Counted from the first letter of the stretch, positions 1-64,000 are shown. The stretch is DNA of 64,000 bases from Kiritimatiellales bacterium (GCA_003246265.1 QKAU01000067.1:1-64000); one strand, 5' to 3'. The notes: a model not told the origin generated them from the sequence alone. Numbers and translations: made by a program.

Positions 1-1820
1 TTCCACTGCTCGTTGGCGTTGAAGACGTCGGCGTAGACCTCCCGGTAGTAGTCGGAATTCGCCGCGACCCTGACCGCCTCGGCCAGCTCCTCGGCGGTGA
101 ACCAGATGTCCTTCATGTAGACGTCGTTGCCCTCCTTGTCCCGGCCCAGCGGCTCGTTCTCAAGGTCGATGTCCACCGTGCCGGCCAGCGCGTAGGCGAC
201 GACCAGCGGCGGAGAGGCGAGGTAGTTGGACCGGGTGAGCGGGTGGACGCGCCCCTCGAAGTTGCGGTTGCCCGAAAGCACCGCGCCCACGGTGAGGTTG
301 TTCGCCTTGATGGCCGCCTCGATCGGCTCGGCCAGCGGACCGCTGTTGCCGATGCAGGTGGCGCAGCCGTAGGCCGCGACGTTGAAGCCGAGCTGTTCGA
401 GCGGCGCAAGCAGGCCAGACTCCTTCAGGTATTCGGTGGCGACCTGCGATCCGGGAGCGAGCGAGGTCTTGACGTAGGCCGGCACCGCCAGCCCCTTCTC
501 CACCGCCTTGCGGGCAATGATCCCGGCCCCCATCACGAGGCCCGGGTTCGAGGTGTTGGTGCAGCTGGTGATGGAGGCGATGACCACCGCGCCATCCTTG
601 AGCGTGCCGTAGCCGGGCACCTCGACCGCCTTGTCCGTGGGCTTGAAGTCGTCGTGGAACTCCTTCTTGAGCTCCTTGAGCGGCAGGCGCTGGTGCGGAC
701 GGCTCGGGCCGGCAACCACCGGTTCGACCTCGCCGAGCTCGAGCTCGAGCGTATCGGTGTAAACGGCTTCGTCGTCAAAACCCCAGAGGCCCTGTACCTT
801 GCAGTACTGCTCGACCAGCTCGCACTGCTCCTCGGAACGCCCCGTTTCGCGCAGGTAGTCGATCGTCTTTTCGTCGACGGCGAAGAAGCCCATCGTCGCA
901 CCGTACTCGGGCGCCATGTTGGCGACGGGGCAGCGGTCGGCCAGCGACAGGTTCGCGGCCCCTTCGCCGTAGAATTCGACGAACTTTTCGACGACCCCCT
1001 TGGCGCGCAGCATCTTGGTGACCGTCAGCGCCAGGTCGGTGGCGGTCACGCCCGGGCGCAGCTGCCCGGTCAGCTTGAAGCCGACGACTTCCGGCGTCTG
1101 GATCGGGATCGGCTGGCCGAGCATGGCGGCTTCGGCCTCGATGCCACCGACGCCCCACCCCAGCACACCCATGCAGTTGATGGTGGTGGTATGCGAGTCG
1201 GTTCCGACCAGCGTGTCGGGATAGGCGACGCCGTTTTCGTCCATCATGACGCAGCCGGCGAGGTATTCCATGTTGATCTGGTGGCAGATGCCGAGCCCGG
1301 GCGGCAGGACGCGCAGCTTTTCAAAGGCCTGCTGGCCCCATTTGAGGAACTTGTAGCGCTCCTCGTTGCGCTCGAATTCGCGGTCGACGTTGACCTTGAA
1401 CGAGGTCGGCCGGCCCGCCTCGTCAAGCTGGACGGAGTGGTCGATGACGAGGTCGACGGGAATGAGCGGCTCGATCCGTCCGGCATCCTTTCCCGCCTTC
1501 TGCATGGCGGAGCGGAGCGCCGCGAGGTCGACCACGCAGGGTACCCCGGTGAAGTCCTGCAGCAGCACGCGCGCGGGCATGTAGGGCAGCTCCTCCCGGG
1601 CGGCGGCGGGCGACCACTTCGTCAGCGACTCGACCTGCGCAGGGGTGTAGGCCGGATGGCCCTGCATGCGCACCAGCGATTCGATCAGGATCTTGACCGA
1701 CTTCGGGGTTTTCGAGAAGTCGCCGCAGCCCTTTTCCTCCAGCGCCTTCAGACTGTAGAAGCCGACCTTCTTGCCGGTCGAAAGCGCCAGTTCCTTCTTC
1801 GCAAAATCGAAAGTACTCAT
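1..1820 (-). CDS. acnA: Aconitate hydratase AcnA, 3' part cut off by the window edge
   Basis: Converts citrate to isocitrate in the TCA cycle with a [4Fe-4S] cluster. About 606 of the usual ~890-900 residues are visible; the C-terminal swivel domain lies outside the window. The start is ATG at 1820, reading MSTFDFAKKEL, with AAAGGA some 14 bases upstream. The cluster ligands are visible as TSCTNTS (near 552-570) and GCATCIGNSG (near 341-373). The segment DIWFTAEELAEAV close to the window edge is also typical of the AcnA/IRP1 branch. A promoter-like pair lies directly upstream (1858-1886), so the gene is probably monocistronic at its 5' end. The family assignment is secure; only the missing end is unknown. 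Confidence 0.97.
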   Translation of the reverse strand, partial: MSTFDFAKKELALSTGKKVGFYSLKALEEKGCGDFSKTPKSVKILIESLVRMQGHPAYTPAQVESLTKWSPAAAREELPYMPARVLLQDFTGVPCVVDLAALRSAMQKAGKDAGRIEPLIPVDLVIDHSVQLDEAGRPTSFKVNVDREFERNEERYKFLKWGQQAFEKLRVLPPGLGICHQINMEYLAGCVMMDENGVAYPDTLVGTDSHTTTINCMGVLGWGVGGIEAEAAMLGQPIPIQTPEVVGFKLTGQLRPGVTATDLALTVTKMLRAKGVVEKFVEFYGEGAANLSLADRCPVANMAPEYGATMGFFAVDEKTIDYLRETGRSEEQCELVEQYCKVQGLWGFDDEAVYTDTLELELGEVEPVVAGPSRPHQRLPLKELKKEFHDDFKPTDKAVEVPGYGTLKDGAVVIASITSCTNTSNPGLVMGAGIIARKAVEKGLAVPAYVKTSLAPGSQVATEYLKESGLLAPLEQLGFNVAAYGCATCIGNSGPLAEPIEAAIKANNLTVGAVLSGNRNFEGRVHPLTRSNYLASPPLVVAYALAGTVDIDLENEPLGRDKEGNDVYMKDIWFTAEELAEAVRVAANSDYYREVYADVFNANEQW

Positions 1821-1857
1821 AATGTGATCGTCCTTTTCGGTTTGGAAATTGCCCCGG

Positions 1858-1886
1858 AAACTAGTGTTTGCACACCGGGGTGTCAA
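1858..1886 (-). promoter_or_regulatory. Candidate sigma-70 promoter of acnA
   Basis: On the minus strand TTGACA (1886-1881) is followed after 17 bp by TAGTTT (1863-1858). This leaves roughly 30 bases of leader before the acnA ATG. The -35 is perfect and the -10 is weak; the call rests on position and spacing only. Confidence 0.5.
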
Positions 1887-1916
1887 CGCCGATGCCCACC
1901 ACGGGGATGCTTCCGG

Positions 1917-3002
1917 TCATGAAACGAAATCTTCTTCGCGACCCACGCAGTACCCGATGATCGTGGAGATGGCGTCGGCGGGAACGCCGCGCCAGAAGAC
2001 CTGCCACTTGCCGGCGAGGTGGTGGCCGTCGGCCTGCTGGTGGTACCACGAGTTGAACGGGTTGGCGGCGCTGGAGCGCCAGAAGAGCGCCGCATGGTTC
2101 CGGCACACCTCGCTCCAGAGCTCCATGGCCAGCCCCTCGCCGCGCGCCTCCCGGCCCACGGCGAACTTGGAGAGGTAGAGGCCCGCCGGATGGTGCTCGA
2201 GCAGCACGGCCCCGCGGTAGGCCGATTCGACGTAGGCTTCCGCCACGTTGTCCATGAAGCTTTCGGTCCTGAGCCGCTTGGCGAAGCTCGCCTCGAGCAG
2301 CCGGACCAGGCGCGGGCGGTCGACCCCCTCCAGCCCGGGGAAGCGGAGCACGTCGCTGCCTTTGCGGATCAGGGTGCCGGCCCCCTTCACCGTGAAGATC
2401 TCCTTGAGCAGGTTGATCGGGGAGGTGATGGAAAGGTGCAGGCCGGGACGGGCTTCGAGCAGCTTCCGGCCGAGGGCGGGATAGTCCACCTCCATCGCCT
2501 CCAGCGGCTGCGGGTTCTCCTTGCGGGTATAGATGTAGGGCAGCGGTGCGCCCGCGGCGCTCCGGAGCCCCCCGCTGGCGCGGATGAAATGGACGCGCTT
2601 CGCCACGTCGGGCACCAGCTGCAAAAGGGCCGCCTCCAGGTCCGGATTGACGGAGGTCAGGACCGGCACCTTCTCCGCCTTACGCGCCTCCTGGATGAAT
2701 GCCGCGGGGACGCCGTCCGCCAGCGACTGGAAGACGAAGATCGGCTCGGTCGCCAGGACCGACCGCATCCGCTCCGCCTCCGGCCCGCACAGCAGGATCG
2801 CGGGGACCAGCTCGAGCCGCAGCAGGAAATGGAGGTCGAATGCCAGGACCTCCGCCCCCGCCTCGATGCTGCCGGCGTCGGGGCAGAGCAGGGCGAAGCA
2901 GGCGGTGTGCTCGGCCTGGAACTTGTTCAGGTAGAACTCGTATTCGTCCTGCCGCCCGATGCCGTCGAGGAACAGCCGTATGGTTTTGCTGAGCGTAATC
3001 AT
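1917..3002 (-). CDS. N-acetylglutamate synthase with amino-acid-kinase-like and DUF619 NAT domains
   Basis: Probably makes N-acetylglutamate from acetyl-CoA and glutamate, the first step of arginine synthesis. The 361-residue product has a degenerate amino acid kinase-like N-terminal region (about residues 1-190) and a C-terminal acetyltransferase domain of the DUF619 type. The latter shows LYLSKFAVGREARGEGLAMELW followed by LFWRSSAANPFNSWYHQQADG, which matches vertebrate-type NAGS and bifunctional NAGS/K. I chose the ATG at 3002 because AAAGGA precedes it; an upstream in-frame GTG at 3014 has no ribosome binding site. No other arginine gene is nearby. Whether the kinase half is catalytic cannot be told; it may be only regulatory. 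Confidence 0.75.
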   Translation of the reverse strand: MITLSKTIRLFLDGIGRQDEYEFYLNKFQAEHTACFALLCPDAGSIEAGAEVLAFDLHFLLRLELVPAILLCGPEAERMRSVLATEPIFVFQSLADGVPAAFIQEARKAEKVPVLTSVNPDLEAALLQLVPDVAKRVHFIRASGGLRSAAGAPLPYIYTRKENPQPLEAMEVDYPALGRKLLEARPGLHLSITSPINLLKEIFTVKGAGTLIRKGSDVLRFPGLEGVDRPRLVRLLEASFAKRLRTESFMDNVAEAYVESAYRGAVLLEHHPAGLYLSKFAVGREARGEGLAMELWSEVCRNHAALFWRSSAANPFNSWYHQQADGHHLAGKWQVFWRGVPADAISTIIGYCVGREEDFVS

Positions 3003-3011
3003 TGTTCCTTT

Positions 3012-3038
3012 CACAGATTACACCGGGGGACACGGATT
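3012..3038. repeat. Possible remnant of a cacagattacac-type simple repeat
   Basis: The stretch reads cacagattacac, then five G, then acacggatt. It looks like a decayed copy of the cacagattacacggatt repeat that I recall from many environmental bacterial genomes. It occupies the short gap between the deformylase and synthase genes. Only one copy is present here, so the identification is tentative. Confidence 0.3.
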
Positions 3039-3081
3039 GTTCATTAAAGAAATCGGTGAAAATCCGCTCAATCCATGGCTC

Positions 3082-3633
3082 CTACAAGGCTTGCCTGGTC
3101 TCCTTGACCAGCCGCTTGAGCTTGCCGGAGAGGGCGACCTTCTTGACCGGCGACATGCGGTCGACCAGCAGGATGCCGTCGAGGTGGTCGAGCTCGTGCT
3201 GGATGGCGCGCGCAAACAGCCCCTTGGCGCGGACCTTCTGCCGGTGGCCGGCGAGGTCGGTGTATTCCGCGTCGACCTCGTACCACCGCTCGACATTGGC
3301 AAAGATGTCGGGGAAGCTCAGACACCCCTCGGGGCCGACCTGGATATCGTCGGTGTGGCCGGTGATGACCGGATTGATGAAGACGACCGGCATCGCCACA
3401 TCGGGGTTTTCGCGCTGGCCGTCGTCGCCGGTGTCGCTTTCCGGCGGAATGTCGACCACGAAGACGCGTTCGGTGCGGCCGACCTGTTCGGCGGCGAGGC
3501 CGACGCCGTGCTCGGCATACATCGTTTCCAGCATCTCCTTCGCCAGCTCGTGGATCTCGGCGGTCACTTCCGCCACCTCCACCGCCTTCTTGCGCAGGAT
3601 CGGGTTTCCGTAGGTGCAAATGGATAGGCTCAT
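3082..3633 (-). CDS. def: Peptide deformylase
   Basis: Removes the N-terminal formyl group from nascent proteins in the cytoplasm. The 183-residue length fits. All three family motifs are present in order: GVGLAAEQVG (motif 1, with Glu before Gln), EGCLSFP (Cys is a metal ligand) and HELDHLDG (two metal-binding His and the catalytic Glu). The ATG at 3633 gives MSLSICTYGNPILRKKA, a standard deformylase N-terminus. Upstream is a good TTGACA on the minus strand (3673-3668) but no convincing -10 after it. An insert, residues 61-75, rich in Asp, Gly and Glu, separates motifs 1 and 2. Confidence 0.96.
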   Translation of the reverse strand: MSLSICTYGNPILRKKAVEVAEVTAEIHELAKEMLETMYAEHGVGLAAEQVGRTERVFVVDIPPESDTGDDGQRENPDVAMPVVFINPVITGHTDDIQVGPEGCLSFPDIFANVERWYEVDAEYTDLAGHRQKVRAKGLFARAIQHELDHLDGILLVDRMSPVKKVALSGKLKRLVKETRQAL

Positions 3634-3709
3634 GCGGGGGAGGTTTTCCCCATGCGGCAGGAGATGTCAATTGAATTTGCGTATGGCCCCGGACATGTTC
3701 CCGGCCGCG

Positions 3710-4180
3710 CTACTTCAGCTTGTCCAGCACGCGCGGATCGAGCGGGAGGTCGACGGGCTGGCCGATCGCCAGGAGCTGGAAATCCGGGTGCGCCGGGTTG
3801 ATCAGGAGATTGGACTCGATCGGCACGATCGCGCTGGGCACCCGCAGCACGGCCGAGGAGCCGCTGCGCAGCCACCGGTTGCCGGTGAGTTGCGTGGCGG
3901 GATGCGGTACCGGGCCGTTCCATCCGGCGGGCAGCGCGACCGGGTCGACGGCCGTCATCGCCGATTCGGGTACCGCGACCGGAATCGCCTTGAACAGCCT
4001 CAGCGCCTCCTTGAATTCGAGATGCACGATGATTTCCAAAAGGGCCAGCGAAAGCGATCCCGCCGTGTAGACCACCGGAAATCCTTCGGAGTTCCACCGC
4101 CCGCCCGCCAGGCGCGCGCCTTCCCCGCTGAATGCCGATGCCAGATGATGTTCATGAACCAGTCGCCAGGCGGTCGGCAT
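3710..4180 (-). CDS. RES-domain toxin of an Xre/RES toxin-antitoxin pair
   Basis: The 156-residue protein has the RES fold signature: GGRWNSEGFPVVYTA near residues 26-40, then SLALLEIIVH (conserved Glu) and SNLLINPAHPDF (conserved Ser) near the end. Characterised RES toxins degrade NAD+ and halt growth; that activity here is inferred from the family. It starts 12 bases after the stop of the upstream antitoxin gene, in the usual antitoxin-toxin order, so both are probably read from the promoter at 4676-4704. Confidence 0.88.
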   Translation of the reverse strand: MPTAWRLVHEHHLASAFSGEGARLAGGRWNSEGFPVVYTAGSLSLALLEIIVHLEFKEALRLFKAIPVAVPESAMTAVDPVALPAGWNGPVPHPATQLTGNRWLRSGSSAVLRVPSAIVPIESNLLINPAHPDFQLLAIGQPVDLPLDPRVLDKLK

Positions 4181-4192
4181 CGGCGGATCCCC

Positions 4193-4651
4193 CTAATAGA
4201 AAATACCGTGCTCCAGCCGCCGGAGATGCTTTTCCACCTCCTGGGCGCCCGGCTCCGTATCCGCATAGTTCAAGGGTGTCAGGCCGCCGAAGATCTCCTT
4301 CGGCGCGGCAAACCAGCGGCGCGTCAATTCGGCATCCTGGAACAGGTTCAGCCCGATCTGGAAGAGGCGGGCGAGGCGGTACACCCGCTCCGACTCGTCC
4401 ACATCCAGCCGCCCGCCCTGCTTGCGGCGCGCCAGCGTGCGCATGTTGATGTTCAGCGTCGCCGCAAGTTCCGCGGCCGTGACCCCGAACTCTTCGCGCA
4501 GTTTCTCGAAGCTGGAGGCGGGCAGCCCCTTCTTGATCTTGCGGATCACCTGCTCACGGTTGTCGACATGCCCAAAGAGGGCCACCGGTTCTTCGACCAT
4601 CGGTACTTCGGCAACCCCTTCCGCCGCCGGATAGATCGCGGGTTCTTTCAT
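4193..4651 (-). CDS. Xre/MbcA/ParS-type antitoxin (DUF2384)
   Basis: The 152-residue partner of the RES toxin. It has a helix-turn-helix-like region around FGVTAAELAATLNINMRTLARRKQGG followed by the DUF2384 segment SERVYRLARLFQIGLNLFQD and a C-terminal region LTPLNYADTEPGAQEVEKHL, which in this family blocks the toxin active site. I set the start at the ATG at 4651 because AGGAG lies 5 bases before it; an upstream ATG at 4666 has no such site. It probably represses its own promoter through the repeated sites at 4664 and 4685. Confidence 0.88.
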   Translation of the reverse strand: MKEPAIYPAAEGVAEVPMVEEPVALFGHVDNREQVIRKIKKGLPASSFEKLREEFGVTAAELAATLNINMRTLARRKQGGRLDVDESERVYRLARLFQIGLNLFQDAELTRRWFAAPKEIFGGLTPLNYADTEPGAQEVEKHLRRLEHGIFY

Positions 4652-4663
4652 AGGAACTCCTGT

Positions 4664-4704
4664 CATATGTCTTTTCTAATACGCCATATGTCTCCGCTCC
4701 GCAA
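4664..4704 (-). promoter_or_regulatory. Toxin-antitoxin promoter with two CATATGTCT operator repeats
   Basis: On the minus strand TTGCGG (4704-4699), a 17 bp spacer and TATTAG (4681-4676) form a promoter. The 9-base word CATATGTCT (plus strand) occurs at 4664-4672 and 4685-4693. The two starts are 21 bp apart, two helical turns, and the copies flank the -10. This is what an autoregulating antitoxin operator should look like. Confidence 0.55.
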
Positions 4705-4773
4705 GCTTTTTCTCCTGCCCCGTTTGTTCACGACCTTTTGCGACGCGGATCGGAAGCCGCCACACCCGGCGCT

Positions 4774-4802
4774 TTGCATTTCGCGGCGCCTTTGGCTATA
4801 TC
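4774..4802 (+). promoter_or_regulatory. Candidate promoter of the radical SAM operon, nearly leaderless
   Basis: TTGCAT at 4774-4779 and TATATC at 4797-4802 are separated by 17 bp. The -10 ends 7 bases before the ATG at 4810 and no purine-rich ribosome binding site is present, so the message may begin at or next to the start codon. Confidence 0.45.
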
Positions 4803-4809
4803 CATCCCG

Positions 4810-6459
4810 ATGGAACCGGGTTCCCACAAACCGATCGTACTTGCGGCCCTCAACGCCCGCTATGCGCACACGGCGTTCGGGGCGCGCTATCTGCTCGCCA
4901 ATATGGGAGAGCTGCAGCCGCGCGCCGCCCTACTGGAATTCGACCTCACCGTACAGCCGCGCATCGCCGTCGAAAAAATCCTCACCCATAATCCGCGCAT
5001 CGTCAGCCTCGGCTGCTACATCTGGAACATCGATCTCGCCACCCGGGTCGCGGCCCTGCTCAAGGCCCTCCACCCGGACATCCGGATCGTGCTCGGCGGC
5101 CCCGAAATCTCGCACGAAACCGAAAAGCAGGAGATCTACGCCTACGCCGACCACATCATCTGCGGCGAAGGCGAAATCGAATTCCCGAAACTGTGTCGGG
5201 AGATTCTGGACATCCCGCAAAGGCGCAAAGGCGCAAAGGGCGTGGAAGTTGAAGGACTGGGCTCCTTCGCGCCTTTGCGTGGGCAAATTATTCAGGCGGA
5301 GCCGGTGGACGTGGAGCAGATCGTGCTGCCATACGATCTGTATACGGATGAGGATATCGCCCATCGCGCCCTCTACGTGGAGGCCTCGCGCGGCTGCCCG
5401 TTCCGCTGCGAATACTGCATGTCGTCGCTCGATCCCTGCGTTCGCTATTTCCCGAAGGACCGGTTCCTTTCCGCAATGCAAATGCTGCTCGACCGCGGCG
5501 CCCGCACCTTCAGGTTTGTCGACCGCACCTTCAACATCGACATCGCCTTCGCGCTGGAGATCCTCGCCTTCTTCCGGCAGCGCCACACCCCGGACATGAT
5601 GCTCCATTTCGAGATCATTCCCGACCGGCTACCGGACGAACTGATGGCGGCCGTCGCCGACTGCCCGGCCGGCATGCTCCAGTTCGAGATCGGCATCCAA
5701 ACCTTCAACGAAGAAGTGGCGCACCGCATCCAACGCCCGCTCGACATCGCGCGGATCGAAGCCAACGTGCGACGGCTACGCACCGGAACCGGCGTCCACA
5801 TCCACGCCGACCTGATCGCCGGTTTGCCGGGCGAGGATCTCGCCAGTTTCGCGGCCGGCTTCAACCGCCTGCTCGCGCTCCACCCGCAGGAGATCCAGCT
5901 GGGCATTCTCAAGCGGTTGCGCGGCGCGCCGATCGACCGGCATGCGCGCGAATGGGCCATGGCCTACAGTCCGCACGCCCCCTACGAAATACTCAGCACC
6001 AACCTGATCCCGTTCGAGGAAATGCAACGCGTACAGCGTTTCGCCCGCTACTGGGACCTGGTGGTCAACAGCGGCCACTTCATTTCAACCGCGCCCCTGC
6101 TCTGGCATCACGGCCGACAGAATGCCGACGATGCGCCCGTAGCGCCCGCATCTGTCGGACATCCATCCGCCTTCGCGGCTTTCATGGAATGGAGCGACTG
6201 GCTCTACGCCCGCACCAACGCCACCGGCAACCTGCACATGGTACGGCTGGCCCGGCTGCTTTTCGAATTCCTTGCGCGCGAAAAAGGAATGGAGGCGAAA
6301 ACGGTCGCCCAGGCGCTCTGGAACGACTACCGGTGCGGCAACCGGCCCGATGTCCCCGGCTTTCTCAAGCAGTTCGGGTTTGATCATCCCGGGCCGGCAG
6401 AAGCACACTCCTCCCGCCTGCCACCCCGGCAGGCCCGGCATGGAAGGACGCCCCTATGA
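4810..6459 (+). CDS. B12-binding-domain radical SAM protein (DUF4080-like C-terminus)
   Basis: The 549-residue protein has an N-terminal cobalamin-binding-like Rossmann domain (about 1-130, LAALNARYAHTAFGARYLLANMG and an ILTHNPRIVSLGCYIW segment) and a radical SAM domain with the cluster motif SRGCPFRCEYC near residues 195-205. Its substrate is unknown. Upstream frame continues open to 4738, but the ATG at 4810 fits the family N-terminus and the promoter. The gene overlaps prmA by ATGA, so the two are translationally coupled. Oddity: residues 136-159 are encoded by a small palindromic element (5216-5280) inserted in frame between the two domains, giving PQRRKGAKG and FAPLRGQ. Confidence 0.85.
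   Translation: MEPGSHKPIVLAALNARYAHTAFGARYLLANMGELQPRAALLEFDLTVQPRIAVEKILTHNPRIVSLGCYIWNIDLATRVAALLKALHPDIRIVLGGPEISHETEKQEIYAYADHIICGEGEIEFPKLCREILDIPQRRKGAKGVEVEGLGSFAPLRGQIIQAEPVDVEQIVLPYDLYTDEDIAHRALYVEASRGCPFRCEYCMSSLDPCVRYFPKDRFLSAMQMLLDRGARTFRFVDRTFNIDIAFALEILAFFRQRHTPDMMLHFEIIPDRLPDELMAAVADCPAGMLQFEIGIQTFNEEVAHRIQRPLDIARIEANVRRLRTGTGVHIHADLIAGLPGEDLASFAAGFNRLLALHPQEIQLGILKRLRGAPIDRHAREWAMAYSPHAPYEILSTNLIPFEEMQRVQRFARYWDLVVNSGHFISTAPLLWHHGRQNADDAPVAPASVGHPSAFAAFMEWSDWLYARTNATGNLHMVRLARLLFEFLAREKGMEAKTVAQALWNDYRCGNRPDVPGFLKQFGFDHPGPAEAHSSRLPPRQARHGRTPL
5216..5280. repeat. Small palindromic element inserted in frame in the radical SAM gene
   Basis: The left arm repeats cgcaaagg (cgcaaaggcgcaaagg from 5216) and the right arm ends gcgcctttgcgt (5269-5280), the reverse complement of the left motif. 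Elements of the cgcaaagacgcaaag type are scattered in many bacterial genomes. The length keeps the reading frame open and the insert falls at a domain boundary. Confidence 0.65.
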
Positions 6460-7316
6460 CAGCACACCCCCCAGGCAGCGGAGGAAAACTCGAGCTCGTC
6501 GTTGCGGCCCGCGATGCGGAGGCCGTATGCGATTGGATCCGCGCAGCCTTGGAGCGCGAACCGGTCGAGGTTTCCGGCCACGCTTCCGAACAGGCGACCA
6601 TCGAGGTCTATTTCGACTCGGAGCTGGAAGCCCAGATTGCGAAGAAGGCGCTGCCCCTGGACCTGCCCGTCCTCGCCGCCGAGGCCAAGGAATATCAGGA
6701 ACAGGACTGGACCACCTTCTGGCATCACCACTTCAGGACCACGGACCTGGGCCGGAGGCTGCGCATCGTCCCCGAATGGGAGGAGGCGCCGGACAGCGAA
6801 CGGATCAACATCGTCATCAACCCCGGCCTCAGCTTCGGCACCGGCGGCCACTTCACCACGCGCTTCTGCCTGGAAGCGCTCGAAGAGGCGGTCGACGACC
6901 TTAAGCCCGGAACCATGATCGATGCCGGCACCGGCAGCGGCATCCTGGCCATCGCCGCCACCAAGCTCGGCGTGCCGCACGTCGCCGCCTTCGACTACGA
7001 TCCTGTCTGCGTCGGCCAATGCAGCGAAAACGCGGCGCGCAACGGCGTCGAAGGCCGCATCCGCTTTTTCCAGGCCGACGTGCTGGAGCCGGGCTGGTTC
7101 GACGAACCGGCGGATCTTCTCTGCGCCAACATCCTGACGTCGGTCCTGCTTGAAGCCGCCCCGCGCATCAGGCGCGCAACGAAGCGGAGGATGATCCTCA
7201 GCGGCATCCGGGAGGTGGAAGCCGATGCCGTGGCGGAAACCTTCATCCAGCTCGGCTGCCGCGAAATTGCGCGCGATGGCGACGGCCAATGGTGCGGACT
7301 GGTGATCGATGTCTAG
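6456..7316 (+). CDS. prmA: Ribosomal protein L11 methyltransferase PrmA
   Basis: Methylates ribosomal protein L11 using S-adenosylmethionine. The 286-residue product shows the PrmA hallmarks: INPGLSFGTGGHFTTRFCLEAL near residues 120-140, the SAM-binding motif MIDAGTGSGILAIAATKLG, and DLLCANILTSVLL, where E. coli PrmA has a similar VANILAGPL. The start ATG overlaps the preceding stop (ATGA), and its own end overlaps the next gene by 8 bases, so the three genes form a tight operon. Confidence 0.93.
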   Translation: MTAHPPGSGGKLELVVAARDAEAVCDWIRAALEREPVEVSGHASEQATIEVYFDSELEAQIAKKALPLDLPVLAAEAKEYQEQDWTTFWHHHFRTTDLGRRLRIVPEWEEAPDSERINIVINPGLSFGTGGHFTTRFCLEALEEAVDDLKPGTMIDAGTGSGILAIAATKLGVPHVAAFDYDPVCVGQCSENAARNGVEGRIRFFQADVLEPGWFDEPADLLCANILTSVLLEAAPRIRRATKRRMILSGIREVEADAVAETFIQLGCREIARDGDGQWCGLVIDV

Positions 7317-8265
7317 GCAACGTGGAAGAACCGCAAGGCGGAGTACGCTGGATGGCGTTCTCGACGTGTTCACGCTTTGTATATTGATCGCGACGCTGTT
7401 CGGATTCCTGGGTCGGCTGCACTGGTTCCTGGATCTGTTTTCCCACTTCCGGGTGCAGTACGTGCAGCTTAGCCTCGCCCCGCTCTTCATTGCGCTCTGG
7501 AGACGGCGGTACAAGTGGGCGGTGGCGCTGGTGCTGATCGTGTGCGTCAACTATGCCTTTGTGCTTCCGCTCTATCTCGGCAAGCCCGCTCCGGCAACGG
7601 AGAAGCCGATCCGCGCCATGCTGATGAACATCAACGCCGGAAACGGCAACACCCGGCAGGTGATCGGCTCGATCGAGAAATTCGAACCCGACCTGCTGCT
7701 GCTGGAGGAAGTGACGCCTACATGGGCCCGCGAGCTCGAAGTCCTCGATTCAACCTACCCCTATCGCGTCGCCGAACCGCAGGAAGGGTGCTTCGGCATC
7801 ATGCTGCTCAGCAAGCACCCCCTCGAACACGTAACCATCGTGAACATAGGATTGGCGGGCGTCCCTTCGATCACCGCCGATATCCATCTTCCGGGCGGGG
7901 TGCTTTCGTTTATCGGAACGCACCCGCTGCCCCCCATCGGGGCAGCGCATGCCGGGCACCGCAACCACCACCTTGCGGAACTTCCCCGGATCGTCAAGCC
8001 GCAAAGGCATCCCGTGCTGCTCGTCGGCGATCTCAACACCACTCCCTTCTCGCACGGGTTCCGCAGGCTCTTGCATGAAGCCCACCTCGCAAACAGCATG
8101 AAGGGATATGGATACCAGCCCAGCTGGCCGAGCTTCAACCGCTTCCTGCGCATCCCGCTCGACCATGTATTGCACTCGCCGGAAATCATCATCCACACCC
8201 GCATGGTGGACGGCGATGTCGGATCGGACCACCTCCCCGTGATCGTCGACTTTTCGGTTAGATGA
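7309..8265 (+). CDS. Membrane-anchored endonuclease/exonuclease/phosphatase family protein
   Basis: The 318-residue protein has about three hydrophobic helices in the first ~90 residues and then an EEP catalytic domain. Motifs are MNINAGNG, LLLLEEVTP (metal-binding Glu), IGTHPLPP, LLVGDLNTTPFS (Asp/Asn pair) and the terminal GSDHLPVIVDF (catalytic Asp-His). The domain should face the periplasm or outer leaflet. Such proteins can be phosphodiesterases of nucleic acid, lipid or phosphosugar; the substrate is not predictable. It overlaps prmA and ends the operon. Confidence 0.88.
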   Translation: MSRQRGRTARRSTLDGVLDVFTLCILIATLFGFLGRLHWFLDLFSHFRVQYVQLSLAPLFIALWRRRYKWAVALVLIVCVNYAFVLPLYLGKPAPATEKPIRAMLMNINAGNGNTRQVIGSIEKFEPDLLLLEEVTPTWARELEVLDSTYPYRVAEPQEGCFGIMLLSKHPLEHVTIVNIGLAGVPSITADIHLPGGVLSFIGTHPLPPIGAAHAGHRNHHLAELPRIVKPQRHPVLLVGDLNTTPFSHGFRRLLHEAHLANSMKGYGYQPSWPSFNRFLRIPLDHVLHSPEIIIHTRMVDGDVGSDHLPVIVDFSVR

Positions 8266-8314
8266 TTCCAGGTGGAAACCGGGAGGATCGAGGACGCTCG
8301 TACCGAGTGGAGGT

Positions 8315-9457
8315 TTACGCCAGCCACCGCCGAATTTTTATTTTCATGGCGTTTTCCGGAGACTTCTCCGCGACCAGCACGAGGTAGCCCCCGCCGCCCG
8401 CCCCAGTCAACTTCCACGCAAGCGCTTCCGTTTTGTACCGGTCGATGATGGCCTGAATCCGCGCATCGACCATGTGCGGGAATATGGTTTTCTGCGCATG
8501 GAAGGATTTCAAAAAGGCATCGGCGAAGGCGGATAAATCCTTTTTCAGGATGGCCTCCCAGCAGGCCGCGCTGGCCTCGGCAAGTTGCTGAACGTTCTCC
8601 ACTGTCATTCGGGTATCCGCCATTAAATCCAGCGCCTCCGGCCTTGGCCAAAGCGTGATCATGTACAAGTGGTCTTCCAGCCATGCGAGAACCGATTCGT
8701 CACTCACCTTTTCAATCTTTTCGGGCCAGTATTCCCCACAGTAGTAATGGCGGGCGAGTCCCGGAACGCAAATGCCAATGGCATCCTGCGCGCCGGATAC
8801 CAAGGCATTGCCGGGTTTGTTTTCGTAGCGGAAAAGAAGTTCGGCCAGCTTTTCCGGCTTGTCCATCGGGAGATGATAGGGCCACAGCTCCTTTGCGGCA
8901 TTGCGCGTGGAAGTCGACATGCCGCTGCGCTCGTTGTACTCGACAATGGGCTCAAGCGATATGGTGATTGCCCAACCGGGATGCAGTTTCGAGAGGTAGG
9001 GCTGGTCGATCCAGGTGCCGGCCAGATCGATGCGGTAGGGAAGCCCGCATTGATTCGTACTCCGGAAGGCGGTGCTGGAACGGGCAGGCAATCCCGCGTC
9101 CGGTATGCGTTTTAAAACGAGGTACTCGATGCCAAGCTCCCGGCAAAGGGCCTCCTTGAGCGGCGAATGCCCATCTTCGTTCACCACGTATCGATCCACT
9201 TTTTTCTTTCGTAGATCTTCTTCAAAATCGAGCAGCCCCGAACCCGAATTGATCCAAGCATCGCTCACGTAGCGGATCGATTTAACCATGTACAGGCGTT
9301 CCTGCTCGGAAAGCATGGTGGCCCTCCCCTTCAGGCCGGCGATGGTCGCGTCGGAGCCAATGCCAACGCACAAATCTCCATACGTCGCTGCCTCCTTGAA
9401 AAAGGCTACATGGCCGCTGTGCAGCATATCGAAACAACCCGAGACAAAAACCTTCAT
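8315..9457 (-). CDS. Nucleotidyltransferase-GHMP kinase fusion protein
   Basis: The 380-residue protein has a cytidylyltransferase-like N-terminal domain (about 1-135) with the signature GCFDMLHSGHVAFFKEA (HxGH) and a C-terminal GHMP-kinase-like domain (about 140-380) with PYRIDLAGTWIDQP and the late motif LTGAGGGGYLVLV. The usual glycine/serine-rich ATP loop PxxxGLGSS is replaced by the segment LVSGAQDAIGICVPG. It probably activates a phosphorylated sugar for a glycan, but neither sugar nor nucleotide is clear. The start at 9457 is chosen because the HxGH domain begins there and AAAGG precedes it. A dispersed repeat fills the gap to the upstream helicase gene. Confidence 0.8.
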   Translation of the reverse strand: MKVFVSGCFDMLHSGHVAFFKEAATYGDLCVGIGSDATIAGLKGRATMLSEQERLYMVKSIRYVSDAWINSGSGLLDFEEDLRKKKVDRYVVNEDGHSPLKEALCRELGIEYLVLKRIPDAGLPARSSTAFRSTNQCGLPYRIDLAGTWIDQPYLSKLHPGWAITISLEPIVEYNERSGMSTSTRNAAKELWPYHLPMDKPEKLAELLFRYENKPGNALVSGAQDAIGICVPGLARHYYCGEYWPEKIEKVSDESVLAWLEDHLYMITLWPRPEALDLMADTRMTVENVQQLAEASAACWEAILKKDLSAFADAFLKSFHAQKTIFPHMVDARIQAIIDRYKTEALAWKLTGAGGGGYLVLVAEKSPENAMKIKIRRWLA

Positions 9458-9468
9458 ACTTAACCTTT

Positions 9469-9524
9469 GGAAGGGACGGCTGTCCTCAGTCATCCACGGC
9501 GGCGCGGGGGCACACCGCCCTACC
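9469..9524. repeat. Dispersed palindromic repeat, degenerate copy B
   Basis: This 56-bp element shares its layout with copy A at 46915-46970: a G-rich left end, an imperfect hairpin (gacggctg, tcct, cagtcatc), a second hairpin (ggcgg...ccgcc) and the right end ccctaccc. It fills the gap between the helicase stop and the next gene. Several positions of hairpin 1 no longer pair, so it is the older of the two copies. Confidence 0.7.
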
Positions 9525-11465
9525 CTAATAAAATCCTCCCCCATCCTGCTGAAGAAGATCTTCGGGAATCTCGGCGAGGAAGCGGGAAGGGTCGAGGAAG
9601 ATGATGCCCCCGTCGTGCTGCCGGCGCACCATGGGGCAGCAGAGGAAGAGTTCGTCCTTGGCGCGGGTGACGGCGACATAGAAGAGACGGCGCTCCTCGG
9701 CATCGCCCGACTCCTCGACCGCCTTCTTGCTCGGGAACATCTCCTCGTTGACGAACAGGACGAACACCGCCTGCCATTCCAGCCCCTTGGCCTGATGCAC
9801 CGTGCTCAGGCGCAGTGCATCCTGCTGCTCATCCTCATTCGCCGGCGCATTGGCGCTTTCGGCATCGAGGTTGGTGAGCAGGGCGATCTCGGAAAGGAAC
9901 GATTCGGTGGTCTCGAACTTGACGGTGAAATCGATGAGCCCATCAAGGTCCTCCTGCCGGAACTTGTGGTTGTCGAAGTTCTCGACCATGTACTCCCCGT
10001 AGAACGCCTTGTTGAAGCGGAAGACCACTTCGCCGGGATCGTTCTGCAGGTTCTCTTCGCGGTAGGCCAGGAAGACAGGCCGGACCTTTCCCCATTCGTC
10101 GCGCGCGGCGGCGGGCAGCATCGCCACCAGCTGGTCGTGGGTCTCTTCCCGCTGCAGGTTTACGCGGCCGTTCAACTTGCCGAAGATCTTCTGCGCCGTC
10201 TTGGCCCCCACCTTCGGGAACAGTTGAAGCAGCCGGGAGAAGGCCAGCTCGTCGGAAGGATTCACCAGCAGGCGCAGGACCGTGCAGACATCCTTGACGT
10301 GCGCCTGTTCGAAGAAGCGGACGCCGGACGTGACGACATAGGGCATCTGTGCACGGGCCAGCTCCATCTGCAATTCCATGGCATGGAAATGCGAGCGATA
10401 GAGGATGCAGATTTCGGAAAAGGGAATGCCGCCCCGGTTCAGCTCGCGCGCCCTTTCGATGACATAGCGCGCCTGCACCGATCCGTCGCGCACCTTCACG
10501 AGGCGCGGCAGCGAGCGGCTTGCGCGAACGGCCCTGAGCTCCTTCTGGAACTGTTGCGGGTTCCCGGCAATGACTTCGTTGGCGACTTCGAGGATTTCCG
10601 GCGTACTGCGGTAGTTGATCTGGAGCTTGTAGGTCTTCGCGCCGGGATAGGCCTTCTCGAAATCGAGGAAGTTGCGGAAGTCGGCGCCGCGCCAGGAGTA
10701 GATGCTCTGGAAATCGTCGCCGACCACCATGAGGTTGCCGTGGGCCTTGACGAGCAGGTGGACCAGCTCGGCCTGGATGGCGTTGGTGTCCTGGTATTCG
10801 TCGACCAGCACATACTTGAACTCCTCCTGGTAGAAGGAGCGGACCGCTTCGTGGTCGCGCAGCAGCCGGTGCGCATGGATCAGCAGGTCGTCGAAGTCCA
10901 TCGCATTGGATTCGCGCTTGCGCTCCTGGTAGCGCGCGTGCACCCGCAGCACGTCATCGGCATCGACCTCGGTATGTTCGAACTGCGCGTCGGCCGCGGC
11001 GGAAAGATCGCCCATGCTTCCGCTGACGACCCCAAACAGGCTGAGCAGCACCTCCGGCTTCGGAAAGTGCTTCTTTTCGATCTCCAGTTCGTCGGCGCAG
11101 GCACGTACCAGCTTCCTGGCGTCATCCTGGTCGAGGATGGAATAGTCGCGGTCGAATCCCAGCCTGTCGGCATGGGAGCGCAGCAGGCGGTTGGAAAAGG
11201 AGTGGAAGGTGCCGCAATATTTCGACGGGGCGCGGCCCTCGGTCAGCGCCCGGGTTCGCTCGATCATCTCGCGCGCCGCCTTGTTGGTGAAGGTCAGCAG
11301 GAGGACCTCCCGCTCCCGGGCCTTGTTGTTCAACAGCAGCCAGGCGAGGCGATGGGTGAGGGTGTGGGTCTTGCCGGTGCCGGCGGCGGCGATGACCAGG
11401 GCCGGCCCGTCGGGCGCGGTGACGGCGGCATACTGCTCTTCATTGAGTTTTGCTTCGAAATCCAT
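9525..11465 (-). CDS. UvrD/Rep/PcrA-family ATP-dependent DNA helicase
   Basis: A superfamily 1A 3'-5' helicase for DNA repair or replication restart. At 646 residues it is slightly shorter than E. coli Rep (673). Motifs in order: LNEEQYAAVTAP (Q motif), AAAGTGKTHTLTHR (Walker A), LLLTFTNKAAREM (Ia), VDEYQDTNAIQ (II), VVGDDFQSIYSWRGA (III), INYRSTPEIL (IV), VHQAKGLEWQAVFV (V) and FYVAVTRAKDELFL (VI). The C-terminal Tudor-like tail of UvrD/PcrA is not evident. The start at 11465 is 8 bases after a -10 element and has no ribosome binding site. Confidence 0.93.
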   Translation of the reverse strand: MDFEAKLNEEQYAAVTAPDGPALVIAAAGTGKTHTLTHRLAWLLLNNKAREREVLLLTFTNKAAREMIERTRALTEGRAPSKYCGTFHSFSNRLLRSHADRLGFDRDYSILDQDDARKLVRACADELEIEKKHFPKPEVLLSLFGVVSGSMGDLSAAADAQFEHTEVDADDVLRVHARYQERKRESNAMDFDDLLIHAHRLLRDHEAVRSFYQEEFKYVLVDEYQDTNAIQAELVHLLVKAHGNLMVVGDDFQSIYSWRGADFRNFLDFEKAYPGAKTYKLQINYRSTPEILEVANEVIAGNPQQFQKELRAVRASRSLPRLVKVRDGSVQARYVIERARELNRGGIPFSEICILYRSHFHAMELQMELARAQMPYVVTSGVRFFEQAHVKDVCTVLRLLVNPSDELAFSRLLQLFPKVGAKTAQKIFGKLNGRVNLQREETHDQLVAMLPAAARDEWGKVRPVFLAYREENLQNDPGEVVFRFNKAFYGEYMVENFDNHKFRQEDLDGLIDFTVKFETTESFLSEIALLTNLDAESANAPANEDEQQDALRLSTVHQAKGLEWQAVFVLFVNEEMFPSKKAVEESGDAEERRLFYVAVTRAKDELFLCCPMVRRQHDGGIIFLDPSRFLAEIPEDLLQQDGGGFY

Positions 11466-11473
11466 GGGGGCGC

Positions 11474-11502
11474 ACCCTAGCGGAACCGCAGCGGCGGGAA
11501 AA
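11474..11502 (-). promoter_or_regulatory. Candidate leaderless promoter of the helicase gene
   Basis: On the minus strand TTTTCC (11502-11497), 17 bp, TAGGGT (11479-11474), then 8 bases to the ATG. No Shine-Dalgarno sequence is present. Confidence 0.4.
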
Positions 11503-11555
11503 GGAATTTGCTCGCACGGAACCGCGAAGAACGTTCCGAAGCGATGCGCGCGCCT

Positions 11556-12893
11556 TTACCGATCCCCGTCGAAGAACTTGCGGAGCGTGATGGAGTCGAG
11601 GGTTTCGTCCAGGCCCAGGTCGGCGGTGGCGAGCACCTGCTCGGTAATGTCGATCCTGACCAGCCCGAGCTCGCCGGGGGAGGCGCCGTCGGCGATCATC
11701 AGGTCGTAGATCTTCTTGGCGGTCACGTGCTCGGGAGCCTGGAGCAGCGCGTAGCTCGTCGGCCCCTCGGAGGCCACGGCCCCCATCAAGCGGGCGCGGG
11801 AAAGGACTCCGACCACCTCGTTCATGAGCCGGATGGGGATGTTGTTGGCGCGGGCGTATGCCGAGGTGTCGAATGCCGCCTCGGGGCCCTCGAACACGCG
11901 CACGGCCTCCTGCATCACGGAGAAGGCGACCCAGAGCTTCGCGACCATGCTGGCCCGCACGGCCGCCTGCTCCTCGGCATAGGTTTCGCGGTTCTGGATG
12001 GCGAAGGCCAGCTCGGCCCCGAAAAGAAGGATGGTCCAGTTCAACTGCACCCAGAACAGGAAGACCGGAACGGCGGCGAAGGAGCCGTAAACCGCGTATT
12101 TGTCCGATCCGAAAATCGCCTTGCCGAAGACCAGCAGCAACACCTGCAAAAGGATCGCCAGCGACGCACTCGTCAGCGCCCCGATCAGCGCCGCCTTGAA
12201 CTGGACCTTCGTGTTGGGCAGGAACATGAACACCGCCATGAACGCCAGGGCCAGCACGATGACCGGCGCAAGCTGCAGAAGCCCCCTGATGATCGGACCC
12301 ATCCATCCGATGCCGCCGAAATAAATGGTCATGCGCCCCGACGCATACTGCGCCACCAGCATCAGCGCCGGCGCCACGACCAGCACCGAAATATAGTTGC
12401 GCACCTTTTCGGAAATGGCGCGCGACGTCTGCACGCCCCAGATTTGGTTGAACGACTCCTCGATGCCGCTCAACAGCTTGAAGACGATGTAGAGAAAGAC
12501 CACGCCGGTGATCCCGCCCAATGCGGCCGGGCTGATTCCCCCGATCGTGTTGAGCAGATCGACGATGAACTTGTGGAGCTGCTCGGGCAATGCCGAGTTC
12601 GATTCGAGCGTCTCGAGGATCTTTTCGCGGGCGGCCGCATAGCCGATGGCGTTGGCGATGGCGAAAAGGATGATGAGAAACGGGGCCAGGGCCATGAGCG
12701 TGGCATAGGTCAGCGCGGATGCGTGGAGCATGCAACGGTCTTCGCGGACCCCCTTGAGCACGAGATGGCCGACCCGGAGCGCCTCGACGCCGAAGGCGCG
12801 CAGCCTGGAGTGGTGCACGAGATCGATGCGCCAGAGATCGTGCTTGAGGAAATCGACGAACTTCCTAATCCGCCCTATGAATGCCTTGGCCAT
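11556..12893 (-). CDS. YihY/virulence factor BrkB family membrane protein
   Basis: A 445-residue inner-membrane protein. It has about six hydrophobic segments between residues 55 and 315, including SALTYATLMALAPFLIILFAIAN and the family motif around GGIGWMGPIIRG, then FWVQLNWTILLFGAELAFAIQNRETY. A cytoplasmic C-terminal extension (about 320-445) is winged-helix-like in size and ends in LDSITLRKFFDGDR. Despite its old annotation as RNase BN, the family has no proven nuclease activity. A weak promoter (TTCCCA, 17 bp, TAGTGT at 12929-12924) precedes it. The AGGGGC-TTT-GCCCCT hairpin at 12928-12942 lies in the same gap. Confidence 0.9.
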   Translation of the reverse strand: MAKAFIGRIRKFVDFLKHDLWRIDLVHHSRLRAFGVEALRVGHLVLKGVREDRCMLHASALTYATLMALAPFLIILFAIANAIGYAAAREKILETLESNSALPEQLHKFIVDLLNTIGGISPAALGGITGVVFLYIVFKLLSGIEESFNQIWGVQTSRAISEKVRNYISVLVVAPALMLVAQYASGRMTIYFGGIGWMGPIIRGLLQLAPVIVLALAFMAVFMFLPNTKVQFKAALIGALTSASLAILLQVLLLVFGKAIFGSDKYAVYGSFAAVPVFLFWVQLNWTILLFGAELAFAIQNRETYAEEQAAVRASMVAKLWVAFSVMQEAVRVFEGPEAAFDTSAYARANNIPIRLMNEVVGVLSRARLMGAVASEGPTSYALLQAPEHVTAKKIYDLMIADGASPGELGLVRIDITEQVLATADLGLDETLDSITLRKFFDGDR

Positions 12894-12954
12894 TGCAACA
12901 CCCCGCCGCTTTCAACCACCGCCACACTAGGGGCAAAGCCCCTCGTTGGGAAGC

Positions 12955-13824
12955 CTAGAAGCTGGCCGAGAATCCCGCGTAGGGGCCGTCGTTCCAGGTC
13001 TTGCCGGAAAGCGTCATCCAGCGGTAGCCGCCGCGCACCTGCACGAAACGCCATCCGACGGAGGCCGAGAGGTCGTAGTCGCCGACGCGCCGGTCCTCGA
13101 ACCAGGTGTACCACGCGGGACGGAATTCGATGCCGAAGAACTCCGCCGGGTAGTACTTGAGCGGGATCGTGAAGGCGATGCCGCTTTCGTCGGAAGAAGA
13201 AGAATCGTTGGTGCCGATGCGGCTGGCACCGAGCCCGAGCCCCGCCTCGAAGGTCCCCGGCAGGAAGTCCGGCCGGTAGCCGCCGTAGCGGAGCACGCCG
13301 TAGACCTGGTCGATGTCCAGTTCGAAGCCGTCCGAAGCATCGGCATAGCGAGTGGTGCGCAGGTGGACGGCAAAGGGCTTGTAGCCGAGCTCGACCCGGA
13401 CATCGTCGGCATCGATATCGCCGTCGACATGCTGCCAATTGTAGTCGAACCGGGCATAGGGCACGGTGGCCTCGCCCGGCAGATGGCGCGGGAAAAACCC
13501 AAGCGGACCGTCCGCCGCATCCTGCCCGTCGCGCAGCGAGCCGGCCGGATCGTCGTGCCGGTAGGCCAGCGGTCCCGCCACCAGCCAGGCGTAGAAGCCG
13601 CCCAGGAAGCTCTGCCCGCCGGTTTCGGACGGATAGGTGCCGGTGCCGAAGGACTCCGTCGCCGACGTGGCATAGGCCTTGGGCTTCTCCTTGGCTGGCG
13701 GCGGAGCCGGTTCCTCCTTGCCGGTCGCCTGTTGCGCGAACTCCTTCAGCTTTCCGGCCGGAGCGGTCGCCGCACAGGTGGCGAGCAGGAGTACAAGCAA
13801 CCCTTTGTGCAGATGCATTGCCAT
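12955..13824 (-). CDS. Secreted beta-barrel-like protein, paralogue of the next gene
   Basis: Not assignable to a named family. The 289-residue product begins with a signal peptide (hydrophobic core LLVLLLATCAATAPAG), followed by a Pro/Lys-rich linker and then alternating aromatic-polar strands, ending in PYAGFSASF. A terminal Phe and strand-like alternation suggest an outer-membrane barrel. The last ~190 residues align by eye with the upstream neighbour: PYARFDYNWQ/PYARIDCRWQ, FFGIEFRPAW/WFGVEFRPAW, VGDYDLSASVGWRF/IGDYDISASTGYRF. The 22-base gap implies co-transcription and tandem duplication. Confidence 0.7.
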   Translation of the reverse strand: MAMHLHKGLLVLLLATCAATAPAGKLKEFAQQATGKEEPAPPPAKEKPKAYATSATESFGTGTYPSETGGQSFLGGFYAWLVAGPLAYRHDDPAGSLRDGQDAADGPLGFFPRHLPGEATVPYARFDYNWQHVDGDIDADDVRVELGYKPFAVHLRTTRYADASDGFELDIDQVYGVLRYGGYRPDFLPGTFEAGLGLGASRIGTNDSSSSDESGIAFTIPLKYYPAEFFGIEFRPAWYTWFEDRRVGDYDLSASVGWRFVQVRGGYRWMTLSGKTWNDGPYAGFSASF

Positions 13825-13846
13825 GGTTCAACCTCCATCCTTCGAA

Positions 13847-14833
13847 TCAGAACATGGCCGTGATCCCCGCATAGGGACCGTTCAGCCAGTGGCCCTCGCC
13901 CTGGACCCAACACCACCGGTAGCCGGCACGCACCTGGAAAAAGCGGTAGCCCGTGCTGGCTGAAATATCGTAGTCGCCGATGGTCCGGTCGTTGATCCGC
14001 GTCCAGGCGGGGCGAAACTCCACCCCGAACCAGTCGGCGGGATAGGCCACAACCGGCAAGGTCAGCGCCGGGCCGCTTTGCTCCCGGTTGCCGCGGATGA
14101 TGTACGCCCCCGCCCCCAGGCCGATCTGGGCCGACCCCAAACCCCAGCCCTCCCAGTCGTCGCCTATCCGGATCAGCCCATAGTACTGGTCCACATCCAG
14201 CCTTTCCTTCGCCGCCCGATCCTCGTAGCGCGTGAACCGGCCATAGAACGCCAAATACTTGTATCCGGACTCGACAAGAAGGTCGCGGGCGTCCGTATCG
14301 CTATCCAGATATTGCCACCGGCAATCGATCCGGGCATAGGGCATGGCGGCAGTACCCAGCCGATGCGATGCGGCTTCGTCGATGTTTTCCACCGATTCCC
14401 CAACCGCATTGGTCGCTTGGCCTTCGTCCACCAGATAGGTGTTGCCCGAGAAGCGGTCTTCGACGGGAACAACGGCAACGCATTTTTCCGGAAGCATGCC
14501 GCTGGCTTCCGGCTCTTCCTCCAACGAAACCTTTGCGGATTCAGGCCCAGATCCGCCATCCAACGGTTCTTCGTCCGGCTCGGCCCACCAGTCGTAGACC
14601 AGCCATTTGATTCCGAGGAACACGCCCGCCACGCATCCCGAAGCGGTCGCCACCAGGCATCCGCCGAACAATTCGTCCAGCGGGGACTCCTCGTCGCCGT
14701 CGTACGATGAGTGGGCGCTGGAGGAGGCGTGCGGCTTGGCGACCGCCTCCTCGAAGCCTCCCAGGGAGCCGCCTAAAGAGGTTCCCAGCATCGTGCAGGC
14801 AAGCAGCGTCGACAGGCTGGCACCCCCCCTCAT
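13847..14833 (-). CDS. Secreted beta-barrel-like protein, larger paralogue
   Basis: The 328-residue protein shares its C-terminal ~190 residues with the gene downstream and ends NGPYAGITAMF. Its N-terminal part differs: a short hydrophobic leader (LSTLLACTMLG, possibly a lipoprotein signal), a Ser/His-rich stretch, a second hydrophobic segment near residues 57-80 and an acidic Glu/Pro-rich linker of about 45 residues. The C-terminal Phe and the repeated Tyr/Trp pattern argue for an outer-membrane barrel. It begins 1 base after the ilvD stop, so it is probably co-transcribed with ilvD. The function is unknown. Confidence 0.68.
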   Translation of the reverse strand: MRGGASLSTLLACTMLGTSLGGSLGGFEEAVAKPHASSSAHSSYDGDEESPLDELFGGCLVATASGCVAGVFLGIKWLVYDWWAEPDEEPLDGGSGPESAKVSLEEEPEASGMLPEKCVAVVPVEDRFSGNTYLVDEGQATNAVGESVENIDEAASHRLGTAAMPYARIDCRWQYLDSDTDARDLLVESGYKYLAFYGRFTRYEDRAAKERLDVDQYYGLIRIGDDWEGWGLGSAQIGLGAGAYIIRGNREQSGPALTLPVVAYPADWFGVEFRPAWTRINDRTIGDYDISASTGYRFFQVRAGYRWCWVQGEGHWLNGPYAGITAMF

Positions 14834-14834
14834 G

Positions 14835-16505
14835 CTATCCTTTCAGCACCGCGCCGTTGCTGGCGTTGGTCGCCATCCTGGCGTAGCGCGAAAGCCAGCC
14901 GCTCGTGAACCGCGGAACGGGCGGCTGCCATGCCTTGCGGCGTTCGCCCAGTTCCTCGGCGGACAGGTTCACCGCCAGCCTGTTGTTCGGGATGTCGACC
15001 TCGATGATGTCGCCCTCCTTCAGCAGGCCGATGGTGCCGCCCTCCGCGGCTTCCGGCGAGATGTGGCCGATGCAGGCGCCGCGCGTGCCGCCGCTGAAGC
15101 GGCCGTCGGTGATCAGCGCCACGCTGTCGCCCAGCCCCTGCCCCATGATGTAGGAGGTCGGAGCCAGCATCTCCTGCATGCCGGGTCCGCCCTTCGGGCC
15201 CTCGTAGCGGATCACGACCACGTCGCCCGCCTTGACCTTGCCGGCCAGGATGCCTTCGCAAGCCTCTTCCTGCGATTCGAAGATCACCGCGGGACCGGTG
15301 TGGACCAGCATCTTGGGATCGACCCCCGCGCTCTTGACCACGCAGCCGCCCTCGGCGAGGTTGCCCCACAGGATCGAAAGCCCGCCGGTCCTGCTGTAGG
15401 CGTTTTCCACCTTGCGGATGCACTTTTCGTCGCGGCTCTCCGCACCGGCGATGTTTTCACCGAGCGTCTTGCCGGTGACGGTGACGCAGTCGAGGTCGAG
15501 CAGGCCGGGCGTCTTGGCGATCTCGCCGAGAATGGCGCTGATGCCGCCCGCCGCATCTACATCTTCGATGTGGTAGTGCGACGATGGCGAAACCTTGCAG
15601 ATGTTCGGGCACTTCTTGGAGACGGCGTTGATGCGGTCGAGGTCGTAGTCGACTCCCGCTTCGTTGGCGATGGCCAGCGTGTGCAGGACCGTGTTGGTAC
15701 TGCCTCCCATGGCCATGTCGAGCGCGAAGGCGTTGTCGAGCGATTCCTGCGTCACGATGTCGCGCGGCAACGGGCCATCGGCCCGGGCCATTTCGACGGC
15801 ACGGAAGGCGGCCGCGCGCCAGAGGTCGCGGCGGCGTGGATCGATGGCGAGGATCGTGCCGTTGCCGGGCAGCGCGAGGCCGATCGCCTCGCACAGGCAA
15901 TTCATGGAGTTGGCCGTGAACATGCCGGAGCAGGAGCCCTGGCTCGGGCACCCCTTGCACTCCAGCTCCTTCAGCTCGTCGTCGGAAATCCTGCCCTGCT
16001 TGCGCGCAGCCACGCCTTCGAAGACGGAGATGAGGTCGACCACCTTGCCATCCTTGGTCATGCCCGCCTTCATGGGGCCGCCGCTGGCGAAGATGGTCGG
16101 AATGTTGACGCGCATGGCGCCCATGATCATGCCGGGCACGATCTTGTCGCAGTTCGGAATGCAGATCATCGCATCGAAGGCGTGGGCGCCGATCATGGTC
16201 TCGACCGCATCGGCAATCAGTTCGCGGCTGGGCAGCGAATACTTCATGCCGGCATGGCCCATGGCAATGCCGTCGCAGACGCCGATCATGTTGAATTCGA
16301 TCGGTGTGCCGCCCGCCTCGCGCACGGCTTCCTTGATGATTTTTCCCACCTGGTCGAGGTGGGCATGCCCCGGAATGACTTCGTTGAACGCGTTGCAAAC
16401 GGCGATGAACGGCTTCTCGATATCCTCCGAGCTCATGCCCGTCGCCCGCATCAGGCTGCGGTGCGGGGCGCGCTCGAGGCCCTTCTTGGTCTTGTCGCTG
16501 CGCAT
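14835..16505 (-). CDS. ilvD: Dihydroxy-acid dehydratase IlvD
   Basis: Catalyses the dehydration step of isoleucine and valine synthesis with an iron-sulfur cluster. The 556-residue length is normal. Family landmarks: [17 protein letters not shown] near residue 35, [16 protein letters not shown] (cluster Cys) and [19 protein letters not shown] (cluster Cys), then GGSTNTVLH. The carboxy end reads [17 protein letters not shown]. The ATG at 16505 is preceded by AAGGAATTCCC. The two barrel-like genes downstream, one base away, have no known link to amino acid synthesis. Confidence 0.97.
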
Positions 16506-16542
16506 GGGAATTCCTTTCCTTACAACGGATTAAATGCCGCGC

Positions 16543-16570
16543 ATCCTACCAGAGCGCACCGCGAAGTAAA
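16543..16570 (-). promoter_or_regulatory. Candidate promoter of ilvD
   Basis: On the minus strand TTTACT (16570-16565), 16 bp, TAGGAT (16548-16543), about 37 bases before the ATG. No leader-peptide attenuator is visible in the short leader. Confidence 0.45.
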
Positions 16571-16639
16571 CCCCGCCCGGACAGAAAGGCTCTCTTCCCC
16601 GGACCGAAAGCCGGTTTGGCGGGTGGCGGCCCCTAAAAT

Positions 16640-16683
16640 AGTACGAAATTTGTACTTGATTATTCCGGCCCGCGGCCTAGGCT
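16640..16683 (+). promoter_or_regulatory. tpx promoter with an upstream dyad
   Basis: TTGATT (16656-16661), 16 bp, TAGGCT (16678-16683). Immediately upstream and touching the -35 is a 17-bp near-palindrome (16640-16656) with arms AGTAC and GTACT around an AAATTT-like centre; seven of eight pairs match. It is placed where a redox-sensing regulator could act. Confidence 0.45.
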
Positions 16684-16711
16684 GGTGTCCGTTCAAAGGA
16701 GAACCCTGCAG

Positions 16712-17209
16712 ATGGCGCGAATCACGTTGAAAGGAAACCCCGTCACCACGGTCGGAACCCTGCCTGCCGTGGGCGGAAAGGCCCCCGGCTTCGAAGCGGT
16801 CAAAACCGACCTTTCGGCCTGTTCGCTTGCCGACCTGGCCGGGAAAAAGGTCGTGCTCAACATCTTTCCGAGCATCGACACGGGGGTTTGCGCGGCATCG
16901 ACGCGACGCTTCAACGAGGAGGCCGGCAAGCTCGACAACACCGTCGTCGTGTGCGTATCGGTCGACCTTCCCTTTGCGCTGGGCCGCTTCTGCGGCGCGG
17001 AAGGCCTGGCAAACGTGGTTCCGGTTTCCGTTTTCCGCAATCCCGGGTTCGGCAAGGACTACGGGGTCGCCATCACGGACGGGCCCCTGAAGGGCCTGCT
17101 GTCCCGTGCCGTCGTCGTCGTCGATGAATCGGGCAACGTGGCCTATACCCAACAGGTTCCGGAGATAACCCAGGAGCCCGACTACGCCGCCGCGCTGGCG
17201 GCCCTATAG
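16712..17209 (+). CDS. tpx: Thiol peroxidase Tpx
   Basis: Reduces hydrogen peroxide and alkyl hydroperoxides with electrons from thioredoxin. The 165-residue protein has the atypical 2-Cys pattern: peroxidatic Cys in [13 protein letters not shown] and resolving Cys in [12 protein letters not shown], about 34 residues apart. I chose the ATG at 16712 ([13 protein letters not shown], the normal Tpx N-terminus) because AAAGGAG precedes it; an open frame back to 16685 lacks one. A dyad at the promoter suggests redox control, and a hairpin terminator follows. Confidence 0.95.
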
Positions 17210-17240
17210 CGATTTCCCTGGCAACACCCCACCCCAACAG

Positions 17241-17280
17241 AACGGGCCGTCCACCCCCTTGGGCGGTCCGTTCACCTTTT
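17241..17280 (+). terminator. Rho-independent terminator of tpx
   Basis: A 12-pair stem (17241-17252 with 17261-17272, two G-U pairs) and an 8-base loop are followed shortly by ccttttc. It lies about 30 bases after the tpx stop. Confidence 0.6.
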
Positions 17281-17318
17281 CTCGCAACGGGAGAGGCGTG
17301 ACGGGAGAGACCCACGGC

Positions 17319-17368
17319 ATAAAAAAGCGGACGGCGCCGGTAAAAAGAGGAGAAAAAACCCGGCGCCG
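17319..17368 (-). terminator. Rho-independent terminator of the DUF1080 gene
   Basis: Arms CGGCGCCGG (17332-17340) and CCGGCGCCG (17360-17368) form a 9-bp perfect stem with a 19-base A/G-rich loop. On the minus strand the stem is followed by a run of six U after four bases, as expected for the message of the gene ending at 17480. Confidence 0.6.
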
Positions 17369-17426
17369 CCCAAGTGAAACCCAAACCACGAGTTCCGCTA
17401 TAGGAGACGCCGGCCGGCCCGATTCG

Positions 17427-17457
17427 TTGACAGGTTTTTTTTGTAAAGTTGTATAAT
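17427..17457 (+). promoter_or_regulatory. Consensus promoter hexamers directed into the 3' end of the DUF1080 gene
   Basis: TTGACA (17427-17432) and TATAAT (17452-17457) are both perfect, with a 19-bp spacer that is longer than ideal. The only downstream gene on this strand is far away, so transcription would run antisense to the DUF1080 gene. Confidence 0.35.
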
Positions 17458-17479
17458 GCTGAAGGCTATTTATTTACGC

Positions 17480-18304
17480 CTAGCGCTTCCCGTCAACGTC
17501 CAGCTCCCGGATCCAGATATTGCGGAACCGGGTCGGGTTCGAATGGTCCTGCAACACGAGTGGCGCCTTGCCGTGCGCCCGGTAGACCGGAAGCTTCTTG
17601 TGGGAGGTGGGGCCAAGGATCTCGGTCCTGTGCTGCACCACCACCCCGTTGAGGAAGACGGTGGCGCAGGCCGGCGAAACCAGGGCATCGCCCTCGAAGC
17701 GGGGAGCTTCAAAAACGATGTCGTATACCTGCCAGTCGCCGGGCGGCCGGCAGGCATTGACCATGGGCGGAGTCTGGCCATAGATGCTGCCCGTTGTTCC
17801 GTCCGCATAGGTGCGGTTCTTATAGCCGTCGAGCACCTGGATTTCATACAACCCCATCAGGAACACGCCGCTGTTGCCCCTGTTCTGGGAATCCCCCCGG
17901 GGGGGATTTTCGGTCTGCCACTCGATATGCAGCTGGCAGTCGCCAAAGGCCTGCCGCGACCGGATCGCGCCGCTCTCCGTGCACTCCACATATCCCTTCT
18001 CCACCTTCCACAGCGCCCTGCCCTCCGGATTGTAGCGCCCCTTCGCCGGGTCGTCCTGCTTCGTTCCGATCCACTGGTCAAGACCTGTTCCGTCGAAGAG
18101 CACGATGGCGTCGGAAGGCGGCGATGCGGTCGTCCCGCCCGGCGCCACGACCACCGGCTGGGGCCGGTCGATGTCGTGCACGCGCCAGCCCGAAGGCAGG
18201 ACAGGCGTGTTGGTATAGCCAACCACGATCGTCGCCGGGGCGGCCGCGTAGAGTGCCGGACCGGCAAGGCCAACCACCAGCAGGATAGAAGGCAGGCGTT
18301 TCAT
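17480..18304 (-). CDS. Secreted DUF1080 (3-keto-disaccharide hydrolase-type) protein
   Basis: The 274-residue protein starts with a signal peptide (MKRLPSILLVVGLAGPALYA, cleavage probably before AAPA) and a short spacer, then a single concanavalin-like DUF1080 domain. Seen in it: LFDGTGLDQWIG, WKVEKGYVECTE, DCQLHIEWQTE, GNSGVFLMGLYEIQVLD, and the closing segment VLQDHSNPTRFRNIWIREL. Family members cleave 3-keto-glycosides in periplasmic sugar degradation and are abundant in PVC bacteria. It begins 13 bases after trpB2 and is probably co-transcribed, an unusual pairing. The upstream extension of the frame to 18415 overlaps trpB2 and is not used. Confidence 0.85.
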   Translation of the reverse strand: MKRLPSILLVVGLAGPALYAAAPATIVVGYTNTPVLPSGWRVHDIDRPQPVVVAPGGTTASPPSDAIVLFDGTGLDQWIGTKQDDPAKGRYNPEGRALWKVEKGYVECTESGAIRSRQAFGDCQLHIEWQTENPPRGDSQNRGNSGVFLMGLYEIQVLDGYKNRTYADGTTGSIYGQTPPMVNACRPPGDWQVYDIVFEAPRFEGDALVSPACATVFLNGVVVQHRTEILGPTSHKKLPVYRAHGKAPLVLQDHSNPTRFRNIWIRELDVDGKR

Positions 18305-18317
18305 AGGGGATCTCATT

Positions 18318-19682
18318 TTACGGGGTGGGAAGGCCGTCCATGGAGGCCTTGGAGCGGGCCAGCAACTCTTCGGGAAGCGGGTAGTCCTGGAGCTTTCCAT
18401 CAAGATACGCCTCATAGCCCTTCAGGTCCATCAGGCCGTGGCCGGACCAGTTCATCAGGATCGTCCGCTGCTTCCCCTCCTCCTTGGCGCGTTTCGCCTC
18501 GCGGATGGTCTGCGCAATGGCATGCGAGGTTTCGGGGGCGGAGATGAACCCCTCGGTGCGGGCGAAGAGCACGGCCGCCTCGTAGCATTCGGTCTGGCCG
18601 ATGGCGGTAGCCTCGATGTGCCCTTCGTTCATGGCATGGCTCACCATGGGGGCCATGCCGTGGTAGCGCAGGCCGCCGGCGTGCAGCGGCGGCGGCACGA
18701 AGGTATGGCCGAGGCTGTGCATCGGCAGTAGCGGCGTCATCATGGCGACGTCGCCCGAATCGTAGCGGTATTCGGCACGGGTGAGGGTCGGGCAGGCCTC
18801 CGGTTCGGTGGCGACAATGCGGATGTCCGCCCCGTGCATCCGGTCGTTGATGAACGGGAAGGCGATGCCTGCGAAATTGGAGCCCCCGCCCGCGCAGCCG
18901 ATAATGACGTCTGGATAGTCGCCCATCTTCTTCATCTGGTTCTGCGCCTCGAGGCCGATCACGGTCTGGTGGAGCATGACATGGTTGAGCACCGAACCCA
19001 GCGCGTAGCGGGTGTCCTCCCGCTGCACGCACTCCTCGATGGCTTCCGAGATGGCGATGCCCAGGCTGCCGGGAGTGTCGGGGTCCTCCGCCAGGATCTT
19101 GCGTCCGACCGCGGTATCCAGACTCGGGCTGGCGACGCAGTTCCCTCCCCACGTGCGCATCATCACCTTCCGGAACGGCTTCTGGTCGAAGCTGATCCGT
19201 ACCATGAACACCTTGCATTCGATGCCGCCGACCATGGCGCAGGCAAAGGAGAGGGCCGACCCCCACTGCCCCGCCCCGGTTTCGGTGGTCAGCTTCTTGA
19301 TGCCGAACTGCTTGTTGTACCACGCCTGGGCGATGGCGGTGTTGGGCTTGTGGGATCCGGCAGGCGACACGCCTTCGTTCTTGTAGTAGATCTTCGCGGG
19401 CGTGCCGAGCGCCTGTTCCAGGCGGCGCGCCCGATAGAGCGGGGTCGGGCGCCAGATCTTCAGGAACCCCATGATTTCATCGGGAATATCGATCCAGCGC
19501 TCGGTGCTGACTTCCTGCTCGATCAGGTTCATCGGGAAGACGGGCGCCAGCGCCTCCGGACCGATGGGCTTGCCCGCGATGTCTACCGGGGGCGGCATCG
19601 GCTTCTCGAAATCGGCCGCCAGGTTGTACCATTGCCGCGGCAGTTCATCCTCAGTCAGTACGATCTTGATCATTTCGCTCAT
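18318..19682 (-). CDS. TrpB2-type tryptophan synthase beta chain-like PLP enzyme
   Basis: A PLP enzyme of fold type II. The 454 residues and the N-terminal insert before the catalytic region identify the TrpB2 group rather than the TrpA-coupled TrpB1. Visible: RPTPLYRARRLEQAL, the PLP-lysine segment GVSPAGSHKPNTA, TETGAGQWGSAL, and the phosphate-binding loop IIGCAGGGSNFAG. It likely makes tryptophan from indole and serine, perhaps salvaging indole, since no trpA is present here. A 15-bp palindrome overlaps its -10 region. Confidence 0.93.
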   Translation of the reverse strand: MSEMIKIVLTEDELPRQWYNLAADFEKPMPPPVDIAGKPIGPEALAPVFPMNLIEQEVSTERWIDIPDEIMGFLKIWRPTPLYRARRLEQALGTPAKIYYKNEGVSPAGSHKPNTAIAQAWYNKQFGIKKLTTETGAGQWGSALSFACAMVGGIECKVFMVRISFDQKPFRKVMMRTWGGNCVASPSLDTAVGRKILAEDPDTPGSLGIAISEAIEECVQREDTRYALGSVLNHVMLHQTVIGLEAQNQMKKMGDYPDVIIGCAGGGSNFAGIAFPFINDRMHGADIRIVATEPEACPTLTRAEYRYDSGDVAMMTPLLPMHSLGHTFVPPPLHAGGLRYHGMAPMVSHAMNEGHIEATAIGQTECYEAAVLFARTEGFISAPETSHAIAQTIREAKRAKEEGKQRTILMNWSGHGLMDLKGYEAYLDGKLQDYPLPEELLARSKASMDGLPTP

Positions 19683-19726
19683 GGCCTCTCCCCTGCTCTT
19701 GATTGTTGAAGGCTAAAACCGGAACA

Positions 19727-19755
19727 GGATAAGCCTTATCCCGCGTGAAGGTCAA
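19727..19755 (-). promoter_or_regulatory. trpB2 promoter with an overlapping palindromic operator
   Basis: On the minus strand TTGACC (19755-19750), 17 bp, TTATCC (19732-19727). The perfect dyad GGATAAG-C-CTTATCC (19727-19741) covers the -10, the position of a repressor site. The regulator is unknown. Confidence 0.45.
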
Positions 19756-19778
19756 GGGGCCCCCGCGACAATCCCCGC

Positions 19779-20189
19779 CTAGAGGTCCCAGCCCTTCCCG
19801 GCCAGCGCGGCGACCAGCGGATCGGGGGCGATCGGCCGCCCATTCCGGGTCAGGACGGCGGTAACCTGCGCCTCCAGCATCGTCGTCCCATCCACCCTGC
19901 GCACGATGGACTGGTCGAACACGAAGCGCAGGCGCCCCTGCCTGCGCATGCCGAGCGCCACGGTGAAGCGGTCGCCAGGCCGGAGCGGCTGCCGGTAGTC
20001 GATTTCGATGCGCGTGACGACGGCATCGATCCCGTCGCGGCAGAGTTGCGCAAACCCGAGGCCGATGGCATCGAGGAATTCGTGGCGGCAGTGTTCCAGG
20101 TAGTTCTGGTAGACCGCGTTGTTGACGATGCCTTGGAGGTCGCACTCGTAGTCCCGCACCGCCATCTCGATTTCAAACCGCTGCTCCAT
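19779..20189 (-). CDS. Acyl-CoA thioesterase of the 4HBT (YbgC/FadM-like) family
   Basis: The 136-residue hotdog-fold protein has the family signature DYECDLQGIVNNAVYQNYLEHCRHEF near residues 13-38, where the Asp-x-x-G-x-V/H-N pattern holds the catalytic Asp region. DYRQPLRPGDRF follows. The start ATG shares one base with the rsgA stop (TGATG) and has GGAGGG upstream, so it is co-translated with rsgA. Acyl-CoA hydrolysis is the family activity; the substrate is not predictable. Confidence 0.85.
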   Translation of the reverse strand: MEQRFEIEMAVRDYECDLQGIVNNAVYQNYLEHCRHEFLDAIGLGFAQLCRDGIDAVVTRIEIDYRQPLRPGDRFTVALGMRRQGRLRFVFDQSIVRRVDGTTMLEAQVTAVLTRNGRPIAPDPLVAALAGKGWDL

Positions 20190-21268
20190 CAGCCCTCCCC
20201 ATCCGCGTCGTTCGAACCGTGCTTCCTGGAGCGGTGGAACCGGCCCGACTCCCTGGCCTTCCACCGCCTTTCCCGCGCCGCCCGCCCATGGTGACCCGCC
20301 TCGCGCAGCAACCGGATGAAGTTGCGGTAGCGCGCCTCCGGCACTTCCCCGCGGCCCAGGGCAGCCAGCACGGCGCAATCCGGCGTGTTTTCGTGCGTGC
20401 AGTCGGCGAACCGGCACCCCTCCGCCAAGGCCGCGATGTCGTCGAACGTCTCCACCAGCCCCTCGGCGGCATCGAGCTGGCCCAGCTCGCGCATGCCCGG
20501 CGTGTCGACGACCAGGGCCCCGTTGTCGAGCACGATCAGCTCGCGCCAAGTGGTGGAATGGAGGCCCTTGCCGTCGGATTCGCGGACCGGCAGGGTGAAG
20601 AGGTACTCCTCCTCCCCTAGCAGGTGGTTGAGCAGGGTGGTCTTTCCTCCGCCGGAGGAGCCGATGATGCAATAGGTGTTGCCGGGCCTGAAGAGGGCCA
20701 TGACCCCATCCAGGCCGGTGCCATCCTCGTTGCTGAAGGCGTACCGCTCAACGCCGGGCAGCCGCCGCCCGATCTCCTCGAGCCGCTCCTCCAGTGCCGC
20801 GGGATCAAGCAGGTCGGTCTTGCTGAGCAGCAGCACCGGCTTGATGCCGCTTTCATTGACCATCACGAGGTAGCGCTCGAGGCGCTGCAGGTTGTAGCCC
20901 GGCCCGACGGTCTGCATGATGAAGGCGAGATCGATGTTGGCCGCGATCAACTGGGGGCGCACGGCGCGCCCCGCGGTCTTCCGCACCAGGGCGGAGCGCC
21001 GGTCCAGGAGCCGCTGCACGGTGCCGAAGTCGTCGGTGCCGAAATCCTTGACCAGCACCCAGTCGCCCACGGTGGGATAATCGAGCCTGGAGCGCGCCTG
21101 GTGGCGCAGCCGCCCGCTCATCTTGGCGGTGCAGGTCGTCTCGCCGTCGCACACTTCGCACTCGCCCTTGTGGATCGCCGATACCCGCGCCGGCACCAGG
21201 CCGGACTCCGTTTCCGGATCGACCTGCCGGGCGAACCATGCGCTATAGCCAAACTCTTCGGGCGTCAT
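20189..21268 (-). CDS. rsgA: Ribosome small-subunit-dependent GTPase RsgA
   Basis: A late 30S assembly GTPase. The 359-residue protein has an OB domain, a circularly permuted GTPase domain and a C-terminal zinc knuckle. The G motifs occur in permuted order: LLSKTDL (G4), then IIGSSGGGKTTLLNHLLG (G1) and DTPGMRELG (G3). The zinc ligands lie in GCRFADCTHENTPDCAV. The C-terminus is very basic (RRWKARESGRFHRSRKHG), fitting RNA contact. A Cys cluster in the N-terminal part (GECEVCDGETTC) is unusual and might bind metal. Confidence 0.95.
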   Translation of the reverse strand: MTPEEFGYSAWFARQVDPETESGLVPARVSAIHKGECEVCDGETTCTAKMSGRLRHQARSRLDYPTVGDWVLVKDFGTDDFGTVQRLLDRRSALVRKTAGRAVRPQLIAANIDLAFIMQTVGPGYNLQRLERYLVMVNESGIKPVLLLSKTDLLDPAALEERLEEIGRRLPGVERYAFSNEDGTGLDGVMALFRPGNTYCIIGSSGGGKTTLLNHLLGEEEYLFTLPVRESDGKGLHSTTWRELIVLDNGALVVDTPGMRELGQLDAAEGLVETFDDIAALAEGCRFADCTHENTPDCAVLAALGRGEVPEARYRNFIRLLREAGHHGRAARERRWKARESGRFHRSRKHGSNDADGEG

Positions 21269-21426
21269 TCAGGCTTCCGGTTGCAAGGATTCGCCAAGGA
21301 ATAGCATGATCGGCGCGTGGAGCAAACGGCGAAAAACGACAGAAACACCCCTCGGCTCGCTCTCCGCTCCGCTTGCGGAGAGGCCGCGTTTCGCAGAGTG
21401 CCAGGTTCCGGTTGGCCCAAGGTTTT

Positions 21427-21663
21427 CTACGCGACCGCCTTGCCACGCAGGAGTTCGACGACAACGTCGTCGCCATAGTAGGCCTTGGCCTGGGTTTCCA
21501 GTTGTTCAAGCACCTCCTCGACCGAATCGCCGAACGAGGGTTCCATGCCGATCAACCGCCCGCGCCAGTGGCGGGTTGCATCAATCCGGATATATCCCTC
21601 GGAAAGCTGCATGCCGTCAACCGGGTGAACGATGACCTCCTCCTCTGTGCCATTCCGCTTCAT
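21427..21663 (-). CDS. Small protein of unknown function
   Basis: A 78-residue protein that I cannot assign. Its sequence is mixed alpha/beta in character: a strand-like first part (EEEVIVHPVDGMQL) and a helical second part (SVEEVLEQLETQAKAYYG) ending VVVELLRGKAVA. The ATG at 21663 is supported by GAGAGGGTGA about 7 bases upstream. A strong promoter with an operator-like dyad stands directly before it (21671-21714), which argues that this is a real, regulated gene. The longer frame to 21849 runs through that promoter and is rejected. Confidence 0.55.
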   Translation of the reverse strand: MKRNGTEEEVIVHPVDGMQLSEGYIRIDATRHWRGRLIGMEPSFGDSVEEVLEQLETQAKAYYGDDVVVELLRGKAVA

Positions 21664-21670
21664 GCCATTC

Positions 21671-21714
21671 ACCCTCTCTAGAGGGTGTATATGCCTGCCG
21701 CGGAGGCGATGCAA
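21671..21714 (-). promoter_or_regulatory. Promoter with a start-site dyad for the 78-residue gene
   Basis: On the minus strand TTGCAT (21714-21709), 17 bp, TATACA (21691-21686). The inverted repeat ACCCTCT-CT-AGAGGGT (21671-21686) spans the expected transcription start and includes the ribosome binding site. It could be a repressor site or an RNA hairpin. Confidence 0.5.
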
Positions 21715-21799
21715 CCCCTTTTTCAGCCTGTTTGCACAATGCCGCAAATCGCTTGTTAAAAGCGCTTTCCGACAGCGGACAACCAGGAAATACGGCGGA

Positions 21800-22951
21800 C
21801 TAATACGCTTCCACAACGGGGCTGTCGAGGTTTCCGATGGCGGCCGCATCCGGATCGTCGCGCGGAACCGGCGACAGCGGGACGCTCACCTGCGCGGGGG
21901 AGCTGGGGCCGACACCGATGACGTAGGAGCGGTAGCCCTGCATCTTGATCTCGAAGACGCGCTCGTTCTCCACCACGGTGGTGAACGGGGCATCGCCAAG
22001 CTTCTCCAGCCCGCCCAGCCGGTAGACCTCGCCGCCGGGCGGATCGGTCTGGATCGTCTTGTACGGAATCGCCTCGAGATCGACCCGCAGCGATCGCGGC
22101 GAGGCCGGCGATACCGCGACGGAGCGGTCGTAGCAGCCCTCCTTCTTGATCTCGAAAAGGGCGTCGCCGTCGATCTCCACCGTGTAGGGGACTTCACCCA
22201 GCCGTTCGATGCCGCCCGCGCGATAGACCTGGGCCCCGGGCGGACCGGTCAGCGTGACGCGCGTGAGCGGCTCGAGCTCGATCTGCACGAGCGCCGGCTC
22301 GTTCCGGCTGATCAGGACCTGCATGGGCCTGCAGCCGGGCAACCGGTACTCGAGCGCGCTGCCGGCCTCGACCATCAGGGTGACCGGCGTGATGCCGATC
22401 AGTTCCCCCGCGATGCGGTCGTAGATCTCGACCGGACCCTGGCGCGACGAGAACGATATCTTGCGGTAGAAGGCGGACTTGTAGCCCGAGAGCGATTCCA
22501 GTTCGAACAGGTGGTTCTGGTTCGGCACCACGTCGCGCTCGATCGTTTCGAAGCCGTCGAGCCGGACCTGCACGTGGGCGGGCTTCTTCAGGAAGAGGCT
22601 GCAGGGCGTCGTGCCGAGCTCCTCGCCGGTTTCCGTGTCGACGATCGACGCCCCCTTGGGCAGGGTGTCGACGCGCGTGCGGCCAATCCACTGGAGGTTG
22701 ATGTGCTGGCGCTTCGGGGCGAGCGAAGAGACGTAGACCTCCTCCTCGACATAGCCGTAGCGCTTGAGCGTGAAACGCCGCGCTCCGGATACCAGGTTGA
22801 AGGCGTACGGGGTCGTCCCGAGGCGCTCGCCGTTTTCATAGATATCGGCCACCGGCGCCGAGGTCAGCTCGAACGAGGAGCATCCCGCGGAGAGAAGCGC
22901 GGGCAGCAGCAGGAGCCATGCTGCGCGGACAAATCCGTCTCTGGTTTTCAC
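21800..22951 (-). CDS. Lipoprotein with five PEGA repeats
   Basis: The 383-residue protein starts at GTG 22951 with GGAGG 7 bases before it. A lipoprotein signal ends at LLSAGCSS (lipid-bearing Cys). Five successive PEGA-like units of about 70 residues fill the rest. Each shows the pattern strand, Y/I-E-x-G-x-x-LGxTP, strand: YENGERLGTTPYAF, DTETGEELGTTPCSL, DRIAGELIGITPVTL, AGGIERLGEVPYTV and LGGLEKLGDAPFTT. PEGA domains occur in surface proteins and are thought to bind peptidoglycan or other surface polymers. It follows the MotB/ExbD-like gene by 19 bases, so it is probably the envelope-side partner of that motor pair. Confidence 0.85.
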   Translation of the reverse strand: MKTRDGFVRAAWLLLLPALLSAGCSSFELTSAPVADIYENGERLGTTPYAFNLVSGARRFTLKRYGYVEEEVYVSSLAPKRQHINLQWIGRTRVDTLPKGASIVDTETGEELGTTPCSLFLKKPAHVQVRLDGFETIERDVVPNQNHLFELESLSGYKSAFYRKISFSSRQGPVEIYDRIAGELIGITPVTLMVEAGSALEYRLPGCRPMQVLISRNEPALVQIELEPLTRVTLTGPPGAQVYRAGGIERLGEVPYTVEIDGDALFEIKKEGCYDRSVAVSPASPRSLRVDLEAIPYKTIQTDPPGGEVYRLGGLEKLGDAPFTTVVENERVFEIKMQGYRSYVIGVGPSSPAQVSVPLSPVPRDDPDAAAIGNLDSPVVEAY

Positions 22952-22970
22952 AACAACACCTCCACAGGGA

Positions 22971-24182
22971 CTAGCGGTGCGGGTTTTCGATCGTAAGCCG
23001 GTCGAACCCAAGGCGGTCGAGGAAATCGGCATAGAACCACTTGGGCGGGTCGGGCTGTTCCCGTTCAAAGTGGTGGATGTAGGCCGCCCACGCCTCCGGG
23101 TAGGCCAGCAGGGGCGGGAAGACGCCCGACTGGTTGTTCGCCAATCGCCCTTCGAGCAGCGCCTCGGAGGCCCGGGTCTGCACCAGGGCGTTCCGCGCCC
23201 GCTCCTCGATGCGTTCCGCCGGACACCCGGCCTGTGCCAGCCGCACCCTGAGCCCATCCAGCGCCGGCCCGCCGCCGTTCGGAAACGCGTATTCGCGGTA
23301 GGCTTCCGCACAGGCGGAGAAACCCTCCTGCTCGAAGAATTCGATGCGCCGGTTGGTGCGCCTGGCCACGTCGCTCCACGCCTCGCCAAGGAAGACGATC
23401 TCGGTCAATCCGGAGGAGAACCCGCCAAGCCAGGCGAGCGAGCCGTCGTCGAGCGCATCGGGCAGCTTGTAGGCCGCATGGCCGATAATGATGAAATGCT
23501 CCTCGCCGGACGGGGTTTGTACGGTGCTGGTTTCGACGAAGACCTGGGTGCGTGCATGGCTGTACTCTTCGGGGCGGCGGGTCGGATAGACCGGACCGCC
23601 GTAGACCGGCCAGATGGAGGCGAGCAGCTGCCGGGTCAGGCTGCGGTCCGCGTTGGCCCGGTAGCCGGAAGGCAGCGCCGGCTCGTAGACCATCTGCTTG
23701 TCGAGGATGGAGGGCAGCAGCAGGGCCGTCTGGCGTCCGTCCGCCATGAACGATCCGGGATTGATGCCCGGGGCCACCTCGAGGAACCGGGCGAGCGGCA
23801 GGTCCTGCTGCTGCGCGAAGGTTTCGTCTTCCCCCAGCGCCACCGTCCCGCCTTCGCGCACATCCGTGGCGATGAGCGCCAGCGAGGGGCTGAAGAGATG
23901 GACGGCCACGTAGGGCTGGCCGGAAAACAGCGCACGTTCCACCGCCAGCTCCGGCACGGTGGTCGCGCCGAAGTCCGGCACCGTGCATTCCAGGTGCAGC
24001 GAGGGCCGCATGACACCCCCGCTGAACTTGCTGCGGTTGATCTGCACATTGAGGTTCTGGGTGATGCTGATCGCCAGCAGCGTTACCAGCAGCAGTGCCA
24101 CCGCCAGGGTGCACAGCGCAATATCCGAGAACGATTCGAAGATCGTTCCCTGCTCCTCTTCGAACTGGAAATCGTCGTCCAC
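22971..24182 (-). CDS. MotB/ExbD-like inner-membrane protein with a large periplasmic domain
   Basis: The 403-residue protein has a short acidic cytoplasmic N-terminus and one transmembrane helix at about residues 20-43 (DIALCTLAVALLLVTLLAISI). An Asp at the start of the helix (residue 20) matches the proton-carrying Asp of MotB, ExbD and TolR. The remaining ~360 residues are periplasmic; I see no OmpA-like peptidoglycan-binding motif. It starts with GTG at 24182, three bases after the upstream channel gene. The size of the periplasmic region is far above ExbD/TolR (~140 residues). The motor role is inferred from the helix and the partner. Confidence 0.7.
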   Translation of the reverse strand: MDDDFQFEEEQGTIFESFSDIALCTLAVALLLVTLLAISITQNLNVQINRSKFSGGVMRPSLHLECTVPDFGATTVPELAVERALFSGQPYVAVHLFSPSLALIATDVREGGTVALGEDETFAQQQDLPLARFLEVAPGINPGSFMADGRQTALLLPSILDKQMVYEPALPSGYRANADRSLTRQLLASIWPVYGGPVYPTRRPEEYSHARTQVFVETSTVQTPSGEEHFIIIGHAAYKLPDALDDGSLAWLGGFSSGLTEIVFLGEAWSDVARRTNRRIEFFEQEGFSACAEAYREYAFPNGGGPALDGLRVRLAQAGCPAERIEERARNALVQTRASEALLEGRLANNQSGVFPPLLAYPEAWAAYIHHFEREQPDPPKWFYADFLDRLGFDRLTIENPHR

Positions 24183-24185
24183 GTC

Positions 24186-25727
24186 CTAGGCCTCTTTTCC
24201 CAAGCCGTCCTGCCCTAGGGCGGCCAGCACGCCAGCCGCCTCGCTGAGCTTGCGGGCGATGTCGGCCGCCTTTGCGTCGAGCCGGTGCTCGGCGTTGTTC
24301 CGCGCCAGCTCCATCGCTTCGCCGACGGAATCGACCAGCTGCGCCAGGCGCGCATCCGTCTCCTCGTGGATGCGCCGGGAGGACTCCTCAACCACCTTGA
24401 CGAGCGCCCGCAAACGCTCGTCGGCAAGCCGGTGCGTCTCCTCGGTGCTCTTCCCGATGGCCGCCGACAGCGTTCCAAGCCGGTCGTCGGCCTTCTGGTG
24501 AAGGGTATCGATGACCTGCCCGATCCGTTCCAGCAGGGCCGCTAGGCGGTCGTCCGCCTGCCGCCCCGCCTGGTCGATGGTGCTGCGGGAGAGATCCACC
24601 AGCGCCCTTAGCCTTTCGTCGGCAACCCGGTTGGTCTCCTCGACGGTCGACCGGCCCGTTTCCACGAGTGCACCGAGCTGCTCCGATGCCGTGCGGCTGG
24701 TCTCTCCGAGGGCCTGGCCCACCGCTTCGGCCACAGCCTGGGCGCGGGAATTGGCCAATTCGTTCGCCTGGCCGATGGTCGACGTCAGCGTTCCCAGCCG
24801 CTCGTCGGCCAGGCGGTTGGCTTCGTCGAGCGCCCGGGCCAGGGCGTCCGCCAGACCCTGCGCGCTCGCATGGCTCTTCGCGCCCGCCGCCTCGACCGCT
24901 TCGACGAGGTTGGCCAATCCTGCGGCCAGGGCCCCCTGCTTCGCATCGATCGTATCGATCGCCGTGCCCACGCTGTCGCCCAGGCGCTCGAGCTGCCCGT
25001 GCAGCGCACCCACGCATCCCTCCAGCTCCACGAGGGATTCGGAAGCCCGCTTCTCGAACTGGGGCGCGAGGAACAGTTCGGCAAAGCGCAGCGTATCGGC
25101 CACCAGCAGGGCGGCCGCCTTGCGCACTTCGGCCCCTTGGACCTTGAGCACCACGCCGCCGAGCAGGGCACCGAAGAAGGTCGTATAGAAGGCCGTGCCC
25201 ATCCCGGCCACCGCCCGGGTCAGCCCCGCCTTCATGGTGGCGTAGTCCGCGCTGTTGGATTGCAGCACCGTGTCGAGGCCGGTCACGGTCATGATCAGGC
25301 CGAGCACCGTGCCGAAGAGCCCGGTCGTGATCAGCATGTTGGCGATCACCCCGACATTTTCAATGCGCGCCTTGAGCTTGGTGGAGTAGGCCGAGACGAG
25401 GTTGCGCACCTCGATGCGCTCGCCCCGCCGGATGCGCTCCAGAATGGCATCGAACATCGCCGCGACGTCCGACTCGTTCGCGTCGACGACGCGCTGTTCG
25501 GCCTCCATCTGCTGGAGCGACTTGAACTCCTTTTCCAGCAGCAGGGCCGAGCGCAGCGAGAACCACAGCCCCAGGATGAAGAACAGCAGGATGATGAGGG
25601 TAATCTTGCTCGAGTCGGCGGTGAAGCCCGCCACGAAATAGTCCCACGTCACCGTCACGAAAATGCCCAGCACGATGACGCTCCAGAAGATCCACGTCAT
25701 GATGGGCGAAACGCTTCTCTTCGCCAT
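24186..25727 (-). CDS. MotA/TolQ/ExbB-like channel with a long 22-residue-repeat tail (ZorA-like layout)
   Basis: The 513-residue protein has transmembrane helices at about 11-32, 41-63, 124-148 and 174-197. The third contains TTGLFGTVLGLIMTV, the counterpart of the TolQ/MotA pore helix, and the fourth has GTAFYTTFFGALLGG. Residues ~230-500 form a charged helical tail. From residue 347, units of exactly 22 residues begin with ADERL-type motifs at 347, 369, 391, 413, 435, 457 and 479, with a related copy at 307. A 22-residue period equals two hendecads, expected for a right-handed coiled coil. ATG 25727 follows GGAGG. The layout resembles ZorA, but no other Zorya gene is present. Confidence 0.8.
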   Translation of the reverse strand: MAKRSVSPIMTWIFWSVIVLGIFVTVTWDYFVAGFTADSSKITLIILLFFILGLWFSLRSALLLEKEFKSLQQMEAEQRVVDANESDVAAMFDAILERIRRGERIEVRNLVSAYSTKLKARIENVGVIANMLITTGLFGTVLGLIMTVTGLDTVLQSNSADYATMKAGLTRAVAGMGTAFYTTFFGALLGGVVLKVQGAEVRKAAALLVADTLRFAELFLAPQFEKRASESLVELEGCVGALHGQLERLGDSVGTAIDTIDAKQGALAAGLANLVEAVEAAGAKSHASAQGLADALARALDEANRLADERLGTLTSTIGQANELANSRAQAVAEAVGQALGETSRTASEQLGALVETGRSTVEETNRVADERLRALVDLSRSTIDQAGRQADDRLAALLERIGQVIDTLHQKADDRLGTLSAAIGKSTEETHRLADERLRALVKVVEESSRRIHEETDARLAQLVDSVGEAMELARNNAEHRLDAKAADIARKLSEAAGVLAALGQDGLGKEA

Positions 25728-25860
25728 GATCCGTTCCTCCTTCGTCCAGTGGCGCGCAGCGACCGCTTTATTCAAACCATCGGAAATCGGTGCGACTATG
25801 GCACAAACCCCCATGCAAGGCATTCAGAAACTGGCTGGATTTTGGGCGGTTGCGCCCGCC

Positions 25861-25888
25861 TTGCATTCCTGCACCGCCCTGCTACGCT
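25861..25888 (+). promoter_or_regulatory. Candidate leaderless promoter of the Mut7-C gene
   Basis: TTGCAT (25861-25866), 16 bp, TACGCT (25883-25888), then 7 bases to the ATG at 25896. No ribosome binding site. Confidence 0.45.
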
Positions 25889-25895
25889 GGGCCCC

Positions 25896-26651
25896 ATGGC
25901 CACGTCCTTCAACGCCGTGTTCCGCTTCTACGAGGAGTTGAACGACTTCCTGCCCGCCGCGTGCAGGAAGCGGGACGTCGCCTACGCCTTCCATGGCCGC
26001 CCGTCCATCAAGGATGCGATCGAGGCGCAGGGCGTGCCGCATACCGAGGTCGACCTGATCGTCGTGAACGGGGCTTCGGTCGGCTTCGGCCATCCGCTCC
26101 AGGATGCGGACCGCGTCGCCGTCTATCCGGTTTTCGAAGCGCTGGACATCGGCCCGGCAACCCGCCTGCGCGCCGCCCCGCTGCGCAGGACCGCCTTCGT
26201 GCTCGACGTGCATCTGGGCCGGTTGGCGCGCCTGCTGCGGCTGTTGGGATTCGATGCGCTCTACCGCAACGACTACGACGACCCGGAGATTGTACGCATC
26301 GCCCTCGAGGAGCATCGCATCATCCTCACCCGCGACCGGCGGATGCTGCATGACCGGCGCATCACCCACGCCCGATGGCTCCATTCGACGCACGCCGTGG
26401 AGCAGGCGCGCGAGGTGGTGCGCCGCTTCCAGCTGGAGGACGCCATCCGACGCTTCGTCCGGTGCCCCGCCTGCAACGGCCTGGTGCGGCGCGTCGCGAA
26501 GGACGGCATCCTCGACCGGATCGAGCCGCTCACCCGGAGATACTACGACGAGTTCTACGAGTGCGCCTCGTGCGCGAAAATCTATTGGAAAGGCTCGCAC
26601 TACGACCGGATCGTCGACACGCTCGACGCCATCGCCCCCGAACAGGAATGA
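25896..26651 (+). CDS. Mut7-C RNase domain protein with N-terminal ubiquitin-like domain
   Basis: The 251-residue protein joins a ubiquitin/ThiS-like domain (about 1-85, VDLIVVNGASVGFGHPLQDADRVAVYP) to a Mut7-C PIN-like RNase domain (about 90-185). The latter has the signature FVLDVHLGRLARLLRLLGFD, then YDDPEIVRIALEEHRIILTRDRRML with the acidic residues expected of a PIN fold. A C-terminal zinc ribbon follows (CPACNG and CASC). The family is predicted to cut RNA. It lies 8 bases upstream of apt and is likely co-transcribed. The start is leaderless by position of the -10. Confidence 0.88.
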   Translation: MATSFNAVFRFYEELNDFLPAACRKRDVAYAFHGRPSIKDAIEAQGVPHTEVDLIVVNGASVGFGHPLQDADRVAVYPVFEALDIGPATRLRAAPLRRTAFVLDVHLGRLARLLRLLGFDALYRNDYDDPEIVRIALEEHRIILTRDRRMLHDRRITHARWLHSTHAVEQAREVVRRFQLEDAIRRFVRCPACNGLVRRVAKDGILDRIEPLTRRYYDEFYECASCAKIYWKGSHYDRIVDTLDAIAPEQE

Positions 26652-26659
26652 GGTATCCC

Positions 26660-27181
26660 ATGGACGCACTGCGGTCGGCCATCCGCGACATCCCCGACTT
26701 TCCGAAACCCGGCATCGTCTTCAAGGACATCACCCCCCTGCTCTCCGACGGGGCCCTGTTCCGCCGGACGATCGACGCATTCAAGGAACGCTATGCCTCG
26801 GACAGCATCGACATGGTCGTCGGCATCGAGGCGCGCGGCTTCATCTTCGCCTCGGCCCTCGCCTACGCCCTCGGCGCGGGCACCTGCCTGGTGCGCAAGC
26901 CGGGCAAGCTGCCCCACGCCGTCCATCGCCTCGCCTACGATCTCGAGTACGGGACCGACACGGTCGAAATCCATACCGACGCCTTCCGCCCCGGCCAGCG
27001 CATCGTGCTGGTCGACGACGTCCTGGCCACCGGTGGCACCGTGGAAGCGGCCGCGCGGCTGATCCAGGACCACTTCGATGTGGAGCTCGTTGAGCTGGCC
27101 TTCCTCATGGAGCTGGCCTTCCTTGGCGGACGCGGCCGGCTCCGCGACCTCCCCGTGCACGCCCTGCTCACCTATCCCTAG
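26660..27181 (+). CDS. apt: Adenine phosphoribosyltransferase
   Basis: Salvages adenine to AMP using PRPP. The 173-residue product shows IPDFPKPGIVFKDITPLLSDG near the N-terminus, GIEARGFIFASALAYALG, LVRKPGKLPHAV and the PRPP-binding loop VLVDDVLATGGTVEAA. I prefer the ATG at 26660, with GAGG six bases upstream, over the ATG at 26648 that overlaps the previous stop. Two hairpins follow the stop codon. Confidence 0.95.
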   Translation: MDALRSAIRDIPDFPKPGIVFKDITPLLSDGALFRRTIDAFKERYASDSIDMVVGIEARGFIFASALAYALGAGTCLVRKPGKLPHAVHRLAYDLEYGTDTVEIHTDAFRPGQRIVLVDDVLATGGTVEAAARLIQDHFDVELVELAFLMELAFLGGRGRLRDLPVHALLTYP

Positions 27182-27190
27182 CGGCCGGGT

Positions 27191-27220
27191 GGAAAGAAAA
27201 GGGAGGCCCGGAAGCCTCCC
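27191..27220 (-). terminator. Rho-independent terminator of the HU gene
   Basis: The stem GGGAGGC/GCCTCCC (27201-27207 with 27214-27220) has a 6-base loop and, on the minus strand, is followed by a U-rich run (27200-27191). It serves the HU gene ending at 27263. Confidence 0.7.
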
Positions 27221-27227
27221 TTCGCAC

Positions 27228-27252
27228 GTCCGCCGCTTCGGCGGACCTTTCG
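27228..27252 (+). terminator. Hairpin after apt, possible terminator
   Basis: GTCCGCCG-CTT-CGGCGGAC (27228-27246) is a perfect 8-bp stem, followed by ctttcgtt. The U-run is short, so termination on the plus strand is only likely. Confidence 0.45.
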
Positions 27253-27262
27253 TTGCCGGTCA

Positions 27263-27553
27263 CTAGGCGAGGACGGCGTCCTTGGCAGCCTTGGCGAGGC
27301 GGAACTTCAGGACCGTCTTGGCGGCGATCTTGATCGATTCGCCGGTGGCCGGGTTGCGTCCCATGCGGGCCTTGCGCTTCACCTTGATCAGCTTGCCGAC
27401 GCCGGGGATGGTGAATCCATCCTTGGACTTGGCCCCCTTGTACGCCTGGGCGACGAGGGATTCCAGGGCGGCCTTCGCCTGGACCTTGCTGATGCCCGCA
27501 TCTTCGGCGACCTTCGCGATGATCTGGGTCTTGGTGGCTGCTTTCGTTGCCAT
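27263..27553 (-). CDS. HU-family DNA-binding protein, copy 1
   Basis: A 96-residue nucleoid protein. It shows KTQIIAKVAEDAGISKVQAKAALESLV (helical dimer body), then FTIPGVGKLIKVKRKARMGRNPATGESIKIAAKTVLKFRLAKAAKDAV, the beta arm with the RNPATG signature and an Ala/Lys-rich C-terminal helix. The ATG at 27553 has AGGAG 8 bases upstream; the frame extension to 27622 is not used. A second HU lies at 38373 with the same C-terminal AKAAKDAVL, so the genome encodes at least two closely related copies. Confidence 0.95.
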   Translation of the reverse strand: MATKAATKTQIIAKVAEDAGISKVQAKAALESLVAQAYKGAKSKDGFTIPGVGKLIKVKRKARMGRNPATGESIKIAAKTVLKFRLAKAAKDAVLA

Positions 27554-27756
27554 GCTCTCTCTCCTGTTGTGATTCGGTTCCTGCTGCTTCCACCCCTCCG
27601 GTCCTTCCGGCATGGGTTGCATTCAGCAAAAACTTCTACCCAATGATTTTGCGCGCCGCAAGCGGGAAAGCCTTGCAGGCATTGAAAAAATGCAGGTTCC
27701 CCTCCCCCTGGCGCGGTTTGCGGCCCGCCTCCCGGACGGACGGCCGCGATGGCGGA

Positions 27757-27784
27757 TTGACAGCCGCCGGGACCGGACTAGACT
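27757..27784 (+). promoter_or_regulatory. Promoter of the ferritin-like gene
   Basis: TTGACA (27757-27762), 16 bp, TAGACT (27779-27784), about 23 bases before the ATG. This is the clearest sigma-70 type promoter of the window. Confidence 0.6.
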
Positions 27785-27807
27785 GTAGGCGAACGGAGGT
27801 GGTTGCC

Positions 27808-28260
27808 ATGTCATTCAACCAGACCAGGGACCTGCTCGACCACGCGCGGGAATTCCACCGCAGGCTCGGTCGCTTCTACGCCGGGCTCATGGACCTTGCC
27901 CAGTCCGCCCGGACGCGCGAGCTGCTCGCGCACCTCGTCGAGCACGAAGCGGTGCTCGACCGCCGGCTGGGCGAATACGAGGAGGCGGTGTCGGACAACA
28001 TCCTCGACACCTTCTTCAAATACATGCTCGACGGCAACGAGGCGCACTTCAGGGACTATCCCGTCCCGGACGAGGTGGACGCGGCCTACGTCATCGAAGC
28101 CGCCCGGCACTTCGACGGCGTGCTGGGCCGCTTCTACAGCGAGATGGCGAAGAAGGCGCTCTCGGACCATGTGCGCGAGGTGCTGCTCAACCTGATGGAG
28201 ATGGAACTGCGCGAGCAGATGAGCCTGAGCAAGCAGGCCCTCGAGCTTGCCGTCGACTAG
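27808..28260 (+). CDS. Ferritin-like four-helix protein
   Basis: The 150-residue protein appears all-helical, with repeated Glu/His patterns like ferritin-like folds: DHAREFHRRLGRFYAGLMDLAQ, LLAHLVEHEAVLDRRLGEYEE, and AARHFDGVLGRFYSEMAKKAL followed by LLNLMEMELREQMSLSKQ. The two halves look like an internal repeat (RRLGRFY and GVLGRFY). Iron or diiron binding is plausible but not proven. The ATG at 27808 has GGAGGT upstream and a strong promoter. Its stop codon overlaps by 4 bases the stop of the convergent metal-efflux gene; there is no terminator between them. Confidence 0.6.
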   Translation: MSFNQTRDLLDHAREFHRRLGRFYAGLMDLAQSARTRELLAHLVEHEAVLDRRLGEYEEAVSDNILDTFFKYMLDGNEAHFRDYPVPDEVDAAYVIEAARHFDGVLGRFYSEMAKKALSDHVREVLLNLMEMELREQMSLSKQALELAVD

Positions 28261-31200
28261 CCCCCGGGGGATACCGGACCCTTCCCTTCGCGGGCCCGCT
28301 CCACCGCGTCGTAGAGGCAGGGCAGGACAAAGAGCGTCAGGAAGGTCGAGGTGGCGAGGCCGAAGACCACCACGGCGGCCAGCGGACGCTGCACTTCGGC
28401 ACCCGCCCCGTGCGACAGCAGCAGCGGGGCCAGCCCCAGCAGCGTCGTGAGCGTGGTCATGACCACCGGGCGGAAGCGGACCAGGCTGCCTTCGACAACG
28501 GCACCGCGGACGACCGCCCCATCCCGGCGCAGGTCGTTGAAGTCGGTCAGCAGCACCATCGCATCCTGCATCGCGATGCCGAACAGCGCAACGAAGCCGA
28601 TCGAGGCCGGTACCGAAAGGTACTGCCCGGTCGCCCAGAGTCCCACCACGCCGCCGACCAGCGCCAGCGGCACGTTGACGATGACCATTGCGGCATGCCG
28701 CACCGAATGGAAGGCGATCCACAGCAGCATGAATATCAGGCCCAGCACCACCGGAACGATCACCCCCAGCCGGGCCATGGCCCGGCGCTGCTGCTCGAAC
28801 TGCCCGCCGTATTCGACGAACACGCCGGCGGGGATGTCGACCTTGTCGCGGACCGCCGCCTCGATATCGCCCAGCACCTGGCTGAGTGCCCGGCCGCGGA
28901 TGTTGCCCTGCACGATCCAGCGGCGCTGGTTGTGCTCGCGGTTGATCTGCAGCGGACCGTCGACGGTCCGGATCTGCGCCAGCTGGTCCAGCCGCAGCAG
29001 CGCGCCGTCGGCCGAGCGGATGAAGAGCTCGCGCAACTGTTCGGGCGTCGATCGGAACTCGGGGGCCAGGCGCACGTGGATACCATAGCGCCGCGTGTTC
29101 CTGTAGAGCGTGCCGACCACCCGTCCGCCGATGGCGGTCTCCACCTGCTCCAGCACAGCCTCCCCGGCCACGCCGTAGCGGGCGAGGGCCTCGTGGTCCA
29201 GCACCACCTGCACCTGCGGCTGCCCGAAGCTCTGCTCCACCGAGAGATCGACCAGCCCGTCGATGCCATCGAGCGCCTGCCGCATCGCTTCCGCGGTTGC
29301 GCGGAGCGTGTCGAGGTCCTCGCCGTAGACCTTGATGGCCAGCTGCGCCCGCGAACCGGAGAGCATCTCGTCGAACAGATGCTGGATCGGCTGCGAGAAG
29401 TTGACCTGCACCCCGGGGTGGTCCATCAGCCGCTCGCGGAGTTCGTCGACCACCCGGGCCTTCTCCCGGCGGTCGTCCAGCTCGACATGGATCATGGCGA
29501 AGTTGACCGGATGCGGATGGCTGCCCGCTTCCGGCCGGCCGATCATCGCGACCGCCTCGCGGATGCCTTCGACCTCCATGATTTCCGCATTCAGCCGCTG
29601 CACGGTCCGTTCCGCCTCCTCCAGCGCAATGGAGGGCGCCATGCCGATGTCGATGCTGATGGCCCCCTCGTCGAGCACGGGGATGAACTCCGTCCCGATC
29701 CGGCCCAGGACGAGGGCGGCCCCCGCCACCAGGCCGGCGAGCAGGAGGAATACGGGGGCCTTGGCCTCCAGCACGGAAACCAGCAGCCGGCGGTAGCCGC
29801 GCTTCAGGCCGGCGAACAGGCGCGACTCCCTGTAGGGCTTTTCGTCCAGCAGCCAGCTGGCCAGCACCGGGGCCGCGACCAGGGCGAAGGCGATGGAGCC
29901 GCCCAGCGCCAGCATCACGGTATAGGCCAGCGGCTTGAACATCTTCCCTTCGGTGGCTTCCAGCGAAAGGATCGGCAGGAAGACCACGATGACGATCGCG
30001 ATCGCATAGGCGATCGGGCGGCCGACCTCCTTCGTCGCCGCGTGGATCAACCGCAACCGGTCGGCCTTCGCGCCGTGCCTCAGGCCGAGGAACCGGTGGA
30101 TGTTTTCGGTTACCACGATCGAGCCGTCGACCAGCATCCCCAGCGCGATGGCGATGCCTCCGAGCGACATCAGGTTGGCGGAGATGCCGAACCGGTTCAT
30201 GCCGATGACGGCGACCAGGGCGCAGAACGGCATGGCCAGCGAGACGATCATCGCCGCGCGGAAGCAGCCCAGGAAGGCCACCAGCACCAGCAGCACCAGG
30301 ACCATCCCCTGCAGCAGGGCCATGTTGACCGTACGGGTGGCGCTGGCGACCAGCTCGGCCTGTTCGTAGTAGGGCACCAGCCGCACGCCCTCCGGCAGGC
30401 CCGCCTGCACCTCGTCCACCTTCTCGTACAATGCGCGGATCACCCTGGAGGCGTTCGCGCCATACAGCTTCATGACCATGCCCGAGACCACCTCCTCGCC
30501 CGGGCCCCGCACGACCAGCCCGCGCCGCAGGGCATGGCCGTAATCCACCTCCGCCACGTCGGCGATGGAGACAGGCGTCCCGTCGAAGGTCTTGAGCGTG
30601 AGGCCGCGGATGTCGTCGAGCCCCTCCAGGAATCCCACGCCGCGGACCAGGTGCTCCTCGGAATTCACCTGGAGGTACTGTCCGCCGACGTTGCGGTTGT
30701 TCGCCTGCACGGCTCCGACGACGTCCGCCATGGAGAGCGCGTACTGGTGCAGCAGGTAGGGATCGATCCGGATCTGGTACTGGAGGACGTGCCCGCCGGC
30801 GCTCAGGATATCCGTCACGCCGGGCACGGTCTGCAACTGCCGCTTGACGATCCAGTCGTTGACGTCGCGCAGGTAGGCCAGCCGCTCCAGGCCGTGGGTA
30901 TCGGCCCCCTCCTCCAGCTCCAGGTAGTATAGGAAGATCTGCCCGAGCCCCGTGGAGATCGGTCCCAGCGCCGGCGGCTCCGGCAGGTCCGCGGCCGCCG
31001 CCGTCAGCCGCTCGGCAACCAGCTGGCGCGCAAAGTAGATGTCGGTATCGTCGGTGAAGTAGACATAGACGACCGACATGCCGAAGGCCGAGGTCGACTT
31101 GACCAGCGAGACCTTCGGCAGCCCGTTCATCGCCGTCTCGATCGGATAGGAGATCAGCTGCTCCACCTCCTCGGGCGCCATGCCGGCGGCCTCCGTGAAG

Positions 31201-31346
31201 ACCGGCACCATCACCGGCGAGATATCCGGAAACGCCTCCACGTCGAGCCGACGGTATTCGAATACGCCGAGCGCCACGATCCCGGAGAGCGCCAGCAGCA
31301 CGAGGCCCCGGTTGCGCAGCGCGGCGTTGATGACTTGTTCAAGCAT
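28257..31346 (-). CDS. Heavy-metal efflux RND permease (CusA/CzcA family)
   Basis: The inner-membrane proton-driven pump of a three-part efflux system, 1029 residues, with the two-fold RND repeat. Twelve helices are grouped as one plus five in each half. The metal-type helix-4 motif GGIAIALGMLVDGSIVVTENIHR carries the Asp and Glu used in proton relay. The N-terminal segment ALRNRGLVLLALSGIVALG and EAFPDISPVMVPVFTEAAG is standard for the HME group. The actual metal (Cu/Ag or Co/Zn/Cd) cannot be fixed by eye. It lies 10 bases after the adaptor gene, and its end overlaps the convergent ferritin-like gene. Confidence 0.95.
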   Translation of the reverse strand: MLEQVINAALRNRGLVLLALSGIVALGVFEYRRLDVEAFPDISPVMVPVFTEAAGMAPEEVEQLISYPIETAMNGLPKVSLVKSTSAFGMSVVYVYFTDDTDIYFARQLVAERLTAAAADLPEPPALGPISTGLGQIFLYYLELEEGADTHGLERLAYLRDVNDWIVKRQLQTVPGVTDILSAGGHVLQYQIRIDPYLLHQYALSMADVVGAVQANNRNVGGQYLQVNSEEHLVRGVGFLEGLDDIRGLTLKTFDGTPVSIADVAEVDYGHALRRGLVVRGPGEEVVSGMVMKLYGANASRVIRALYEKVDEVQAGLPEGVRLVPYYEQAELVASATRTVNMALLQGMVLVLLVLVAFLGCFRAAMIVSLAMPFCALVAVIGMNRFGISANLMSLGGIAIALGMLVDGSIVVTENIHRFLGLRHGAKADRLRLIHAATKEVGRPIAYAIAIVIVVFLPILSLEATEGKMFKPLAYTVMLALGGSIAFALVAAPVLASWLLDEKPYRESRLFAGLKRGYRRLLVSVLEAKAPVFLLLAGLVAGAALVLGRIGTEFIPVLDEGAISIDIGMAPSIALEEAERTVQRLNAEIMEVEGIREAVAMIGRPEAGSHPHPVNFAMIHVELDDRREKARVVDELRERLMDHPGVQVNFSQPIQHLFDEMLSGSRAQLAIKVYGEDLDTLRATAEAMRQALDGIDGLVDLSVEQSFGQPQVQVVLDHEALARYGVAGEAVLEQVETAIGGRVVGTLYRNTRRYGIHVRLAPEFRSTPEQLRELFIRSADGALLRLDQLAQIRTVDGPLQINREHNQRRWIVQGNIRGRALSQVLGDIEAAVRDKVDIPAGVFVEYGGQFEQQRRAMARLGVIVPVVLGLIFMLLWIAFHSVRHAAMVIVNVPLALVGGVVGLWATGQYLSVPASIGFVALFGIAMQDAMVLLTDFNDLRRDGAVVRGAVVEGSLVRFRPVVMTTLTTLLGLAPLLLSHGAGAEVQRPLAAVVVFGLATSTFLTLFVLPCLYDAVERAREGKGPVSPGG

Positions 31347-31356
31347 GCCGTACCTC

Positions 31357-32457
31357 CTAATGCCCGTGCCCGGCGTGGGGATCGATGCCGCGGGCGAGCA
31401 GCTGCGCCTTCAGCGCGAAAGCCCCGGCCGCAACGTAATCCGATCCCGGCTCCAGGCCCTCCACGATCTCGATCTGGTCGCCGTCGGCCAGTCCGGTCCG
31501 CACCGGCCGGGCGGCGAAGCCCGCCCCTTCGGGGACAAAGACGACGGTTTCGCCGTCGAGGGTCTGGACCGCCTCGCGCGGCACCACCACCTGCGCGGCC
31601 ACCGATTCGGTACCGATGCGGGCGCGCACGAAGGCGCCCGGCGTGAAGTCGTCGCGCGCCCCCTCCAGGATGCAGCGCGCCGTGAAGGTGCGCGTCTCGT
31701 GGGAGATGATCGGGCTGATGTACTGCACGGTTCCCTGCGCGGCATGGCCGTCGTGGGCCACGAACGTCACGGTGGCCCCCTTGCGGATCCGGTGCTGGTA
31801 TTGCGGGAAGATGCTGATGTCCGCCCAGACCGTCGAAAGGTCGGCCACCTCGAACAGGATCCGCTCCGCGTCGGCGATCTCGCCGGCGGCAACATCCTTG
31901 GCGATGATCACCCCGTCCTGCGGGGCCGAAACGGTGTAGACCGCCAGGGTTTCGCGGTTCTCCAGCGCGGCCAGCACGTCGCCCTGCCGTACGGCGTCGC
32001 CAATCTCGGCGAAAACCTGGCGGACCAGGCTGGGATAGCGCGGGGAGACGGCCGCGGTGCGGTCGCGGTTGAGCTTGATCTCGGCGGGGAACACCGAGAT
32101 CCGGGCAATGGTGCCCCCTTCCGCCCGGCGGAGGCGGATGCCGACCTGTTCCGCCGCGTCCGCCGACAGCTCGACAGCGCTCTCCCCGTGGTCGGCAGGG
32201 TCGTGGTCCCCCTGGCCCCCATGGTCGTGCCCGTCATGGTCGGCGGGCTCCGCCTGGGCATCGTGCGGGCAGGCGGTGTCGGCGGCAGGCGGTGGGGCGT
32301 CCAGCAATCCTTGTAATTCCGGCATCGTGTAGGTTTTTCCGGAGGCGGCCTTGGCGCGGCACGTTTCGCAATCGCAATCCAGGGTGGCCGTGCCGTGCTG
32401 GGCGAAGAGATGGGTGCCCGCAAGCAGCCATGCCGAGAAAAGGAGCGGTTTTTTCAT
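31357..32457 (-). CDS. Metal efflux periplasmic adaptor (CusB/CzcB family), His-rich
   Basis: The 366-residue protein has a signal peptide (MKKPLLFSAWLLAGTHLFAQ) and a Cys pair (DCDCETC) next to it. A His/Asp-rich stretch (DHDGHDHGGQGDHDPADHGE, about residues 75-95) precedes the membrane-fusion domains: PRYPSLVRQVFAEIGDAVRQGD (biotinyl-lipoyl-like), VWADISIFPQYQHRIRKG and GTVQYISPIISHETRTF. It ends HAGHGH. The His clusters should chelate metal in the periplasm. The start ATG overlaps the upstream outer-membrane gene stop (ATGA). Confidence 0.92.
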   Translation of the reverse strand: MKKPLLFSAWLLAGTHLFAQHGTATLDCDCETCRAKAASGKTYTMPELQGLLDAPPPAADTACPHDAQAEPADHDGHDHGGQGDHDPADHGESAVELSADAAEQVGIRLRRAEGGTIARISVFPAEIKLNRDRTAAVSPRYPSLVRQVFAEIGDAVRQGDVLAALENRETLAVYTVSAPQDGVIIAKDVAAGEIADAERILFEVADLSTVWADISIFPQYQHRIRKGATVTFVAHDGHAAQGTVQYISPIISHETRTFTARCILEGARDDFTPGAFVRARIGTESVAAQVVVPREAVQTLDGETVVFVPEGAGFAARPVRTGLADGDQIEIVEGLEPGSDYVAAGAFALKAQLLARGIDPHAGHGH

Positions 32458-33665
32458 GGGAGGAATCCTTCGGGTAGATAACGGTGCAGTTGGGTTCGTT
32501 CGAGGTGGGCGGCCAGGAGCGCCTCGATGAGGCGCACGCGGATCTCCGCCAGGTGCTGCTGGGCCGCAATCAGCTCCAGCCACGAAAACCGCCCGGCTTC
32601 GTAGCCGGCGCGGCTGAGTTCATAGGCCTTCTCCGCCTTGGGCAGCAGCTGGGTGCGGGTCGATTCCGCTTCGATGCAGGCCCCTTTGTAGCGTTCCAGC
32701 GTGGCCGCCAGCCCGCTCTCCAACCGACGCAGGATTTCGCTGCGCTCGGCTTCGGCGATCGCCGCCTGCTGCAGCGCCACGGCGGCCTCCGCCTTGCCCT
32801 TGCGCACAAAATTGAGAGGAAACATGGCTCCCAGCACCATGGAATCGACATCGTCGGCCGCTTCGCGGCGATAGCCGACGGAGAGCTTCACATCCGGAAC
32901 GTCGTTCGCGCGCAGCTGGACCGCCTGCGCCCGGAGAAGTTCGGCCTCCGCCGCCTTGTTCCGGAGGAGGGGATGGGTTGGGACAAGCCCGGGCCGGCCC
33001 GCGTCGGGCAGCTCATAGTAGGGCCCGGCGAGGCGGACCATGTTGGTCTCGGCCACGCCCAGGAGCGAGGCCAGGGCAATGCGCGCGGCCGCGAGGTCGC
33101 CGAGACAGCAGGTTCGGGCAAGGCGGACCTCTTCTAGCGCCAGTTCGGCCTGCACCACCTCCAGTTCCGAACCGCCGCCAGCCCGGTAATGGCGCTGGGC
33201 AACATCGAGAAACGCACGCGCCAGCTCCTCCTGGTCGGAGCGGAGGGCGTCGATCTCCTGTTGCGAGAGGAGATTCCAGAAGGCTTGGCGAACCTCCAGT
33301 TCCAGCTCCACCCCTTCGGCGCTTGCAACGGTCTGCGCCAGATCAATCCCCTTCTGCGCCACGGCCCGTTCCTTGGCGCGCTTGCCGCCGAACAGGAACT
33401 CCTGCCGGAAGGCGAGGGTATATTCGCCGTCGCGGTACGGATCGTTGTCGATGCCCAGCCCCTCGGCGTCGAAGTCGATTTCGGGGTTGCGCCACAACCC
33501 GGCGGCGGAGGCCGAATATGCCGCGGCATCGATGCCGCCGCGGGCGGCACGGAGGCGGGGCGATTGGCCGCGGGCCATCGCGAGCGCCTGTTCGAGGGTC
33601 AGCGGCGCGGGTTCGGCAAGGACGCCGATGGCGGCGCTGCAAAACAGCAAGACAAGATGGTTCAT
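32454..33665 (-). CDS. Outer-membrane efflux channel (TolC/CusC/CzcC family)
   Basis: The 403-residue trimeric channel component. A signal peptide (MNHLVLLFCSAAIGVLAEP) is followed by the typical opening LTLEQALAMARGQSPRLRAARGG and two helical hairpin repeats: NLLSQQEIDALRSDQEELARAF and LAATLERYKGACIEAESTRTQLLPKAEKAYELSRAGYEAGRFSWLELIAAQQHLAEIR. The latter is the canonical final outer-membrane efflux repeat. ATG 33665 has AGGAG six bases upstream. First structural component in the operon order C-B-A. Confidence 0.93.
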   Translation of the reverse strand: MNHLVLLFCSAAIGVLAEPAPLTLEQALAMARGQSPRLRAARGGIDAAAYSASAAGLWRNPEIDFDAEGLGIDNDPYRDGEYTLAFRQEFLFGGKRAKERAVAQKGIDLAQTVASAEGVELELEVRQAFWNLLSQQEIDALRSDQEELARAFLDVAQRHYRAGGGSELEVVQAELALEEVRLARTCCLGDLAAARIALASLLGVAETNMVRLAGPYYELPDAGRPGLVPTHPLLRNKAAEAELLRAQAVQLRANDVPDVKLSVGYRREAADDVDSMVLGAMFPLNFVRKGKAEAAVALQQAAIAEAERSEILRRLESGLAATLERYKGACIEAESTRTQLLPKAEKAYELSRAGYEAGRFSWLELIAAQQHLAEIRVRLIEALLAAHLERTQLHRYLPEGFLP

Positions 33666-33718
33666 GGATGCTCCTGGTGATCGGGGTCTTCGTTGCGGTT
33701 GGCCGGAACGAGGAGGGA

Positions 33719-34060
33719 TCAGATCAGGAGCTGGATGGAGGCCAGGGACGCCAGGGTGCAGGAAGGCGCCGGCGGAACGGAGCGGGAAGGCAGAGAGGGA
33801 TCGGGGATCCGGAAGAGCGGGCGGGCGGGCGGGCGGGCCCCCGGCACCACCGGGAGGACGTCCTGCCGCTGGGGTTGCCGGAGGCTTTCGCGGCAGGGAA
33901 CCTGTTCGCACGCATGGCAGCCGCAGTCATGCGCCGGCAGGGCGCACCACCGCGTTGCCGCGCCATGGTCGTGGTCATGGTGCGGAGGCCCGGCATGATG
34001 CCCGGCCATCGCGGACAGGACCAGCGCCATGGCGCATAGGATGTTCCTGAAGAGGTTCAT
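33719..34060 (-). CDS. Small secreted His/Cys-rich protein at the head of the metal efflux operon
   Basis: A 113-residue protein with a signal peptide (MNLFRNILCAMALVLSAMAG) and, next to it, HHAGPPHHDHDHG and CALPAHDCGCHACEQVPC, dense in likely metal ligands. The second half is Pro/Arg/Ser-rich and low in structure. It lies 53 bases upstream of the channel gene in the same direction. A role as metal-binding periplasmic protein is inferred from composition and context; no family is recognised. A run of five GGGC units lies inside its coding DNA (33819-33837). Confidence 0.6.
   Translation of the reverse strand: MNLFRNILCAMALVLSAMAGHHAGPPHHDHDHGAATRWCALPAHDCGCHACEQVPCRESLRQPQRQDVLPVVPGARPPARPLFRIPDPSLPSRSVPPAPSCTLASLASIQLLI
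33819..33837 (+). other. Potential G-quadruplex tract
   Basis: Five GGG triplets separated by single C residues (33819-33837). Four G3 runs with one-base loops are the most stable class of quadruplex motif. It is on the strand opposite the coding strand of the His-rich gene. Confidence 0.5.
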
Positions 34061-34101
34061 GGACGATGGAAGCGTATGACCCTGGAAAGGGTGTCGGGTT
34101 C

Positions 34102-34135
34102 AAAAAAACCGCCTCGCAGGTACGGGGCGGTTTTT
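34102..34135 (-). terminator. Rho-independent terminator of the rrf2-fprA-rubredoxin operon
   Basis: AACCGCC (34107-34113) pairs with GGCGGTT (34126-34132), extended by A-runs and T-runs on both sides, so it can act in both directions. On the minus strand it lies 15 bases after the rubredoxin stop. Confidence 0.75.
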
Positions 34136-34150
34136 CGGCTGGCCGGGTGG

Positions 34151-34315
34151 CTAGTCTTCCAGCGGGCTGAAGTCGTCCTTGCCGACGCCGCACTCGGGGC
34201 ATTCCCAATCGTCGGGAATGTCTTCGAAGGCGGTGCCCGGGGCGATGCCGCTATCGGGGTCGCCGATTTCGGGGTCGTAGATCCAGCCGCACACGTCGCA
34301 AATGTACTTGGTCAT
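34151..34315 (-). CDS. Rubredoxin
   Basis: A 54-residue electron carrier with one iron bound by four Cys in two pairs: [17 protein letters not shown] and [15 protein letters not shown], the classical spacing. The start is ATG 34315 with AAGGAGAAG upstream. It follows the flavodiiron protein gene by 77 bases on the same strand. Rubredoxin is the usual direct electron donor to flavodiiron proteins, so the two should work as a pair reducing nitric oxide or oxygen. Confidence 0.96.
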
Positions 34316-34392
34316 CTTCTTCTCCTTCGTTGAAATGGTGGCGGCATGATTCCCGTCTTTTCGGCACGCCGCAAGGTGTTTTTACCCCGAAT

Positions 34393-35586
34393 TTACGTCC
34401 GGGCGAACTGCTCGGCGTAGCGGCCCATCTGGCGGCCGGCCTCGCGGCACGCCTCAAGCATCTCGGGGGTCGGCACGTACTGGGCCCGGAGCGGTTCGCG
34501 CATGATCTCGATCTTCATCTCCTTCATGGCTTCCTCCACTTCCGAGGCGCCGCCGCGCTTGCTCCAGCCGTAGGAGCCGAAGGCGAACCCCTGCTTGTTG
34601 GTCGGGCGCAGCCCCTTCATGTAGCAGAGCACGCCGGCCATGTGGGGCATGAGCGTGTTGTTGAGCGTCGGCGACCCGATGGCGATGGCGGCGCAGTCGA
34701 GCACCTCGGTCACGATGCTGGTCGCATGGGTGGTGTCGACGTTGTAGAAGCGCGCCTCGACGTTGCACTCCTGCGCCCCCTCGAGGATCGCCTCGGCCAT
34801 CTTTTCGGTCGCCTTCCACATGGTGGCGTAGAGGACGATCACCTTCGGCGTCGGCTTGCAGACCACCCATTTCTGGTAGGCTTCGAACACCTCCTTGAGG
34901 TGGCTGCGCCAGATGACGCCGTGGCTCGGGGCGATCATCTCGATCTCGAGCTGGGCGGCGCGCTCCATGGTCTGGGCGATCGGGCGGCCGTAGAGCATGA
35001 CGATGTTGGCGTAGTAGGCCTTGGCCTCGTGCAGGATGACGTCGAGCGGCTCCTCGTCGTCGAACCGGAAGGCGGAGGCGTGGTGCTGGCCGAAGGCGTC
35101 CATCGAGAAGAGGAGCTTCTCCTCCTTCACATAGGTGAACATCGATTCGGGCCAGTGGACCATGGGCGTGTTGATGAACGAGAGGGTCCGGCGGCCCAGC
35201 GAAATCTCGTCGCCGTCCTCGACGACCTGCCATTTCCAGTTCGAGGTGTCGAAGTGCTTCTCCAGCGTCTCGCGGCACTTGGCGTTGCAGACCAGCGCGG
35301 CCTGGGGGCAGGCCGCCATGATGCCGGGCAGGCCGCCGGAGTGGTCCGGTTCGGCGTGGTTGCAGACCACGTAGGCGATCTTGTCGAGATCGGTCAGCGC
35401 GCGGATACGGTCGAGGTACTTGCCGACGAACGGTGCCTTGACGGCGTCGATGACGGCGCATTTTTCGTCGCGGATGAGGTAGGCGTTGTAGGTCGAGCCG
35501 CTTTCGGTCTTGTAGCCGTGGAAGTCGCGTACGGTCCAGTCGATGTACCCTACCCAGTCGATGTTCTCCTTCAGTGTCGTGTTCAT
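34393..35586 (-). CDS. Flavodiiron protein (FprA/NorV-type nitric oxide or oxygen reductase)
   Basis: The 397-residue protein has an N-terminal metallo-beta-lactamase-like diiron domain (1-250) and a C-terminal flavodoxin domain (255-397). The diiron motif is NHAEPDHSGG near residue 77, with further ligands in the segments TPMVHWPESMF, MDAFGQHHAS and APSHGVIWRSH. The flavodoxin part begins VIVLYATMWKATEKMAEAI (FMN phosphate loop) and has SPTLNNTLMPHM and AFGSYGWSK. The ATG overlaps the upstream rrf2 stop (ATGA). With rubredoxin it should reduce NO or O2 in the cytoplasm. Confidence 0.94.
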   Translation of the reverse strand: MNTTLKENIDWVGYIDWTVRDFHGYKTESGSTYNAYLIRDEKCAVIDAVKAPFVGKYLDRIRALTDLDKIAYVVCNHAEPDHSGGLPGIMAACPQAALVCNAKCRETLEKHFDTSNWKWQVVEDGDEISLGRRTLSFINTPMVHWPESMFTYVKEEKLLFSMDAFGQHHASAFRFDDEEPLDVILHEAKAYYANIVMLYGRPIAQTMERAAQLEIEMIAPSHGVIWRSHLKEVFEAYQKWVVCKPTPKVIVLYATMWKATEKMAEAILEGAQECNVEARFYNVDTTHATSIVTEVLDCAAIAIGSPTLNNTLMPHMAGVLCYMKGLRPTNKQGFAFGSYGWSKRGGASEVEEAMKEMKIEIMREPLRAQYVPTPEMLEACREAGRQMGRYAEQFART

Positions 35587-36014
35587 GGTTTCCCTTTTCC
35601 CCAGTTGGATTCCTTAGCCAGCTGCGCCAGCGATGTCTTCTTGAAATAGTCGCGCACCTGCCGCGCCAGCCCCGGCAGCAGGTTGCTCAGGACGCAGTCG
35701 GTACGCGGACAGGCCTCCTTGCCGAACAGGCAGGGATTGCAGAGCATCGACCCTTCCATCACCTCGTAGATCTCCAGCAGCGTGATCTTGCCGGGATCCC
35801 GGGCGAGCCCCACGCCCCCCGACGGGCCGCGGTTCGACCGGATCAGGCCCACCTTGGCCAGGCGCTGGTGGACCTTCGCCAGATGGTGCTTCGACACCTG
35901 GAAGGCGTCGGCGATCTCGGCCGTCGTGGTCTGCCGGTCGGGCTCAACCGCCAGGTGCACCATCGTGTGCAGCGCCAGGGCCGTCGCGTCCGAAATTTTT
36001 ATGATGTCAGCCAT
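35583..36014 (-). CDS. Rrf2-family transcriptional regulator with a four-Cys cluster motif
   Basis: The 143-residue protein has the Rrf2 winged helix (ALHTMVHLAVEPDRQTTTAEIADAF, VSKHHLAKVHQRL, SNRGPSGGVGLARDP) and a cysteine segment CNPCLFGKEACPRTDC at about residues 91-106. NsrR, IscR and RsrR bind Fe-S clusters with three Cys in this region. It is coupled to the flavodiiron gene by an ATGA overlap, so an NO- or redox-sensing role like NsrR is likely. A perfect dyad upstream (36044-36063) is the likely operator. Confidence 0.92.
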   Translation of the reverse strand: MADIIKISDATALALHTMVHLAVEPDRQTTTAEIADAFQVSKHHLAKVHQRLAKVGLIRSNRGPSGGVGLARDPGKITLLEIYEVMEGSMLCNPCLFGKEACPRTDCVLSNLLPGLARQVRDYFKKTSLAQLAKESNWGKGKP

Positions 36015-36043
36015 GAGGGGCCTTTCAAAATGAGTATTGACGT

Positions 36044-36075
36044 ACCGATTTACTTAAATCGGTCCCCCGGGGCAA
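36044..36075 (-). promoter_or_regulatory. Rrf2 operator palindrome and promoter
   Basis: The perfect inverted repeat ACCGATTTA-CT-TAAATCGGT (36044-36063) lies 30 bases before the rrf2 ATG. On the minus strand TTGCCC (36075-36070), 17 bp, TAAATC (36052-36047) puts the -10 inside the palindrome, as in repression by steric block. The promoter hexamers are weak; the dyad is clear. Confidence 0.6.
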
Positions 36076-36114
36076 CCCAAACCCGCGGAAAAGATGGGCG
36101 CGGCGGCGGACCGC

Positions 36115-36723
36115 TCAGCCGTACTCCTCGGTATAGTCCTCCAGCGCCGCCTCGATAACCCGCAGCGCGTGGGTACGGTCGTAGATCTGCTCGATGTGGA
36201 CGTCGGAGGGCTGTCCGGGAACGAGCTTGTAGGTGGCGAAGTAGTGGCGCAGCCGCTCCAGCAGGGCCGGAGGCACGTCGGCGACGTCGTGGGCGGTCTT
36301 CCAGAACTGGTCGTTGTCGAGCACGGCGATGATCTTGTCGTCGGCCTCGCCGTTGTCGACCATCTGGATGCCGCCGATGACGCGGGCGCGCAGGATCACC
36401 TCGCCGCGGTTGATGGGGCGCTCGGTGATGACGCAGATGTCGAGCGGGTCGCCATCGCCCCTCTGGGAGGTGGGCGAAAGCTCCTGGACGCGGGACGCGC
36501 AGTAGGTCTGGGGGATGAAGCCGTAGAGGGTCGGCGTGGTGGAGGAGGTGAGCTGGGGCCGGTCGACCCGCAGGTAGCCGGTGGTCTTGTCGACCTCGTA
36601 CTTGACCGCATCGAAGGGGGTCATTTCGATATAGGCATTGACCACGCGGGGGGCCTCCTCGCCCGCATCGAGTCCATGCCAGGGGTGCGGCCGCCAGCGG
36701 TAGAATGTCTTGGGGAATGCCAT
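36115..36723 (-). CDS. ppa: Inorganic pyrophosphatase, family I
   Basis: Hydrolyses pyrophosphate to drive biosynthesis. The 202-residue cytoplasmic enzyme shows [32 protein letters not shown] and the metal-binding signature [12 protein letters not shown], followed by [11 protein letters not shown]. It is longer than the 175-residue E. coli enzyme, with an N-terminal [16 protein letters not shown] segment seen in a subgroup of the family. I set the start at ATG 36723 (GGAAGGA upstream) and not the open frame to 36813 that overlaps murA. Confidence 0.93.
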
Positions 36724-36748
36724 GCCTGCTTCCTTCCTGATCGAATCA

Positions 36749-38026
36749 CTAATCTTCGCGCACAATATCCGCGCCCAGGGCGGCAAGTCGATCCTCGATT
36801 GCCTCGTATCCACGGTCGATGACCTGGGCGTTCCGGATGGTGCTGCGCCCCTCGGCGCAGCAGGCGGCGATGAGCATGGCCATGCCGGCGCGGATGTCCG
36901 GGCTGGTCAGCATGCCGCCGCGCAGCCGGGTCGGGCCGACGACCACGACGCGGTGGGGATCGCACTGGATGATGTTGGCGCCCATGCCCATGAGGTGGTC
37001 GACGAAATACATGCGGCTCTCGAACATCTTCTCGAAGAAGAGGGCGGTGCCCCGCGTCTGGGTCGCGAGTACGATCGATACGCTCATGAGGTCGGAGGGG
37101 AAGGCGGGCCAGATGCCGTCCTCGATCTTCGGCGTGGCGCTGCCCTCGTCGGGCCGGATGGCCCGTTCGGGCTGCCGCGGGACGGAAAGCGAGCGGCCCT
37201 CGCGGGTCCATTCGACGCCGAGGCGGGAGAAGGTGCGCTGCATGACCTGGAGCACGAGCGGGTCGCCGGCGTTGGGGATTTCGAGCGCGCCGCCGGTCGC
37301 TACCGACGCGGCGATGTAGCTGCCCACCTCGATATAGTCGGGCTGCACGGTGTACTCCGCCCCGCCGAGCCGTTCCACGCCGCGGATGGTCAGGTTGTTG
37401 GTGCCGATGCCGGAGATGTCCGCGCCCATCGCGTTGAGCAGGTGGGCCAGGTCCTGCACGTGCGGCTCGCAGGCGGCGTTGTAGATCGTGGACACGCCCT
37501 CGGCAAGGGTCGCGGCCATCAGGGTGTTTTCCGTCGCCGTGACGCTGGCTTCGTCGAACACCATCTTCCAGGCATGCAGGGGTCCGGCCTTGAAGCGGTA
37601 GGCCCGGTCGGTGGAGATCTCCGCCCCGAGGGAGCGCAGGCCGTAGAAGTGGGTGTCGAGGCGGCGGCGGCCGATGACGTCGCCGCCCGGCGGGTGGATG
37701 GTCGCGCCGCCGTGCCGGGCGGTCAGGGGTCCGGCGAGCAGGATGGAGGTGCGGACCTTCGCGCACAGCTCCGGGTCCAGCTCGGTGGTGCGCAGGCCCC
37801 TGGCGCAGAGGGTCAGGGTATGGCCTTCGAGCGCCACCTCGACCCCGATCTGCTCCAGCAGCCGGAGCATCACCATGACATCGTCTATGAGCGGGACGTT
37901 GTGGAGGACGAGCGGCTGGTCGGTGAGCAGGCAGCAGGCGACCATGGGCAGCACGGCATTCTTGTTGCCGCGCGGGTGGAAGGTCCCGCCGATCGGTTTC
38001 CCGCCGTTGATGATGAATGTCGCCAC
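36749..38026 (-). CDS. murA: UDP-GlcNAc 1-carboxyvinyltransferase MurA, Asp-type active site
   Basis: First committed step of peptidoglycan synthesis: transfers enolpyruvate from PEP to UDP-GlcNAc. The 425-residue enzyme begins with GTG at 38026 (GGGGGAAC upstream) and reads [26 protein letters not shown], including the catalytic Lys-Asn of NKN. In the mobile loop it has [11 protein letters not shown]: residue 116 is Asp where E. coli has Cys115, the site of covalent fosfomycin attack. The Asp form is active and drug-insensitive in mycobacteria and chlamydiae. It lies 25 bases upstream of ppa, probably co-transcribed. Confidence 0.96.
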
Positions 38027-38106
38027 AGCCTGTTCCCCCTTGGAATGACGGAGGGGCAATCTCCCAGACCCGGCTGGCATTGGGAAGCCTATTCGGGGCC
38101 GGGCAC

Positions 38107-38129
38107 AAAAAAACCCGCCGCGGGGCGGG
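38107..38129 (-). terminator. Rho-independent terminator after the small lipoprotein gene
   Basis: CCCGCC (38114-38119) pairs with GGCGGG (38124-38129) with a 4-base loop; on the minus strand seven U follow directly. It is 17 bases past the lipoprotein stop and upstream of murA. Confidence 0.75.
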
Positions 38130-38145
38130 CATGGAACCGTGCGGC

Positions 38146-38319
38146 CTAGTAGCCGGGGCCCGAGAGGCCGGGAATGGAGCGCGACCCCTCCCATTGCTGC
38201 GGCGTGCTCCACGGCATGGAGGAGTACTCCTCGTCGTCGCGGTAGGCGTCGTCGCTGGCGCATCCGGCCAGCAGCAGCAGGACGGCGGACAATCCCAGGA
38301 TGGCGGCAATCGGTTTCAT
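38146..38319 (-). CDS. Small lipoprotein of unknown function
   Basis: A 57-residue product with a lipoprotein signal MKPIAAILGLSAVLLLLAGC and an acidic mature part of about 38 residues (SDDAYRDDEEYSSMPW) that ends in a Ser/Gly/Pro-rich tail. No family is recognised. No ribosome binding site precedes the ATG; a 24-bp perfect GC palindrome does. It lies between an HU gene and a terminator, so it is probably the second gene of an HU-lipoprotein unit. Confidence 0.6.
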   Translation of the reverse strand: MKPIAAILGLSAVLLLLAGCASDDAYRDDEEYSSMPWSTPQQWEGSRSIPGLSGPGY

Positions 38320-38329
38320 TGGAAGGAAG

Positions 38330-38353
38330 GGCCGCCCCGCGCGCGGGGCGGCC
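38330..38353. repeat. Perfect 24-bp GC palindrome upstream of the small lipoprotein gene
   Basis: Arms GGCCGCCCCGCG and CGCGGGGCGGCC join without a loop. No T-run follows on either strand, so it is not a standard terminator. It may attenuate or stabilise the message between HU and the lipoprotein gene. Confidence 0.6.
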
Positions 38354-38372
38354 GCGATCATTGCAGGATCCC

Positions 38373-38651
38373 CTAGAGGACGGCGTCCTTGGCCGCCTTG
38401 GCGATGCGGAACTTGAGTACGGTCTTGGCCGGAATATCGATGGTTGCGCCGGTGGCGGGGTTGCGGCCCTGGCGGGCGGCGCGGTGCACCTTGACCAGCT
38501 TGCCGATCCCCGGAACGGCAAACCCCTCTTCGGCACCTTCGTAGGCCAGCTGGGCGAGGGCGTCGAGGGCATCCTTGGCCTGCACCTTGGAAATGCCGGC
38601 CTTGTCGGCGACGGCGGCGATAATCTGCGATTTGGTCATGGGTTTTGCCAT
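38373..38651 (-). CDS. HU-family DNA-binding protein, copy 2
   Basis: A 92-residue nucleoid protein: KSQIIAAVADKAGISKVQAKDALDALAQLAYEG, then FAVPGIGKLVKVHRAARQGRNPATGATIDIPAKTVLKFRIAKAAKDAVL. The RNPATG arm tip is intact. ATG 38651 has GAGGAG 8 bases upstream. The C-terminal helix is nearly identical to copy 1 at 27263, which indicates duplication, but the dimer-body helices differ enough to allow heterodimers or separate roles. Confidence 0.95.
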   Translation of the reverse strand: MAKPMTKSQIIAAVADKAGISKVQAKDALDALAQLAYEGAEEGFAVPGIGKLVKVHRAARQGRNPATGATIDIPAKTVLKFRIAKAAKDAVL

Positions 38652-38940
38652 AGCGTGTACTCCTCGTATCTTTCCTGGTTGGTTCCTACAACATCAGGCC
38701 AACTCCTTGTCGGCCCAGCGATAGGGCACTTTTAGGTGATCGCCTTGGGCAACGCAAACGGAAATTGGTTAAAATTGCCAATGTTTACAGGCCTGAGGGA
38801 CGGAATGGCGGAGGGGGCGCGGGAATTCAATGATGGGTTGCTCAACATTTTATCGTCGCGCGCTTGCCCATATACTACCATTCTGGTTCTATTCGCCGGA
38901 CAGGCGGACCCGACGCGGCCGCCGGTTCTCGGGAAAGCGC

Positions 38941-41232
38941 ATGTTGGTTTTGCTTACAATCTGTTTCGCGGCCGCGCTGCTCGCGCCCCTGGTCCACCGG
39001 GCCTTTCCGCGGCGGGCCGGAACCCTGCTCGCCGCCGCCCCGCTGGCGGTCTTCGCCTGGCTGGGGGCCGCCCTGCCGGAGGTGATGCACGGGCATCCCC
39101 GCGTGGAGGCGGCGCCGTGGGTCGAGGGCCTCGGGCTGGAGGCGGCCTTCCGGCTCGACGGGCTTTCGATGCTCTTCGCGCTGCTCATCAGCGGCATCGG
39201 CGCCCTAGTCCTCCTCTATACCCAGGGCTACTTCAAGAACCACCCCCAGCAGGGGCGCTTCCTGATGGTCATCACCGCGTTCATGGCCTCCATGCTGGGC
39301 GTCGTGCTGGCCGACCACCTGCTGCTGCTCTTCATCTTCTGGGAACTGACCAGCTTCACCTCCTACCTGCTGATCGGCTTCAACCACGAGCGCGCGGAGG
39401 CGCGCCAGGCGGCGCTCCAATCGCTGCTCGTGACGGTGCTCGGCGGCCTCTTCCTGCTGGCCGGCCTGATCCTCCTGGCCCAGGTGGCCGGAACCTGGCG
39501 GCTATCCGGGATCCTCGGGCAGGGCGACGCCCTGCGGGAACACGCCCTCTACCTGCCGATCCTCGCGCTGGTCTGCATCGGCGCCTTCACCAAGTCGGCC
39601 CAGTTCCCGTTCCACTTCTGGCTGCCCAACGCCATGCAGGCCCCGACGCCCGCCAGCGCCTACCTGCACTCCTCCACCATGGTCAAGGCCGGCGTCTACC
39701 TCCTGGCCCGCCTCCACCCCGCGCTCGGGGGAACGGAAGCCTGGTCGACCCTGCTCACGGCGGTCGGCGCGACGACCTTCCTCGCCGGGGCCCTCCTCGC
39801 CCTCGGCCAGCACGTGCTCAAGCGCCTGCTCGCCTACACCACCGTCTCCGCGCTCGGCGCCATGGTGATGCTGCTCGGCATCGGCACCACGGATACCCTC
39901 AAGGCGATGGCCGGATTCATCCTCGCCCACGCCTTCTACAAGGCGGCGCTCTTCCTGGTCGCCGGCGGCATCACCCACGAGACCGGTGGCGAAACGTCGG
40001 TCGACCAGCTCGGCGGCCTGCGCCGGGCGATGCCTTTCACCTTCGCCTGCGCCCTGCTGGCCGGCCTCTCGATGGGCGGATTCCCGCCCTTCTTCGGCTT
40101 CGTGGCCAAGGAGAACTGGCTGCACGCCATCGGCCGCCACCCCGGGCTGGTGGCCGCCACGATGGCGGGCGGGGCGGCCTATGTGCTCGTCGGCCTCTCC
40201 GTCGGCCTCAAGCCGTTCATCGGGCGGCGGCCGGAGCATCTCCACGCCCATGAAATCCCCTGGTCGATGCGGGCGGGCCCGCTGGTGCTCGGCCTCGGCT
40301 CGCTGGCGCTCGCCTTCGCCTGCGGTCCGGCAGGGCACGCCCTGATCGGTCCCGCCGCCTCGGCCGTGGCGGGCGAAACACTGCCGGTCCACCTGCACCT
40401 CTGGGCGGGCTTCAACCCATGCCTGGCCATCAGCCTGGCCACCCTGGTCCTCGGCATCGGCTGCTACGCCGCCCGGCCGCTCTTCGGGCGGGCCGCGGGC
40501 CGCCTCGCTCCGCTGGTCCGCCTCGGACCCGACGCGGCCTACCGGGGCCTGCTCGCCACGACCCTCCGCTTCGCCGGATGGCAGACCCGGATGTTGCAGA
40601 CCGGCATCCTGCGCGACTACATCCGCATCACCGTCCTGACGGCGGTGGCGCTGGTGGGGGCCGCCTTCCTGCACGCCGGCGGCATCCGGGGCGAGGCCCG
40701 CCTTTCCCCCCTCTCCCTGCGCATCGGCCTGGTGTCCGTCCTGATGGTCCTGGCAACCTTCACGACCATCCTGGCGAAGTCGCGGCTGCGCTCCATCATG
40801 AGCCTCGGCGTCGTGGGCTACAGCATGGCCCTGCTCTTCACCTTCCATGGTGCGCCCGACCTGGCCATGACCCAGCTGGTGATCGAAACCCTGACCGTGA
40901 TCCTCATGGCGCTCGCCTTCCACCACCTGCCCGTCTTCAAGCACGGATCCCCCGCCCGCATGCGCGCGATCGATGCCGCGATCGCCATCGGCGTCGGCGC
41001 GGCGGTCACCGTGCTGGTGCTGGCGGCGCTCCATGTGCAGACGCCGACGGAGGTGTCGGACTACTACCTCGACCACAGCCAGGCGCTGGCCCACGGGCGC
41101 AACGTGGTCAACGTGATCATCGTCGACTTCCGCGGGCTCGACACGCTGGGCGAAATCACGGTGATGGCCATCGCGGCGATCGGGGCTTACGCCCTGCTCA
41201 AGCTGCGGCCGGGGAAGGGGGATACGCCATGA
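38941..41232 (+). CDS. mrpA: Na+/H+ antiporter subunit MrpA/MnhA
   Basis: The large antiporter-like subunit (ND5-like), 763 residues with about 18-20 helices. It shows FIFWELTSFTSYLLIGFNHE (helix-5 Glu), FTKSAQFPFHFWLPNAMQAPTPASAYLHSSTMVKAG (lysine-containing proton path) and a C-terminal MbhD-like part ending with LGEITVMAIAAIGAYALL. I set the start at ATG 38941. The 289-base gap upstream holds TATACT at 38871-38876 without a clear -35 and is otherwise featureless. Overlap with mrpB by ATGA. The complex exports Na+ in exchange for protons, for salt and pH tolerance. Confidence 0.93.
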   Translation: MLVLLTICFAAALLAPLVHRAFPRRAGTLLAAAPLAVFAWLGAALPEVMHGHPRVEAAPWVEGLGLEAAFRLDGLSMLFALLISGIGALVLLYTQGYFKNHPQQGRFLMVITAFMASMLGVVLADHLLLLFIFWELTSFTSYLLIGFNHERAEARQAALQSLLVTVLGGLFLLAGLILLAQVAGTWRLSGILGQGDALREHALYLPILALVCIGAFTKSAQFPFHFWLPNAMQAPTPASAYLHSSTMVKAGVYLLARLHPALGGTEAWSTLLTAVGATTFLAGALLALGQHVLKRLLAYTTVSALGAMVMLLGIGTTDTLKAMAGFILAHAFYKAALFLVAGGITHETGGETSVDQLGGLRRAMPFTFACALLAGLSMGGFPPFFGFVAKENWLHAIGRHPGLVAATMAGGAAYVLVGLSVGLKPFIGRRPEHLHAHEIPWSMRAGPLVLGLGSLALAFACGPAGHALIGPAASAVAGETLPVHLHLWAGFNPCLAISLATLVLGIGCYAARPLFGRAAGRLAPLVRLGPDAAYRGLLATTLRFAGWQTRMLQTGILRDYIRITVLTAVALVGAAFLHAGGIRGEARLSPLSLRIGLVSVLMVLATFTTILAKSRLRSIMSLGVVGYSMALLFTFHGAPDLAMTQLVIETLTVILMALAFHHLPVFKHGSPARMRAIDAAIAIGVGAAVTVLVLAALHVQTPTEVSDYYLDHSQALAHGRNVVNVIIVDFRGLDTLGEITVMAIAAIGAYALLKLRPGKGDTP

Positions 41233-41642
41233 CCTCGATCATCCTCCGCACCGCCACGCGCTACATGTTCCCGCCGCTGCTGGTCTTTTCGGTCTACGTG
41301 CTGATGCGCGGCCACAACTACCCCGGTGGCGGGTTCGTGGGCGGCCTCTTCGCCGGGTCGGCCTTCGTGCTCCATGCGCTGGCGTACGATGTCGCCTCCG
41401 CCCGCAGGCTGCTGCGGCTCGATCCGCGCGACATCGCGACCGGGGGCCTGGCCATCGCCCTGCTCAGCGGGCTGCCCGGCCTGCTGGACGGCGGCGCCTT
41501 CATGCACGGGATCTGGTGGGATCTCCACCTCCCCGGCTTCGAGCTGCATCTGGGGACGCCGATGATCTTCGACATCGGCGTCTATTTCGCCGTCTTCGGC
41601 GTCCTGCTGGCGCTGGTCTTCGCGCTGGGGGAGGAAGGATAG
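41229..41642 (+). CDS. mrpB: Na+/H+ antiporter subunit MrpB
   Basis: A 137-residue subunit with four helices. It has the family segments [50 protein letters not shown], where the HNxPGGGFxGG motif is diagnostic, and [23 protein letters not shown]. Its ATG overlaps the mrpA stop. Confidence 0.93.
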
Positions 41643-41643
41643 C

Positions 41644-41991
41644 ATGGAAGCGGTGCTCGCCATGGTCATCGGAACGCTCTACGGCGGCGGCCTCTACCTC
41701 ATGATGCGCCGCAACCTGGTGCAGCTCATCATCGGGCTCGGCCTGCTGAGCCACGGGGCCAACCTGCTGATCTTCACGGCCGGCGGCCTGCGCCGGGGCG
41801 GCGCGCCGATCCTCGCCGAGGGCGAAACGCATTTTGCCGCGGCCCCCTCGGATCCGCTGCCGCAGGCGCTGATCCTGACGGCGATCGTCATCAGCTTCGC
41901 CGTCACCGCCTTTGCGCTGGCCCTCTTCCTGCGGACCTACCAGACCACCGGCACCGACGACGTCAACGCGCTGAAGGAGACGGATCCATGA
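41644..41991 (+). CDS. mrpC: Na+/H+ antiporter subunit MrpC (NuoK-like)
   Basis: A 115-residue, three-helix NuoK homologue: [31 protein letters not shown] is the typical first part and [26 protein letters not shown] the typical end, with the ALxLTAIVI core. It begins one base after mrpB and overlaps mrpD by ATGA. Confidence 0.93.
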
Positions 41992-43487
41992 CCCTGCTCC
42001 CCGCGCTGCCCATCCTGCTGCCGCTAGCCGGCGCCATCGCCTGCATGCTGCTCCGCCGCCATGGGGCGCTGCAGCGGGGGCTCAACATCCTCTTCTCGGT
42101 GCTCATCCTGGGCGCCGCCGTCGCGCTGCTGGCGGCGGCGCGCGACGGCTCGATCCTCGTGCTGCAGGCGGGCGGCTGGCCGGCGCCCTTCGGGATATCG
42201 CTGGTGGTGGACCTGCTTTCGGCGATCATGCTGGTGCTCGGGGGCCTGATGGCCGTGGCGGTCTCGGTCTATGCCTGGTTCGATATGGACGAGGGGCGGA
42301 TGCGGTTCGGCTTCGCCCCCCTCTTCCTGATCATGCTGATGGGCGTCAACGGCGCCTTCGTGGCCGGCGACCTCTTCAACCTCTACGTCTGGTTCGAGGT
42401 GCTGCTGACCGCCTCGTTCATCCTGCTGGCGCTCGGCGGCGAGCGGCCGCAGCTGGAGGGCTCGATCAAGTACGTGGCGCTCAACCTGCTCTCCTCGGCC
42501 ATGTTCCTCGCCGGCGTCGGGATCCTCTATGGCATGGCCGGCACGCTGAACATGGCCCAGCTGGCGGTGGCGATCGGGCAGGGGGGCCAGGGCGGGCTCG
42601 TCACGATGGTGGCGGTGATGTTCATGATGGGCTTCGGCATCAAGGCCGGGATGTTCCCGCTCTTCTTCTGGCTCCCGGCCAGCTACCCCACCCCGCCCGC
42701 CGCCGTCTCGGCCATCTTCTCCGGCTTGCTGACCAAGGTCGGCGTCTACGCCCTCATCCGCGTCTTCACGCTGGTCTTCTGCGGCGACACCGCCTTCACC
42801 CATCTGCTGATCCTCGCCGGCGCGGGCCTGACGATGCTCTCCGGCGTGCTGGGCGCCGCCTCGCAGCACGAGATCCGCCGCATCCTCTCCTTCCACATCG
42901 TCAGCCAGATTGGCTACATGGTGATGGGCCTCGGGCTCTTCACCGCGCTGGCGCTCGCCGGGACCGTCTTCTACCTCATCCACCACATCGTCGTGAAGAC
43001 CAACCTCTTCCTGGTGGCCGGGGCCATCCACCGCCTGAAGGGCAGCTACGACCTCGACGAGCTCGGCGGCCTCTACCGGGAGCGCCCCTACCTGTCGATC
43101 CTCTTCATGGTCCCGGCCATGTCGCTGGCCGGCGTCCCGCCCCTTTCGGGCTTCTTCGCCAAGCTCGTGCTGATCCTCGCCGGCCTGCGCGCGGGGGCGT
43201 GGGTGGTCGTCTCGGTGGCCCTGGTGGTCAGCCTGCTGACGCTCTATTCCATGACGAAGATCTGGGCCAACGCCTTCTGGGCCCCGGCGCCGGAACCGGC
43301 CGCTTCGGACCGCTCCGGCATGGACCGCGCCACCTGGCGGCGTTTCCTCCTGCCGATGGCTGCGCTCGCGGCGCTGACCGTCTGCTTCGGGCTCTTCGCC
43401 GGGCCGGTCTTCGGGCTGGCGCAGGACGCGGCGGCGCAGCTGATGGATCCGGCGGGCTACATCCGCGCCGTGCTGGGAGGCCAATGA
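41988..43487 (+). CDS. mrpD: Na+/H+ antiporter subunit MrpD (ND2/ND4-like)
   Basis: A 499-residue antiporter-like subunit with about 14 helices: [23 protein letters not shown] (helix-5 Glu), [43 protein letters not shown] and [16 protein letters not shown], each holding the Lys/His of the proton path. Together with MrpA it forms the ion-translocating core. Confidence 0.94.
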
Positions 43488-43490
43488 CCC

Positions 43491-43967
43491 ATGGACCTGT
43501 TCATCTACAACATCCTCCTTTCGATGCTCTGGGCCCTGCTGACCGGCAAGGTGACCCTCGGCAACCTGGCGCTCGGGTTTGCGCTGGGCTACGCCGCGCT
43601 GACGCTCCTGTATCCCGGCACCGGCAAGAAGAGCTCCTACTTCCGCAAGAGCATGCAGTTCGTCCGCTTCGCCCTCGTCTTCCTGCGCGAGCTGCTGGTC
43701 TCGACCTGGCGCGTCGCCCAGGACGTGATGAAGCCCCTGCCGCTCATGCGCCCCGGCGTGGTCGGCATCCCGCTCGACGCCGAGACCGACCTCGAGATCA
43801 CGATGCTCGCCAACATCATCTCGCTCACGCCCGGAACGCTGAGCCTCGATGTCTCGCCCGACCGCAAGACGCTCTATATCCACGCCATGTACGTCGGCGA
43901 CCCCGACGATCTGCGCCGCGAAATCAAGGAGGCGCTCGAGCGCCCGCTGCTGGAGCTGCTGCGATGA
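43491..43967 (+). CDS. mrpE: Na+/H+ antiporter subunit MrpE
   Basis: A 158-residue subunit with two or three N-terminal helices and a cytoplasmic domain. Family features are LTGKVTLGNLALGFALGYA, VSTWRVAQDVMKPLPLMRPGVVGIPLD and ITMLANIISLTPGTLSLDVSPDRKTLYIHAMYV. It lies three bases after mrpD. The following gap to mrpF (87 bases) is the only sizeable gap in the operon. Confidence 0.93.
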   Translation: MDLFIYNILLSMLWALLTGKVTLGNLALGFALGYAALTLLYPGTGKKSSYFRKSMQFVRFALVFLRELLVSTWRVAQDVMKPLPLMRPGVVGIPLDAETDLEITMLANIISLTPGTLSLDVSPDRKTLYIHAMYVGDPDDLRREIKEALERPLLELLR

Positions 43968-44062
43968 ACCCGAACGCCTGCGAACAACTCCGGGGGGACG
44001 GCGCGATGCCGGGGGATGGGATTCCGTGGCGTACCAACCTGCCTGGAGGCGGCCATGGTTGA
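43964..44062 (+). CDS. Possible 32-codon coupling ORF between mrpE and mrpF
   Basis: An ATG overlapping the mrpE stop (ATGA) opens a 32-residue frame (MNPNACEQLRGDG...) that ends at 44062, 8 bases past the mrpF ATG. Its composition is not protein-like in any recognisable way. It may merely keep ribosomes moving to mrpF, or be chance. Confidence 0.2.
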   Translation: MNPNACEQLRGDGAMPGDGIPWRTNLPGGGHG

Positions 44063-44321
44063 ATCCGTCTGCGCCATCGTTACGCTGATGCTCCTCGTCG
44101 CGTTCGCGGTCTGCTTCGTCCGCGTCGTGCTCGGGCCCACCCTGCCCGACCGCGTCATTGCGCTCGACATGGCCGCCACGGTGGTGGTTGCGCTGATCCT
44201 GGTGCACTGCGTCGAATCGGGCTCGTTCTACTACATCCCGGCCGCCATCTGCATCGCCCTGCTCTCGTTCGTCGGCACCGTGGCGCTGGCGATCTACATC
44301 CAGAAGGGGGGCGCGTCATGA
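44055..44321 (+). CDS. mrpF: Na+/H+ antiporter subunit MrpF
   Basis: An 88-residue, three-helix subunit. Diagnostic part: FVRVVLGPTLPDRVIALDMAAT, with the GPxxxDRVxALD motif, then YYIPAAICIALLSFVGTVALAIYI. I chose the ATG at 44055 because GGAGG lies 6 bases upstream. It overlaps mrpG by ATGA. Confidence 0.93.
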   Translation: MVESVCAIVTLMLLVAFAVCFVRVVLGPTLPDRVIALDMAATVVVALILVHCVESGSFYYIPAAICIALLSFVGTVALAIYIQKGGAS

Positions 44322-44662
44322 TCCGCGAGCTTCTGGTCGCCCTCTTCCTGCTGCTCGGCGGGCTGCTCACGCTGGTCGCCGCCGTCGGCGTGCTGCGCCT
44401 GCCCGACCTCTTCACCCGCATGCACGCCGCCACCAAGACCGGCACCGTGGGGGTCAGCGCCGTCACAATCGCCATGATGGTCCACTTCAACGAGGTCACC
44501 GTCACTTCCCGCGGCGTGCTCGTCATCGCCTTCTTCCTGCTCACCGCGCCCGTCGCCGCCCACATGATCGCCCGCGCCGCCTACCGCTCCGGCGTCTCGC
44601 TCTGGATCCTCACCCGTGTCGACGAATGGAAGGCCCGCTCCCCGGGCGCGAAGGAAGAATAG
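44318..44662 (+). CDS. mrpG: Na+/H+ antiporter subunit MrpG
   Basis: A 114-residue, three-helix subunit: LLVALFLLLGGLLTLVAAVGVLRLPDLFTRMHAATKTGTVGV contains the RxPDxxTRMHAxTK signature, and LTAPVAAHMIARAAYRSG follows. Last gene of the complete mrpABCDEFG operon. No terminator is evident before the next gene, which starts 50 bases later. Confidence 0.93.
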   Translation: MIRELLVALFLLLGGLLTLVAAVGVLRLPDLFTRMHAATKTGTVGVSAVTIAMMVHFNEVTVTSRGVLVIAFFLLTAPVAAHMIARAAYRSGVSLWILTRVDEWKARSPGAKEE

Positions 44663-44712
44663 GCGACATTCGGTTTGCCTGTGTCCCTTGGAGTTGGTTC
44701 CCTTGCGCAGCT

Positions 44713-45693
44713 ATGGGCGATGTTCTCAGATCCTATGTACGGAGATTTGCCAAACTGCGCCGCGGCACCACGAAATATGGTCCGGCACCCCACAAACCCA
44801 TCCTGCTACTGGCGGTGATACAGGGGTATGACGAAGGGTGGATTTCTGGAAACCGCATCGAACTCACCCCCGAACTAGTAGCCGCCTTCAAGACGCTGTG
44901 GCATGGCTTGGTATCGAGCAACCACTCGCCCCTGATTGCCCAACCCTTCTTCTACATGAGGGGTGACGGCTTCTGGTCCCATGTCTCAAACCCCGGCTAC
45001 GAGGGATGGGTCGCAGTTACACGCAACTGCAATAGTCTCGGCGCCTTGCACAAGGCTGTTGCGTATGCGCGGATCGACGAAGCCCTTTATGCATTGATGT
45101 GTTCGCCCCAGCACCGGACCATCCTTCAAGAAGCCTTGCTCGACACCTACTTCCCTGGGCGGCCGGGGCCTCGGGAATTCCATCGAGGATATTGGGAGAC
45201 CATTGAACGCCAAATCCTGAAGGAGAATCCCGCCCGCTACCAGGCCGAGATCTCGCGGCTGGAGCAAAACCTCGACGCCGAAACCTTCGAGGAGGAGCTG
45301 TTTGTCCGAAGCGGCGTATTCAAGCGGCAGGTGCCGCAGATCTACAACAATACCTGCTGCATTTCAGGACTGCGCATCGAAACAACCCTTAACGCCTCGC
45401 TGATCGACGCCTGCCACATTGTTCCGTTCAGCGAATCGCGCGACGATACGATCTCCAACGGCATTGCGCTATGCCCAACCCTGCATCGCGCGTTCGACCG
45501 GGGCGTCCTTGCGATCGATCCCGAAACCTACCAAGTACGGGTTTCTCCAAGGATCGTTGAACCGCTGCCTTCCGCCTATTCGATAAGGCAATTCGACGGA
45601 CAGCGGATCCATCTTCCAGCCAACCCGCTCCACTATCCCGGCCGGACCAACCTGCGTCTGCACATGGAACGGTTCGGGGGATGCTTCGGGTAG
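44713..45693 (+). CDS. HNH endonuclease (COG3440-type putative restriction nuclease)
   Basis: A 326-residue protein with an N-terminal region containing KYGPAPHKPILLLAVIQG (recurrent in this group) and a C-terminal HNH domain: NTCCISGL, LIDACHIVPFSESRDDTISNGIALCPTLHRAFDRGVLAID. His, Asn and His of the ββα-metal fold are present. No methyltransferase lies beside it, so it would be a solitary or modification-dependent nuclease. Its codon use looks less GC-biased than the Mrp genes before it. I set the start at ATG 44713; the ribosome binding site is poor and the frame is open to 44626 inside mrpG. Confidence 0.82.
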   Translation: MGDVLRSYVRRFAKLRRGTTKYGPAPHKPILLLAVIQGYDEGWISGNRIELTPELVAAFKTLWHGLVSSNHSPLIAQPFFYMRGDGFWSHVSNPGYEGWVAVTRNCNSLGALHKAVAYARIDEALYALMCSPQHRTILQEALLDTYFPGRPGPREFHRGYWETIERQILKENPARYQAEISRLEQNLDAETFEEELFVRSGVFKRQVPQIYNNTCCISGLRIETTLNASLIDACHIVPFSESRDDTISNGIALCPTLHRAFDRGVLAIDPETYQVRVSPRIVEPLPSAYSIRQFDGQRIHLPANPLHYPGRTNLRLHMERFGGCFG

Positions 45694-45865
45694 TAGCCGG
45701 ACCGGATTCTACGACTGCGCGACGGCGGAGCCGGAGCAGAGGCTGCAGGAGATGGTGGTGACGATGGCGGCCATCTCGTCGGTCTTGCTGCGGAAGTAGC
45801 GCGCAACCAGGCCGGAATCCCACCGGTTGCGCTCCCGCGCCACCCGTCCGCGCGCAACTGTCCTC

Positions 45866-45893
45866 TTGCATTGGCGTCCGGTGCGCCTATAGT
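45866..45893 (+). promoter_or_regulatory. Promoter of tcdA
   Basis: TTGCAT (45866-45871), 16 bp, TATAGT (45888-45893), 25 bases before the ATG. Good match in both hexamers. Confidence 0.55.
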
Positions 45894-45918
45894 CGTGCGC
45901 CTTGGATTTTCCCGCACC

Positions 45919-46752
45919 ATGAAACCGGACCACCCCATCGAACCTGGCGGCTTCGCGCACCGCTTCGGCGGCATGTTCCGCCTCTACGGCGAAACCGCCA
46001 CCGGGGCGCTGCGCCGCGCGCGCGTCTGCATCGTCGGCGTCGGCGGCGTCGGCTCGTGGGCCGGCGAGGCGCTGGCGCGCAGCGGAATCGGCCATCTGCG
46101 GCTGGTCGACTGGGACGACATCTGCTTCAGCAACGTCAACCGCCAGATCCACGCCCTGACCGGCACCGCCGGGCGCGGCAAGGTCGACATCCTCGCCGAG
46201 CGCATCCGCCTCATCAACCCCGAATGCGAGGTCGAGCCCCTGCGCGAATACTATACCGACCAGAACGCCGACGAACTCATCGCCCCCGGCCTCGACTATG
46301 TCGTCGACGCCATCGACCGCAAGAACGCCAAGATCCACCTCATCACCCGCTGCAAGCAGCTCGGGATTCCGGTCGTGGTCTCCGGCGGCGCCGGCGGCCG
46401 CGTCGACCCCGCGCAGATCCGCACCGCCGACCTGCGCGATTCCTACAACGATCCCCTGCTCGCGCAGATCCGCAAGCAGCTGCGCCGCAACCTCGGCCTG
46501 CGCGGCCAGCACAAGAAGAAGTTCGGCATCCCCTGCGTCTTCTCCGCCGAACCGATCCGCTATCCCCGGCCCGACGGCGGCGTCTGCCTCGAAAAGCCCG
46601 AAGCCGGTGCCGGCCCGAAACAGCTCGACTGCCAGTTCGGCTTCGGCGCCGCCAGCTTCGTCACCGGCAGCTTCGGCTTCGCCATGGCCGCCCGCGTCGT
46701 CAACGACCTCGCGCAGATCGGCGGCGAAGGGGGGATCTGGATCTCCGGTTGA
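45919..46752 (+). CDS. tcdA: tRNA threonylcarbamoyladenosine dehydratase TcdA (CsdL)
   Basis: A ThiF/E1-like ATP-dependent enzyme that cyclises t6A at position 37 of ANN-decoding tRNAs. The 277-residue protein shows FAHRFGGMFRLYGETATGALRRARVCIVGVGGVGSWAGEALARSGIG (nucleotide-binding loop), DWDDICFSNVNRQIHAL, YVVDAIDRKNAKIHLI and CQFGFGAASFVTGSFGF. The length fits E. coli TcdA (268). The 225 bases before it hold its promoter and no convincing gene. Start ATG 45919. Confidence 0.93.
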   Translation: MKPDHPIEPGGFAHRFGGMFRLYGETATGALRRARVCIVGVGGVGSWAGEALARSGIGHLRLVDWDDICFSNVNRQIHALTGTAGRGKVDILAERIRLINPECEVEPLREYYTDQNADELIAPGLDYVVDAIDRKNAKIHLITRCKQLGIPVVVSGGAGGRVDPAQIRTADLRDSYNDPLLAQIRKQLRRNLGLRGQHKKKFGIPCVFSAEPIRYPRPDGGVCLEKPEAGAGPKQLDCQFGFGAASFVTGSFGFAMAARVVNDLAQIGGEGGIWISG

Positions 46753-47066
46753 TTCATCGCCCTCCACACCGCTTTCGCGCACCCCCTTCGCGGAACCGGC
46801 AGCACCCCAGCCGATGAAGCCACTGCATGGTCGGATGGTTTCCGATGAGTTAGCGCACTGTGGAATAATGCGGCTAGGGCAGTTCACGAATGAGAAGCCG
46901 CTGCCGGTTTCACTGGTAGGGACGGCTGTCCCCAGCCGTCCACGGCGGTGTGGGACACACCGCCCTACCCATCAACGGCAACTCACCCGTTGTCTGCACT
47001 AGAACTTCTCCGGTGCCGGCGGCATTTGACCGTGAAGAGCTCGGGCCGGAGACCGGGCCGGCGGGA
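46753..47066. other. Intergenic region with a dispersed repeat
   Basis: These 314 bases between two convergent genes hold the palindromic repeat at 46915-46970. I see no protein or RNA gene and no standard terminator in the rest. Confidence 0.6.
46915..46970. repeat. Dispersed palindromic repeat, copy A, folds as a three-way junction
   Basis: The ends GGTAGG (46915-46920) and CCTACC (46964-46969) are complementary and enclose two perfect hairpins. Hairpin 1 is GACGGCTG-tccc-CAGCCGTC (46921-46940). Hairpin 2 is GGCGGTGTG-gga-CACACCGCC (46944-46964). A degenerate copy in the same layout is at 9469-9524. The paired structure suggests a mobile palindromic element or a structured RNA. Confidence 0.75.
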
Positions 47067-47558
47067 TCAGTCGATGAAGCCGAAGACGTGGCGGCCGATG
47101 GTGCGGACACCGCGCAGCTCGCCGGCCCAGGAGGGGGTGGCCTTGCCGGGATTGTAGAAGTGGGTGAGGTAGTCCCACTTGCGCGTGCTGGTCATGAGTA
47201 CCCAGGCGATGCCGTAGCAGTCGCTCCGCGCCTGCAGGTCGTCGGTCTCGATGCCCGTTCCGGCCATGAAGTAGCCGGGCACCGCGTCGAGCTCGTTCCA
47301 GCAGGAGAACTGCCGGTCCTGCAGGCAGACGGCGGCCAGCGGGAGGCCCGAACGGCGCGCGCGCGTCTGGATGACGGAGGCGACCGCCATCTTCCCCTTG
47401 AACGGTTCGCCGCGCGCCTCGGCATAGAGGGTGTAGGCGATGATGCGGGCGGCCTCCTCGCTGTAGGGTTTCGGTTCGGGGGTCAGCCCCGCCTTCGCCG
47501 CCCCAGCCACCACGGGCAATCCCAGCAGGGCAACGGCAAGGTCTCTTCGCGTGCTCAT
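47067..47558 (-). CDS. SleB-type cell wall hydrolase (Hydrolase_2 family)
   Basis: A 163-residue protein. The N-terminus MSTRRDLAVALLGLPVVAGAAKAG contains a twin-arginine motif followed by a short hydrophobic region, so export by Tat is possible. The rest is the Hydrolase_2 domain: IIAYTLYAEARGEPFKGKMAVASVIQTRA (with the catalytic Glu), CWNELDAVPG, and the end FYNPGKATPSWAGELRGVRTIGRHVF. This family contains SleB/CwlJ lytic transglycosylases acting on peptidoglycan. ATG 47558 has AGGAG upstream. Confidence 0.85.
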   Translation of the reverse strand: MSTRRDLAVALLGLPVVAGAAKAGLTPEPKPYSEEAARIIAYTLYAEARGEPFKGKMAVASVIQTRARRSGLPLAAVCLQDRQFSCWNELDAVPGYFMAGTGIETDDLQARSDCYGIAWVLMTSTRKWDYLTHFYNPGKATPSWAGELRGVRTIGRHVFGFID

Positions 47559-47671
47559 GGCGATCTTCTCCTGGTCCCGGGCCCTGTTTCGTCCAGGACC
47601 TGCACGGGAATCGCCATCCACCGTACCAGACCCCGGGGGGCCGGTGAAGCCGGAAGATGACGGGCGCCGCG

Positions 47672-48433
47672 CTACGGATAGTCCTGCCGCGTGGGGCGGA
47701 CCACGATGTCGCTGATGTTGACGTGCGGCGGCTGGGAGACGATGTACCGGATCGCACGGGCGATGTCGTCGCCCACCAGCAGCGGACCGAAGTCCCGGTG
47801 GAAGCGCTGTACCAGCTCGTCGCTGTAGTTCGCCACCGCCTGGAACCCGCTCAGGACGATGCCGGGCTGGACCAGCGATACGCGGACCCCCTTCGGGCCG
47901 ACGTCCCGGCGAAGCCCTTCGGCCAGCGCATGGACGGCGAACTTCGTCGAACCGTAGACCGCGCTGAAGGGCGAGACATGCCGCCCCACCACGGAACCGA
48001 CGATCACGATGTCGGCCGCGGCGGCGGGATAGCCCTCCTTCTGCGCCTCCACCATCCGCCGCGCCGCCTTCTGCAGCAGCCGCAGCGTGCCCGTGAGATT
48101 GATGTCCAGCATCTCCTGGAACTCCGCCAGGTCGGCATCCTTGACCGAGCCGCCCAGCCCGCGCCCCGCATTGGCGACCACGATATCGGCTTCGGCGCCG
48201 AAGCGGTCGACGGCGGCGGCGAAGAGCCGGTCGAGCACCTCCTCCCGGGCCGCATCGCCGGCCACGCCGGCAAACCCGGGGCCGAGCTCCTGCTCCAGCC
48301 GGGCCAGCTTGCCGGCGTTGCGGCCGCTGCCGACCACCCGGATGCCCGAGGCCGCCAGCGTGCGGACCGTGGCCTCCCCGATGCCGGAGCTGGCTCCGGT
48401 GACGATGGCGATGCGCTGCGGTTTCGCTTCCAT
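47672..48433 (-). CDS. Short-chain dehydrogenase/reductase
   Basis: A classical SDR of 253 residues: VTGASSGIGEATVRTLA (NAD(P) loop), VANAGRG, the active-site Ser in IVIVGSVVG and the catalytic pair in YGSTKFAVHAL (YxxxK), followed by VQPGIVLSGF. Arg/Asn after the second strand (SGRNAGKL) suggests NADP preference. The substrate is unknown; its neighbours give no pathway. ATG 48433 has AAGGAGG upstream. Confidence 0.92.
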   Translation of the reverse strand: MEAKPQRIAIVTGASSGIGEATVRTLAASGIRVVGSGRNAGKLARLEQELGPGFAGVAGDAAREEVLDRLFAAAVDRFGAEADIVVANAGRGLGGSVKDADLAEFQEMLDINLTGTLRLLQKAARRMVEAQKEGYPAAAADIVIVGSVVGRHVSPFSAVYGSTKFAVHALAEGLRRDVGPKGVRVSLVQPGIVLSGFQAVANYSDELVQRFHRDFGPLLVGDDIARAIRYIVSQPPHVNISDIVVRPTRQDYP

Positions 48434-48615
48434 GGGATCCTCCTTCGCACCTTCGGTGCCGATTCCCCTGCATGCACCCTGCCCTCCGGAGGGAAAAGCT
48501 TCAAGCGGGAAGTCCCCCCTAGCGGCGGAAACCGCCTTCGATTCAACGAAATGGGGCTGGCGGCGGGAGCGTCCGGCGGGTAAACATGGAACCTGAACAA
48601 CCTGGGAAACGGACC

Positions 48616-48891
48616 ATGGAACCGATCGTCGTTGAAAGGAATCCGCCGCAATCGAAGCTGGACGCGCTGGGCGTCTTCGGCTGGCCGGTCTGGGAGAAGG
48701 AGGCCTCCACCTTCCCCTGGTTCTACGATTCGGAGGAGACCTGCTACCTGCTGGAAGGCGAAGTGACCGTCGTGCCGGAACACGGCGAGCCGGTCGTGTT
48801 CGGTGCGGACGACCTGGTCGTCTTCCCGGCGGGGCTCTCCTGCACCTGGACCATCCACCGGGCGGTGCGCAAGCACTACCGATTTGCCTAG
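48616..48891 (+). CDS. Small cupin-domain protein (Cupin_3/DUF861)
   Basis: A 91-residue single-domain cupin. It reads GVFGWPVWEKEASTFPWFYDSEETCYLLEGEVTV, then FGADDLVVFPAGLSCTWTIHRAVRKHYRF, typical of the small W-P-x-W-E cupins. Metal ligands of the first motif are partly replaced. I chose ATG 48616 because the conserved region begins just after; ATG 48586 in frame is possible. No specific function is known for this group. It is 18 bases upstream of the EamA gene and probably co-transcribed. Confidence 0.8.
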   Translation: MEPIVVERNPPQSKLDALGVFGWPVWEKEASTFPWFYDSEETCYLLEGEVTVVPEHGEPVVFGADDLVVFPAGLSCTWTIHRAVRKHYRFA

Positions 48892-48909
48892 CCCAGCGTC
48901 CCCCTCGCC

Positions 48910-49848
48910 ATGCTTCCGGCCATCCTCACCACCTTGCTCTGGGGCTACTGCCTCATCCCCGCGCGGCAATCGGTCGCGCAGCTGGGCGAAAACGCCGCCA
49001 ACTTCTGGCGGCTGGCGGTCGCGGTGGCCTGCATGGGTGCACTGGCGCTGGCGGGCGGCATGGCGCTGGGCCGCGAGGCCTTCCTCTGGTTCTTCCTCAG
49101 CGGGATCATCGGCTTCGGGTTCGGCGACCTCGGCGTCTTCTTCGCCCTGCCGCGCATCGGTTCGCGCCTGACGCTCCTGATGGCGCAATGCGTGGCGGCC
49201 CCGATCGCCGGGGTGGCGGAATGGCTCTGGCTGGGAACGACCATCCACCCCGGACAGGCCGTGGCGATCGGCATCGCCCTGGCCGGCATCGCCCTGGCCC
49301 TCTTTCCCGAACACGAGCGGGCGAACGCCCGGCAGCGGCACTACCTCCCGGGCATCCTCTTCGGCACGATGGCCGCCTTCGGCCAGGGCATGGGCGCGGT
49401 CTGCAGCCGGAAGGCGTTCACGGTCCTCGCCGCCCGCGGCGGGGAGCTCGCTTCCGCAAGCCCCGGCGACTACATCCTGCTCGGCGCCACCTCGGGCTTT
49501 GCCCGCCTGCTGGGCGGCATCCTCTTCGCCGGATCGTTCCTCATCATCAGCCGCTGCCACGCCCCGTGGCGCACCCCCGCCGACCCGGCACGCGCGGGCG
49601 ATCCCCTTCCCGCCAAGACCAGGAACATCCTCCTGCATGCGGCGACGGGTCCCATACTGGGCATCATCTGCTACCAGTGGGCGCTGGCCACCACGCCGAG
49701 CGCCCTCGTCCAGCCCATTGTCGCCATGGCCCCGCTCGCCGTGCTCCCCATGGCCTTGCGCTACGAAAACGACCGCCCCTCCCTGCGCGCGCTGGCCGGG
49801 ACGGCCATCGCCGTCCTCGGCGTCGTGTTCCTCGCCCTCATCGGCTGA
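48910..49848 (+). CDS. EamA/DMT-type transporter-like membrane protein
   Basis: A 312-residue inner-membrane protein with about ten helices in two EamA-like repeats. The first has LTTLLWGYCLIPARQSVAQLGENAANFWRLAVAVACMG and FGDLGVFFALPRIGSRLTLLMAQCVAAPIAGVAEWLWLGTTI. The second ends with YQWALATTPSALVQPIVAMAPLAVLPMALRYENDRPSLRALAGTAIAVLGV. Members export small metabolites; the substrate here is unknown. Confidence 0.8.
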   Translation: MLPAILTTLLWGYCLIPARQSVAQLGENAANFWRLAVAVACMGALALAGGMALGREAFLWFFLSGIIGFGFGDLGVFFALPRIGSRLTLLMAQCVAAPIAGVAEWLWLGTTIHPGQAVAIGIALAGIALALFPEHERANARQRHYLPGILFGTMAAFGQGMGAVCSRKAFTVLAARGGELASASPGDYILLGATSGFARLLGGILFAGSFLIISRCHAPWRTPADPARAGDPLPAKTRNILLHAATGPILGIICYQWALATTPSALVQPIVAMAPLAVLPMALRYENDRPSLRALAGTAIAVLGVVFLALIG

Positions 49849-49952
49849 CCCGGGTTTCCCGGCGACGGGCCCCCGCCCATCCGGACGCCGCTTTGAACGA
49901 TATCGCACCGATCCGGTCTTTATTCCAAATCCCGAAAACAAGGAGATGGATC

Positions 49953-50519
49953 ATGGACCGCATGGCAGCAGCATTGACAGCATTGGCCCTTGCCCTTCCG
50001 GCTGGCGCGGAAACCTTCACGGTCGACACCGGCCACGCCGAAATCGGCTTCTCGGTGAAGCACATGATGGTAAGCAACACGCGGGGCACCTTCAACCGCT
50101 TCGAGGGGACCGTGGACTACGACGTGGCCACCGGCACCCTGAAGGGGGCGGAAGGGTCCATCGAGACGGGCAGCATCGACACCAACAACGAAAAGCGCGA
50201 CGAACATCTGCGGAACCCGGACTTCTTCGATGCCGCCCGGCACCCGAAGATGGCCTTCCGGAGCACCTCGGTACGGAAGACGGGGGACAACAGCTTCGAG
50301 GTCGAGGGGGTGCTCAACGTGCTGGGCATCGATCGGCCGGTCGTCCTGCCGGTGACGGTCAGCGGGCCGGTGGACGACCCGTGGGGCAACCAGCGGATCG
50401 GCCTTGAATGCAGCACCGTCCTCAACCGCCGCGCCCTGGGCATCACCAACTCCCCCGCCGCGATGATCGGCGACGAGATCCAGGTGGCCATCTCGGCCGA
50501 AGCCACCGTCAAGAAATAG
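49953..50519 (+). CDS. YceI family periplasmic lipid-binding protein
   Basis: A 188-residue secreted protein. A short signal peptide (MDRMAAALTALALALPAGA) precedes an eight-stranded lipocalin-like domain with FTVDTGHAEIGFSVKHMMVSNTRGTFNRFEGTVDYD, SIDTNNEKRDEHLRNPDFFDAARHPKMAFRST and NVLGIDRPVVLPVTVSG, all typical of YceI, which binds isoprenoid chains. ATG 49953 has AAGGAG 7 bases upstream. A bidirectional terminator follows. Confidence 0.93.
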   Translation: MDRMAAALTALALALPAGAETFTVDTGHAEIGFSVKHMMVSNTRGTFNRFEGTVDYDVATGTLKGAEGSIETGSIDTNNEKRDEHLRNPDFFDAARHPKMAFRSTSVRKTGDNSFEVEGVLNVLGIDRPVVLPVTVSGPVDDPWGNQRIGLECSTVLNRRALGITNSPAAMIGDEIQVAISAEATVKK

Positions 50520-50536
50520 CGGATCGCACGGAAAAC

Positions 50537-50567
50537 AAAAAAGGCCCGGGATTGCCGGGCCTTTTGC
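50537..50567. terminator. Bidirectional rho-independent terminator
   Basis: AAAAGGCCCGG (50539-50549) pairs perfectly with CCGGGCCTTTT (50555-50565) around a 5-base loop. It serves yceI on the plus strand and the convergent coiled-coil lipoprotein gene on the minus strand. Confidence 0.85.
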
Positions 50568-50586
50568 GCATCGAGGAGGGAAGCTC

Positions 50587-51153
50587 CTACTGGGCGCCCA
50601 TCTGGTTGAGCAGGTCCATGGCGCTTTCCGCGTCGGTCTTCGGCGCGCCGGAGCTGGCCGGGGCCGGGGCGGCGCCCACCGGGCTGCTGGTGCGGCCCAG
50701 CGAAGACATGTTCTTCTGGAACATTTCGAAGCGGCGCTTCAGCTCCTGGTACTCCACGTCAAGCGTGTTGTACTTCGCTTCGGCGTCGCCGGCCTGCGCG
50801 AGGGCGGCGTCGGTGGCGGCCTTCTGGTTCGCCAGCTGCTTCTCAAGACCGGCAACCGTGGCCTTCTCGTCGGTCAGCGACTTGGCGGTTTCGGCGGCCT
50901 GCTTCTTCGCCTTTTCCAGCTGGTCGGTGGTGTCGGCCAGGGTGATCTGCGTGGTGCGCGACTTGTTCTGTTCGGCCTTGAGCAGCGAATCCAGGTCGGC
51001 GATCTGGCTGTTGAGCTTGTCTTCCTGGGCCTTGGCCTTGGCGTTGATATCGGCAATCATGGCGTTGTGCTCTTCTTCGGGAATGCCGCATCCGGTCAGC
51101 ATTCCGATTGCACATCCCGCGACGATCATCATGGCTACAGTCTTGATCTGCAT
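50587..51153 (-). CDS. Coiled-coil lipoprotein
   Basis: A 188-residue protein with a lipoprotein signal ending MLTGC (lipid-bearing Cys at about residue 22). A long helix follows, rich in Ala, Lys, Glu and Gln with heptad-like spacing (IADINAKAKAQEDKLNSQIADLDSLLKAEQN to about residue 155). The tail is Pro/Ala/Ser-rich and ends AMDLLNQMGAQ. No family is recognised; it resembles Lpp-like or tethering envelope proteins in outline only. ATG 51153 has GGAGG 5 bases upstream, and a good promoter is present (51206-51233). Confidence 0.75.
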   Translation of the reverse strand: MQIKTVAMMIVAGCAIGMLTGCGIPEEEHNAMIADINAKAKAQEDKLNSQIADLDSLLKAEQNKSRTTQITLADTTDQLEKAKKQAAETAKSLTDEKATVAGLEKQLANQKAATDAALAQAGDAEAKYNTLDVEYQELKRRFEMFQKNMSSLGRTSSPVGAAPAPASSGAPKTDAESAMDLLNQMGAQ

Positions 51154-51205
51154 TACTTCCTCCGTTTGGTTAACCTTAAAAGGGATTCGGGCTTTAAATG
51201 TGTCC

Positions 51206-51233
51206 ACTATACGTCCGCTTTTTGCGAATTCAA
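51206..51233 (-). promoter_or_regulatory. Promoter of the coiled-coil lipoprotein gene
   Basis: On the minus strand TTGAAT (51233-51228), 16 bp, TATAGT (51211-51206), giving a leader of about 45 bases. Confidence 0.55.
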
Positions 51234-51260
51234 CACCGCATCCTCAAATAATTGGGCCCC

Positions 51261-51842
51261 CTAGGCCAGATCGCACGCCTCCGGCGGCATCCATTTCGCC
51301 GGCTGCCCCTCCCACTTCACGTTGCATCCGATCGGGTTGGTCACCGGCACCCGGACCGGCCGGCCGGCCACGAGGTCCTCGAGCGCGTCGGCCAGCTCGT
51401 GGGTGGTCGACCGGGTCGCATCGCGCGGGGTGTCGACCGCGCGCCCGGTGTAGGCCAGCCTGCGCCCGGCGTCGAAGACAAAGAAGTGCGGCGTGCGCAG
51501 CGCGCCGTAGGCCAGCGCGACCTGCTGCGGCTCGTCGTGCAGGTAGACCCACGGGAAGCGGTGCTCCTCCATGCGTTCGACCATCTGCTCGAAGCCGTCC
51601 TCCTCGTAGGTGTTCCTGCTGTTGGCGTTGATGCCGACGAAACGGACGTCCTGGCTGGCGAACCGTTCCGCCACCGCCCGGGTATTCTCATCCGAGCCGA
51701 TCACATAGGGGCAGTGGTTGCAGGTAAAGAAAACCACCAGGATCCGCGCCTCGTCGAAATCGGCCAGCGCATAGGTCTTCCCATCCGTCGCGGGCAGGCT
51801 GAAGGCGGGGGCCCGATCCCCGATCCGCAGTGTGAACGCCAT
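51261..51842 (-). CDS. Thioredoxin-family redoxin (AhpC/TSA-like)
   Basis: A 193-residue thioredoxin-fold protein without a signal peptide. It shows [42 protein letters not shown], where the CNHC motif stands in the place of the CxxC active site, and the cis-Pro region [23 protein letters not shown]. The C-terminal part has an additional Cys (NPIGCNVKW). This subgroup is common in bacteria and annotated as thioredoxin family or redoxin; its substrate is not known. Confidence 0.88.
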
Positions 51843-51907
51843 CTTGAACCTCCGGTTGAATCATGGCTTTTTTGCCTTCCTGCCCGGGGGAAGGCAACCC
51901 TATTCCC

Positions 51908-51936
51908 TTTCCAATACCCGGGCGACCCGCTAGCCT
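51908..51936 (+). promoter_or_regulatory. Candidate leaderless promoter of deoB
   Basis: TTTCCA (51908-51913), 17 bp, TAGCCT (51931-51936), then 9 bases to the ATG. No ribosome binding site. Confidence 0.4.
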
Positions 51937-51945
51937 CCCCTGCCG

Positions 51946-53139
51946 ATGAAGGTGGTCTTGATCGTACTCGATTCGGTGGGGATCGGCGAAGCGCCGGACG
52001 CGGCAGCCTATGGCGACACCGGCTGCGCAACGCTCCAGCATGTCGCCGAAGCGGTCGGCGGGCTGGAGCTGCCGATCTTCCGGCGGCTGGGCCTGGGCAA
52101 CATTCCGACCCTCCACCCCGGCATCCCGCCCATTCCGGGGGTTCCGCCCACCCGGCAGCCCCTCGCCTCGTTCGGCGCGATGCAGGAGGTCTCTGAGGGC
52201 AAGGATACCATCACCGGCCATTGGGAGATCTGCGGCCTCGAAACCATCCCCGGCTTCCACCAGTTCCCCAAGGCATTCCCAGCCTTCCCCAAGGCGCTCA
52301 CCGACGCGCTGGAACGCGAAACCGGCCGGCCGGTGATCGGCAACAAGGCCGCCAGCGGCACGGCCATCATCGAAGAGTGTGGCGCGGAGCACCTGCGGAG
52401 CGGTGCGTGGATCGCCTACACCAGCGCCGACTCGGTGATGCAGATTGCGGCGCACATGGACGTGGTCCCGCTCGACGAGCTCTACCGGGGGTGCGAAGCC
52501 GCCCGCCGCCTGTGCGATCCGCTCAAGGTGGGCCGCGTCATCGCCCGGCCCTTCGCCGGCAGGCCCGGCGCCTTCGAGCGGACGCAGGAGCGGCGCGACT
52601 TCGCCTTCGCCCCGGCGGAGCCGCTGATCACCGAGCGGCTGGCCGAGGCAGGCATCCCCGTCCGCGCCGTCGGCAAGATCGAAGACATCGTCGCGCACCG
52701 GGGCATTGCCGAAAGCCTCCATTCGGGCAGCACCGCGGAATCGCAAAAGGCCGTCGAGCAGCTCCTGCACCGGGAGGGCGACGCCTTCATCTTCGCCAAC
52801 TTCATCGACTTCGACATGCTCTACGGCCACCGCCGCGATCCGGCGGGCTATGCCGCCGCCCTACGGCAGACCGACGCCTGGCTCGCCTCGTTCCTCCCCC
52901 GCCTAGGGGACGACGACCTGCTGATCCTTACGGCCGACCATGGGAACGACCCGACCTTCGCCGGGAGCGACCATACCCGGGAACAGGTGCCGTTGCTGGC
53001 CTTCCGCCCGAACCGGCATGGAAAGAGTCTTGGCATCCGCCGGGGATTCTACGACATTGCCCAGTCGGTCGCCGCCGAATTCGGCCTCCCGCCCCTTCCG
53101 CGCGGCGCCGCGTTCATCGAACCAAGGAAGAAACCATGA
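51946..53139 (+). CDS. deoB: Phosphopentomutase DeoB
   Basis: Interconverts ribose/deoxyribose 1- and 5-phosphate in nucleoside salvage. The 397-residue alkaline-phosphatase-superfamily enzyme shows VVLIVLDSVGIGEAPDAAAYGDTG (metal Asp), SEGKDTITGHWEICGLE (active-site Thr), FANFIDFDMLYGHRRDP and LILTADHGNDPTFAGSDHTREQVPLL with the second metal site. Its stop overlaps the next gene by ATGA. Confidence 0.96.
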   Translation: MKVVLIVLDSVGIGEAPDAAAYGDTGCATLQHVAEAVGGLELPIFRRLGLGNIPTLHPGIPPIPGVPPTRQPLASFGAMQEVSEGKDTITGHWEICGLETIPGFHQFPKAFPAFPKALTDALERETGRPVIGNKAASGTAIIEECGAEHLRSGAWIAYTSADSVMQIAAHMDVVPLDELYRGCEAARRLCDPLKVGRVIARPFAGRPGAFERTQERRDFAFAPAEPLITERLAEAGIPVRAVGKIEDIVAHRGIAESLHSGSTAESQKAVEQLLHREGDAFIFANFIDFDMLYGHRRDPAGYAAALRQTDAWLASFLPRLGDDDLLILTADHGNDPTFAGSDHTREQVPLLAFRPNRHGKSLGIRRGFYDIAQSVAAEFGLPPLPRGAAFIEPRKKP

Positions 53140-53729
53140 GCACTGCCCGCACGACCCTGGCACTTGTCCTCCTGCTGGCCGCCCCCGGGGCGATGGCCGC
53201 GGAAACCAACACCGTCTCCCAGCAGGAAGTGGCCGAAGCCGCCCTCTACGGCAAGATCGATACCGTGCGCACCGCGCTGAAGCAGGGCTTCAAACCCGAT
53301 ACGCGCGATCCCGAGGAGCGCACCGCCCTCATGCTGGCCGCCTTCAACGGCCAGGCCGAGATCGTCCGCCTGCTGATCGATGCCGGGGCCGACGTCAACG
53401 CCGCGGACCACACCGGCTCCACCGCCCTCATGTTCGCGGCCAGCAGCCCCAGCACCGAAACCGTCCAGCTCCTGATCGACAAGGGGGCGAAGATCGACAC
53501 GATCGATGGCAACGAGCACTGGACCGCCCTCATGTGGGCCGCCGCCGAAGGCCAGGCCGACAACGTCGAGCTGCTGCTCAAGGCCGGGGCCAACACCACG
53601 CTCAAGGATGTCGACGGCGACACCGCGGAAACCTTCGCCGCCAGCCGGGGACACGCCCGCATCGTCCAGATCCTCCAGCGCGCCGATGCCAAGGCGGCCG
53701 GGGCCGGCACGGAAGCCGCCGGCGAATAG
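53136..53729 (+). CDS. Secreted ankyrin-repeat protein
   Basis: A 197-residue protein with a signal peptide (MSTARTTLALVLLLAAPGAMA) and about five ankyrin repeats of ~33 residues, e.g. ERTALMLAAFNGQAEIVRLLIDAGADVNAAD, STALMFAASSPSTETVQLLIDKGAKIDTID and WTALMWAAAEGQADNVELLLKAGAN. Periplasmic protein binding is likely; the partner is unknown. It is coupled to deoB by ATGA overlap, an odd pairing of a cytoplasmic enzyme and an exported protein. Confidence 0.9.
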   Translation: MSTARTTLALVLLLAAPGAMAAETNTVSQQEVAEAALYGKIDTVRTALKQGFKPDTRDPEERTALMLAAFNGQAEIVRLLIDAGADVNAADHTGSTALMFAASSPSTETVQLLIDKGAKIDTIDGNEHWTALMWAAAEGQADNVELLLKAGANTTLKDVDGDTAETFAASRGHARIVQILQRADAKAAGAGTEAAGE

Positions 53730-53759
53730 GCGGCCGCCCGCCGCAAAGGGTTGATGGCC

Positions 53760-54233
53760 ATGGCCTACCAGGAAGCGTTCCTCCGCGAGGCGATCCGGCT
53801 CTCCATCGAAAAGATGGAGGCCGGCGAAGGCGGGCCGTTCGGCGCCGTGGTCGTCAAGAACGGCGCGGTCGTGGGCCGGGGATGGAACCGCGTTACCAGC
53901 GCCAACGACCCGACGGCCCATGCCGAGGTGATGGCCATCCGCGAAGCCTGCGCCGCGCTCGCCACCTTTTCACTGCGGGGGTGCGAAATCTACGCCAGCT
54001 GCGAACCCTGCCCCATGTGCCTCGCCGCCATCCACTGGGCGCGGCTCGACGCCTGCCACTACGCCGCCACCCGGCACGATGCCGCCGAGGCCGGCTTCGA
54101 CGACGCCCTGCTCTACGAGCAGCTGGGCCGGGCGCCGGAGCCCCGCCAGCGCCCCGACGGCGAACCGCTGCGCGACGAGGCGCTCGAGGCCTTCCGCCGC
54201 TGGGGGGCCGATCCCGGGCGGACGCCCTATTGA
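53760..54233 (+). CDS. Nucleoside/guanine deaminase of the CMP/dCMP deaminase family
   Basis: A zinc-dependent deaminase of 157 residues: GGPFGAVVVKNGAVVGRGWNRV, the catalytic TAHAEVMAIREA (His zinc ligand, Glu proton shuttle) and YASCEPCPMCLAAIHWARLDAC (two Cys zinc ligands). The C-terminal region LYEQLGRAPEPRQRP resembles guanine deaminase GuaD more than TadA. I prefer ATG 53760 (AAAGGG 9 bases before); ATG 53754 and TTG 53751 are in frame. Next to deoB it fits purine salvage. Confidence 0.88.
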   Translation: MAYQEAFLREAIRLSIEKMEAGEGGPFGAVVVKNGAVVGRGWNRVTSANDPTAHAEVMAIREACAALATFSLRGCEIYASCEPCPMCLAAIHWARLDACHYAATRHDAAEAGFDDALLYEQLGRAPEPRQRPDGEPLRDEALEAFRRWGADPGRTPY

Positions 54234-54297
54234 ACGGATGCGGACTCTTTGAAAAAAATCCGGAATGGTATGCGCCCTGCTACCGATTTGCCCTTGA

Positions 54298-55395
<1,098 letters not shown>

Positions 55396-55453
55396 TCCGC
55401 CGGCGGCGTGCCGCCATGTGCCTGTTCGCCTGTCCGCCCGGTAGGGACGGATA

Positions 55454-56278
55454 GTGTTGAAGAACCGAAAAGCGATCTATGCCGCGGCAGCAGCCCTTGT
55501 GCTGTTGTTCGCCTTTGTTGCGCCCTCGTCGCTCACCCGCCGCGGCAAGGGGGCGGTGCGCAGCGCAACGGCCCCGGCCGAACGCGGCGCGGCCACCCTC
55601 TGGCGCCGTCTCGCCGAAGCCTCCGCCGTCATCCGCGGCATCGGCGGCGCCGTCGAAAGGAACCGGGAGCTCTCCCAGGAACTGGTCCGGGTCCAGACCG
55701 AACTCAGCGGCCTGCGCGATGCCGAGAACGACAACGTCCGCCTGCGCCGCGCCTTCGATTTCTCCCGCCAGGCCCCCTTCGCCCTCATCCCGTGCGAGGT
55801 CGTGTCCCGCAACATCGACGGCTGGTGGGGCACGGTCCGGATCGGCAAGGGATCGACCGCGGGCATCGAACCCAACCGCGCCGTCGTCAGCCCGGACGGC
55901 CTGGTGGGCCGCACGGCGGAGGTCGCGCCGCTCTCGAGCGAGGTGCTCCTGCTTTCCGACCCCGGCTGCCGCGTCTCCGCCAAGATCCTGCGCGTCGAGG
56001 TCTTCGGACTGGTACGGGGCGTCGGCACCAACCTGCGGGGCGAACCGCGCGCCCGTATCGATTTCATCAACAAGGATGTGGATATCCACGCCAACGACGA
56101 GGTCGTCACCTCCGGCCTCGGGGCGTTCCCGAAAGGGGTGCACATCGGCTACGTGAGCGCGGTCCACCGCGACGAGTCGGGGCTCTACCAGTATGCGGAG
56201 ATCATCCCGCGCGCCACGGCGGGGCTGCTCGACTACCTCTTCGTGGTGACGGATGCCGGGAAGGAGCCCGCCCCGTGA
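55454..56278 (+). CDS. mreC: Rod shape-determining protein MreC
   Basis: A 274-residue bitopic inner-membrane scaffold: one N-terminal helix (AIYAAAAALVLLFAFVAP), a periplasmic coiled coil (about 60-100, NRELSQELVRVQTELSGLRDAENDNVRLRRAFDF), then two beta domains with VRIGKGSTAGIEPNRAVVSPDGLVGRTAEV and DEVVTSGLGAFPKGVHIGYVS. It starts with GTG at 55454. Overlap GTGA with mreD. Confidence 0.93.
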   Translation: MLKNRKAIYAAAAALVLLFAFVAPSSLTRRGKGAVRSATAPAERGAATLWRRLAEASAVIRGIGGAVERNRELSQELVRVQTELSGLRDAENDNVRLRRAFDFSRQAPFALIPCEVVSRNIDGWWGTVRIGKGSTAGIEPNRAVVSPDGLVGRTAEVAPLSSEVLLLSDPGCRVSAKILRVEVFGLVRGVGTNLRGEPRARIDFINKDVDIHANDEVVTSGLGAFPKGVHIGYVSAVHRDESGLYQYAEIIPRATAGLLDYLFVVTDAGKEPAP

Positions 56279-56784
56279 AGGAACGCATCCTCATGCTCGT
56301 GCTGATCTTCTCGGGCGCACTGCTCCAGCAGCTGTTGCCGGCGTGGCCGCTGCTCGGCGGGGCCAAGCCGCCCATCCTCGCCGCGCTGGCGCTCCACTAC
56401 GCCCTGCGGCGCACCGGCCGCGACCTGTGGCTGGCCATCTTCGCGGCGGCCCTGCTGCGCGACGGCCTCGACCTCGGTCCTTTCGGCCCAGCCCTGCTCG
56501 CCTTCCCGCTGATGGGCCTGCTGGCCCGGCGCGTGCGCAACGACATCTTCGCCGACGGACTGGTCACCCAGCTGGTCTTCGGCGCGCTCGCCGGTGGCAT
56601 GGCCGCCCTGATGGCGATGCTGGTCTACATGGGCTCCGGCCAGCGCCCGGTCCAGCCGGGCCATGCGCTCCTGCACCTCCTCGGGGCGGCCCTGCTCGGC
56701 ATGGCCACCCTCCCGCTGGTGTCGCGCGCCGCCAGCCGGCTGGAAGCCGCCCTTCCCAGGCGAAGGGGGTACGGATGGCAGTAA
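56275..56784 (+). CDS. mreD: Rod shape-determining protein MreD
   Basis: A 169-residue polytopic protein with about five helices (LVLIFSGALLQQLLPAW, LLGGAKPPILAALALHYAL, GPALLAFPLMGLL and others). The sequence is poorly conserved, as is usual for MreD; identity rests on size, topology and place between mreC and PBP2. It starts with GTG 56275 in the mreC stop and overlaps the PBP2 start by 10 bases. Confidence 0.88.
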   Translation: MKERILMLVLIFSGALLQQLLPAWPLLGGAKPPILAALALHYALRRTGRDLWLAIFAAALLRDGLDLGPFGPALLAFPLMGLLARRVRNDIFADGLVTQLVFGALAGGMAALMAMLVYMGSGQRPVQPGHALLHLLGAALLGMATLPLVSRAASRLEAALPRRRGYGWQ

Positions 56785-58949
56785 GGGTCCGCAAGAAACG
56801 GGAGCGCAGCATTGTCGTCATCTGGTCCGTCTTTGGGCTCATGCTGGCGGGGATGGGCGTGCTGGCCTCGACCCTCTGGAAGCTCCAGGTGGAGCAGAAG
56901 AGCGACTTCGACGAGGACTTCCGCAACCAGAGCGTGCGGCGCGTCCGCCTGCCTGCGGTGCGCGGCAAGATCCTCGACGCGCGCGGCGGCGTGCTGGCCG
57001 ACAGCGTGCCGGACTACTGCATCGCCATCTACACCGAGGAGCTGCGTTCGCCGCGCTCCGCCGTGGCCAATACGCTGGAGCTGGTGCACGAAATCTGGGC
57101 GCGCACGGGCAAGGCGCCGGACGTCGACTACCACGACATCCAGCGGCATATCGGCCTTACACCCAACCAGCCGCTCGTCGCCTGGAAAAACCTGGATCCG
57201 GAAGCCGCCGCGCAATGGCGCCGCGCCTTCGAGGAGTGGACCGCACCACCCAAGGGCTCGCGGCGGCGCCACACGATCCCGGGCCTGGACCTGGGCAAGC
57301 CGCTCCAGGGCGGCAGCATCGTGATCAACACCGGCGAACTGGCAAGGCGGGGCACCACCACGGCCGCCAACACCCTGGAGATGGTCTACGAAATCTCCGA
57401 GCGCATCGGCATTCCGCGGACCATCCGCTTCCAGGAGATCAAGGACCACATCTACGCCCGCCGCCCGCTCCCCCTGCTGGCGTGGAAGCACCTCGACGAC
57501 GCCGCGATGGCGCGGTGGGCCGACACCTGCTCCGACCTGGCGGCGACCGACATCTACTGCCTGCCGGCGCGCACCTATCCCGAGGGCGATGCCCTCGCCC
57601 ACCTGGTCGGCTACACCCTGCCGGCCGACGCCATCAGCGAGGAGGAGGGCGAACGCATCCATTTCGACCTGCGCGGCATCGTGGGCCGCAAGGGCCTGGA
57701 AGGGACCTACGACGACCTGCTCCAGGGGGAGCCGGGCTATACGCTGATCCAGATCGACGTGTCCGGATTCCATTACCGCGACCTCGAGAAAAGGCCACCG
57801 AAACCGGGGGGCGACCTGGTGCTGACCGTCGACAAGGAGATCCAGCGCTTCGCGGCCGAGGCGCTCGCCGCGCGGCAGGATGGCGAAGATCCGGCCGCGC
57901 CGGTGCGGGGCGCGGTGGTGGTGCTCGACCCGAACAACGGCGACGTGCTGGCGATGGCCAGCTCCCCCTCGTTCGACCCGAACATCTACATGGAGTCGGC
58001 CGCCTACCGCCAGGCGCTGCTGAAGGATGATACGGCGCGGACCTTCAACCGCGCGGTGTTCGGGCAATACCCGCCGGGCAGCACCTTCAAGCCGGTGGCG
58101 GCGCTCGGGGTGCTCAAGGAGCAGCCCGGCTACGCGGAGGTCTTCCACGAATGCCGGAATCCCTACTATGTGGACAAGCGCCGGATGCGCTGCTGGATCC
58201 ATTCGCGCCATGGCGAGCATGGCCGGATCAACCTGCGCCAGGCGCTGATGTATTCCTGCAACTGCTACCTGTTCGAAATGGCGCAGGCGACCGGCTACGG
58301 GCCGATCCACGACATGGCGGTCCAGTTCGGCATCGGGCAGTACGCCGGACTTTTCCCCGAACTGGCGGAGCCGCCGGAGCAGAAGGAGATCCCCTACGGC
58401 AACCTGCCCGACAGGGCCATCAACACGGTGGACCTGTGCAACATGTCGATCGGCCAGGGCGCCATCACCGCCAGTCCGCTGCAGATGGCCATGGTCGCCG
58501 CGACGATCGCCAACGGCGGCACACTCTACCGCCCGCGGCTCGTGAAGCAGTGGCGCAACACCCCCGAAAGCCCCTACCAGACCAACCCGACCTGGGCCAT
58601 ACGCCGCATCGACGTGCCGATGGAGGCGCTCGAAACGGTGCGCGGCGGCATGTACGACGTGGTCCAGGACCGCGAGGGCACCGCCCGGAAGGCCCACGTC
58701 GAGGGCGTCGAGATCGCCGGCAAGACCGGGTCGGCGGAGTACCGCAAACGGGTCGGCGGCGAAGTGGTCGGCAGCGTCCACACCTGGATGATCTCCTACG
58801 CCCCGTTCAACCTCCCCCGCTACGCGGTGGCCATGCTGGTCGAGGACGGCGCCTCCGGCGGCAACACGGTGGGCCCGCGCCTGAGCCGGCTCTACACCAG
58901 CATCTTCGAATACGAGGCCGCCCAGGCCAAGAGGGGGGTGGCGCCATGA
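56775..58949 (+). CDS. mrdA: Penicillin-binding protein 2 with a duplicated N-terminal segment
   Basis: The class B transpeptidase of the rod complex. It is 724 residues, about 90 longer than E. coli PBP2. One N-terminal helix (RSIVVIWSVFGLMLAGMGVL) is followed by the pedestal domain and the transpeptidase domain with STFK at 436-439 (catalytic Ser436), SCN at 494-496 and KTGSAE at 650-655. The extra length is an internal duplication: residues ~81-155 and ~181-255 align with a constant offset of 100. ANTLELVHEI (98-107) matches ANTLEMVYEI (198-207), and LVAWKNLD (134-141) matches LLAWKHLD (234-241). Confidence 0.94.
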   Translation: MAVRVRKKRERSIVVIWSVFGLMLAGMGVLASTLWKLQVEQKSDFDEDFRNQSVRRVRLPAVRGKILDARGGVLADSVPDYCIAIYTEELRSPRSAVANTLELVHEIWARTGKAPDVDYHDIQRHIGLTPNQPLVAWKNLDPEAAAQWRRAFEEWTAPPKGSRRRHTIPGLDLGKPLQGGSIVINTGELARRGTTTAANTLEMVYEISERIGIPRTIRFQEIKDHIYARRPLPLLAWKHLDDAAMARWADTCSDLAATDIYCLPARTYPEGDALAHLVGYTLPADAISEEEGERIHFDLRGIVGRKGLEGTYDDLLQGEPGYTLIQIDVSGFHYRDLEKRPPKPGGDLVLTVDKEIQRFAAEALAARQDGEDPAAPVRGAVVVLDPNNGDVLAMASSPSFDPNIYMESAAYRQALLKDDTARTFNRAVFGQYPPGSTFKPVAALGVLKEQPGYAEVFHECRNPYYVDKRRMRCWIHSRHGEHGRINLRQALMYSCNCYLFEMAQATGYGPIHDMAVQFGIGQYAGLFPELAEPPEQKEIPYGNLPDRAINTVDLCNMSIGQGAITASPLQMAMVAATIANGGTLYRPRLVKQWRNTPESPYQTNPTWAIRRIDVPMEALETVRGGMYDVVQDREGTARKAHVEGVEIAGKTGSAEYRKRVGGEVVGSVHTWMISYAPFNLPRYAVAMLVEDGASGGNTVGPRLSRLYTSIFEYEAAQAKRGVAP

Positions 58950-60112
58950 ACGGCATCCAGCACCGGCGCATCGACTGGGCCATGCTCGGCACGATCCTCG
59001 TGCTCATCGGCCTGAGCGCGGCCTTCATCTACAGCGCCCAGTTCAAGTCCGAAGCCGACCCGGTCGGCACCAACTGGATCAAGCAACTGGTCTTCGCCGG
59101 GCTGGGGCTGTGCGCCTACGGGGCGCTCACCTGGCTGGACTACCAGGCGCTGGCCCGCATGGCATGGTTCGTCTACGGTGGCGCGGTCGTGCTGCTGCTG
59201 GCGGTCTTCCTCTTCCCGGAGGTGAACGGCGCGCACCGCTGGATCCCCCTGCCGGGCATCACCTTCCAGCCCTCGGAGGTGGCGAAGGTCGCCGTGGTCG
59301 TGGCGCTGGCGGCCTGGCTTGCCGCCCCCGACCGCGACCTGGACGAGTGGGGCACCTTCTTCGCCTGCGCGGCGATCGTCGGGCTCCCGTTCCTGCTGAT
59401 CGCGGCGGAGCCGGACCTGAGCACCTCGCTGATGCTCGCGCCGATCTCGCTGGCCATCATGCTCTACATGGGCGTGCAGCGGAAGCTGCTGCTGGCCGCC
59501 ATGGCCGCGGTGCTGCTGCTGGCCGCCGCCTGCTGCCTCTGGATCAAGTACGAGCGCCCGCCCGAGGGCGAGGAGGCGGGGCCGGGACAGGTGCTGCCGC
59601 GCATGCCGCTGCTGCAGGAGTACCAGAAGGGGCGCATCAAGGTCTTCCTGACGAAGAACCACGACCTCGCCGACGCGGGCTGGAACAAGCTGCAGTCGCA
59701 GATCGCGGTGGGCTCCGGCGGCCTGCGCGGCAAGGGGTGGCTGCAGGGGACCCAGAACAACCTCGGGTTCCTGCCGCGCACCGTGGCCCCGACCGATTTC
59801 ATCTTCTGCGTGGTCGCGGAAGAGACCGGGTTCGTGGGCGGGATGTTCTTCATCCTGCTCTACACCGTGTTGCTGGGAGGATGCATGCGGGCCGCGCTGC
59901 GGGCCCGCGACGAGTTTGGGCGGCTGCTGGCGCTGGGTATCGGCACCATGCTGTTCTGCCACGTGTTTGTGAACATCGCGATGACGATCGGCCTGCTGCC
60001 GATCACGGGGCTTCCGCTGCCGCTGATGAGCTACGGCGGATCCTTCATGGTCGTGACCATGATCGCGCTCGGGCTGGTGCAAAGCGTGTACCAGCGCCGG
60101 AGGATTAGATAA
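58946..60112 (+). CDS. rodA: Peptidoglycan glycosyltransferase RodA
   Basis: The SEDS-family glycan polymerase partner of PBP2, 388 residues and about ten helices. It has FPEVNGAHRWIPLPGITFQPSEVAKVAVVVALAAWL, AAEPDLSTSLMLAPISLAIM (the conserved D-x-S/G region), and, in the large extracytoplasmic loop, NKLQSQIAVGSGGLRGKGWLQGTQ and FLPRTVAPTDFIFCVVAEETGFVGG. The end GLLPITGLPLPLMSYGGSFMV is diagnostic. The ATG overlaps the PBP2 stop (ATGA). Confidence 0.96.
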   Translation: MNGIQHRRIDWAMLGTILVLIGLSAAFIYSAQFKSEADPVGTNWIKQLVFAGLGLCAYGALTWLDYQALARMAWFVYGGAVVLLLAVFLFPEVNGAHRWIPLPGITFQPSEVAKVAVVVALAAWLAAPDRDLDEWGTFFACAAIVGLPFLLIAAEPDLSTSLMLAPISLAIMLYMGVQRKLLLAAMAAVLLLAAACCLWIKYERPPEGEEAGPGQVLPRMPLLQEYQKGRIKVFLTKNHDLADAGWNKLQSQIAVGSGGLRGKGWLQGTQNNLGFLPRTVAPTDFIFCVVAEETGFVGGMFFILLYTVLLGGCMRAALRARDEFGRLLALGIGTMLFCHVFVNIAMTIGLLPITGLPLPLMSYGGSFMVVTMIALGLVQSVYQRRRIR

Positions 60113-60123
60113 AGGAGAGTACC

Positions 60124-61713
60124 ATGCTAAAGAAATTGAGAGGGGCCTTCAGCACCAACAAGCGTGAAAAGAAGGAGATCATCATCAACATCGAGCCGCT
60201 CGAGACCCGTGTGGCGGTCCTGGAGGACGGACGGCTCGACAACTTCCACATCGAGCGCCAAGCCGACAACCGGATCGTCGGCAGCATCTTCAAGGGCAAG
60301 ATCCAGAACCTCGAGGACGGCCTGCAGGCCGCCTTCGTCGACATCGGCCTGAAGAAGAACGCCTTCATCCACTACTGGGACATGATTCCCGAGGATGCCG
60401 CGCGCCTCGAGCGCGAGGAGGGCGTGCGCGCCAAGAGCTCGACGCGCAAGCGCAAGAAGTACAAGCCGGGCGAAATGGAGAAGATCTTCCCGGTCGGCTC
60501 CGAGATCATCGTGCAGGTCACCAAGGACGCCATCGGCACCAAGGGGCCGCGCGTGACCGCCAACCTGAGCATTCCCGGACGGTTCCTGGTGATGATGCCC
60601 GGCACGCACCTCAAGGGCATCTCACGGAAGATCGACGACGTGAAGGAGCGCAACCGCCTCAAGAAGGTCCTCGCGCGCCTGCCCGTGCCGGAAAACATCG
60701 GGCTGATCGTGCGCACCGCCGGCTCCGGCACGCGCAAGGTGAGCTTCGCGCGCGACGCGCGGACGCTGTTCGAGATCTGGAACGACATCGAGAAGGGCAT
60801 CCGGGAGACGCCCCCCCCCTGCTGCCTCTACTCCGAGCCGCGCCTCGCCGAGCGCGTCGTGCGCGACTACCTGACCGAGGACATCGACCGCATCTACATC
60901 GACAACCGCGAGATGTTCGACGCCACCCGCCAGATCATCGCCAAGTTCTCGCGGCGATCGCGCAACTGGGTGCAGATGTACGCCGGGGAGGAGCCGATCT
61001 TCGACTACTTCGACGTGGAGAAGCAGATCGAGTCGGCCTACCGCCGCAAGGTCTGGATGAAGTCCGGCGCCTACCTCATCTTCGACGAAACCGAGGCGCT
61101 CGTCGCCATCGACGTCAACACCGGCCGCCACAAGGGGAGCAAGAGCCAGGAGGAGGCGATCCTGCAGGTCAACCTGGAGGCCTCCGAGGAGGTGGCTCGC
61201 CAGCTGCGCCTGCGCAACGTCGGCGGCCTGGTGATCGTCGACTTCATCGACATGAAGTCGAAGCGCGACCAGGCGGCGGTCTACCGGGCGCTCAAGGAGG
61301 CGCTCAAGAAGGACCGCGCCCGCACCAACGTCCTGCAGATCTCGCAGCTCGGCCTGCTCGAAATGACGCGCCAGCGCGTGGAGGAGAGCATCCTGACCTC
61401 GGCCTATTCCGACTGCCACTACTGCCGCGGCCGCGGCCGGGTAAAGTCGCCGCTCTCCATGAGCGTCGAGATCCAGCGGCGCGTGAGCGAGTGCATGCGC
61501 AAGGACCGCAACGGCACCCACTCCATGCGGGTCACGGTGAACCCCGTGGTCCTCGACCGCCTGCGCAAGGAGGACGAACAGGCCCTCATCGAGCTGGAGC
61601 AGAAGTTCCAGGGGCATCTCACCTTCGTTTCCGACTCGCACTTCCACACCGAAGAGTTCACCATCACCAACGACGACAATGGCAAGGTGCTCTTCACCAG
61701 CGTGGAGAGCTAG
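60124..61713 (+). CDS. rng: Ribonuclease G/E family endoribonuclease
   Basis: Processes rRNA and decays mRNA. The 529-residue protein lacks the long RNase E scaffold, so it is RNase G-like. It has an S1 domain (about 35-125, IVGSIFKGKIQNLEDGLQAAFVDIG), the catalytic DNase I-like domain with LVAIDVNTGRHKG and VIVDFIDMKSKRDQ (metal-binding Asp pair) and the zinc-link CHYCRGRG. Located directly after rodA, 11 bases apart, as in many mre clusters. A run of nine C at 60811-60819 lies in the coding region. Confidence 0.94.
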   Translation: MLKKLRGAFSTNKREKKEIIINIEPLETRVAVLEDGRLDNFHIERQADNRIVGSIFKGKIQNLEDGLQAAFVDIGLKKNAFIHYWDMIPEDAARLEREEGVRAKSSTRKRKKYKPGEMEKIFPVGSEIIVQVTKDAIGTKGPRVTANLSIPGRFLVMMPGTHLKGISRKIDDVKERNRLKKVLARLPVPENIGLIVRTAGSGTRKVSFARDARTLFEIWNDIEKGIRETPPPCCLYSEPRLAERVVRDYLTEDIDRIYIDNREMFDATRQIIAKFSRRSRNWVQMYAGEEPIFDYFDVEKQIESAYRRKVWMKSGAYLIFDETEALVAIDVNTGRHKGSKSQEEAILQVNLEASEEVARQLRLRNVGGLVIVDFIDMKSKRDQAAVYRALKEALKKDRARTNVLQISQLGLLEMTRQRVEESILTSAYSDCHYCRGRGRVKSPLSMSVEIQRRVSECMRKDRNGTHSMRVTVNPVVLDRLRKEDEQALIELEQKFQGHLTFVSDSHFHTEEFTITNDDNGKVLFTSVES

Positions 61714-61778
61714 GGACAGGCACGGAACGGGCGCCGGTGCCGCAAGGGGCCGGCGCCGCAACGGGGGAGGCAGCAGCG

Positions 61779-62816
61779 ATGGAAGCAACACGAAAGCCCT
61801 TCGGGAAAACGGCCGACGGCCGGGCGGTCGACGCCTTCGTTCTGGACAATGACGCCGGCGTCCGGGCGACGCTGACCAACTACGGGGCCACCCTTGTTTC
61901 AGTGCTGGCACCCGACCGGTCCGGCCGGATCGTGGACGTGGTGCTTGGCTTCGACACCCTCGGGGGCTACCTCGCGGAGACCAATCCCTACATGGGCTGC
62001 TGCTGCGGGCGCTTCGCCAACCGGATCGCCAACGGGCGCTTCACGCTCGACGGCACCGGCTACATGCTGGCCGCCAACAACGGGCCGAACGCCCTCCATG
62101 GCGGGATCGTCGGGTTCGACAAGAAGCTCTGGGAGGCGGAGATCGTCGGCGACCACGCCGTCCGGATGTCGCTCACCAGCCCCGACGGCGAGGAGGGGTA
62201 TCCCGGCACGCTCAAGGTGGAGATCGAGTACCGCCTGGACGAGCAGGGCGAGCTGCGCATCGATTATGCGGCCACCACCGACCGGAAGACGGTGCTCAAC
62301 CTGACCAACCACAGCTACTTCAACCTCGCCGGCGGGGGCAAGGTCTACGACCACGTCCTGCGCATCAACGCCGACCGTTATGCCGTGAAGGACGAGACCA
62401 GCATCCCGACCGGCGAGCTGCGGCCCGTGGCCGGCACCGTGATGGATTTCACCGTGCCGACGCCCATCGGCCGCAACATCGCGGCGGTCGCCGACGACCT
62501 CGGCTACGACCACAACTACTGCCTCAACCAGTTTGCCCCCGGCGAGCTGGTGCTGGCGGCGGTCGCGAAGGAGCCGGCCAGCGGCCGGACCCTCGAGTGC
62601 TGGACCACCGAGCCCGGCGTGCAACTCTACACCGCCAACTGGGTCGAAAACCTCCCCGGAAAGGGCGGTGCGGTCTACAACAAGCACGAGGGGTTCTGCC
62701 TCGAGACCCAGCACTGGCCCGACAGCCCCAACCGGCCGGAGTTCCCCTCCACCGAGCTCGCCCCCGGCGAAACCTACACCCAGACCTGCATCTACCGGTT
62801 CGGCGTCGAGGCGTAG
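61779..62816 (+). CDS. galM: Aldose 1-epimerase GalM
   Basis: Interconverts alpha and beta anomers of glucose and galactose. The 345-residue beta-sandwich enzyme shows NYGATLVSVLAPDRSGRIVDVVLGFD, GRFANRIANGRFTLDG, NNGPNALHGGIVGFD (His), NLTNHSYFNLAGG (catalytic His) and YDHNYCL; the catalytic Glu is in KHEGFCLETQHWPDSPNRPEFPS. ATG 61779 has GGGGGAGG 8 bases upstream. It follows rng by 65 bases. Confidence 0.94.
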   Translation: MEATRKPFGKTADGRAVDAFVLDNDAGVRATLTNYGATLVSVLAPDRSGRIVDVVLGFDTLGGYLAETNPYMGCCCGRFANRIANGRFTLDGTGYMLAANNGPNALHGGIVGFDKKLWEAEIVGDHAVRMSLTSPDGEEGYPGTLKVEIEYRLDEQGELRIDYAATTDRKTVLNLTNHSYFNLAGGGKVYDHVLRINADRYAVKDETSIPTGELRPVAGTVMDFTVPTPIGRNIAAVADDLGYDHNYCLNQFAPGELVLAAVAKEPASGRTLECWTTEPGVQLYTANWVENLPGKGGAVYNKHEGFCLETQHWPDSPNRPEFPSTELAPGETYTQTCIYRFGVEA

Positions 62817-62822
62817 CCACCC

Positions 62823-63620
62823 ATGAAACCGCCTCTCCTGCCGCTGCTGCTGGCCGCCTTCGCCGTCCATGCCGGGGAGCTGAAGCTCTGGGATGGCAAC
62901 ATGCCCGGCGAGCCTGCCGGCCAGCCCGAGTCGTTCGATGCAGGCAAGGAGCCCAGCAACATCCACATCACCAACGTGGGCGAACCGACCCTGACGCCCT
63001 ACCTGCTCGAACGGCGGGACCGGCCGGTTCCGCTCGTGATCGTCTGCCCCGGCGGCGGCTACCGGATCCTCTCGTTCAACAAGGAGGGAACCGAGGTGGC
63101 GCAGTGGCTCAACCGGATCGGCGTCTCGGCCTTGGTGCTCAAGTACCGCGTGCCGGACAACCGCGAAGGGGCACTGCTGGATGCCCGCCGCGCGGTGCGC
63201 CTGGCGCGGGAGAAGGCCGAGGAATGGAACATCGATCCCCACCGCGTCGGCATGCTCGGCTTCTCCGCGGGCGGCCACCTGGCGGCGGCGTGCAGCCACT
63301 CCCCGGACCGCCCCGACTTCGCGGTACTGGTCTACCCGGCCTACCTCTCGAAGGGCGACGGCATCGACCTGGTCGACGAGATTCGGCCGGATGCGCAGAC
63401 CCCGCCCGCCTTCATCATCCAGGCGCAGGACGACACCCGCTTCTACCGCAGCAGCCTGGCCTATGCCGCCGCGCTCGACCGGGCGGGCGTTCCCGTGGAA
63501 CTGCACCTCTTTGCGAAGGGGGGCCACGGATTCGGACTGCGCGAAACCGGCCACCCGGCATCCGGCTGGCCCGCGCTGTGCGAACAGTGGATGGTCGACC
63601 GGGGCATCCTCCCGCGGTAG
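62823..63620 (+). CDS. Secreted alpha/beta hydrolase (BD-FAE/esterase-lipase type)
   Basis: A 265-residue protein with a signal peptide (MKPPLLPLLLAAFAVHAG) and an alpha/beta hydrolase fold: VIVCPGGGYRILSFNKEGTEVAQWL (oxyanion region), VGMLGFSAGGHLAAA (nucleophile Ser in GxSxG), IIQAQDDTRF (Asp) and KGGHGFGLR (His). This group contains carbohydrate esterases that remove acetyl or feruloyl groups from plant polysaccharides; the substrate here is not determinable. Six bases after galM, so probably a small sugar-use unit. Confidence 0.87.
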   Translation: MKPPLLPLLLAAFAVHAGELKLWDGNMPGEPAGQPESFDAGKEPSNIHITNVGEPTLTPYLLERRDRPVPLVIVCPGGGYRILSFNKEGTEVAQWLNRIGVSALVLKYRVPDNREGALLDARRAVRLAREKAEEWNIDPHRVGMLGFSAGGHLAAACSHSPDRPDFAVLVYPAYLSKGDGIDLVDEIRPDAQTPPAFIIQAQDDTRFYRSSLAYAAALDRAGVPVELHLFAKGGHGFGLRETGHPASGWPALCEQWMVDRGILPR

Positions 63621-63637
63621 GGGCGGCGCGACTCCGC

Positions 63638-64000
63638 CTACTCCGCGGCCAGCATGTCGTAGCCGTCCGGTTCCAGATAGGTGGCCTCGACGAATTCGCC
63701 GCGCCGCCGCACCTTGCGGGTGGAGAGTTCCACGACGCCGTCGACCTCCGGCGCAAAGCGCATCGAGCGTGCAATCCAATGCCTGCCCTTCCGGTCGAGC
63801 GGCTGTTCCAGCAGGAATTCGGTGCGGGTGCCGACGAGGGCCGCCGCCTTGCCGGCGACGATCCGCTGCTGCGCGAGCATGAGCCGCGACCGCCGCTCCT
63901 CCGCGACCGCCGGATCGGGGCGTTCGGGCAGCCGGGCCCCATGGGTTCCCTCCTCCGGCGAATAGGCGAAGGCGCCGAGGTGGTCGTAGGCCGCCGCCTC
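63638..64000 (-). CDS. rimO: Ribosomal protein S12 methylthiotransferase RimO, C-terminal part
   Basis: Only the last 121 residues are in the window; the start lies beyond the right edge. The part begins AAYDHLGAFAYSPEEGTHGARLPERPD, followed by LMLAQQRIVAGKAAALVGTRTEFLLEQ and a TRAM domain ending with VEATYLEPDGYDMLAAE. The YDHLGxFxYSPEEGT motif is characteristic of RimO rather than MiaB. The radical SAM domain is not seen. Confidence 0.88.
   Translation of the reverse strand, partial: EAAAYDHLGAFAYSPEEGTHGARLPERPDPAVAEERRSRLMLAQQRIVAGKAAALVGTRTEFLLEQPLDRKGRHWIARSMRFAPEVDGVVELSTRKVRRRGEFVEATYLEPDGYDMLAAE

Follow-up and report, generated by a model that had tools for sequence, protein, structure and literature searches.

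The window analyzed here, a stretch of 64,000 nucleotides, is contig C72 of a 3.0-Mb genome, a MAG of the Kiritimatiellales/Pontiella type. Three genes, referred to below as A, B and C, are located at the locus under study; their coordinates, along with those of related loci, are collected in Table 1. The tight three-gene operon proposed in the first-pass annotation was recovered in full: all three ORFs are present, separated by gaps of 3 bp (A-B) and 19 bp (B-C). The divergent Mut7-C gene and apt lie on the upstream side, and the gap between A and Mut7-C is presumed to be the promoter region of the operon. The downstream side is occupied by the orphan gene w19, rsgA and a thioesterase gene, and w19 is retained in genomes that lack A-B-C. 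Since orthologues in the same order (~46-73% identity) are found in other genomes, A-B-C is not a chance set of ORFs. Two named orthologue loci belong to a Kiritimatiellales bacterium and to a Pontiella sp.

Table 1. Coordinates of the A-B-C genes, their surroundings and related loci.
Feature	Coordinates	Strand	Basis or remark
A, ZorA/MotA-type ion channel, 513 aa	24186-25727	-	Pfam MotA_ExbB, ZorA homology
B, one-helix partner of A, 403 aa	22971-24182	-	ORF; invariant Asp20
C, five-PEGA lipoprotein, 383 aa	21800-22951	-	Pfam PEGA, lipobox
168-bp gap between A and divergent Mut7-C gene	25728-25895	none	gene calls
w19, 81-aa conserved orphan between C gene and rsgA	21427-21672	-	without family match
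Autotransporter gene, G011	L028:3787-7359		gap to C 15 bp
Autotransporter gene, G016	L027:3328-6972		called start overlaps C
Type-2 A-B pair	L016:8560-11138		without adjacent PEGA gene

Protein A passes the Pfam MotA_ExbB cut-off (24.8 bits against 22.9). Its hydropathy profile contains three strong helices (about residues 9-35, 44-62 and 127-155); the fourth helix of the proposed four-helix channel (about 170-196) is backed by homology, through a GTAFYTT motif, and by a low-confidence helical model. The last two membrane helices carry GT and TT pore motifs, which fits the MotA/ExbB/TolQ proton-channel superfamily, and the pore-type residues T140, T182 and T183 are invariant in an alignment of 17 homologues. 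The cytoplasmic tail, previously put at ~280 residues, measures ~310. It follows a 22-residue register between about residues 295 and 492, and for the window protein the identity found at a lag of 22 exceeds the average over lags by 4.4 s.d.; tail-length differences among the homologues show a mixed 22/18 spacing rather than strict multiples of 22. With this variable tail, A ranges from 387 to 600 aa among close orthologues, whereas the length of C is fixed (383-384 aa in all close orthologues).

So that the coiled-coil tail could not sway the result, only residues 1-205 of the 17 homologues were aligned and compared with solved structures. The best match was type I ZorA (8VVN, E 1.1e-5), followed by MotA (E 0.01), and neither ExbB nor TolQ was among the matches. 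The PADLOC ZorA3 model scored 41 bits with the whole protein and 28.9 bits with the core alone, and all 17 family members matched PADLOC ZorA models on the core alone. Matches to NCBIfam were weak throughout (ZorA models matched 16 of the 17 members and TolQ matched 9), and the window protein stayed far below the curated cut-offs, which are 190-500 bits for ZorA and 221 bits for TolQ, the latter model giving 11.5 bits. AlphaFold2 produced a poor model of A from three sequences (pLDDT 45), and a Foldseek search with it gave no significant match, ExbB, MotA, TolQ and ZorA appearing alongside helical proteins unrelated to them; comparing profiles of A or B with individual MotA, MotB, TolQ or TolR sequences was uninformative. 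As judged from the core alignment, the core of A belongs with ZorA and not with TolQ/ExbB. The ZorA-like label given earlier to the channel is thus borne out, and no match to TolQ/TolR or ExbB/ExbD, which would have spoken against it, exceeded a curated cut-off.

Protein B contains a single helix (residues 21-39) that begins directly after Asp20 and is followed by ~360 periplasmic residues, just as had been described for the partner of the channel. Phe18, Ser19 and Asp20 of its ESFSD motif are invariant across 18 homologues, among which identity otherwise falls to 30%. B had no match in Pfam, including ExbD, in PADLOC, in NCBIfam or, at E<=10, in the PDB; profile comparison with E. coli MotB also gave nothing. 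None of the 18 members matched OmpA in Pfam or ZorB in PADLOC, in agreement with the partner having no OmpA motif by sequence. No sequence match to vWA was found either, and the AlphaFold2 model of B (three sequences, pLDDT 35) was unusable.

Protein C matches Pfam PEGA with 56 bits (cut-off 20.8; 3.8e-15). Its description as a five-PEGA lipoprotein stands as far as the lipobox and the five units seen by eye and in the family alignment are concerned, whereas Pfam alone scores only two stretches. The lipobox reads LLSAGC|S, and the lipid-bearing Cys24 is invariant in 14 homologues, where it is followed by Ser, Ala or Thr. By the E. coli +2 rule, the Ser after the lipobox Cys predicts that C is located in the outer membrane. 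A paralogous PEGA lipoprotein of 442 aa is encoded at another locus (L036:9236-10564) and has homologues in most genomes of the order. In our search of the literature we came across no paper that connects PEGA proteins with ion motors of this kind.

The A-B kind of the window's A-B-C locus is called type 1 here, and we consider a genus-level group of 28 genomes. Type 1 is present in 13 of them, and the order A-B-C is consistent in all 13, so the three genes do stay together in related genomes; they are adjacent on one contig in 11 carriers, and in the other two, G012 and G026, the assembly is broken within B. Among close orthologues B is more conserved (64-72% identity) than A (46-54%). When 388 genomes of the phylum were searched with the B profile, matches were confined to the genus-level group; in the search of relatives, G039, a member of a sister family, matched B. 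At the apt / w19-rsgA-4HBT site of G001, G004, G024 and G027, A, B and C are all missing and the flanking genes are still neighbours, and in G009 all that remains at this site is a damaged remnant of C's final PEGA unit. In the RsgA tree, where many forks are weakly supported, genomes without type 1 are scattered among carriers (for example, G001 beside G017). This pattern fits repeated loss of the A-B-C block. Joint retention and joint loss of the three genes are best accounted for if they form a single functional unit. Neither type 1 nor the second locus type described below is present in G004 and G015; therefore, the system is not essential. The block is retained, in turn, in two reduced genomes of 1.2 Mb, G011 and G016.

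Two further features of the site were observed. In one genome (G021; L119, 7813-9809), apt is present twice at the A-B-C site, with one copy in pieces. In several genomes, a gene for a 216-aa secreted protein with paired Cys motifs (L015:11900-12550) is located 3' of C; the gene is absent from the window, and the protein family has no Pfam or NCBIfam match.

The genome has its own Tol and Ton machinery. A complete tolQ-tolR-tolA-tolB-pal operon is present (L082). L081 carries an ExbB/ExbD pair next to a gene resembling TonB-dependent receptors, L083 and L084 each carry a TPR-tolQ-tolR-tolR set, and a further set lies at L085; at L081-L085 the channel and ExbD genes were identified by family searches, and the remaining names are readings of the sequence. 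Of 45 relatives, 43 have TolB. A Tol-Pal/Ton set (TolQ/ExbB, TolR/ExbD and a TolA/TonB partner) is not found at A-B-C. We therefore conclude that A-B-C is a machine additional to the complete Tol-Pal operon and the several ExbB/ExbD sets of its genome. We also considered a link to Tol-Pal through the YbgC-like thioesterase gene 3' of A-B-C and rejected it: the apt-w19-rsgA-thioesterase arrangement stays in genomes without A-B-C, and the full Tol-Pal set is elsewhere.

Our leading reading, held with about even confidence, is that A-B-C encodes an ion-driven rotary motor with 5:2 stoichiometry, belonging to the ZorA branch and specific to this clade, that acts through the outer-membrane PEGA lipoprotein C in upkeep or remodelling of the envelope. 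By analogy with what is known of the family, five A subunits would form the channel, their tails bundling into a cytoplasmic rod, and two B helices would stand inside the pore, carrying the ion-binding Asp20; ion flow would turn the A ring around B. The periplasmic domain of B could then pass motion to the outer membrane through a presumed contact with C, which would replace the peptidoglycan-binding OmpA-type domain of MotB and ZorB. The likeliest job of such a motor would be to maintain or remodel, by mechanical means, the outer membrane or the proteins on its surface, in addition to the separate Tol-Pal and Ton systems.

A second type of A-B pair bears on the part played by C. Type-2 pairs are present in 17 genomes of the genus-level group, including the window's own (L016), and their B proteins are 40-45% identical to those of type 1. 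At the loci examined, the pair has a conserved position convergent with an htrA-like protease gene and xseB-xseA-ymdB. In one genome (G025:C134:4855-5864) the type-2 B gene is broken by stop codons. Only in G039 does a PEGA gene adjoin the type-2 pair; it encodes a distant PEGA lipoprotein and lies on a small, 4.6-kb contig of a MAG, which may be contamination. As most type-2 pairs have no PEGA gene beside them, the motor may be able to do without C. In an alternative reading, A and B by themselves make up the functional core as a self-contained motor or channel, C is a passenger lipoprotein encoded in the operon without being its output, and types 1 and 2 are duplicates with the same task; the wide occurrence of type-2 pairs without a PEGA neighbour speaks for it. 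We consider this unlikely: C adjoins A-B in every type-1 genome, the two very reduced ones included, and is lost with A-B; another PEGA gene adjoins type 2 in G039; and the genomes with type 2 also carry a PEGA paralogue elsewhere, which could serve the type-2 pair.

The locus might also work as a sensor of the envelope rather than as a force generator, with tension on C or B opening the A-B channel and the tail rod reporting to the cytoplasm. A long, helical tail with a variable number of repeats, next to a C of fixed length, would suit such a device, both ends of which could be tethered; however, neither locus type has a linked signalling partner for the cytoplasm, such as a kinase, a cyclase or a sigma factor, and we regard a sensor as distinctly improbable.

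Most of what is known of ZorA-type motors comes from phage defence. A-B-C shares with ZorA-ZorB of Zorya (8VVN; PMC11890865) the ZorA-branch channel core, the long helical cytoplasmic tail and a one-helix partner with a pore Asp (D24 in ZorB, D20 in B). It differs in that B has no Pal/OmpA-like peptidoglycan-binding domain detectable by sequence, and in that A-B-C has a PEGA lipoprotein gene in the operon, occupies a fixed chromosomal site and has no ZorC/D/E effectors, whose absence had been noted before. A divergent Zorya-like anti-phage system, in which damage to the envelope is sensed by the periplasmic part and the flow of ions through A sends a signal along the tail to an effector encoded elsewhere, would draw on ZorA being the closest known channel family, on the long tail and on the accessory pattern with its repeated losses. 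Against it, B lacks a ZorB-type peptidoglycan domain by sequence, the neighbours are Mut7-C, apt, w19, RsgA and the thioesterase, with no ZorC/D, ZorE, ZorF/G or nuclease gene adjoining, the chromosomal site is the same across the genus, B was not found in the viral contigs or phage and plasmid records searched, and the block is retained in 1.2-Mb genomes. Defence is accordingly a very unlikely function in our estimate. Taken at the level of sequence, A-B-C is ZorA-like by its channel and, by its partner and neighbours, is not a member of Zorya. If it is indeed a conserved non-defence relative of ZorA, the ZorA branch would also serve the cell envelope, and A-B-C would give an outgroup for how Zorya arose.

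A-B-C is real and conserved, an apparently undescribed variant among the ion-driven motors. Like Tol-Pal (TolQRAB-Pal), it combines an ion-driven inner-membrane motor and a lipoprotein gene in one operon, but A is not TolQ, and TolA, TolB and Pal are lacking here while the complete Tol-Pal is at L082. With MotAB/PomAB stators it shares the plan of channel and axle, MotA being the next-best solved relative of the A core; unlike them, it has a B without an OmpA match, an A with a long coiled-coil tail and a non-flagellar context. TolQ-like plus vWA force transducers (PMC12204202) are motors of the 5:2 kind in PVC bacteria; they are uncharacterised, and their periplasmic partners are unusual. A-B-C would resemble them in its inferred 5:2 type, its occurrence in PVC bacteria and its unusual periplasmic partner, but B has no detectable vWA, A and B do not occur in heterologous pairs, and A is long-tailed.

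A surface protein may be involved in two genomes. Directly 3' of A-B-C in the reduced genomes G011 and G016 there is a gene for a signal-peptide protein of ~1200 aa (Table 1). The G011 protein contains an autotransporter barrel (E 3.8e-21) and is 40% identical to that of G016. Related barrels are found in 27 of the 28 genomes of the genus as compared with 1 of 17 other relatives, a distribution that parallels A-B. Shared ancestry confounds this contrast, however, and barrels also occur in several genomes that lack A-B. A surface autotransporter as the output of A-B-C is a lead. A precedent by description is SiiAB, a MotAB-like proton channel that controls the SiiE adhesin (PMC6272769); in both cases one operon combines a motor pair and a surface protein (for A-B-C, in G011 and G016 only), but A-B-C lacks type I secretion genes and its neighbour is an autotransporter. 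A trans-envelope machine in which a ZorA-type motor, an undescribed axle protein and an outer-membrane PEGA lipoprotein drive the assembly, retention or movement of a surface autotransporter seems to us a long shot; if true, the A-B-C-autotransporter operon of G011 and G016 would be the most complete form of that machine.

Cultured Pontiella strains exist (PMC10880615), and A-B-C is probably present in one of them or more, which makes the system open to testing. The published description of Pontiella (PMC10880615) gives the cells as Gram-negative, non-motile spheres, yet genes reading like the rod-shape set mreB-mreC-mreD-PBP2-rodA are present on the plus strand of the window (54367-60112). 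Across the phylum, the ZorA model revealed no clear Zorya locus, its matches being mostly coiled coils. Another long-tailed MotA/ExbB-like channel of about 450-475 aa with a zinc-ribbon-like N-terminus was seen at two loci of the same phylum (L094, L102), where its gene is followed by that of a one-helix protein of 268-304 aa; this pair is possibly a further undescribed motor.
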